From a virus, in the IMG/VR virus record IMGVR_UViG_3300008113_000570, positions 1 through 20,784 of that record: a stretch of DNA of 20,784 nt. One strand, given 5' to 3'. Below are positions 1-20,784 of this stretch, in pieces. Positions within the stretch are counted from its first letter, which is position 1. The number at the start of each line of letters is the position of its first letter. Below the pieces are notes generated by a model. It saw only the letters and a list, made by a program, of their open reading frames with translations. It ran no database searches and was not told where the DNA came from. The position numbers were made by a program, and so were the translations under genes.

Positions 1-1
1 T

Positions 2-1435
2 GTACCTCCTCGTGATGCCGCAAGTAAAGATGACAAATACGCAGGAGCTTTTGTTAAGGAACCTGCTCCTGGACTTTATAATTGGGTAGTCAACTTTGAT
101 TTGAATTCACTATACCCACACCTTATTATGCAATATAATATTTCACCAGAAACTCTTTTACCAAAACGTTTCTCTGGAGTGAATGTTGATAAGTTACTTA
201 ACTGCCAAATTGATTTGAGTTGCCTTACTGATTCTACAGTCTGTGCAAATGGTGCTATGTATACAACAGAGTATCAGGGATTTCTTCCTAAGATGATGCA
301 AAAAATTTATGATGAACGTACCATCTATAAGAAGAAAATGATTGCTGCTAAGCAGGAGTATGAGAAGACTAAAGATCCTCAACTAGTTAAAGATATTGCG
401 AAGTATAATAACATTCAGATGGCAAGAAAGATCCAACTGAACTCTGCCTATGGTGCTATTGGCAATCAATATTTTCGTTATTATAATCTTGCAAATGCCG
501 AGGCAATTACTCTTTCGGGACAACTTTCAATTCGTTGGATTGAAAATAAGATGAATGAGTATCTAAACAAAATTTTAAAAACGGAGAACACTGATTATGT
601 TATTGCTGTGGATACCGATAGCATTTATCTCAATATGGGTCCTTTGGTTGAACGTGTATACCAGGGAAGAGAGAAAACTACTGAAGGCATTGTCACGTTC
701 CTTGATAAGGTCTGTCAGGTGGAACTTGAAAAGTATATTGAAAGTCGCTACCAAGAACTGGCTTCGTATGTGAATGCCTATGATCAGAAGATGATCATGA
801 AGCGAGAGAACATTGCAGATAAAGGTATCTGGACTGCCAAAAAACGATACATTCTGAATGTCTGGGACAGTGAAGGTGTTCGTTATGAACAACCCAAACT
901 TAAGATTATGGGTATTGAGGCAATTAAATCTTCAACACCTGCACCTTGCCGTCAGAAGATTAAGGATGCTCTGAAAGTTATCATGACAAAAACTGAAGAG
1001 GATCTGCAAAAATTCATTAAAGATTTTAGAAAGGAATTTTCTAGTCTTCCTCCAGAACTTATCTCATTCCCTCGCAGTGTTAATGGATTGAAAAAATACC
1101 ATGATCCCAAACAGATTTATAGTAAGGGAACTCCAATTAACGCAAGGGGATCATTGTTGTATAACTATTACATCAAAAAGAATAATCTTACTCACAAGTA
1201 TCCATTAATTCAAGAGGGTGAAAAGATTAAGTTTATTATGCTTAGAACTCCCAATAAAATTAATGAAAATGTGATTGCGTTTATTCAAACATTTCCTGTT
1301 GAATTAGGACTTGACAAATCTATAGATTATGATCTACAATTTGACAAAAGTTTTCTGGAACCACTGAAGACAATTTTGGATACTATCGGTTGGAAAGCAG
1401 AAAAAGTCAATACTTTGGAGGCACTATTTGGATGA
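2..1435 (+). CDS. 43: DNA polymerase gp43, C-terminal part (5' end outside window)
   Basis: Family B replicative DNA polymerase, open at the left edge; the frame is read from base 2. The visible part contains the polymerase domain. Motif A is DLNSLYPHL (around 98-124), motif B is KIQLNSAYGAIGNQY (around 430-475), and motif C is VDTDSIY (around 607-630), giving the catalytic aspartates. A KKRYILNV stretch near 838-860 matches the thumb/DNA-contact motif of the family. The protein ends in LEALFG, a hydrophobic tail like the sliding-clamp-binding tail of T4 gp43 (inference). The N-terminal domain and 3'-5' exonuclease lie upstream of the window. The stop TGA overlaps the ATG of the next gene (ATGA), suggesting translational coupling. 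Identification is firm; only the upstream portion cannot be judged. Confidence 0.96.
   Translation, partial: VPPRDAASKDDKYAGAFVKEPAPGLYNWVVNFDLNSLYPHLIMQYNISPETLLPKRFSGVNVDKLLNCQIDLSCLTDSTVCANGAMYTTEYQGFLPKMMQKIYDERTIYKKKMIAAKQEYEKTKDPQLVKDIAKYNNIQMARKIQLNSAYGAIGNQYFRYYNLANAEAITLSGQLSIRWIENKMNEYLNKILKTENTDYVIAVDTDSIYLNMGPLVERVYQGREKTTEGIVTFLDKVCQVELEKYIESRYQELASYVNAYDQKMIMKRENIADKGIWTAKKRYILNVWDSEGVRYEQPKLKIMGIEAIKSSTPAPCRQKIKDALKVIMTKTEEDLQKFIKDFRKEFSSLPPELISFPRSVNGLKKYHDPKQIYSKGTPINARGSLLYNYYIKKNNLTHKYPLIQEGEKIKFIMLRTPNKINENVIAFIQTFPVELGLDKSIDYDLQFDKSFLEPLKTILDTIGWKAEKVNTLEALFG
1311..1340 (+). promoter_or_regulatory. Candidate sigma70 promoter inside gp43
   Basis: TTGACA at 1311-1316 and TACAAT at 1335-1340 with an 18-base spacer: a perfect -35 and a 5/6 match to the -10. 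It lies about 90 bases before the oxygenase start at 1432 and could fire oxygenase 1 and uvsX early. It is inside coding sequence, so chance is possible; the support is that similar pairs recur in this window. Confidence 0.4.
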
Positions 1436-2007
1436 GACTACATAATTTGTTTCCTACACCTGTGTTTGAAACTCAATTTGAGCCTTCTAATAGATTAGAA
1501 ATTGTTAGATATATTCAAAATATTTCTGCAACTCAAAGTATTGGAGATCTTCATAAGCAAGATGCTTTTAATGAATTAACATTTCACATACGAAATTTTG
1601 CTCAGGAATGTTTCAATGAAATGTTGTGGGTAGATGTTAATCCAGTTATTTGCTCTATGTGGTGCAATCGTCTACCAGCACAATCAGGATTGAAAAAACA
1701 TTTTCATCCAAATAGTTTACTTTCTGGAGTATGGTATCCTGATTATGTAAATAGTCCTATTATTTTTTATGGGCAACAGCAGTGGATGATGTATCCCAAA
1801 ACAAAAGAACAAAACGATATTAACAGTATCGCTAAAGCAATGATGGGTGTGCGAGGAACATGTTTAATATTCCCATCTTATTTACAACATGAAGCAACAA
1901 ACTGGAATGAAGACGACAGACTATCAGTATCTTTTAATATATTTGCTGACGGAATGTTTGGAGACACAACTGAACTAACAAACTTAAACATTAAAGTAAA
2001 GGAGTAA
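1432..2007 (+). CDS. 2OG-Fe(II) oxygenase family protein 1
   Basis: A 191-aa protein resembling the 2-oxoglutarate/Fe(II)-dependent oxygenase-like family common in cyanophages. The family pattern is visible: H90 and H92 in [15 protein letters not shown], then a Phe/Pro-rich strand LIFPSYLQH with distal His153, and Arg163 in DDRLSVSFN, which would contact 2-oxoglutarate. The substrate is unknown. I chose ATG 1432, which overlaps the gp43 stop as ATGA and has GGAG about 12 bases upstream; an upstream in-frame extension would run inside gp43 and shows no family sequence. The next gene, uvsX, begins 2 bases after this stop. It differs clearly from the prolyl-hydroxylase-type oxygenase at 3053, so this is not a simple duplication. 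Function beyond the fold class is inference. Confidence 0.8.
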
Positions 2008-2009
2008 TT

Positions 2010-3056
2010 ATGAATTTTCTACAAGATATCGTAAAAGAAATTAAAAATGAATACGCATCCATTGTTGCTGATGGTGTTTCTACTGGTGATTGTGATCAAT
2101 TTATCGATACAGGAAGTTATATCTTAAATGCTTTGTTGTCTGGATCTATTTACGGTGGCATTCCTTCCAATAAAATTACTGCTCTTGCTGGTGAAACTTC
2201 CACTGGTAAGACTTTTTTCTGTTTGAGTATTGTAAAACATTTTTTGGATAGTAATCCAGAAGCAGGAGTTATTTACTTTGAATCTGAATCTGCAATTACA
2301 AAGCAGATGATTGAGGAACGTGGAATTGATAGTAAGCGTATGATCATTGTTCCTGTAGTGACAGTTCAAGAATTTAGAACTCAAGCTCTTAAGATTGTTG
2401 ATAAATTCTTAGAACAGAAACAATCTGATCGTAAACCATTGATGTTTGTGCTTGACAGTCTTGGTAATCTTTCAACTACAAAAGAAATTGAGGATAGTTC
2501 TGAAGGTAAAGAGACCCGTGATATGACTAGAGCCCAAGTTACCAAATCTGTATTCCGTGTACTGACACTGAAACTTGGTAAGGCAAATATCCCGATGCTC
2601 GTTACTAATCATACCTATGATGTTGTTGGCGCTTACGTTCCTACCAAAGAAATGGGCGGTGGTAGCGGTCTGAAATATGCAGCATCTACAATCATTTATC
2701 TTTCTAAGTCTAAAGAAAAAGATGGCACTGTAGTTGTAGGTAATATCATCAAATGCAAAGCACAGAAATCTAGATTTACCAAAGAGAATTCTGTAGCAGA
2801 AACTCGTTTATTCTATGATTGTGGATTAGATCCTTATTATGGTCTGCTAGAACTTGGTGAAAAGTATGGTGTCTTCTCTAAGTCGGCAGGACGTTATGAA
2901 ATCAATGGCGTAAAAACTTTTGCAAAAACTATTCTTGCTGATCCTAAAAAATATTTTACTCCAGAGATTATGCAAGCACTTGACGAATCTGCTAAAAAAG
3001 AATTTAGTTATGGTCAAAGTTCAGTAGATAGTTCGGACCAAGAGGAAGAAGTATGA
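2010..3056 (+). CDS. uvsX: UvsX RecA-like recombinase
   Basis: A 348-aa strand-exchange protein of the T4 UvsX/RecA family. It would coat single-stranded DNA and drive recombination-dependent replication and repair. Walker A is GETSTGKT (residues 61-68); a Walker B-like strand [10 protein letters not shown] places Asp149 at its end. An L2-like stretch with [11 protein letters not shown] follows near residue 220. The C-terminus is acidic (SSDQEEEV), as is common in RecA-family proteins where it tunes DNA binding. The start has a clear AAGGAG ribosome site 5 bases upstream. The last codons overlap the next ATG as ATGA at 3053. Length is slightly below T4 UvsX (about 390 aa). Position between gp43 and gp41 fits T4-like cyanophage gene order. 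Confidence 0.95.
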
Positions 3057-3646
3057 TAGGAAAAACATTACCAGACTTTATTAAAGTATATGATGATGTT
3101 GTAGATAAAGAACTGTGTTCCAAAATAATTAATAAATTTGAAGAAGATGTATACCTACATGAATATCATGATAGAGAGCAACGTCCAACTTTCACTCAAT
3201 TAAATATTACTCAATATCTTGCTCAAGAATTAGAGAATGGAAATATCAATGATCCTTGGAGTGAACATCATGCAGTCATTCAAAATGCTACTGCATTTGC
3301 TGTTAGGCAGTATCAAAAAGATCTTCTCATTAACGGAGAATTTCCAGAGGATTATGCTCTAGAGCAGATTAGAATAAAGCGTTATCTCAATAATGGCAAA
3401 GAACAATTCAAAGAGCATGTTGATGTAGGTAATTACAATTCTGCTAGAAGATTTTTAGTATTCTTTTTATATTTGAATGATGTGGAGGAAGGAGGGGAAA
3501 CTTCCTTTCCTTCACTAAACTTGCATATCAAACCAAAGTGTGGTAGCATACTGGTGTTCCCTCCATTATGGATGTTCCCTCATGCGGGGAGACCTCCTAT
3601 TTCTGGAACCAAATATATTGCTGGGAGTTATTTACATTATGTTTAG
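3053..3646 (+). CDS. Prolyl-4-hydroxylase-type 2OG-Fe(II) oxygenase (protein 2)
   Basis: A 197-aa protein with the full iron and cosubstrate signature of the P4H-like family: H122-x-D124 in FKEHVDVG, distal His177 in MFPHAGRPP, and Lys187 in [13 protein letters not shown]. The segment [19 protein letters not shown] is the characteristic double-stranded beta-helix strand pair. It should hydroxylate a protein or small-molecule side chain using O2 and 2-oxoglutarate; the substrate is not known. It overlaps uvsX by 4 bases at its start and gp41 by 8 bases at its end, so it is translationally embedded in the replication operon. The conserved core extends almost to the end of the protein. Confidence 0.9.
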
Positions 3647-5021
3647 TGGAAAGATTGAACACCTAGTTCTTGCTAACTTACTTTATGATGAAAAGTATAC
3701 TCGTAAGGTTCTTCCTTTTTTGAAGAAGGATTATTTTGAGGATCACTCTGATAAAGTATTATTTGAAGAAATCAATACTTTTGTCAATCAGTATCAGTCT
3801 CTCCCTACAGCAAATGCTCTACAAATTCAAACAGGTAAAAGAGTTGATCTATCTCAAGATGGATATTCTGAGGTTGTAAATGTTCTAACAAATCTTCCTG
3901 AAGATGAGTGGGATTATGAATGGAAATTAAATACTACTGAATCTTGGTGTAAAGAACGTGCTATCTACTTGGCACTCCTGGAAAGTGTCAGGATTGCCGA
4001 TGGCAAAGATAGTAAGATGACTAGAGATGCAATTCCAGATATCCTTTCAACTGCCCTGAGTGTCAGTTTTGATGATCATGTTGGTCATGATTATATTATT
4101 GATGCATCAGATCGTTACGACTTCTATCATCGTAAAGAAGAAAAAATTCCGTTCGATTTAGAATTCTTTAATAAGATTACTAAAGGTGGTCTTCCGTCTA
4201 AGACTTTGAATATTTGTCTTGCTGGCACAGGCGTTGGCAAATCTCTTTTCATGTGTCATGTCGCGGCAGCTGCATTGTTGCAAGGTAAGAATGTTTTATA
4301 CATTACTTTGGAGATGGCAGAAGAACGTATTGCAGAAAGGATTGATGCCAATCTATTGAATATCTCAATACGAGATTTAGAAACTCTGCCAAAACAATTA
4401 TATGAAAATAAGATTAACTCCTTATCTAAGAAGACGCAAGGCAAACTTATTATTAAAGAATATCCGACTGCCTCTGCTCACTCTGGTCATTTTAAGTCTT
4501 TACTTAATGAACTTTCATTGAAGAAATCTTTTCGACCAGATATTATTTTTATTGATTACTTGAATATTTGTGCAAGTTCTAGGTATAAGGGAACTATTGT
4601 AAATTCTTATACCTATGTTAAAGCAATTGCTGAAGAACTTAGAGGTATGGCAGTTGAGCATAATGTACCTATTGTATCTGCTACTCAAACTACTCGTAGT
4701 GGTTATAGTAATACTGATGTTGATCTTACAGATACATCTGAATCTTTTGGTCTTCCTGCTACTGCCGATTTTATGTTTGCTCTTATTAGTACTGAAGAAC
4801 TAGAAGAACTAGGTCAAATTTGTGTAAAGCAACTCAAAAATAGATATAATGATCCAACATCAAATAGGAAGTTCATCATTGGGGTTGACAGATCTAAGAT
4901 GAAGTTGTATGATGTAGATCAATCAGCACAGAAAGACATTATTGATTCTGGGCAAGATGATTATGAAGATGAAACTGAAAGTAAGTTTCGCAAAAAGTCC
5001 TTTGTAGATTTGAAGTTTTAA
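3639..5021 (+). CDS. 41: Replicative DNA helicase gp41 (DnaB-like)
   Basis: A 460-aa hexameric helicase that would unwind the fork 5'-3' and pair with primase gp61 (encoded at 13398). An N-terminal helical domain (about residues 1-170) precedes a RecA-like domain. Walker A is GTGVGKS (residues 196-202), Walker B is IIFIDYLN with Asp306, and a helicase H3-type segment VPIVSATQTTRSGYS follows. I chose ATG 3639 with GGGAG about 12 bases upstream, because the N-terminal sequence then begins [15 protein letters not shown], typical of DnaB-like proteins; upstream in-frame sequence is the shadow of oxygenase 2. The C-terminal tail is acidic and then basic (KFRKKSFVDLKF). Length is close to T4 gp41 (475 aa). 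Confidence 0.95.
   Translation: MFSGKIEHLVLANLLYDEKYTRKVLPFLKKDYFEDHSDKVLFEEINTFVNQYQSLPTANALQIQTGKRVDLSQDGYSEVVNVLTNLPEDEWDYEWKLNTTESWCKERAIYLALLESVRIADGKDSKMTRDAIPDILSTALSVSFDDHVGHDYIIDASDRYDFYHRKEEKIPFDLEFFNKITKGGLPSKTLNICLAGTGVGKSLFMCHVAAAALLQGKNVLYITLEMAEERIAERIDANLLNISIRDLETLPKQLYENKINSLSKKTQGKLIIKEYPTASAHSGHFKSLLNELSLKKSFRPDIIFIDYLNICASSRYKGTIVNSYTYVKAIAEELRGMAVEHNVPIVSATQTTRSGYSNTDVDLTDTSESFGLPATADFMFALISTEELEELGQICVKQLKNRYNDPTSNRKFIIGVDRSKMKLYDVDQSAQKDIIDSGQDDYEDETESKFRKKSFVDLKF
4885..4913 (+). promoter_or_regulatory. Candidate sigma70 promoter inside gp41, upstream of mazG-like gene
   Basis: TTGACA at 4885-4890, exactly 17 bases, then TATGAT at 4908-4913 (5/6 match). The predicted start near 4920 gives a leader of about 100 bases to the MazG-like gene at 5023, and the transcript would end at the terminator at 5489-5530. 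The arrangement would give mazG its own early unit. It lies in coding sequence, so it needs 5'-end data. Confidence 0.45.
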
Positions 5022-5022
5022 A

Positions 5023-5484
5023 ATGACCGTAAAAGAAATTCTGGAAAAAGATCTCAACGCTGCAGAGGTTGAGGGTAAATTTGATGTTGATACTGACAGG
5101 TATCTTGAGTTTGTAAATAAAACTACTAGTGATGCCAGTACTAATACTGGAGCGTTCATTAATCGAGTTCAAGAACTTCAAGCATATGGCGCTGATGTTC
5201 CTCGTCTTTTGACTGCTGCTGTTGGTATGTCTGCCGAAGCAGGTGAGTTTACTGAGATTGTAAAGAAGATTATCTTCCAAGGTAAACCATATAGTGAAGA
5301 TAATAAAGAACATCTTTTGATTGAACTTGGAGATGTTATGTGGTATTTTTCTCAAGCATGTATGGCTCTAGGTGTTCGCATTGAAGATGTTATTGTTACC
5401 AATACTGTTAAACTTATGAAGCGTTATCCTGGAGAAATGTTTAGCGTAGATCGATCTGAAAATCGATCTGCTGATGATCGATAA
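5023..5484 (+). CDS. MazG-like nucleotide pyrophosphohydrolase
   Basis: A 153-aa protein with the metal-binding pattern of the MazG/dUTPase-like all-alpha NTP pyrophosphatases: E72-x2-E75 in MSAEAGEFTE and E101-x2-D104 in LIELGDVMWYFSQ. The family hydrolyses nucleoside triphosphates, or (p)ppGpp-like alarmones as has been proposed for cyanophage MazG, to monophosphate and pyrophosphate. An N-terminal extension of about 60 residues precedes the catalytic helices and may mediate oligomerisation. The start follows the gp41 stop by one base (TAA A ATG); the ribosome site is weak, so translation may depend on coupling. The C-terminus is a short Asp/Arg/Ser-rich tail. Immediately downstream is a strong hairpin terminator. 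Whether it is equivalent to the well-known cyanophage MazG encoded elsewhere cannot be told here. Confidence 0.85.
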   Translation: MTVKEILEKDLNAAEVEGKFDVDTDRYLEFVNKTTSDASTNTGAFINRVQELQAYGADVPRLLTAAVGMSAEAGEFTEIVKKIIFQGKPYSEDNKEHLLIELGDVMWYFSQACMALGVRIEDVIVTNTVKLMKRYPGEMFSVDRSENRSADDR

Positions 5485-5488
5485 TACT

Positions 5489-5530
5489 AAGTCCCTCTCT
5501 TCTAAATATTATTGAAGGGAGGGACTTTTT
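5489..5530 (+). terminator. Rho-independent terminator after mazG-like gene
   Basis: A 14-bp stem (5489-5502 with 5514-5527; one G-U pair, otherwise complementary) closes an 11-base loop TAAATATTATT and is followed by a short T run (5526-5530). It should end transcripts of the replication block. The 3' arm holds GGGAGGG, which is also the Shine-Dalgarno of the gene starting at 5533, and the loop holds a late-promoter octamer. Confidence 0.85.
5501..5508 (+). promoter_or_regulatory. Late-promoter octamer TCTAAATA in terminator loop
   Basis: TCTAAATA resembles the T4-type late promoter TATAAATA, which is centred at -10. A start 6 bases after its last A would fall at 5514, the first base of the terminator's 3' arm, so late RNA would lack the 5' arm and keep GGGAGGG free for translation of the 572-aa gene. 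Confidence 0.5.
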
Positions 5531-5532
5531 CT

Positions 5533-7251
5533 ATGGCAAAATTAAAAATGGGTAGCACCCCAGATTTAGCCAAAGTACATAAAAGTGGAGATCTAAAATA
5601 TTGGCCATCATTTTGGCAAATGGTAAGAGATAAACAACCATTCAAAAAAGGAACGCAAGGGCAAGATGGTGCTGCAGTAATAGGATACAAAACAGCAGCT
5701 GCCCATAAAAAATTTGTTGCGGACATGGCAAAATGTACTACTTCCAGAGAGGTCATTGCATTTTTGAATAAGTATAATACTGAAATGCCCACAGTAGAGG
5801 GTGGTAAAGTTAAGATTACTGAACTCTGGAAAGATAATGTAAAAGAAACTAAGGCATCTAATGCTGCTAAAATTGGAGGTAGAGATACAGAGGTTTATAG
5901 TGAAATATTAGTTCAATTTGCATTAGCATATCAACTTGTATATAATAAGAGAGCAACACATGATGTAGTGGGTGATGGAGATGATTTTAAAACTGAAGTA
6001 TACAATGCACTTAAATCTAGGATTATAACACCAGGTCGTTTTGCTTTTTCAAACACTGCAGTAAGAAAAAATTTAAGAGCATTCTCTAGACAAATTTCAG
6101 ATGGTAATGATACATGGTTAGATAGTGCTTCAGCAGCAGCACAAACACTAGTTGACAAATTAAATATCCCTTCTGATGCTAAAATTTTTAATGATAAAAT
6201 TTTTGGTAATGGATCCCCTGGAGATCCTTATGCAATTTATTTACGTGCTAATACAGGATTGCAACCTGATAAGTGGAACCCTGCAGATATATGGGTCATG
6301 ACCCCTGCAGGAATTAGAGATTTAGTTCATTTAAATAGAAAAACGGCAAATAGAAAAACAGCAAGTGTTGCACTTTTAAATAACTTTCTAATTAATCAAT
6401 TTAAAACAAAAGATATTATTCCTATTTCACTAAAGAAAACTAAAGCAGATCCATCACAAGTTCACTATACTGTTTTGAATAGTAATGAATATATTGAAAG
6501 AATTTCTATTGGCAAAAGTAAAAATCCTACCATTGAATTAACTGGTGGAAACCGTGATATGAAAATTAATTTTACATTAGAGACAATTGAACTGAATAAG
6601 GGTATGACAGCTCGTAGAGCACAAGCAAATTTATTTGGTAATATAGGTAAAGTTAAACCAGGATCTGAGAAGCATATTCGCATTAAATATAATGTAAATA
6701 AGAAGCAACTTGAACTTGAGTATACCCAAACACAAATGCCTTCATTAGCATTAGCAAAAATGGGATCATTGGGATCAAAATCTTTTACCTCTATTATTTC
6801 TGAAACTTCTAAGCAAGGAATTCATGCATTAGATAAAATAAAAGATAGGCATCCTCATTTAGATTTGACTAAAGATGACTACTTCATAAGTCAAAAAGTT
6901 AAATTTACTGATGAGCAATATGATCAAGTTGCTGCATATATGGATGATATTTGGAAAGCAGTTAATGGTGATAATATGCCAGACATGAGAAAGGATAAAT
7001 CTGTAGGTAAAGATATTAATTTATTGAAAGATAAAATGATGTCATCTGAAGTATCATTAGCTATAGCAGGAATACCAGATGATAAAATCAAAAGAAGAGT
7101 AATTCAAAATCTTTATAATGCATGTGCATCAGTTGGATTTGGATCTGGACTTAATAAAGAAGAAAGAGAATTACTGGCTCAAAGTGGAGTAGGTCAAGCA
7201 AACAAATTAAAAGCACAATTTACTGGAGGACTTCATGTTAAAGTCTATTGA
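5533..7251 (+). CDS. 572-aa phage protein of unknown function, possible nuclease-like core
   Basis: A 572-aa protein that I do not recognise with certainty. The start at ATG 5533 is preceded by GGGAGGG (5517-5523) in the terminator's 3' arm; upstream in-frame bases belong to that hairpin. No signal peptide or membrane segment is visible. The N-terminus is basic (MAKLKMGSTPDLAKVHKSGD). Residues around 120-150 form a helix with acidic residues (TEVYSEILVQFALAY), residues 247-255 read DKWNPADIW with Asp252, and PISLKK follows with Lys301 and Lys302. This E … PxD … xxK pattern is reminiscent of PD-(D/E)XK nucleases, with Ser299 in place of the usual acid; this is a hypothesis only. The C-terminal third is helical and charged. 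It overlaps the 69-aa gene by 17 bases. A late promoter in front suggests virion assembly, packaging or a virion-carried role. Confidence 0.8.
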   Translation: MAKLKMGSTPDLAKVHKSGDLKYWPSFWQMVRDKQPFKKGTQGQDGAAVIGYKTAAAHKKFVADMAKCTTSREVIAFLNKYNTEMPTVEGGKVKITELWKDNVKETKASNAAKIGGRDTEVYSEILVQFALAYQLVYNKRATHDVVGDGDDFKTEVYNALKSRIITPGRFAFSNTAVRKNLRAFSRQISDGNDTWLDSASAAAQTLVDKLNIPSDAKIFNDKIFGNGSPGDPYAIYLRANTGLQPDKWNPADIWVMTPAGIRDLVHLNRKTANRKTASVALLNNFLINQFKTKDIIPISLKKTKADPSQVHYTVLNSNEYIERISIGKSKNPTIELTGGNRDMKINFTLETIELNKGMTARRAQANLFGNIGKVKPGSEKHIRIKYNVNKKQLELEYTQTQMPSLALAKMGSLGSKSFTSIISETSKQGIHALDKIKDRHPHLDLTKDDYFISQKVKFTDEQYDQVAAYMDDIWKAVNGDNMPDMRKDKSVGKDINLLKDKMMSSEVSLAIAGIPDDKIKRRVIQNLYNACASVGFGSGLNKEERELLAQSGVGQANKLKAQFTGGLHVKVY

Positions 7252-7444
7252 TAATGAAGATCTAAATAAATCATTGGAGATCTTATTGAAAACCAAAAAG
7301 ATGGAAGTTGCTCTTGCTTATTTTGCTACGGTAATGGATTGTAAAATCTCAGTAGCAAAGACAAAAGCATTGAAGCATAAATATTATTTGATGAAGAAAC
7401 GTGGATTAATCCACATTGCAAACAGTAAAAATTGGGATAAATGA
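7235..7444 (+). CDS. Small basic hypothetical protein, 69 aa
   Basis: A 69-aa, lysine-rich, predominantly helical protein with no family I recognise. ATG 7235 has a strong GGAGGA 5 bases upstream, which lies in the end of the 572-aa gene; the two genes overlap by 17 bases. Its stop overlaps the next ATG as ATGA (7441-7444). The tight coupling to both neighbours suggests that it is made with the 572-aa protein and the nucleotidyltransferase and could be a partner of one of them (inference). There are no cysteine clusters or membrane segment. The central part (VALAYFATVMDCKISVAKTK) could form one amphipathic helix. Confidence 0.75.
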   Translation: MLKSIDNEDLNKSLEILLKTKKMEVALAYFATVMDCKISVAKTKALKHKYYLMKKRGLIHIANSKNWDK

Positions 7445-8625
7445 AAAGTTTTAACGAATTTCTAACTGAAGCAAAAGTCTCAAAGACTAGAGATCAGGCT
7501 GAAAAATTAAAAGTACATCATGTTGGTAGAGGAAGATATGCCAATGATATGGGTCAGATTACATATAAATCTGAAAATGGTGTACTAAAAAAACTTCAAA
7601 CTCCAATTGTTGTTACTGGACAAGATCAATCTGCTGTAGCACCTACAGGACAAGCAGCTGCCCCTGCTCAAGATCCAAATGCACCAACAGATGCTTTAGA
7701 AGTAAATGCTGGTGGTCCTACAATTACTGTTACTTTTGGTAGGTTTAATCCTCCTACTATCGGACATGAAAAATTAATCAATCAAGTTGGCAAGTTATCT
7801 CAAGGTGGAGATCTTAGAATTTATCCTAGCAGGACACAAGATCCTAAAAAGAACCCCTTAGATCCAGCAACTAAAGTTGCAATCATGAAAAAAATGTTTC
7901 CTGATTATGCTGATGCTATTCAGGATAATGAGGATATGAAAAATATCTTCGATGTTCTTTCTGCGGCATATGGGGAAGGATATGGGTCAGTTCATATTGT
8001 AGTTGGTAGTGATAGAGTTGGGGAATTTGATGCTCTTGCCAAGAAGTATAATGGTAAGATATATAACTTTGAAGAGATCCAAGTATTGTCTGCAGGTGAA
8101 AGAGATGCTGATGCAGAAGGTGTAGAAGGAATGTCAGCATCCAAGATGCGTAAAGCAGCTGCCGATAATGATTTTGATACCTTTAAAAAGGGTATGCCTA
8201 AGACTATTAATGACAGTGAAGCAAGAGGTATTATGACTACCTTGCGTAAAGCAATGAATATTAAAGAAGATTATGATTATAATCTTTGGGAGATTGCTCC
8301 TAAACTTGATTACTTAAATTTAAGAGAAAACTATTTCAAAGGTAACATCTTTGAAATTGGGACTATTGTTGAAAATATTAATACTGGTATTGTAGGTAGG
8401 ATTGTAAATCGAGGAACAAATCATGTTATCTACGTTGATGAGCATGATGAAAAGTATAGAGGTTGGCTAAAAGATCTAATTGAATTAACTGAAGGAGAAG
8501 ATCCAGAAACTCAATTAGAAGTAGGTACAGATAAGTATAGAGAGTATGTTCAGGAACTTACTCCTGGTCAACCTGTAATGAAATTTTCAGATTTCAGAAA
8601 TATAAATAATAAAAAGAAGAACTAA
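7441..8625 (+). CDS. Nucleotidyltransferase-like protein with capsid-targeting-like N-terminus
   Basis: A 394-aa protein with three recognisable parts. Residues 1-11, MKSFNEFLTEA, resemble the T4 capsid-targeting sequence MKTYQEFIAEA and contain LTE-A, a match to the gp21 protease rule (L/I-x-E). After a Gln/Ala/Pro-rich linker, residues about 94-270 form a class I nucleotidyltransferase domain: GRFNPPTIGHEKL (G100-H109; the usual HxGH reads TIGH), VVGSDRVGEF, and SASKMRKAA in place of the ISSTxxR motif. Such enzymes transfer NMP or CMP groups. The C-terminal part (about 300-345) has a small beta-rich module, IGTIVENINTGIVGRIV followed by NHVIYVDE, of a type I associate with cyanophage virion proteins. 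The start overlaps the 69-aa gene as ATGA. Packaging in the capsid is inferred; the substrate is unknown. Confidence 0.85.
   Translation: MKSFNEFLTEAKVSKTRDQAEKLKVHHVGRGRYANDMGQITYKSENGVLKKLQTPIVVTGQDQSAVAPTGQAAAPAQDPNAPTDALEVNAGGPTITVTFGRFNPPTIGHEKLINQVGKLSQGGDLRIYPSRTQDPKKNPLDPATKVAIMKKMFPDYADAIQDNEDMKNIFDVLSAAYGEGYGSVHIVVGSDRVGEFDALAKKYNGKIYNFEEIQVLSAGERDADAEGVEGMSASKMRKAAADNDFDTFKKGMPKTINDSEARGIMTTLRKAMNIKEDYDYNLWEIAPKLDYLNLRENYFKGNIFEIGTIVENINTGIVGRIVNRGTNHVIYVDEHDEKYRGWLKDLIELTEGEDPETQLEVGTDKYREYVQELTPGQPVMKFSDFRNINNKKKN
8601..8608 (+). promoter_or_regulatory. Perfect T4-type late promoter TATAAATA
   Basis: An exact TATAAATA octamer near the end of the nucleotidyltransferase gene. Transcription would start near 8614, leaving about 25 bases of leader before ATG 8640. 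No hairpin is seen here, unlike the other late promoters in this window. Confidence 0.65.
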
Positions 8626-8639
8626 TTTAGGTATCAATT

Positions 8640-9935
8640 ATGCTTAACGACATGTACTCACAATCTACTTCTAGATTGTCTGGAATTGAAGATATTCTAA
8701 ACGGTATTGGATATCTTTCTGAAGCAGAAAAAGAAAAAGAAAAAGAAGGTAAGGAAAAAGAAGAAAAATCTGAAAAGGCTGGCGAGGATCAGGAAGATAA
8801 GTATCCTAACAAGTCTGGTAAGAAGTCAAGAGACTATGATGAAGATGGCACTGTAGAAGATGAGACTGATGAGTATGCTGGTGTAAAGGATAAGGCCATT
8901 AAGAAGGCAATGAAAAAAGAAGATCTAGATTTCTCTTCAGTTCTTGATGATTTTTCTGATGAAGATATTGTATTCTTAACTGATGATCTTATTGAAGAGA
9001 TGGTAGAGGAAGCTCTAACTGAGTGCCTAGCAGAAGGTTATGAGATCGAAGATCTTGAAATGATGCTAGTTGAATCTTTAGATGAAGCAGCAAAGCAATT
9101 AGATTTATTTCAACACCAAAGACAACAGCAAAGAAAAGAAAAGGTTGCTAAGATCAAAGGTGCAGTTAAGAACTTTGCAAGTAAAGTTAAGTCTGGTGCA
9201 AAAGCTGGTGTGAAAGCAGCAGCGTCGGGTGCTAAGAAAGTTGCAGTAAAAGCAGCAGGCGCAGCAGGAGAAATCGCAGGTGCAGCTCGCGCAGGATATG
9301 CTGCAGGTAAAGCAAAGGCATCAGAGAAGCAACAGTCTTCTAGTTCATCTTCTTCTGGTAGTTCCTCATCATCGAGCAGTTCTTCATCTTCAGATAAACC
9401 AGCAAGACCTTCTTTCCTATCAAGAGTTGGTGCAAAACTTAAGAGTGGAATTAAGAAAGTTGTCGGTAAAGCAGCTAGAAAGGTTGCATCAGGTGCAGGT
9501 AAAGTTGCAAGTCGTTTAGGTGAAGAAACATTGGTAGAGAAAGCACCTCCTAGTGCTAAGCATGAGCGTATGGTTAAGCATATCAAAGATAAGTATAAGA
9601 AGGGTGGATTAACTAAAAAAGAAAAAGGTATTGCTTATGCTACTGCTTGGAAAGCATATAACAAAGAAGAAGTAGAGCATATTGAAGAAGACGGTGAGAT
9701 GCAAGGTGGCGATAAGGATCCTTGCTGGAAAGGATATCAAATGGTTGGTAAGAAAATGAAGGGCGGTAAGGAAGTTCCTAACTGTGTTCCTAAGGAAGAG
9801 TATCAAGAACTCTATCTTGATATGATCGAAGAAGGTTTCACAGTTGAGCAAGTTCGTGAAGTTATTGCTGCATACGAAGATGGACATGAAGTAATTTTTG
9901 AAGAAAGTGGCGTACAAATTTATTGTGAGGAGTGA
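8640..9935 (+). CDS. Lys/Ala-rich histone-like protein with serine tract, probable head-internal protein
   Basis: A 431-aa protein of mosaic composition. Residues about 1-30 end in GIGYLSEAEK, a possible gp21-type site (LSE-A). Residues 30-75 are Lys/Glu-rich with a DYDEDGTVEDE stretch resembling a calcium-binding loop and the phrase YAGVKDKAIKKAMKKE, of a type I associate with marine phage proteins. Residues 90-155 are acidic helices. Residues about 165-230 are Lys/Ala repeats like histone H1 or bacterial DNA-condensing proteins. Residues 233-251 are 18 Ser and one Gly. The C-terminal half has KHERMVKHIKDKY … IAYATAWKAYNKE and DPCWKGYQMVGKK … PNCVP, modules I recognise from cyanophage structural proteins. 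The ATG at 8640 has only a weak ribosome site. A role in the prohead core or in DNA compaction in the capsid is inference. Confidence 0.85.
   Translation: MLNDMYSQSTSRLSGIEDILNGIGYLSEAEKEKEKEGKEKEEKSEKAGEDQEDKYPNKSGKKSRDYDEDGTVEDETDEYAGVKDKAIKKAMKKEDLDFSSVLDDFSDEDIVFLTDDLIEEMVEEALTECLAEGYEIEDLEMMLVESLDEAAKQLDLFQHQRQQQRKEKVAKIKGAVKNFASKVKSGAKAGVKAAASGAKKVAVKAAGAAGEIAGAARAGYAAGKAKASEKQQSSSSSSSGSSSSSSSSSSSDKPARPSFLSRVGAKLKSGIKKVVGKAARKVASGAGKVASRLGEETLVEKAPPSAKHERMVKHIKDKYKKGGLTKKEKGIAYATAWKAYNKEEVEHIEEDGEMQGGDKDPCWKGYQMVGKKMKGGKEVPNCVPKEEYQELYLDMIEEGFTVEQVREVIAAYEDGHEVIFEESGVQIYCEE
9336..9392 (+). repeat. Polyserine tract (18 Ser of 19 codons) using all six codons
   Basis: Codons 233-251 of the Lys/Ala-rich protein encode seven Ser, one Gly and eleven Ser. 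TCT, TCA, TCC, TCG, AGT and AGC are all used, so the tract is not a simple DNA repeat grown by slippage; the protein sequence itself seems to be selected, probably as a flexible linker. Confidence 0.9.
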
Positions 9936-9936
9936 T

Positions 9937-11289
9937 ATGGAAAAGGATAATAACAATATTAAAACAGGAAAAAAATTAGACACAGGAAACAAAAGCACCG
10001 TGAAAATTAATCCAACTAAAGAAAGTCTCAAAGAACAAATCAGACAATCTCTAGAAGAAGATCGTGAGATGAGAAGATTGGCAGCACAAGAACGTGCTGC
10101 TGAACGAGAAAGAGAAGCAAAAAGAGCTGGTGTAAAAAGTCATACTCCAGGATTACATGCCAACTCAATTGCATCAGATTATGCAAAAAAAGAAACTAAA
10201 TCTATTAAATGGCATGACAAAAAAACCAAAGGAAAATATATTCCTGGTATGGTGAGTAATGAAGAGTTTGTAAATGAAGGTGATTATTGGCATCCAGATC
10301 CTGAGCAAGATAAAAAACTAAGTGATCGTGGTGCAAAACTTCGTGCTCGTGAAGATGCTACTTCTAAACCAAAAGAAGATCCTAAAAAACTGAAGCCAGG
10401 TGAATCCTATGTGGATTATGCTAAGCGTCATGGATATAGGTCATCAGCACCTAAAAAGCAAAGTATTGGTGATAGAATTAAAACTAAATTAGGATTAAAA
10501 AATTCTTTTGATCCAGAAGGTGAAGTATTAGAATCTGCTGTTCCTGGCAAACCTGCAGAAAGACTTGGTGCTGTAACTGCTATCCCTAAGGATGAGCGTG
10601 ATGCTGCAAGAGAAAGAACTCTTGCTAAAGCAAAAGCAGCAAGAGCAGCAAGAGAAAAGGGAATGAAGGAAGAGATTGAAATGGAAGAAGGCATGGATAT
10701 GAAGGCTTTCAAAGCAAACCGCAGAAAACTCAAGCGTAGAGAAGCTTCTGCTGATGCTAAGAAGAGAGGTCATGTAGGTAAGGAATGGTACAACAGTGGT
10801 AGAACGTATTCTCCAGATGAAGCAAAGAGTGGTCGTGCAAATATGCCCGATCATGAAAGAAGCACAAGACATCGTAGTGCTGTAGATCCTGAGGGTGAGG
10901 ATAGTAACTACTCAGCAGACAAGACGAAGAATCCTAAGAAACTTCGTAAGCAAAAAGCAATGGGTGAATCACTTTCATTCTCTGATTTTATTGCTGAGCG
11001 TAATCGTTACGAGAAAGAAACAGGTAAGGATCTTAAGACTGGTAAACCTGTAACCAAAGGTGGCACCATGGGTGGTGATGATAAGCATTCTCAAGTTATG
11101 AGACACATGCACAAAGTTATGGGTTCTGGAAGAATGGGTGCTGGTGGTGCTATCCAACAAAGAGGAAAGAAAAAGGAAAAGGGTGCTCCTACACCTGGAC
11201 CTAGTGTTACTCCTGCTCAGAAGGTTGCAAAACGTCGTGCTGCTGCTAAAGCATCACAAGATTTTATGAATGATACTAGAGGAACTTAA
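9937..11289 (+). CDS. Highly charged 450-aa phage protein, probable virion-associated
   Basis: A 450-aa, strongly basic and low-complexity protein without a recognised catalytic motif. ATG 9937 follows TGAGGAG by four bases and the previous stop by one base; the in-frame extension upstream is shadow sequence. N-terminal residues 1-90 are a charged coiled-coil-like helix rich in Arg, Glu and Ala. Later phrases such as GDYWHPDPEQDKKLSDRGAKL, KRREASADAKKRGHVGKEWYN and SNYSADKTKNPKKLRKQKA are of the kind found in cyanophage hypothetical structural proteins. Near residues 345-353, SFSDFIAER resembles the capsid-targeting peptide but lies internally, about 100 residues from the end. The gene follows the Lys/Ala-rich gene directly and probably shares its late promoter. 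Function is unknown. Confidence 0.8.
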   Translation: MEKDNNNIKTGKKLDTGNKSTVKINPTKESLKEQIRQSLEEDREMRRLAAQERAAEREREAKRAGVKSHTPGLHANSIASDYAKKETKSIKWHDKKTKGKYIPGMVSNEEFVNEGDYWHPDPEQDKKLSDRGAKLRAREDATSKPKEDPKKLKPGESYVDYAKRHGYRSSAPKKQSIGDRIKTKLGLKNSFDPEGEVLESAVPGKPAERLGAVTAIPKDERDAARERTLAKAKAARAAREKGMKEEIEMEEGMDMKAFKANRRKLKRREASADAKKRGHVGKEWYNSGRTYSPDEAKSGRANMPDHERSTRHRSAVDPEGEDSNYSADKTKNPKKLRKQKAMGESLSFSDFIAERNRYEKETGKDLKTGKPVTKGGTMGGDDKHSQVMRHMHKVMGSGRMGAGGAIQQRGKKKEKGAPTPGPSVTPAQKVAKRRAAAKASQDFMNDTRGT

Positions 11290-11291
11290 TT

Positions 11292-11299
11292 GATAAATA
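11292..11299 (+). promoter_or_regulatory. Late-promoter octamer GATAAATA
   Basis: GATAAATA in the gap between the 450-aa gene and the 59-aa gene. A start 6 bases past the octamer falls at 11305, at the very end of the 5' arm of the adjacent hairpin, so late RNA would not fold over the ribosome site of the 59-aa gene. Confidence 0.6.
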
Positions 11300-11322
11300 C
11301 CTATACCCTTTAGTATAGGTAT
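11297..11322 (+). promoter_or_regulatory. Ribosome-site-covering hairpin before the 59-aa gene
   Basis: A perfect 10-bp stem ATACCTATAC (11297-11306) with GTATAGGTAT (11313-11322) and a 6-base loop. The 3' arm holds TATAGG, the only plausible Shine-Dalgarno for ATG 11327. There is no T run, so this is a translation-blocking hairpin rather than a terminator (inference). Confidence 0.6.
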
Positions 11323-11326
11323 CATC

Positions 11327-11506
11327 ATGTCGGCACTAATCGCATGGGCTTTTGCTAACCAGGCTCTTATCGCAACTGTTCTTTTTGCAGTTTCGGAAGC
11401 ACTTGGAGCAAACCCAAAGGTAAAATCAAACGGTATTCTTTCCCTAGTTCTTATGCAAGTCCAAGCACAGCTTAAGAATAAAGGGGCAAAAGATCTAACC
11501 CCTTGA
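11327..11506 (+). CDS. 59-aa hydrophobic protein, holin-like candidate
   Basis: A 59-aa protein beginning MSALIAWAFANQALIATVL. Residues about 3-22 form one hydrophobic helix, followed by a polar turn (EALGANPKVKSNG), a second mildly hydrophobic stretch (ILSLVLMQVQAQL) and a polar end KNKGAKDLTP. It could be a small inner-membrane protein; a holin or antiholin role is possible but not shown, and I recognise no family. It sits alone between its own late promoter with hairpin and a strong terminator, so it is an independent late cassette. The start is fixed by the spacing after the hairpin; no other in-frame ATG exists nearby. Confidence 0.75.
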   Translation: MSALIAWAFANQALIATVLFAVSEALGANPKVKSNGILSLVLMQVQAQLKNKGAKDLTP

Positions 11507-11511
11507 TCCTG

Positions 11512-11535
11512 AAGGACCCCTACGGGTCCTTTTTT
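11512..11535 (+). terminator. Rho-independent terminator after the 59-aa gene
   Basis: Stem AAGGACCC (11512-11519) with GGGTCCTT (11524-11531), tetraloop CTAC, and T run 11530-11535. It begins 5 bases after the stop codon. The T run merges into the next late promoter. Confidence 0.93.
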
Positions 11536-11546
11536 ATAAATAAATA
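11535..11546 (+). promoter_or_regulatory. Late promoter, overlapping double octamer TATAAATAAATA
   Basis: TATAAATA (11535-11542), exactly the T4 late consensus, overlaps a second copy-like AATAAATA ending at 11546. The promoter starts on the last T of the terminator. The predicted start is near 11548-11552, with the GGAGA ribosome site and ATG 11576 downstream. Confidence 0.75.
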
Positions 11547-11575
11547 CAGGATATAAAAGTTTATTGGAGAATACA

Positions 11576-12184
11576 ATGTCTCTTTACGGAAGAACCGATT
11601 CAAACACAAATAAAACAAAGGCTGGTATTGGAGTTGCCGCATCATCAATTACGCCAACAATCGTCTTCGTTGATGAAACAGAAGCACAATTAAACGAGAA
11701 CCGTCAACGTGGTATTGATGGTCCAGGTTGGTGGTCGTATTATACATATGTTGATACTGATGGCAACACTCGTCATAAGTCAGAGAAGATGGTTGCCCTT
11801 GCTGACCCTGATACAAATGCTAATGAAACTCAGGCAGATGATACTATTGCAGCAGATGTAGCATCTGCAGTTACTATTACTGGTCAACCAGCAGCAGTTA
11901 CTGGAGCATCAACTCCTTACACTGGAACATTCACAGTTACGACTTCAACAACTGGTACACCTGGAACTCTCACTTATCAGTGGCAGTATCAAACTGCTTC
12001 GCAGACAACTAAGTGGACAGACATTTCAAATACAGGTGTTTATACTGGTGCTACAACAGCAACTCTTACACTTACTGCTGCTGCTAAGGCAACCTATGAT
12101 GGTTACAAGTTCCGTGTAAAGATCAATTCTGCTGGTGGTACTGAGGAAGTCATTTCTAACAGTGCGTCATTAACCTATGCATGA
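11576..12184 (+). CDS. Virion-type protein with C-terminal Ig-like domain
   Basis: A 202-aa protein. The N-terminal part (about 1-75) begins MSLYGRTDSNTNKTKAG and contains DGPGWWSYYTYVDTDGNTRHKSE, of a kind I associate with cyanophage structural proteins. Residues about 95-202 form an Ig-like beta-sandwich: TITGQPAAVTG, the LTYQWQYQT strand, a conserved Trp, GATTATLTLTAA, and a final YKFRVKINSAGG … SNSASLTYA. Ig-like domains on tailed phages usually decorate capsids or tails and bind weakly to host surfaces (as T4 Hoc is thought to do). ATG 11576 has GGAGA 5 bases upstream. The strong late promoter in front supports high late expression. Which virion part it belongs to cannot be told. Confidence 0.85.
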   Translation: MSLYGRTDSNTNKTKAGIGVAASSITPTIVFVDETEAQLNENRQRGIDGPGWWSYYTYVDTDGNTRHKSEKMVALADPDTNANETQADDTIAADVASAVTITGQPAAVTGASTPYTGTFTVTTSTTGTPGTLTYQWQYQTASQTTKWTDISNTGVYTGATTATLTLTAAAKATYDGYKFRVKINSAGGTEEVISNSASLTYA

Positions 12185-12190
12185 TAAATT

Positions 12191-12553
12191 ATGAGATTTG
12201 AGGAATTGAATGAAGACAATTATATGATGTTTGCTATTAAACATTATGATAATCCTCAGTCTGTTACTAGAGAAGACTTTGAAGAGGACATCAAAAGATT
12301 TAAATATATTAAAAGATTATTGAAAAGGTATCTAACTGGTGGTCCCCTTCGAAGTCATTTATTACTAAATCACATCATAATTTTATATAATGTTTTTGGT
12401 GAAGCGGCAACACCATTACTTTTTTATAAATTGGATAAAGAATATTGGGGATGTTTAAAAGCATTTATGGTATTCTTGAACCGTCTTCCATCAGAATCTA
12501 TGGAAGGAATTCCAGTTGATGAAGATATTGAGAATTCATTAAGAGGTATTTAA
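12191..12553 (+). CDS. Conserved T4-like phage protein of unknown function, 120 aa
   Basis: A 120-aa, mostly helical protein beginning MRFEELNEDNYMMFAIKHYD. The sequence FKYIKRLLKRYL … LLNHIIILYNVFG … KAFMVFLNRLPSE matches a pattern I recognise in T4-like phages as an uncharacterised conserved family, always small and helical. No catalytic motif is apparent. The central stretch LNHIIILYNVFGEAATPLLF is hydrophobic but contains His and Asn, and looks more like a buried helix than a membrane span. The ribosome site is poor, so translation may be coupled to the Ig-domain gene, whose stop lies 6 bases upstream. It is probably in the same late transcript. Confidence 0.85.
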   Translation: MRFEELNEDNYMMFAIKHYDNPQSVTREDFEEDIKRFKYIKRLLKRYLTGGPLRSHLLLNHIIILYNVFGEAATPLLFYKLDKEYWGCLKAFMVFLNRLPSESMEGIPVDEDIENSLRGI

Positions 12554-12554
12554 T

Positions 12555-12992
12555 ATGGAAGGTCATCCACCAACTAATAGTATTGGACCTAATCAAGGTG
12601 CTGAAGTTTCTTTACCTCCTGCAGTACAACCTGGAGTTAAATTAGTTAAAAAATTAATTAAAAGAAAAAGAATAAAGGAAGCTACCATGTTACAACAACA
12701 AAATAATCAAAAGAAACCTGTTCAATCTGCAACTGGTAGTCCCCAACCATCACCACAAGAAGTAATGGCAAAGAAGCAAGAAGCTGCTAAAGCAGCCCAA
12801 GCGCCAGCAGCTGCTCCTGCTAAAGCATCTTCTACTACACAAGCAACTGCTAAACCTTCTCCACTTCAACAGAAGGCAGCACAAGTTGCAAAGCAAGCAC
12901 TTCAAAAGAAAATTGCATTGCAGAAGCAAGCAATGGCCAATCAAATTCAACAACAGAAATTGGCAGCAAAAAATCCAGGATTGAATAATTGA
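12555..12992 (+). CDS. Low-complexity Ala/Gln/Lys/Pro-rich protein, 145 aa
   Basis: A 145-aa protein that starts two bases after the previous stop (TAA T ATG), with AGAGG as a possible ribosome site. Residues 1-45 are a short ordered-looking segment with VKLVKKLIKRKRIKE; the rest is Ala, Gln, Lys and Pro-rich and likely disordered or a long helix (KQALQKKIALQKQAMANQIQQQ). An internal ATG at 12687 has AAGGAAG upstream and could yield a shorter 101-aa form. No family is recognised. Composition resembles head-internal or linker proteins of phages. Late expression with its neighbours is inferred. Confidence 0.75.
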   Translation: MEGHPPTNSIGPNQGAEVSLPPAVQPGVKLVKKLIKRKRIKEATMLQQQNNQKKPVQSATGSPQPSPQEVMAKKQEAAKAAQAPAAAPAKASSTTQATAKPSPLQQKAAQVAKQALQKKIALQKQAMANQIQQQKLAAKNPGLNN

Positions 12993-13002
12993 GGATACTG
13001 AA

Positions 13003-13401
13003 ATGCCCTTTGGAATTCCAAAAGACCTTTCAGTATTAGAAGCGAAGTTTCAGATATATGAAGATCTCTCTAAGGAGATGCTTGACAAACTTGAACGTGC
13101 AGTAGACAAAATTAGTGAGAGCAACCAGAATGTTGCCCTCATTTTAGAACGCCACGAAAATAGATTAGACCAAGTAGATAAAGCAGAGGCTGCTATTTTA
13201 GAATTAATCAAAGCTATCAATAATAAGTTAGAGCAACTTGAAAGAAAGGTAGAAGACCTTTCTAAGTTTCGTTGGGTTACTATGGGTGTTCTTGGTGCTG
13301 CTACATTGGTCATTGGATCAGCGGCATTCTTTGGAAATCTATTGACAGTGGGTTCTGGTCGTGTTACTATAGGAGGAGCACCCATACAATCCACAAAATG
13401 A
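13003..13401 (+). CDS. Coiled-coil membrane-anchored protein, 132 aa
   Basis: A 132-aa protein with a long heptad-patterned helix (about residues 15-90, ending KLEQLERKVEDLSKFR) and one transmembrane segment (about 92-112, WVTMGVLGAATLVIGSAAFF), then a short glycine-rich tail. This layout resembles small phage proteins of the hemolysin XhlA or spanin-like type, which sit in the inner membrane with a cytoplasmic coiled coil, but no family identity is certain. The ribosome site GAGG lies 10 bases before ATG 13003. The stop overlaps the gp61 start as ATGA. A candidate sigma70 promoter for gp61 lies in its last 60 bases. A lysis or membrane-association role is only a suggestion. Confidence 0.8.
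   Translation: MPFGIPKDLSVLEAKFQIYEDLSKEMLDKLERAVDKISESNQNVALILERHENRLDQVDKAEAAILELIKAINNKLEQLERKVEDLSKFRWVTMGVLGAATLVIGSAAFFGNLLTVGSGRVTIGGAPIQSTK
13342..13370 (+). promoter_or_regulatory. Candidate sigma70 promoter before gp61
   Basis: TTGACA at 13342-13347, 17 bases, TACTAT at 13365-13370 (4/6 of TATAAT). The predicted start near 13377 leaves about 20 bases of leader with AGGAGGA (13371-13377) partly in it, ahead of gp61 ATG 13398. It could separate early gp61-nrdAB expression from the late block upstream. Confidence 0.4.
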
Positions 13402-14402
13402 ATTATATTGATGTTAAATATATCAACCTAATTTCCATTAGGTTAGATAAATTTGCTCGCAAAAAAGAAGGCATCTATAATTTTAGGTGTCCTTATTGTG
13501 GAGACAGTAGTAGGAATAAGAGTAAGGCAAGAGGATATTTCTTTGATAATAAAAATGTAACAGTATACAAGTGTCATAACTGTGGAGTTACAACTAACTT
13601 TTCAAATTTTCTAAAACAAAATGCTCCAGATGTTTATGATGAATATATTCTGGAAACTTATAAGGATGGATTTTCAAGTAATAAACTATTTGAAAAATCG
13701 GATCAAGAATATAATTTTGAAGCACCAAAATTTGCTGCAAAGATTGATGGACTTGTTAGAATATCTGATCTAAATAAAACACACGCAGCAAGAAAATATG
13801 TAGAAAGTAGACAAATACCAGAAACAAAATTCAAAGAGATTTATTATATTGCACAATATAAAAAGTGGGTGAATAAACAAAAACCTACATTCAAGGATAC
13901 TTATCCTGATCACTCAAGGATTATTATTCCCCTTATTCTAGATAAAGAATGGTTTGGTTTTCAAGCAAGAGCACTTAATCCGAAAAATTCAATGCGGTAT
14001 CTAACTACAATTCTTGACGAAAGCAAACCTAAAATTTATAACTTAGATAATGTTAATAACACAGAACAAGTTTATATAACAGAAGGTGCTTTCGATAGCA
14101 TGTTCTTAACCAATTCAATTGCAATGGTTGGAGCAGACATTGATTGGACATTTGTTAATTCTTGTGTTGACACAGAATTCGTTTTCGTGTATGATAACGA
14201 GCCCCGCAACGCTCAGATCGTTGCTAGAATGGAAAAAGTCATCAATAGAAAACATTCTATTGTAATTTGGCCAAAGTCTTTAAATAAAAAAGATATTAAT
14301 GAAATGGTAATTGCTGGTCTTAATCCACAGCAATTAGTTCAATCTAATACTTACAAAGGATTAGAAGCAAAAATTAAATTTACCGAATGGAAAAAAGTAT
14401 GA
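13398..14402 (+). CDS. 61: DNA primase gp61
   Basis: A 334-aa primase that makes RNA primers for lagging-strand synthesis with helicase gp41. The N-terminal zinc-binding domain has C31-x2-C34 (FRCPYCGDS) and C59-x2-C62 (YKCHNCGVT). The TOPRIM-type catalytic region is seen in VYITEGAFDSMFL (the acidic E of TEG) and FVFVYDNEP. Length is near T4 gp61 (342 aa). ATG 13398 overlaps the previous stop as ATGA and the sequence begins directly with the conserved domain; a longer in-frame extension would lie inside the coiled-coil gene. Its stop overlaps nrdA as ATGA. Candidate promoters lie just before it and inside it. Confidence 0.94.
   Translation: MNYIDVKYINLISIRLDKFARKKEGIYNFRCPYCGDSSRNKSKARGYFFDNKNVTVYKCHNCGVTTNFSNFLKQNAPDVYDEYILETYKDGFSSNKLFEKSDQEYNFEAPKFAAKIDGLVRISDLNKTHAARKYVESRQIPETKFKEIYYIAQYKKWVNKQKPTFKDTYPDHSRIIIPLILDKEWFGFQARALNPKNSMRYLTTILDESKPKIYNLDNVNNTEQVYITEGAFDSMFLTNSIAMVGADIDWTFVNSCVDTEFVFVYDNEPRNAQIVARMEKVINRKHSIVIWPKSLNKKDINEMVIAGLNPQQLVQSNTYKGLEAKIKFTEWKKV
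14167..14195 (+). promoter_or_regulatory. Candidate sigma70 promoter inside gp61, upstream of nrdA
   Basis: TTGACA at 14167-14172, 17 bases, TATGAT at 14190-14195: the same hexamers and spacing as the site at 4885. The predicted start near 14202 would leave about 200 bases before nrdA. Coding overlap means that it may be chance. Confidence 0.4.
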
Positions 14403-16714
14403 GTAATGGCATCAAAGTTGTAAAGAGAGACGGTTCTGTAGAGCGTCTTAATATTGATAAAATTCATATTATGGTTGAACATGCTTGTGATGGATTGAGT
14501 GGTGTGTCTGCTTCACAAGTAGAAATGAACGCAAACATTCAATTTTATGATGGCATTAAAACTTCCCAAATCCAAGAGATCCTGGTCCGATCAGCTAACG
14601 ATCTTATTTCTCTTGATAATCCAAACTATCAGTTTGTTGCTGCTCGTCTCCTTCTTTTCGGTCTACGCAAGCATGTCTTTGGGGCAAATTGGAAAGTAGA
14701 GTTTCCAAATGTTCATGACCATCTTGTTGGAGGTGTTTCTTTGCGTGTGTATGATGGAGAACTTCTCGGTAAATACTCTATGGAAGAGTGGGACAAGATT
14801 GATACCTTTATTGATCATGATCGTGACTTCCTATTCACTTATGCAGGTCTACGTCAGGTCGTTGATAAATACCTTGTGCAGGATAGAAGTAACGGAACAA
14901 TATTTGAAACGCCACAATATGCTTATATGTTGGCATCTGCCACAATCTTTGCAGAGTATCCAAAAGAAACACGTCTCTCCTATGTAAGGAAATATTATGA
15001 CGCAATCAGCAAACACAAAATCAACGTACCCACACCTATCTTGGCGGGAGTGCGAACTCCACTTCGACAATTTGCTAGCTGTGTGCTTGTTGACAGCGAT
15101 GACACCCTCGATAGTATCTTTACTAGCGATATGGCTATTGGCAGATACGTTGCACAAAGGGCGGGTATCGGTATCAACGCAGGTCGAATCCGTGGTCTCA
15201 ACAGCAAGATCCGAGGGGGAGAAGTTAGTCACACAGGTGTTATCCCTTTCCTCAAAAAGTTTGAGGCAACTGTCAGATGCTGCACTCAAAATGGCATCCG
15301 AGGTGGATCAGCAACTGTCCACTTCCCAATCTGGCACCAAGAGATCGAGGACATCCTAGTATTAAAGAATAATAAAGGAACCGACGATAACCGAGTTCGT
15401 AAGTTAGACTATAGCATCCAGATCAGCAAACTCTTCTATGAACGATTCATCCGAAACGAAGACATTTCTCTCTTCAGTCCACATGACGTTCCAGGTCTGT
15501 CTGATGCTTTTGGTCTTGCTGGATTTGACGAGTTATACAATGTTTATGAACGAGATACTTCTATTCCAAGAAAAACTGTCAGTGCTCAAGAACTATTTCT
15601 TTCACTCTTAAAGGAGAGAGCAGAGACTGGTCGTATCTACATTATGAACATCGACCACTGCAATGAGCATTCTTCCTTCAAAGATAAAGTTTGGATGAGT
15701 AACCTCTGTCAAGAGATTACCCTTCCCACCAAACCACTACATCATATTGATGATCCAGAAGGTGAAATTGCCCTTTGTATTCTCTCTGCAGTTAATGTTG
15801 GCAAAATTAAAAATCTTGATGAACTAGAAGAACTCTGTGATCTTTCCGTTCGGGGTCTTGATGAATTGATCGATTATCAGCAATATCCTATAACTGCCGC
15901 TGAGCATTCTACAAAGAACCGTCGATCTCTTGGCATTGGTTATATCGGTCTAGCACATTATCTTGCTCGTCATGGTGAGCACTATGATGATCCGAGAGCA
16001 TGGGAATTAGTTCATGATCTTACAGAAGCATTCCAGTATTATCTACTGAAGTCTTCTAATCAACTTGCTATTGAGAAAGGTAAGTGTGGTTACTTTGATC
16101 GTACTAAGTATGCTGATGGAATTCTTCCAATTGATACATACAAGAAAGATGTGGACGAAATCGTACCTAATAATTTGAACTATGATTGGGAAAGTCTTAG
16201 AACATCCATCCTGGCTCACGGTCTCAGGAACTCAACACTGTCCGCACAAATGCCATCGGAGAGCAGTTCCGTTGTGTCAAATGCAACAAACGGAATTGAA
16301 CCTCCTAGAGGGTATCTGTCCGTTAAGAAGTCGAAGAAAGGTCCGCTTAAGCAGATTGTTCCCCAGTACCAAACACTTAAGAACAATTACACGCTTCTTT
16401 GGGATATGTCTAGCAATCGTGGGTATATTAATATTGTTGCAGTTATGCAGAAGTTCTTTGATCAAGCGATTTCTGGAAACTGGTCCTATAATCCAGAACA
16501 TTATGAAGATAATGAAGTTCCTACTTCAGTAATGGCTCAAGACCTATTAACTACATATAAGTACGGTTGGAAGACCTCTTATTATCATAATACTTACGAC
16601 AATAAAAAAGACGCAGATGATCCAGTAGAAGACAAACAATCAGTACAAGATTTTATTAATAGTGTACTAAATGATGTATTAGTTGAAGATGATTGTGACA
16701 GCTGCAAAGTATAA
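14399..16714 (+). CDS. nrdA: Ribonucleotide reductase class Ia large subunit NrdA
   Basis: A 771-aa alpha subunit that reduces ribonucleoside diphosphates to deoxy forms. The N-terminal ATP-cone is present (GIKVVKRDGSVERLNIDKI). Catalytic cysteines by alignment to E. coli: C228 (FASCVLVDSDDTLDS) and C460 (IALCILSAVN) form the redox pair, and C437 (MSNLCQEITLPT) is the thiyl-radical residue with E439. MPSESSSVVSNATNGIEPP is the signature near the phosphate-binding site, and the C-terminal C766-x2-C769 (DDCDSCKV) is the thioredoxin/glutaredoxin-reducible tail. I chose ATG 14399, overlapping the gp61 stop; ATG 14387 in the same frame would add four residues. Two GC-rich, codon-shifted patches (15001-15360 and 16201-16260) fall on conserved segments. 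No intron or intein is seen. Confidence 0.96.
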   Translation: MSNGIKVVKRDGSVERLNIDKIHIMVEHACDGLSGVSASQVEMNANIQFYDGIKTSQIQEILVRSANDLISLDNPNYQFVAARLLLFGLRKHVFGANWKVEFPNVHDHLVGGVSLRVYDGELLGKYSMEEWDKIDTFIDHDRDFLFTYAGLRQVVDKYLVQDRSNGTIFETPQYAYMLASATIFAEYPKETRLSYVRKYYDAISKHKINVPTPILAGVRTPLRQFASCVLVDSDDTLDSIFTSDMAIGRYVAQRAGIGINAGRIRGLNSKIRGGEVSHTGVIPFLKKFEATVRCCTQNGIRGGSATVHFPIWHQEIEDILVLKNNKGTDDNRVRKLDYSIQISKLFYERFIRNEDISLFSPHDVPGLSDAFGLAGFDELYNVYERDTSIPRKTVSAQELFLSLLKERAETGRIYIMNIDHCNEHSSFKDKVWMSNLCQEITLPTKPLHHIDDPEGEIALCILSAVNVGKIKNLDELEELCDLSVRGLDELIDYQQYPITAAEHSTKNRRSLGIGYIGLAHYLARHGEHYDDPRAWELVHDLTEAFQYYLLKSSNQLAIEKGKCGYFDRTKYADGILPIDTYKKDVDEIVPNNLNYDWESLRTSILAHGLRNSTLSAQMPSESSSVVSNATNGIEPPRGYLSVKKSKKGPLKQIVPQYQTLKNNYTLLWDMSSNRGYINIVAVMQKFFDQAISGNWSYNPEHYEDNEVPTSVMAQDLLTTYKYGWKTSYYHNTYDNKKDADDPVEDKQSVQDFINSVLNDVLVEDDCDSCKV

Positions 16715-16726
16715 AGGAGAAACTAA

Positions 16727-17869
16727 ATGGTAACTGGAATGACGGTTTTTAATACCAAAGAAGTAAACACCAAGAAGCAACCAATGTTTTTTGGTGCTCC
16801 TTTGGGAGTACAACGTTATGATGGATCTAAGTATCCTATTTTTGAAAGATTGACCCAACAACAGTTAGGTTATTTTTGGAGACCTGAAGAGGTCTCCCTC
16901 CAAAAGGATCGTGCAGATTATGCACAATTGAGTGAGGAACAAAAGCATATCTTTACTAGTAACTTGAAGTATCAGATTATGCTTGATAGTGTTCAAGGTC
17001 GTGGTCCTGGGATGGCATTTATTCCATATTGTTCTTTGCCTGAGTTGGAAGCAGCGATGACTGCCTGGGGATTTATGGAAATGATACATTCAAGATCTTA
17101 TACTTATATAATTAAGAATGTATATTCAAATCCATCTGAAGTATTTGATACAATTCTATCAGATAATAATATTTTAGAAAGGGCAAAAACTGTTACTGAA
17201 GCATACGATGAATTTGTTAATGCCGCTCAAATGTACGGTACTTCAAATGATTGGAAGTTTGCCCAGGAAGGAGTACCTAATGCACAGGAGACTTTGTATG
17301 AACTTAAAAGAAAACTTTATCGTGCAGTTGCGAACGTTAACATTCTGGAAGGGATTCGTTTCTATGTTAGCTTCGCTTGCTCTTTTGCATTTGGTGAACT
17401 CAAGCTTATGGAAGGATCTGCGAAAATAATTTCTTTGATTGCTAGAGATGAAAGTCAGCATTTAGTGCTAACACAAAATATTCTAAATAAATGGAAGGAA
17501 GGTGATGATCCTGACATGCTTCAAATTGCACAGGAAGAAGAAGAGAATGTTTATGAAATGTTCAGAAGAACTGTTGATGAAGAGAAGCGTTGGGCAGATT
17601 ATCTATTTCAGAAAGGGTCTATGATTGGTTTGAATGACAAACTTCTCGGACAATATGTAGAATGGATTGCAAATCGCCGTCTTAAATCCATTGGATTGAA
17701 GGCAATTTATAATATTCCTGCCAATAATAACCCGCTTCCATGGACCGAGCATTCGATTAATTCTAAATCTATGCAGGCAGCACCACAAGAAACTGAGATT
17801 GAATCATATGTGATTGGTGGTATTAAACAAGATGTAACAACTGATACTTTTGCAGGATTTAAACTATGA
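16727..17869 (+). CDS. nrdB: Ribonucleotide reductase class Ia small subunit NrdB
   Basis: A 380-aa beta subunit that holds the di-iron centre and the stable tyrosyl radical. Ligands by comparison with E. coli: Asp87 (LDSVQG), Glu118 and His121 (MEMIHSRSY), Glu208 (ILEGIRFY), Glu242 and His245 (RDESQH); the radical tyrosine is Tyr125. ATG 16727 has AAGGAGA 7 bases upstream and is 12 bases after the nrdA stop; an ATG four codons in (16739) would also be possible. The C-terminal end TTDTFAGFKL is the part that would dock on NrdA. Its stop overlaps the lysozyme start as ATGA. All ligands are present, so the enzyme should be active. Confidence 0.96.
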   Translation: MVTGMTVFNTKEVNTKKQPMFFGAPLGVQRYDGSKYPIFERLTQQQLGYFWRPEEVSLQKDRADYAQLSEEQKHIFTSNLKYQIMLDSVQGRGPGMAFIPYCSLPELEAAMTAWGFMEMIHSRSYTYIIKNVYSNPSEVFDTILSDNNILERAKTVTEAYDEFVNAAQMYGTSNDWKFAQEGVPNAQETLYELKRKLYRAVANVNILEGIRFYVSFACSFAFGELKLMEGSAKIISLIARDESQHLVLTQNILNKWKEGDDPDMLQIAQEEEENVYEMFRRTVDEEKRWADYLFQKGSMIGLNDKLLGQYVEWIANRRLKSIGLKAIYNIPANNNPLPWTEHSINSKSMQAAPQETEIESYVIGGIKQDVTTDTFAGFKL

Positions 17870-18588
17870 CCGTACCAGCACCAGGACTTTCCCTTATTAA
17901 AGAATTTGAGGGATGCAGACTTACAGCTTATCCTGATCCACTATCAGGAGGTAAGCCTTATACATGCGGTTGGGGATCTACTCGTAAGAAGGATGGATCT
18001 CCTTTCGTACTAGGAGAAAAGATCACGCAACAGTATGCTGATGATCTTCTAGTGGAAGAATGTGAAAAGCATTTTCTTCCAGCACTTAAAAAAATTCCAC
18101 ACTGGGCAGAGATGTCACCTGAACAACAGGGTGCCATTTTGTCGTTTGCATATAATCTAGGAGCAGGATTTGTTGGTGATCGTGCCAACTTTAACTCTAT
18201 TAATACCGCTCTAGAATCGAAAGCAAACTGGTCCAAGGTTCCCGAAGCACTCTACAAGTATCGTAACCCAGGAACGTCCGTAGAGGCGGGTCTGGCACGT
18301 CGTAGGACCGCTGAAGGGAACATGTGGAAGAAGGGTATGGGGGGTTCCTCAGCACCCGCTACAATGTCAACTACAACAGAGGTAAGTAAAATGTCTAAGG
18401 TTCTAATTAACTTCTTCAAATTTTATGATGAAAATAATGCGAACCATGTTGCAGGCGTAGCACTGCTAGAAGCAGCTATTCCTGAGCATCTACAACCAAA
18501 CTCACCTTGGGTCGTCACCTATCGTGGTGGTAATGCCGATGGTGGTAAACCAGATTTACATGCTTTCTTTTGCTGGTGGAGCAACTGA
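17866..18588 (+). CDS. GH24 lysozyme, fused to the N-terminal part of a peptidase
   Basis: A 240-aa muramidase. Residues 1-160 match phage GH24 lysozymes: E15 and D24 in KEFEGCRLTAYPD (the same spacing as T4 E11/D20) and T33 in YTCGWGS complete the catalytic triad. It would cleave host peptidoglycan at lysis. No signal peptide is visible, so a holin would be needed. A linker (GGSSAPATMSTTTEVSK, about 159-175) leads to a second module beginning MSKVLINFFKFYDENN at residue 176, with its own ATG (18391) and an AGAGG ribosome site, of a kind I associate with phage peptidase N-termini. The frame then stops at 18588, while the C39-like peptidase continues in the +1 frame. The start overlaps the nrdB stop as ATGA. 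Confidence 0.85.
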   Translation: MTVPAPGLSLIKEFEGCRLTAYPDPLSGGKPYTCGWGSTRKKDGSPFVLGEKITQQYADDLLVEECEKHFLPALKKIPHWAEMSPEQQGAILSFAYNLGAGFVGDRANFNSINTALESKANWSKVPEALYKYRNPGTSVEAGLARRRTAEGNMWKKGMGGSSAPATMSTTTEVSKMSKVLINFFKFYDENNANHVAGVALLEAAIPEHLQPNSPWVVTYRGGNADGGKPDLHAFFCWWSN

Positions 18589-19147
18589 TGCTGCTTGGAT
18601 TGAAAAGTTTCGTGCCAAACCACCCATTCCACCTATTCTTGCAGTACCATACTTCAATCAGGTTGACAACTACAGAGACGCACATAGAACATGCAACAGT
18701 TCCTCTTGTGCTATGTGTCTAGAGTTCCTTAAGCCTGGAACATTAAAAGGTGATAAAGGTGATGATGCATACGTTACGAAAGTATTTGCGATTGGTGACA
18801 CTACTGACCATGCGGTTCAGACGAAGGTTCTTGCGTCGTATGGTGTCAAGTCCCATTTCTCATACAATCTTTCTTTTGCTGATCTGGACAAGTCCCTTGC
18901 TGCTGGCAAGCCCGTGGTTATTGGCATTCTCCACAGGGGTTCTCTTTCTGCTCCTACTGGTGGACACATGTGTGTAGTCATCGGTAAGAAGGGTGATGGA
19001 TATGTTGTGAATGATCCATATGGTTCATGCAACGATGGTTACACTGGTCCTGTAACTAACGGTAAAGGTACTGTCTATAGCAAGGCAATGCTCAAAGCAC
19101 GTTGGTGTCCTGGTGGCAACGATGGCTGGGGTCGTATCTTCGACTGA
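18560..19147 (+). CDS. C39-like cysteine peptidase, probably the C-terminal half of a split enzyme
   Basis: A 195-aa reading frame carrying a papain-like C39 fold: Cys45 in HRTCNSSSCAM, His136 in GGHMCVVIG and Asp152 in VVNDPYG form a likely catalytic triad. It would cleave a peptide, most probably peptidoglycan cross-links (inference). The only reasonable ATG near the domain is 18560, inside the lysozyme frame's end and without a good ribosome site; GTG 18524 and ATGs 18533 and 18539 are alternatives. Removing one T from the TTTT at 18568-18571 would join the two frames into one 426-aa lysozyme-peptidase. The domain itself is intact. Whether it is translated separately, by +1 frameshifting, or is a broken gene cannot be decided here. 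Confidence 0.8.
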   Translation: MLSFAGGATDAAWIEKFRAKPPIPPILAVPYFNQVDNYRDAHRTCNSSSCAMCLEFLKPGTLKGDKGDDAYVTKVFAIGDTTDHAVQTKVLASYGVKSHFSYNLSFADLDKSLAAGKPVVIGILHRGSLSAPTGGHMCVVIGKKGDGYVVNDPYGSCNDGYTGPVTNGKGTVYSKAMLKARWCPGGNDGWGRIFD

Positions 19148-19148
19148 T

Positions 19149-19406
19149 ATGGTTGATACTACTTATTATGTGTGGTTATTTGTATTTGCAATAATTGCAT
19201 ATGTTTGTATAGTTGATGAAAATGTTCCTAAGTTTCTGTATCTTATGGTACAGATCCTTAGGATCAATGTGATAAGATTCTTTTGGGGAACCAAGATGAG
19301 AATTGGATTAGAATTTTCTACTTGGAAGATGAAACGAGATATGAAAAAATTTTTGAAAGAAAAACAATTACAGGATGAAAACAATGATCGCTCTGAAATC
19401 TCCTAG
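19149..19406 (+). CDS. Small membrane protein, 85 aa
   Basis: An 85-aa protein with one hydrophobic segment near the N-terminus (YYVWLFVFAIIAYVCIV, about residues 6-22), an amphipathic middle (LYLMVQILRINVIRFFWG), and a basic then charged cytoplasmic-type tail (KRDMKKFLKEKQLQDEN). ATG 19149 comes 1 base after the peptidase stop, and the longer in-frame reading is only a shadow of that gene. No family is recognised. It lies directly behind the lysis-type genes, so a membrane role in lysis is conceivable but unproven. The C-terminal 32 bases overlap the zinc-ribbon gene at 19375. Confidence 0.7.
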   Translation: MVDTTYYVWLFVFAIIAYVCIVDENVPKFLYLMVQILRINVIRFFWGTKMRIGLEFSTWKMKRDMKKFLKEKQLQDENNDRSEIS

Positions 19407-19554
19407 ATGCCCGTATTGCGGCAGTTACAAAAGTATGTGTGCAGAAGTCAATAGTTTCATGAGAGCTATAGCTAGAAGTGTTTGTTCTAAAAGATATCAT
19501 GGCGTTAAACGTTATGAGGAAATTCCTGATCCGTGGAATGATACTGTCACATAA
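19375..19554 (+). CDS. Small zinc-ribbon-like protein, 59 aa
   Basis: A 59-aa basic protein beginning MKTMIALKSPRCPYCGSYKS. Four cysteines (12, 15, 22 and 37), with C12-x2-C15 as a classical knuckle, suggest a small zinc-binding module; Cys22 and Cys37 could complete the site. It overlaps the 85-aa gene by 32 bases with CAGG just before ATG 19375. The tail is charged and ends NDTVT. The function could be nucleic-acid binding or protein interaction; nothing more can be said. The stop TAA is part of the following late octamer CATAAATA. Confidence 0.6.
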   Translation: MKTMIALKSPRCPYCGSYKSMCAEVNSFMRAIARSVCSKRYHGVKRYEEIPDPWNDTVT

Positions 19555-19557
19555 ATA
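19550..19557 (+). promoter_or_regulatory. Late-promoter octamer CATAAATA
   Basis: CATAAATA overlaps the stop of the zinc-ribbon gene; the start would be near 19563, a short leader before AGGAGG (19571-19576) and ATG 19580. Confidence 0.5.
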
Positions 19558-19579
19558 ATTTCGGTTCAAAAGGAGGTAT

Positions 19580-19738
19580 ATGCTTACAGAACCAGTCCAT
19601 CACATCTATGATAAAGATAACCATGTTATCGCATATAATTTAACTACAGAGGAGATGCACAAAAAAATTAATCAAATTGACGAGTATATAGAAATTCTGA
19701 CTTTAGAACCGCCAAATTACAGGGACGCAAGTTACTGA
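19580..19738 (+). CDS. 52-aa cyanophage hypothetical protein
   Basis: A 52-aa acidic protein beginning MLTEPVHHIYDKDNHVIA and ending RDASY; I have an impression of similar small cyanophage proteins with the N-terminal TEPV…HIY and C-terminal ASY pattern, but no function. AGGAGG lies three bases before ATG 19580, a strong but tightly spaced ribosome site. It follows a late octamer and ends right at the next late octamer and terminator, so it is probably a single-gene late unit. Confidence 0.7.
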   Translation: MLTEPVHHIYDKDNHVIAYNLTTEEMHKKINQIDEYIEILTLEPPNYRDASY

Positions 19739-19745
19739 CTAAATA
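19738..19745 (+). promoter_or_regulatory. Late-promoter octamer ACTAAATA at a terminator
   Basis: ACTAAATA starts on the last base of the 52-aa gene's stop. The predicted start near 19751 lies at the first base of the hairpin loop, so late RNA keeps GGAGG but not the 5' arm. Confidence 0.55.
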
Positions 19746-19765
19746 CCTCCATACGGAGGTTTTTT
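19745..19765 (+). terminator. Compact terminator whose 3' arm is the next ribosome site
   Basis: Stem ACCTCC (19745-19750) with GGAGGT (19755-19760), loop ATAC, and T run 19760-19765. GGAGG (19755-19759) is also the Shine-Dalgarno of the gene at 19767, seven bases away. It should stop read-through RNA. Confidence 0.85.
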
Positions 19766-19766
19766 A

Positions 19767-20198
19767 ATGGGCAGTTATGAAAATCCTTGGATGTATAATT
19801 CAGAAGTTTTTGAATCAGATCACATTCAAGATTATTTTGGTTTTGTTTATCATATTCACTGCCGTTCAACTGGCAGGTCTTATATTGGTAGAAAATATTT
19901 CTGGAGTTTCAAGACACCGAAGGGAAAATCTAGAAAAGTTAAATCAGAATCTGATTGGAAAAAGTATTACGGATCCTGCCCCGAACTCAAATCCGATATT
20001 AACCTTTGGGGAAAAACATCCTGCGACAGAAGAATACTTAGCCTTCATAAAACAAAGGGACAATGCAACTTTGAAGAAACAAAACAACTCTTCTTGAATA
20101 ATGTTTTGACTGAAGCCTTGACAGACGGCACCCCTGCCTACTATAATTCCAACATCCTAGGCAGATACATGCGTAAGGATTACTTCCACGGGGCTTGA
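19767..20198 (+). CDS. GIY-YIG nuclease-like protein, 143 aa
   Basis: A 143-aa protein with a GIY-YIG-type core: G25-F-V-Y28 (the GIY variant), Y39-I-G41 (the YIG) followed by R42 in SYIGRKYF, and a conserved acidic residue E103 or E104 in NFEETKQLF. These are the catalytic elements of this nuclease fold, which in T4-like phages occurs in Seg homing endonucleases and I-TevI. Here no DNA-binding (NUMOD-type) C-terminal domain follows; the protein ends shortly after the core. It may nick phage or host DNA. ATG 19767 follows a ribosome site in the terminator's 3' arm. The stop TGA is embedded in the -35 box (20195-20200) of the next promoter. Confidence 0.75.
   Translation: MGSYENPWMYNSEVFESDHIQDYFGFVYHIHCRSTGRSYIGRKYFWSFKTPKGKSRKVKSESDWKKYYGSCPELKSDINLWGKTSCDRRILSLHKTKGQCNFEETKQLFLNNVLTEALTDGTPAYYNSNILGRYMRKDYFHGA
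20118..20147 (+). promoter_or_regulatory. Perfect-hexamer sigma70 promoter (TTGACA, TATAAT)
   Basis: TTGACA at 20118-20123, 18 bases, TATAAT at 20142-20147: both hexamers match the consensus. It lies in the last part of the nuclease gene and would start near 20154, reading into the 55-aa gene and the tRNA. Confidence 0.6.
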
Positions 20199-20223
20199 CA
20201 ACTCAGATCAGACCCTATATACT
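20195..20223 (+). promoter_or_regulatory. Sigma70 promoter (TTGACA, TATACT)
   Basis: TTGACA at 20195-20200, 17 bases, TATACT at 20218-20223. It lies in the gap before ATG 20249 and would start near 20230, so it is the most credible early promoter in the window; with the site at 20118 it forms a tandem pair. Confidence 0.75.
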
Positions 20224-20248
20224 TACAAGGTAACCAACGGAGGAGCAA

Positions 20249-20416
20249 ATGAATTCAAAAGTGGATTTTCAACTCTTCTCTGCAGATGAAGAGTATCTTA
20301 ATGATACTATTAGTATTCTAGTTGATAAACTTCATGATCTAGTAAGTTCTGGTTTTTATTCGGATGCAAAAGAAGTTGCATCTAAGATTAAACAACTGAA
20401 TAAACTTCGTAACTAG
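20249..20416 (+). CDS. 55-aa acidic-helical hypothetical protein
   Basis: A 55-aa protein beginning MNSKVDFQLFSADEEYLND, mostly helical with a basic C-terminal helix (KEVASKIKQLNKLRN). A good ribosome site GGAGGAG precedes ATG 20249, and the strong promoter just upstream suggests early expression with the tRNA. The final G of the stop TAG is also the first base of tRNA-Arg, so the two cannot be fully expressed from the same RNA molecule without processing. No family is recognised. Confidence 0.75.
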   Translation: MNSKVDFQLFSADEEYLNDTISILVDKLHDLVSSGFYSDAKEVASKIKQLNKLRN

Positions 20417-20488
20417 GGACAGTAGCTCAGCGGATAGAGCATCTGCCTTCTAAGCAGTTGGTCGGGGGTTCGATCCCCTCCTGTCCCG
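20416..20488 (+). tRNA. tRNA-Arg (anticodon UCU)
   Basis: A 73-base cloverleaf: acceptor GGGACAG with CTGTCCC (7 pairs), D-stem GCTC/GAGC, anticodon loop CTTCTAA with U33 and anticodon TCT, T-stem GGGGG/CCCTC (one G-U) with loop TTCGATC, and discriminator G. The outermost anticodon-stem pair is a U-U mismatch. CCA is not encoded. It reads AGA, a frequent codon in this AT-rich genome. Confidence 0.96.
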
Positions 20489-20708
20489 TAGTCACGGATG
20501 GACTATAACAGCACTGGTGGAGTCAATGACCCTACTTGTCTCGGGATGACACTAAAAGCGCCCTGGTCGGGACGGTTCCCTTTTAGGTTTCTTGCTTCCT
20601 TAAAAAGCAAGTGGTGCGGATGGGGATTTATCTCCCGCCGAGTTTCCTATTTCCTCGATAACTAAATAGGTGGCGAGCCTGCTCACGGGGGATTGACCTG
20701 CCCCTTCT
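20489..20708 (+). ncRNA. Structured, apparently non-coding stretch (possible stable RNA)
   Basis: There is no gene I can support in this interval, which has more G+C than the neighbouring genes. Clear hairpins: CTAAAAG/CTTTTAG (20552-20558 with 20580-20586, enclosing CCC/GGG), CTTGCTT/AAGCAAG (20591-20597 with 20605-20611), GCGG/CCGC (20616-20619 with 20635-20638), and CCTATTT/AAATAGG (20646-20652 with 20664-20670). Two halves, about 20585-20639 and 20641-20704, share TTCCT in the loop, GTGG after the stem and GGGGATT, while their stems differ in sequence but keep seven pairs. T4 has two stable RNAs of unknown function in its tRNA cluster; this could be an analogue (inference). A 55-codon open frame at 20498-20665 exists but looks incidental. 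Confidence 0.4.
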
Positions 20709-20780
20709 CTTCTGGTAGTCTATTGGTAAGGTCGGGTGGACAACACACATGGAAACTGGGTTCGATTCCCAGACAGAAGT
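20709..20780 (+). tRNA. tRNA-like sequence with abnormal anticodon arm (possible decayed tRNA)
   Basis: A 72-base sequence folds as a tRNA except in the anticodon arm. The acceptor CTTCTGG/ACAGAAG pairs in six of seven positions, D-stem GTCT/AGGT encloses ATTGGTA, and T-stem CTGGG/CCCAG encloses TTCGATT. The anticodon region GGGTG-GACAACA-CACAT has a G-A mismatch and A rather than U at position 33; the triplet at 34-36 would be CAA. CCA is not encoded. It may be a degenerate tRNA or a tRNA-like RNA with another role. Total length fits a standard tRNA. Confidence 0.45.
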
Positions 20781-20784
20781 ACAA

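Follow-up and report, generated by a model that had tools for sequence, protein, structure and literature searches.

A probable T4-type capsid-targeting propeptide at the start of a cyanophage nucleotidyltransferase

The DNA analysed in this study (the window) is a complete IMG/VR virus record of 20,784 bases. The phage of origin is a T4-like cyanophage, and its nearest named relatives include S-CREM1, S-H38, P-RSM4 and P-SSM4. A 176,692-base (176.7-kb) IMG/VR contig, which matches the window without gaps at 19,131 of the 20,784 bases and encodes a protein identical to the window's nucleotidyltransferase, served as a longer stand-in (the sister contig). The nucleotidyltransferase gene lies in a cluster flanked by mazG and by gp61 primase/nrdA genes, with the following features:

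5512-7251: 579-aa ORF (phrog_19894) that opens the cluster and lacks the tag described below
7235-7444, plus strand: 69-aa ORF without a PHROG match, its stop overlapped by the ATG of the nucleotidyltransferase (ATGA)
7376-7383, plus strand: late-promoter-like CATAAATA, similar to the late promoter of T4 and 65 nt ahead of the start codon
7441-8625, plus strand: nucleotidyltransferase ORF, 394 aa, phrog_395/T4-GC190 orthologue
7441-7473, plus strand: putative T4-type capsid-targeting propeptide MKSFNEFLTEA, with the gp21 cut predicted at the junction of codons 10 and 11
7474-7605, plus strand: mini-domain of 44 residues (12-55) behind the tag, pLDDT 86-88 over residues 21-50
7606-7719, plus strand: linker (residues 56-93), variable in alignment A1 and of low confidence (pLDDT 33-39, residues 61-80)
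7720-8253, plus strand: HxGH-type nucleotidyltransferase domain (residues 94-271) with the motif FGRFNPPTIGH
8308-8490, plus strand: C-terminal beta-rich domain (about residues 290-350), from conservation and predicted strands
8601: TATAAATA, ahead of the next cluster gene
8640-9935, plus strand: next cluster gene, with L-S-E-A at residues 26-29
9934-11289, plus strand: cluster gene (phrog_11470) with an internal tag-like FSDFIAER at residues 349-356
11564-12184, plus strand: head protein gene of the same cluster (phrog_613), with a late-type promoter at 11535

In S-SCSM1, the equivalent cluster contains several annotated virion proteins. One of them, gp280, matches the sister-contig copy of gene 9934-11289 (tblastn, E=1e-7); gene 8640-9935 also sits at the gene-order position of gp280, a likeness of position alone. 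From its sequence, the L-S-E-A of the 8640-9935 product is a possible gp21 site. The place equivalent to the 579-aa ORF is likewise occupied in S-SCSM1 by annotated virion proteins.

The initial annotation called the 394-aa product a nucleotidyltransferase, and at the level of the fold this is right. The central domain was modelled confidently by AlphaFold (pLDDT around 90; 26 orthologs), and Foldseek placed it close to structures of NadD (nicotinate-nucleotide) and phosphopantetheine adenylyltransferases, with E values down to 9e-6. The motif FGRFNPPTxGH is nearly invariant in the orthologs, with K for R in one. The protein thus has the HxGH fold and motif in common with NadD/NadM/NadR and the phosphopantetheine adenylyltransferases, but differs from them in falling below the Pfam and NCBIfam family cut-offs. 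Pfam gave no match, nor did a PDB sequence-profile search, and the score against the NCBIfam NadD/NadR models was far below cut-off, so the protein is not classed as an NMN/NaMN adenylyltransferase. A role related to NAD is possible; it stays a guess, because the NAD-salvage partner NadV (PF04095) was not found in four genomes.

The first 11 codons of the ORF (ATG AAA AGT TTT AAC GAA TTT CTA ACT GAA GCA) encode MKSFNEFLTEA. The likeness of this N-terminus to the T4 internal-protein signal, pointed out in the initial annotation, held when the codons were read and the T4 sequences were taken from record AF158101, where IPII and IPIII both begin with MKTYQEFIAEA. The two peptides are identical at 6 of 11 positions, and four of the five mismatches are conservative (S/T, F/Y, N/Q and L/I). 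The aromatic positions for targeting are present as F4 and F7. The L/I-x-E-A site that had also been claimed is there as L8-T9-E10-A11, a gp21-type site (L/I-x-E plus a small residue) with a predicted cut after base 7470. Elsewhere in the protein, L/I/M-x-E-[AGS] occurs just once, as LTEG at residues 349-352, which is unconserved in alignment A1. In the AlphaFold model, residues 4-13 form a helix of low confidence.

Conservation was counted on 26 distinct N-terminal 11-mers from orthologs that were fetched via patterns outside the N-terminus; tag-selected sequences were excluded from both the count and the profile built from it, against circularity. K2, F7 and E10 are invariant among the 26, position 4 is always F, Y or L, and position 8 is always L or I. 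The conserved codons vary synonymously between orthologs; therefore it is the peptide, not the DNA, that is conserved. In S-CREM2 and S-SZBM1 the tag is kept though the sequence behind it is unlike the window protein. Amber-suppressor work on T4 assigned positions 4 and 7 to targeting and positions 8 and 10 to processing (PMC9026906), and all four are among the conserved ortholog positions (2, 4, 7, 8 and 10). When the ortholog profile was run over T4 60-109 kb, IPIII (12.6), IPII (12.6) and IPI (8.0) ranked first to third among 877 start codons, the next scoring -2.5. The profile under-counts, because its rigid form misses the tag of S-SZBM1_140 (MRFRQFIIEA), which is one residue shorter. The S-PM2 and P-HM1 orthologs are without the tag at their annotated starts.

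The machinery that would read such a signal is encoded in the sister contig, where genes for the gp21 protease and the gp22 scaffold were found; both lie outside the 20.8-kb window. The gp23 of this contig has RGMLAEASPTN where T4 has GSFLTEAEIGG. T4 gp23 loses 65 residues, therefore its cut falls after the Glu of GSFLTEAEIGG, and the L-A-E|A site of the sister-contig gp23 matches the L-T-E|A of the nucleotidyltransferase tag. The promoter motif also fits late expression. In the sister contig, NATAAATA shows a coding-strand bias of 43 versus 8, and 24 of the 43 are no more than 90 nt away from an ORF start, versus 2.8 at random; the ORFs just downstream include gp22 and gp23.

The segment could instead be an uncut docking helix, through which the enzyme is packaged and stays whole in the head. 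A cut N-terminus is unreported in the literature consulted, and the two steps are separable in T4, where Asp at position 10 stops processing while targeting goes on (PMC9026906). This reading is nevertheless improbable, since E10 and an L or I at position 8 in 26 of 26 ortholog 11-mers reproduce the L/I-x-E rule and a site of this type is also present in the phage's gp23.

The presence of this nucleotidyltransferase family in virions is already known, for orthologs since 2010. The T4-GC190 "citidylyltransferase" was detected in purified S-SM1 virions (Sullivan et al. 2010; PMC3037559), and S-SM1_190 begins with MKKFSAFLNEA and is 49% identical to the window protein over its full length. Mass spectrometry also found orthologs in virions of S-SCSM1 (PMC9602691), S-CREM2 (PMC10665884; three peptides, a low count) and S-SZBM1 (PMC9146016; two peptides, likewise low). 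These three begin with MKSFLQFLKEA, MKNFSSFLTEA and MRFRQFIIEA, respectively, so all four virion-detected orthologs are tagged, the S-SZBM1 protein by the one-residue-shorter form. S-CBWM1 is cited in the ortholog virion papers as a fifth such phage. For S-CREM1, the closest named relative, only 14 virion proteins were detected, and the nucleotidyltransferase is unlisted in the text of the paper. The virion-reported T4-GC190 or NMNAT-like proteins belong to the same family and gene cluster as the window protein; the available text of the four reports (PMC3037559, PMC9602691, PMC10665884 and PMC9146016) describes no targeting signal on them, and that of the ortholog virion literature gives no N-terminus of the mature virion enzyme. 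The tag offers the reason for the presence of these orthologs in virions.

In S-CREM2, the strict tag is found on four proteins: the nucleotidyltransferase gp154, the SAM lyase gp6 (Pfam PF23780), the kinase-like gp14, whose Pfam kinase match is weak, and gp13, of 78 aa. The virion table contains each of them (hypergeometric p=0.003; 0.0004 among non-structural proteins). The same table contains gp12, annotated as Cas9, which carries RFASFMAEA at residues 18-26. The Cas9 identity of gp12 was not retained, being an annotation without a Pfam match. An HMM built from alignment A1 showed that the mini-domain behind the tag is present twice in gp14 (E=5e-21) and again in gp12 (E=4e-13). In gp14 (gene at 10582-12846, minus strand), a tag-like FDQFQEHALMEGG stands ahead of the second copy, which looks like a duplication of the unit of tag and mini-domain. 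In S-SCSM1, gp030 has the tag, yet is unmarked as a virion protein.

These data bear on a second alternative, that the nucleotidyltransferase is one of the ordinary, plentiful proteins of infection and adheres to particles, its N-terminal peptide serving something else, for example a replication or host complex. Some of its neighbours are replication and nucleotide genes, and the S-CREM2 authors themselves raised the possibility that such virion proteins are carried over (PMC10665884). Against this, three groups of proteomic studies detected the protein, independently, in a total of four phages, and the S-CREM2 virion table lacks gp41, nrdA and nrdB, which are abundant replication genes from this region. 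The tag is also found on unrelated proteins detected in S-CREM2 virions and on the internal head proteins of T4. Mere sticking is thus very unlikely.

The frequency of the tag was examined by applying a strict regular expression to every six-frame start codon. Matches numbered one for the window, four for S-CREM2 (175 kb) and two for S-SCSM1 (229 kb), each of them at an annotated gene start; only two ORFs of the 176.7-kb sister contig bear the tag. A DNA pattern with 14 fixed bases gave at least 120 matches across IMG/VR. Among the matches listed, 117 of 120 open ORFs of at least 30 aa and 77 belong to the nucleotidyltransferase family by phmmer or the catalytic motif; a codon-scrambled control pattern matched 40 times in the entire collection. 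Across all of T4, the tag pattern hit IPII, IPIII and gene 61.1 only. Judged from these sequence counts, the tag at 7441-7473 is not a product of chance. A coincidental likeness to the T4 signal, for which it may be said that the match spans 11 residues only, is hardly credible, being already contradicted by the ortholog conservation, by the scrambled-pattern control and by an independent profile that recognises the internal proteins of T4.

MKSFNEFLTEA is thus very probably a T4-type capsid-targeting propeptide that would lead the enzyme through docking, cutting, retention in the head and injection. The capsid-targeting reading of the initial annotation agrees with the ortholog sequences, the virion proteomics of four orthologs, the gp21/gp23 site context and the late-type promoter. 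By analogy with T4 we infer docking on the scaffold, cleavage after Glu10 and ejection into the host; the substrate and role of the enzyme we infer as well. The nucleotidyltransferase would be synthesised late in infection from the late promoter, and the tag segment (K2, F4 and F7) would dock it on the prohead's scaffold core, made of gp22. Cleavage by gp21 behind Glu10 (L-T-E|A) would then leave an enzyme that starts at Ala11 and would be retained in the head with the DNA. At ejection, the enzyme would most likely enter the cyanobacterium, so that it probably reaches the host together with the DNA. There, the HxGH enzyme, plausibly similar to an NMN/NaMN adenylyltransferase, could act before phage gene expression.

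Several further observations concern other proteins that carry the tag. In the IMG/VR scan, it also opens DUF6267, DUF5661 and DUF192 proteins. DUF6267 proteins with a KWDG/KFDG ligase-like motif adjoin the nucleotidyltransferase in several cyanophages (SSM1_189, PSSM4_154 and S-PM2p141), and no such neighbour was found in the window. Some IMG/VR copies of DUF6267 (L113, L181 and L186) are themselves tagged; phrog_455 covers both domains, which suggests a nucleotidyltransferase-DUF6267 fusion in some phages. The second tagged protein of the sister contig is a 109-aa member of phrog_1742 (reversed contig, 65063-65392). Members of this family (105-109 aa, tag MKSYKQFLSES) are tagged in four cyanophages (the sister contig, S-CREM1, S-SCSM1 and S-SZBM1); in S-SCSM1 and S-SZBM1 their genes are close to those for the terminase and neck proteins. 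In T4, the hypothetical gene 61.1 (54 aa; AF158101 18966-19130, minus strand) has the tag-like start MKTFKEFIKED and continues with GDSGGNPENISIGTTSGAVVNKGPEQI, resembling the gp23 segment past the cleavage site (GDHGYNATNIAAGQTSGAVTQIGPAVM); its product may be a packaged or capsid-mimicking peptide. Two IMG/VR loci (L135:339-1253 and L203:3696-4238) show the tag followed by a segment like the N-arm of the major capsid protein, e.g., EAAPTNSVGNGGYTNASPN...GGFD, and the L135 protein also carries a DUF192 domain.

The closest known system is the capsid-targeting sequence of T4 IPI, IPII and IPIII, described by Mullaney and Black in 1996 and reviewed in PMC9026906. These proteins share with the window tag the N-terminal 10-11 residues, the key positions and the L/I-x-E|A site, as well as gp21 and gp22 in the same genome and the virion location, which on the cyanophage side was found for orthologs. 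The cargo differs, being a small basic protein in T4 and a 394-aa enzyme with a mini-domain behind the tag in the cyanophage. T4 Alt, an ADP-ribosyltransferase that is packaged in the head and injected and whose propeptide is processed by gp21 (PMC9026906), resembles the proposed system in being a head-packaged enzyme; it is a different enzyme, and its N-terminal propeptide has 7 residues according to the same review. In the giant phage SPN3US, inner head proteins are thought to be targeted by N-terminal propeptides, but these are mostly far longer and their sequence is unlike the window tag (PMC5694885). A reading of the enzyme's N-terminus as a T4-type tag common to several enzymes was not found in the open-access literature searched, and earlier notice elsewhere is possible. 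What is new here is the virion detection of four of four strictly tagged S-CREM2 proteins, the sharing of the mini-domain, and the tag on DUF6267, DUF5661 and DUF192 proteins.

On balance, we lean towards the view that the T4-like phages of marine waters share a single N-terminal packaging code, the T4-type tag with or without the 44-residue mini-domain. By this code the head would be filled with a variable set of enzymes (nucleotidyltransferase, SAM lyase, kinase, Cas9-annotated protein, DUF6267 and others) that travel with the DNA, and the injected set could be read from the genome sequence alone. In T4 the tag is known from small internal proteins; if enzymes carry it throughout abundant marine phages, this would account for their entry into cyanophage virions, and would bear on the published doubt that virion enzymes are mere carry-over. 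The tag would also serve as a sequence rule by which packaged proteins of uncultured phages could be predicted. Injection of the cargo, if it occurs, points to control of host nucleotide or SAM chemistry, or of host defence, before phage transcription.

Follow-up and report, generated by a model that had tools for sequence, protein, structure and literature searches.

The promoter-early stem-loop (PeSL) of T4-like phages is said to be a promoter fused to a terminator stem-loop, which serves as a joint for the swapping of neighbouring genes. Gene exchange by PeSL cassettes is reported in PMC4503421. Stem-loops are also known to sequester ribosome sites, and passages of PMC3014915 and PMC2988022 describe T4 e, soc, 49, I-TevI and segB, together with mobE of phage Aeh1, as working in this way; the former names four T4 genes as regulated by such structures. 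The T4 late octamer is placed at positions -13 to -6 and the Aeh1 late motif is given as CTAAATA in PMC1524935, and PMC2984593 gives the late motif of S-PM2 as NATAAATA. No description of a composite late promoter, terminator and ribosome site in cyanophages was found in the open-licence literature, an absence that is weak evidence.

The DNA analysed here, referred to as the window, is a 20,784-nucleotide fragment of a T4-like cyanomyovirus. It is 99.96% identical to a 176,692-base IMG/VR record (G001) in its first 18.6 kb and 99.8% identical in the remainder, and the nearest of the isolates listed for it is S-CREM1. At the junction 18570/18571 the window is missing 98 bases that are present in G001, and two overlapping open reading frames at 17866-19147 look like a single lysozyme/peptidase gene, the S-CREM1 annotation having one lysozyme CDS at the matching place. 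The nrdA/nrdB genes lie upstream of segE on the same strand, and the region around the element is made up as follows.

19580..19738, + strand: 52-aa open reading frame, with a TGA stop (19736-19738) that shares one base with the octamer
19738..19745, + strand: late-promoter octamer ACTAAATA (motif [AC]TAAATA), with CTAAATA, a T4-type late motif, at 19739-19745
19745..19750, + strand: 5' arm ACCTCC, the anti-Shine-Dalgarno, at -6 to -1
19751..19754, + strand: loop ATAC, with the predicted late +1 at 19751 by the T4 rule
19755..19760, + strand: 3' arm GGAGGT, containing the Shine-Dalgarno GGAGG (19755-19759), 7 nt ahead of the ATG
19760..19765, + strand: T6 run, the U-tract of what is probably an intrinsic terminator and also the spacer between Shine-Dalgarno and ATG
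19767..20198, + strand: SegE-type GIY-YIG endonuclease gene, 143 aa (phrog_447; PF19835, E 1.2e-51)

The 32 bases at 19738-19769 thus run ACTAAATA, CCTCC, ATAC, GGAGG, TTTTTT, A and ATG, with the single A separating the T6 run from the segE start at 19767, and every part that the first-pass annotation had claimed for this composite is present and exactly placed. The octamer, of the T4 late type, stands directly upstream of segE; its first A doubles as the final base of the 52-aa frame's TGA stop, and the stem begins with its last A, which forms the outer pair with the first T of the T-run. The resulting 6-bp hairpin has a free energy of -9.8 kcal/mol, against -4.2 +/- 1.7 for shuffled sequences (0 of 200 as good), and in the folded read-through RNA GGAGG is paired with CCTCC. 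Since the octamer occupies -13 to -6 by the T4 rule, +1 falls on 19751, the first base of the loop, as had been predicted. The 6-bp G+C stem, four-base loop and T6 resemble an intrinsic (Rho-independent) terminator, and the hairpin and U-run probably form one. The element differs from an ordinary terminator in that its 3' arm is the ribosome site, in agreement with the double role proposed for GGAGG, and in that a promoter start is predicted inside its loop.

The gene behind the element matches Pfam SegE_GIY-YIG (PF19835) over residues 8-130 and in this is like the free-standing SegE/GIY-YIG endonucleases; it differs in that the cyanophage gene is widespread, in several phages near nrdB and tRNA genes, and its homing is putative. 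The PHROG name for phrog_447, 'NAD synthetase', is contradicted by the domain match and was rejected; the same wrong name is carried by many GenBank records of this SegE-type protein.

It is likely, and we hold this with good confidence, that 19738-19769 is explained by a switch for late-only expression, so that segE is probably readable only from late-started RNA. Early or middle RNA polymerase arriving from upstream, from nrdA/nrdB and on, would transcribe the entire hairpin, which with its U-tract would end most of the early and middle RNA. On RNA that reads through, the Shine-Dalgarno would be paired with the anti-Shine-Dalgarno and hence the endonuclease would not be made early. Late in infection a phage sigma factor of the gp55 type would use CTAAATA and the RNA would begin in the loop, a few bases ahead of a free GGAGG; without the 5' arm, neither the terminator nor the sequestering stem could form. 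A single motif would be able to do all three jobs, since octamer and +1 are separated by five bases, just enough for a five-base anti-Shine-Dalgarno. What we infer from this arrangement is that the RNA starts late, that the hairpin terminates transcription and that translation is affected. If true, the switch would show how phages whose early and late transcription overlap hold DNA-cutting enzymes off until late, would add a layer of RNA termination unseen in the T4 leaders examined, and would provide a short motif by which late-only genes could be found.

The strength of such a switch can be expressed as a gain, which is the cost of opening the ribosome site (from 14 nt before the start to 5 nt into the gene) in a long RNA compared with an RNA beginning 6 nt past the octamer. 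For the window leader the gain is borderline when compared with shuffles of that leader (p = 0.06), and opening on the predicted late RNA still costs 8.0 kcal/mol. The octamer is found at 83 of 95 SegE orthologues, and in these leaders the gain has a mean of 4.80 kcal/mol against 1.83 when shuffled (p<=0.05 in 40 of 83). Among 31 SegE leaders, exchange of the 5' parts reduced the gain from 5.55 to 2.57, about half; these values, unlike those for the 83 leaders, are biased upward through the retention of the best-scoring leader per cluster. Of the 80 SegE loci, L126 and L151 were omitted for having too little upstream DNA. The leaders comprise several unrelated designs with a common logic, including the following.

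ACCTCC/GGAGGT with T6 (the window)
CCTCTAA/TTAGAGG with T6 or TTATTTA
ATCAACCTTC/GAAGGTTGAT, with the octamer inside the loop (ACG-2014d)
ATAGCTCAT, which pairs with the very start codon (ATGAGYTAT)

Among 16 named cyanophages, nine have no octamer-led segE start, and none has the pattern TAAATACC-N-GGTTTTT, which proved too narrow as a family pattern since many members read GGTATTT.

The strongest family, with the most regular form of the element, is that of the RusA-like resolvase gene (phrog_244; L294 7744-7778, L714 and L633-L712). The octamer is present at 61 of 80 RusA-like loci and absent at 19, giving 37 distinct leaders in which the gain has a mean of 9.4 against 1.45 for shuffles (p<=0.05 in 30). 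A T-run follows in 33 of the 37, the base next after the octamer pairs downstream in all of them, and in some members the stem extends into the octamer (AAATACCCC/GGGGTATTT). Alignment of the stems revealed 96.1% of cells paired and 20 cells changed on both sides, compared with 4.8 in shuffles; sliding the alignment by one column dropped pairing to 62%. In most of the close relatives sampled, S-PM2 among them, the rusA-like gene is preceded by the same element with a covarying stem and T-run. At the six RusA loci fetched from named phages, octamer and hairpin are found only in S-PM2 and S-CREM2. The S-PM2 element (leader L714) is GATAAATACCTCCATATGGAGGTTTTTTATT, with hairpin loop and T-run, and lies ahead of S-PM2p152, so that a candidate cyanophage sequence motif, tied to a mechanism demonstrated in T4, is present in a laboratory isolate.

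A covariance search of the kind proposed by the first-pass annotation was made with a model, R1, built from the RusA leaders, the window and S-CREM1 and containing no T4 sequence. In T4, at E<=1, the model matched only gene 49 (E 0.003), I-TevI (0.027) and e (0.17), three of the four genes named in PMC3014915. Among the 13 genomes and contigs surveyed, its only strong match outside the training families was the baseplate-wedge gene of G014 (E 0.0005), and of 16 named cyanophages three had matches at E<=1, including the training member S-CREM1. When the 27 octamer genes of T4 were ranked by the opening measure, I-TevI came first, 49 second and e fourth, with ranks 3 and 5 taken by open reading frames at 45612 and 71918, which we take to be I-TevII and SegB. 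The gain for the gene that we take from its protein to be soc is only 2.6, which is low for a documented case.

The 19738-19769 element thus belongs, by its design, with the T4 late-gene switches of e, 49 and I-TevI, a link absent from the earlier interpretation. With the sequestering leaders of e, 49, I-TevI, segB and Aeh1 mobE it has in common the late octamer, a hairpin 5' arm adjoining it, a Shine-Dalgarno in the 3' arm, an ATG close behind and nucleases among the targets; late RNA without the 5' arm is a further common property, predicted in the case of the cyanophage element. These parts, their conservation and covariation and the homology of design with the T4 genes can be read directly from the aligned DNA. 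The three T4 leaders shown lack a run of at least five T behind the stem. In the cyanophage element T6 stands there, and this U-run, which makes the hairpin a probable terminator, is what sets it apart from T4. The cyanophage motif also differs in often being CTAAATA.

A survey of 2.04 Mb of cyanophage DNA in 13 genomes or contigs (with simple ORF calling, and with G003 and the window omitted as duplicates of G001) shows how general the arrangement is. The motif [AC]TAAATA occurs 405 times at 10-50 nt ahead of starts, against 20.5 expected, an enrichment of about 20-fold, and mostly 20-25 nt from the start. TTAAATA (28 against 13.1) and GTAAATA (17 against 10.4), together 45 against 23.5, are not comparably enriched, and CTAAATA is therefore one of the two variants in which the cyanophage late motif occurs. 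What is non-random about it is position ahead of starts rather than frequency, the window having 6 copies against 5.4 expected, neither rarer nor commoner than chance. A gain of at least 5 kcal/mol is reached by 41 of 380 octamer genes compared with 100 of 2000 genes without the motif, so that a strong switch attends only about one in ten late-motif genes, and in the middle of the distribution octamer genes equal the background (Mann-Whitney P = 0.55), the median octamer gene being without a switch. Over the same 380 genes, pairing with the ribosome site exceeds the background for bases up to 5 nt past the octamer and falls below it from 7 nt on, with a difference of differences of 0.046 (bootstrap P = 0.001). 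From the upper tail and this result together it follows that on average there is a boundary at the predicted start, which is carried by a minority of genes.

Forty of the 41 strong-switch genes were scanned against PHROG, one being omitted for crossing a piece boundary. Eleven encode nucleases (four SegE, two other homing endonucleases, two HNH, two RusA-like and one endonuclease VII) compared with 2 of 40 weak-switch genes sampled at random out of 306, counts that are not independent since families recur between genomes. Two further strong-switch genes encode helicases, which we take to be of the UvsW type. Switch genes showed no significant preference for positions without late genes upstream (28 of 48 against 138 of 301 at a gain of at least 4, P = 0.07). 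An endonuclease VII gene, a relative of T4 gene 49, at G006 129856 (L256:767-1345, minus strand) of a cyanophage contig has a strong switch whose octamer lies in the hairpin loop.

The first-pass annotation had further held that, in the window's three gaps that pair an octamer with a hairpin, the late start falls no earlier than the end of the 5' arm. The other two copies are as follows.

5489..5535, + strand: second element, a 14-bp hairpin (5489-5502/5514-5527) with TCTAAATA at 5501-5508, a T-run and an ATG at 5533
11292..11329, + strand: third element, GATAAATA at 11292-11299, a 10-bp hairpin (11297-11306/11313-11322) and the ATG at 11327 of a 59-aa frame

In the second element the octamer extends from the 5' arm into the loop and +1 is predicted at 5514; its ATG opens a 572-aa phrog_19894 gene, and the hairpin is kept with altered arms in L318-L320 and not in more distant relatives. 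The third has no T-run, and its predicted +1 at 11305 lies ahead of the 5' arm's end, leaving two of ten arm bases. The proposed geometry thus fits two of the three copies and is narrowly missed by the one at 11292.

Across the genomes, a terminator-like hairpin ends 4-22 nt before the start of 36 of 2464 genes, and 19 of these have a late motif no more than 70 nt away, compared with 446 of the 2464 genes overall. At the 19, the predicted start falls in the 5' arm in eight, the loop in four, the 3' arm in three, before the hairpin in three and after it in one; 15 starts within the hairpin are no better than the 12.8 given by random pairing (P = 0.20). With this result and the median gene lacking a switch, a fixed geometry of start and terminator was rejected as a general law of late genes, whilst the average boundary and the 37 RusA-type leaders uphold it in part. 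The composite reading itself is supported by the orthologue leaders, covariation, the T4 control and the T-run between Shine-Dalgarno and ATG, which occurs in 7 of 13 switch genes, as against 3 of the 77 other octamer genes and 26 of the 551 genes in the background, and is specific to switch genes among those compared; its generality is only partly borne out. The T-run is kept in S-CREM2, Syn30 and P-RSM4 although the 3' arm there is no Shine-Dalgarno. Termination may be dispensable, because S-CREM1, L143, L145 and L027/L091 have the same hairpin without a T-run, and we read terminator and Shine-Dalgarno hairpin as two functions that are often but not always together. A mirror form is seen in S-CREM2 (L719, upstream of position 401), with a purine 5' arm, pyrimidine 3' arm, T7 and ATG, as a terminator without a Shine-Dalgarno in the stem. 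Terminator hairpins also lie directly ahead of starts in Bellamy (~185087), S-SM2 (~168133) and ACG-2014d (~161544), where sigma-70-like promoters seem to abut, the same design with an early promoter.

That terminator, late promoter and ribosome site overlap only through the density of the genome, as an ordinary compact boundary with no early/late switching, would agree with the loose terminator geometry, with most octamer genes having no switch, and with the upstream stop overlapping the octamer in 86 of 339 octamer genes without a switch. It is nonetheless an unlikely account, given the specific complementarity in orthologues, the compensatory changes, the exact recovery of three documented T4 switch genes and the concentration of T-runs at hairpin-borne Shine-Dalgarno sequences of octamer genes. 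More improbable still is an attenuator coupled to translation, in which a ribosome finishing the 52-aa frame would cover the 5' arm, open the hairpin and couple segE, the late promoter being secondary. The footprint of a ribosome reaches 7 nt past the stop codon, where the 5' arm begins, and homologous small frames keep the same spacing to the element. The overlap of stop and octamer is, however, about as common without a switch (the 86 of 339) as with one (12 of 41), for which reason it was rejected as a marker of ribosome coupling, and in S-PM2 the element comes after nrdB with a gap. An operator, in which the inverted repeat would bind SegE and repress its own late promoter, as I-TevI is described in PMC2988022 to bind an operator overlapping its own late promoter, is hardly credible with the same element ahead of an unrelated resolvase gene and a baseplate-wedge gene and with a stem that changes in sequence and keeps its pairing.

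Alongside the late-only switch, the element may have a role in gene exchange. The 52-aa gene followed by the element is found at eight distinct loci, five of which go on to segE and three to rusA. Between L068 and L294 the upstream 150 nt are 83% identical, the element 100% (an exact run of 38 bases) and the downstream 150 nt 45% (47% when shuffled), which is the pattern that exchange at the element would leave. With PeSL it would share the combination of promoter and terminator stem-loop acting as a joint, with the L068/L294 pair as an apparent cassette exchange. It differs in that the promoter motif at 19738-19769 is a late octamer and not the early, sigma-70-like promoter of PeSL, and in that the Shine-Dalgarno is part of the stem. 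It is possible, although we put this forward tentatively and as somewhat doubtful, that a portable cassette of late promoter, terminator and ribosome site is the late counterpart of PeSL and a crossover point for genes downstream of nrdB in T4-like cyanophages. If so, a gene landing behind it would be insulated from early transcription and translation and be on late, which would explain why nucleases that might do harm if made early (SegE, RusA-like, HNH and endonuclease VII) are behind switches, and the modular shuffling of late genes would become testable. In a first composite scan, matches outside T4-like phages were on inspection mostly due to chance. Among the matches listed in the composite scans of viral contigs, 31 of 107 distinct sites had a stem of at least 5 and a frame of at least 50 aa, against 9 of 111 in the control.

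Follow-up and report, generated by a model that had tools for sequence, protein, structure and literature searches.

The tRNA cluster of phage T4 includes stable RNAs that are not tRNAs, and we know of no function for these small RNAs. GOLLD and ROOL RNAs are also located close to tRNA genes. Both are large, ornate RNAs linked to bacteria and phages (PMC12286853). A further structured RNA, wcaG (Rfam RF01761), was first described in 2010 from marine metagenomes and T4-like cyanophages and was presented there as an apparent regulator of exopolysaccharide or high-light genes (PMC2864571); it has been annotated in the phages S-CREM1 and S-SCSM1 (PMC9964418, PMC9602691). Rfam files the family as 'Cis-reg', but its 5′-leader position was inferred by Rfam and by the 2010 paper and lies outside the RF01761 model itself, and our literature search found no ligand named for this RNA. 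The manA RNA (RF01745), likewise structured and filed as 'Cis-reg', lies in S-CREM1 exactly between two tRNA genes, where it fills the whole space from tRNA-Leu to tRNA-Asn (locus L122, positions 3568-3782). Finally, the STAXI motif, from the same 2010 paper (Weinberg et al., PMC2864571), is a tandem pseudoknot present in two or three copies and situated close to genes that encode DNA-binding proteins.

Here we analysed an RNA-like element near the end of a viral sequence of 20,784 nt (IMG/VR record IMGVR_UViG_3300008113_000570, hereafter the window, meaning the whole stretch). The gene order is of the T4-like cyanophage type and close to that of Synechococcus phage S-CREM1, with the small chain of ribonucleotide reductase, a GIY-YIG endonuclease of the SegE type and then a 55-aa frame on the 5′ side of a tRNA-Arg gene. 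The element follows and is succeeded by a tRNA-like gene, after which the contig stops. In the ARAGORN prediction it takes up the whole gap between the two, with zero bases to spare, and this exact abutment, seen also in other phages, bears out the first-pass annotation, which had placed the RNA in a tRNA cluster. A promoter candidate precedes the 55-aa frame, the tRNA-Arg, the RNA and the tRNA-like gene. The features, all on the plus strand, are as follows.

20195..20223, plus strand: sigma-70-like promoter candidate, TTGACA, 17 nt, TATACT (consensus scan, 11/12 matches)
20416..20488, plus strand: tRNA-Arg (TCT) (ARAGORN; Rfam tRNA, 67.6 bits), its 3′ end adjoining the RNA
20489..20708, plus strand: proposed whole RNA, 220 nt, delimited by the tRNA borders, with the same abutment in other phages
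20490..20517, plus strand: module U1, predicted type A pseudoknot (covariation; held-out covariance model), AGTC 20490-20493 with GACT 20501-20504, crossing pair C20495-G20511, TGG 20515-20517
20519..20532, plus strand: linker hairpin GGAGTC-AAT-GACCC with one bulged A (conserved TGGTGGAG in the alignment; pairing read off the sequence)
20537..20566, plus strand: module U2, predicted type A pseudoknot (covariation of stem and crossing pairs; held-out covariance model), TGTC 20537-20540 with GACA 20548-20551, crossing pairs C20542-G20560 and G20545-C20559, TGG 20564-20566
20583..20684, plus strand: portion matching Rfam wcaG (RF01761) (cmscan, 81.1 bits, E 4.7e-14)
20585..20614, plus strand: module U3, predicted type B H-type pseudoknot (covariation), AGG 20585-20587 with CCT 20598-20600, CTTGCTT 20591-20597 with AAGCAAG 20605-20611, TGG 20612-20614
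20615..20639, plus strand: linker hairpin TGCGGATGGGGATTTATCTCCCGCC (inside the wcaG model; mostly invariant, hence weak covariation)
20639..20673, plus strand: module U4, predicted type B H-type pseudoknot (covariation of stem and crossing pairs, ranks 1-12 of all column pairs), CGAG 20639-20642 with CTCG 20654-20657, CCTATTT 20646-20652 with AAATAGG 20664-20670, TGG 20671-20673
20687..20704, plus strand: 3′ hairpin with loop TTGAC (the same hairpin precedes the tRNA in most tRNA-linked arrays)
20709..20780, plus strand: tRNA-like gene (ARAGORN tRNA-Leu CAA; Rfam tRNA, 24.3 bits), its 5′ end adjoining the RNA

The 3′ half of the element matches RF01761 over its full length (model positions 1-98 of 98) and above the gathering cut-off of 42 bits, with the wcaG layout of two stems flanking a middle hairpin and the conserved GUGG sequences. 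Given this match and the 2010 description, the 3′ half is already known, so that the term 'undescribed' used in the first-pass annotation applies to the 5′ half, for which no Rfam family was found even at E 1. The Rfam search that had been suggested, tmRNA included, thus returned wcaG, and tmRNA was rejected, with no match in either ARAGORN or Rfam. STAXI gave no Rfam match in the window RNA at E up to 1, and GOLLD and ROOL, which are much larger, gave none either; unlike STAXI, the RNA lies among tRNA genes. The manA RNA shows no likeness visible by eye to the window RNA in sequence or module pattern, and the T4 stable RNAs are likened to it as small RNAs inside the tRNA cluster of a T4-like phage. 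Among bacterial hosts, an exact pattern search of 84,980 species genomes, which would pass over diverged copies, gave only six matches, all outside the cyanobacteria; neither Rfam nor the 5′ covariance model described below recognised any of these as wcaG.

In blastn comparisons with phage records the similarity extends in the 5′ direction to about position 20490, well beyond the Rfam match. For the 5′ half we trained a covariance model on 15 metagenomic contigs, leaving out the window and all named phages. This model matches the window at 20490-20584 with an E-value of 6e-17, and gives clear matches (E < 1e-5) in 15 of 17 named-phage loci, mostly just 5′ of wcaG, the other two having marginal matches only; in 12 control loci it found no match. 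On these sequence comparisons, the Rfam wcaG model covers the 3′ half of an RNA that extends further in the 5′ direction. Relative to the Rfam entry, the 5′ extension, the chaining of modules, their apparent exchange between phages and the borders of the arrays, drawn from about 280 related loci, would all be new.

The predicted chain follows a simple pattern, in which a compact pseudoknot is followed by UGG and then usually by a hairpin. The first-pass annotation had described two tandem units with different stems that still pair, and these are present as U3 and U4, each opening with GTTTC and carrying TGG after the stem; their pseudoknot nature, however, had been overlooked, together with the two further pseudoknot units on the 5′ side (20490-20582). 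Across 217 homologues that cover both 3′ units, corrected mutual information is greatest for column pairs of the two stems, in agreement with the proposed selection for RNA structure, and two pairs crossing the second stem rank 3 and 7, which identifies U4 as an H-type pseudoknot. Its crossing stem, CGAG/CUCG in the window, reads CUGG/CCAG in most phages. In an alignment of 18 sequences sharing the same four-unit order all U3 and U4 stem cells are paired, with double changes in 6 of the 7 pairs of U3 and in 5 of the 7 of U4, and since these stems covary across homologues the difference between the two units reflects real selection. The type A units have an AGUC/GACU stem, and their loop bases form crossing pairs with those just 5′ of UGG; for the type A unit that precedes linker 'b', the strongest crossing pair is G-C, A-U or U-A in all sequences of the larger set.

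The same 18 sequences were used for a test of all four units together. With all crossing pairs included, 96.7% of the cells of the structure are paired, against 84.2% in shuffled alignments and about 44-48% when the structure is slid along the sequence. Pairs changed on both sides amount to 26 of 42, compared with 14.9 in the shuffles, a number of double changes that appears hard to explain otherwise than by pairing. The covariation score is 0.443, against 0.204 for shuffles, and none of 500 shuffles scored equally high, a count that is not a probability because the structure was drawn partly from these kindred sequences, whose kinship the covariation statistics ignore. The weakest element is one crossing pair of U1, paired in 8 of 18 sequences, and the linker pairs, being invariant, are uninformative for covariation. 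Overall, the covariation supports four consecutive pseudoknots. Thermodynamic folding (z +0.66) gives no support for structure by itself, but is uninformative since the folding program cannot model crossing pairs. Two other details of the initial description did not hold among the relatives. A third stem (CTAAAAG 20552-20558 with CTTTTAG 20580-20586) is fully paired (7/7) in the window alone, against 1-4 of 7 pairs in 17 homologues, and shares bases with the conserved U3 pseudoknot, while the GGGGATT said to be common to both units does not appear in the alignment as a homologous feature of the two.

The alignment also bears on the suggestion that the region is a small protein gene in the frame 20498-20665, its structure being incidental, which had been named as the finding that would overturn the RNA interpretation. 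A 55-aa open frame does exist there, and short CDS are annotated over the RNA in several phage records, but all three frames hold stops in 16 of the 18 aligned homologues and base pairing governs the sequence change, which makes a protein gene highly improbable.

About 350 loci were gathered, some on viral contigs and others in named phages, and at least 281 of them carry the array; the first search pattern, GTGGTGCGGATGGG, was loose and gave chance matches, and stricter patterns were used afterwards. Because the scans had an upper limit on matches and selected loci by wcaG patterns, the proportions that follow are not natural frequencies: a tRNA lies within about 75 nt on the 3′ side of the last UGG in 46 of 281 arrays, mostly at 37-44 nt, and in 17 of 281 the array starts no more than 5 nt after a tRNA. 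tRNA genes stand directly on both sides in the window and in three contigs (L144, L178 and L193). An intrinsic terminator is found 3′ of 185 of the 267 testable arrays, compared with 84 of 3873 random positions (2.2%), and the 3′ hairpin of the window occupies the position that this terminator has in gene-linked arrays. After removal of near-duplicates 131 arrays remained, with 83 terminator and 22 tRNA cases. A -10-like box lies just 3′ of the terminator in 163 of the 185, and of the 129 cases that show a -35-like box as well, 121 have a spacer of 17 nt; these promoters embedded in terminators are consensus matches only. In most loci the candidate promoter and the terminator share the same DNA after the array, the terminator hairpin carrying the -35-like box and the -10-like box lying 17 nt on, past the T-run (for example, L129:1875-1920). 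Array starts cluster at the stop codon of the upstream gene.

These borders bear first on the interpretation current since 2010, in which wcaG is a 5′-leader riboswitch candidate. As a cis-regulatory tandem riboswitch, the array would offer its pseudoknots as aptamers and govern terminator read-through into exopolysaccharide or high-light genes, in line with the Rfam type and with the 2010 proposal (PMC2864571). Its best argument is that the gene behind most terminator-class arrays belongs to sugar-nucleotide metabolism (epimerase family in 98 of 261, cytidylyltransferase in 24, mannose-6-phosphate isomerase-like in 12), which cis-regulation would explain directly and which counts against a discrete RNA. 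However, no excess complementarity was seen between terminator stems and the arrays that they follow, and so no antiterminator or attenuator signal that would pair an expression platform with an aptamer; a promoter-like element lies after or inside the terminator; and a tRNA comes next in the window and in many phages. It even stands between wcaG and the hli genes in S-MS29, WH25-B and S-H35, being unannotated in the last. In contrast to the leader position assumed for wcaG, the window RNA has two extra 5′ modules and ends before the tRNA-like gene. As the arrays are bounded by tRNAs, stops and terminators with an embedded promoter, and lack complementarity to the terminator, a 5′-leader riboswitch is doubtful, and we consider it rather unlikely overall.

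The arrays may instead be structured 3′ elements that shield upstream transcripts or space tRNA precursors by blocking exonucleases, with no separate partner. Such a barrier would fit arrays that run from a stop codon or tRNA end to a terminator, and also halves that can flank a gene separately, but the sequence conservation of the loops and UGG exceeds the needs of a plain barrier, and simple hairpins probably suffice at the other 3′ ends of many phages, so that we regard this explanation as unlikely. Compared with the RNA of ToxI-like type III toxin-antitoxin systems, whose short repeats are near-identical and lie upstream of a ToxN-like toxin gene, the units differ in sequence and linker, and the commonest neighbour clusters included no recurrent toxin-like neighbour.

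A leader should run into its gene, whereas most arrays stop at a tRNA or a promoter-bearing terminator, which favours a discrete RNA. Our preferred reading, which we hold at about even chances, is therefore an extended wcaG noncoding RNA of ~220 nt with four pseudoknots, freed by tRNA processing and acting as a multivalent scaffold or decoy rather than as a 5′ leader; the 'stable phage RNA' of the first-pass annotation is plausible. The promoter at 20195 would probably drive co-transcription of tRNA-Arg and the RNA, 3′ processing of the tRNA-Arg would release the 5′ end, RNase P acting at the tRNA-like gene would release the 3′ end, and the excised RNA would be stable; in other phages an intrinsic terminator, not a tRNA, would set the 3′ end. 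RNase P cleavage is suggested by the intact acceptor and T stems of the tRNA-like gene, although the score of this gene below the Rfam tRNA cut-off speaks against release by processing. Because the modules repeat with an invariant UGG and conserved A residues, they might be repeated sites at which a single protein or small ligand binds, and the RNA could serve as scaffold or decoy for that partner in infection. The repeated UGGU/UGGC could conceivably pair with the NCCA ends of tRNAs, in the manner of T-boxes. If free-standing, this would be a widespread structured RNA of T4-like cyanophages, perhaps alongside manA. The new borders give reason to doubt the leader model, and together with the pseudoknot chain they define exact constructs for testing.

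An automatic parser of UGG-ended units, applied to the arrays, found 25 architectures, in which two module types (A and B) and several linkers recur; one extra module that it placed inside the window tRNA-Arg was a false call. The unit preceding linker 'a' is of type A in some phages and of type B in others, and the arrays end mostly in Bc-Bd, from which we infer an exchange of modules among phages. The 5′ half is separated from the 3′ half by a small gene in S-SM2 and SynMITS9220M01 and by a larger frame in S-CAM3. The halves are thus able to live apart, and a single folded scaffold is not obligatory. A broader and unlikely extension of the discrete-RNA reading is that wcaG RNAs are phage-specific modular, multivalent pseudoknot RNAs, not riboswitches, which would be excised from tRNA transcripts or self-terminated and would capture a host factor, such as a ribonuclease, a defence protein or a translation factor, with module sets swapped to fit hosts.

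Members of a family of small genes (MATKGTAAKSASG..., about 68 aa) lie between split halves or right beside the array in 31 arrays (for example, L129:1585-1777, L127:1587-1793 and L136 after 1650). The deposited annotations of S-H35 and S-PM2 lack the tRNA genes just 3′ of the RNA (L124:1682-1763 and L132:1747-1818). The atypical tRNA-like gene is kept across cyanophage contigs, in the window, at L122:3321-3392 and in ten other loci, with normal-looking acceptor and T arms and an odd anticodon arm, in which GUG/CAC, GCA/UGC or GCG/CGC surround a GACAA-type loop, and its ARAGORN label varies by phage between Leu, His and Val.
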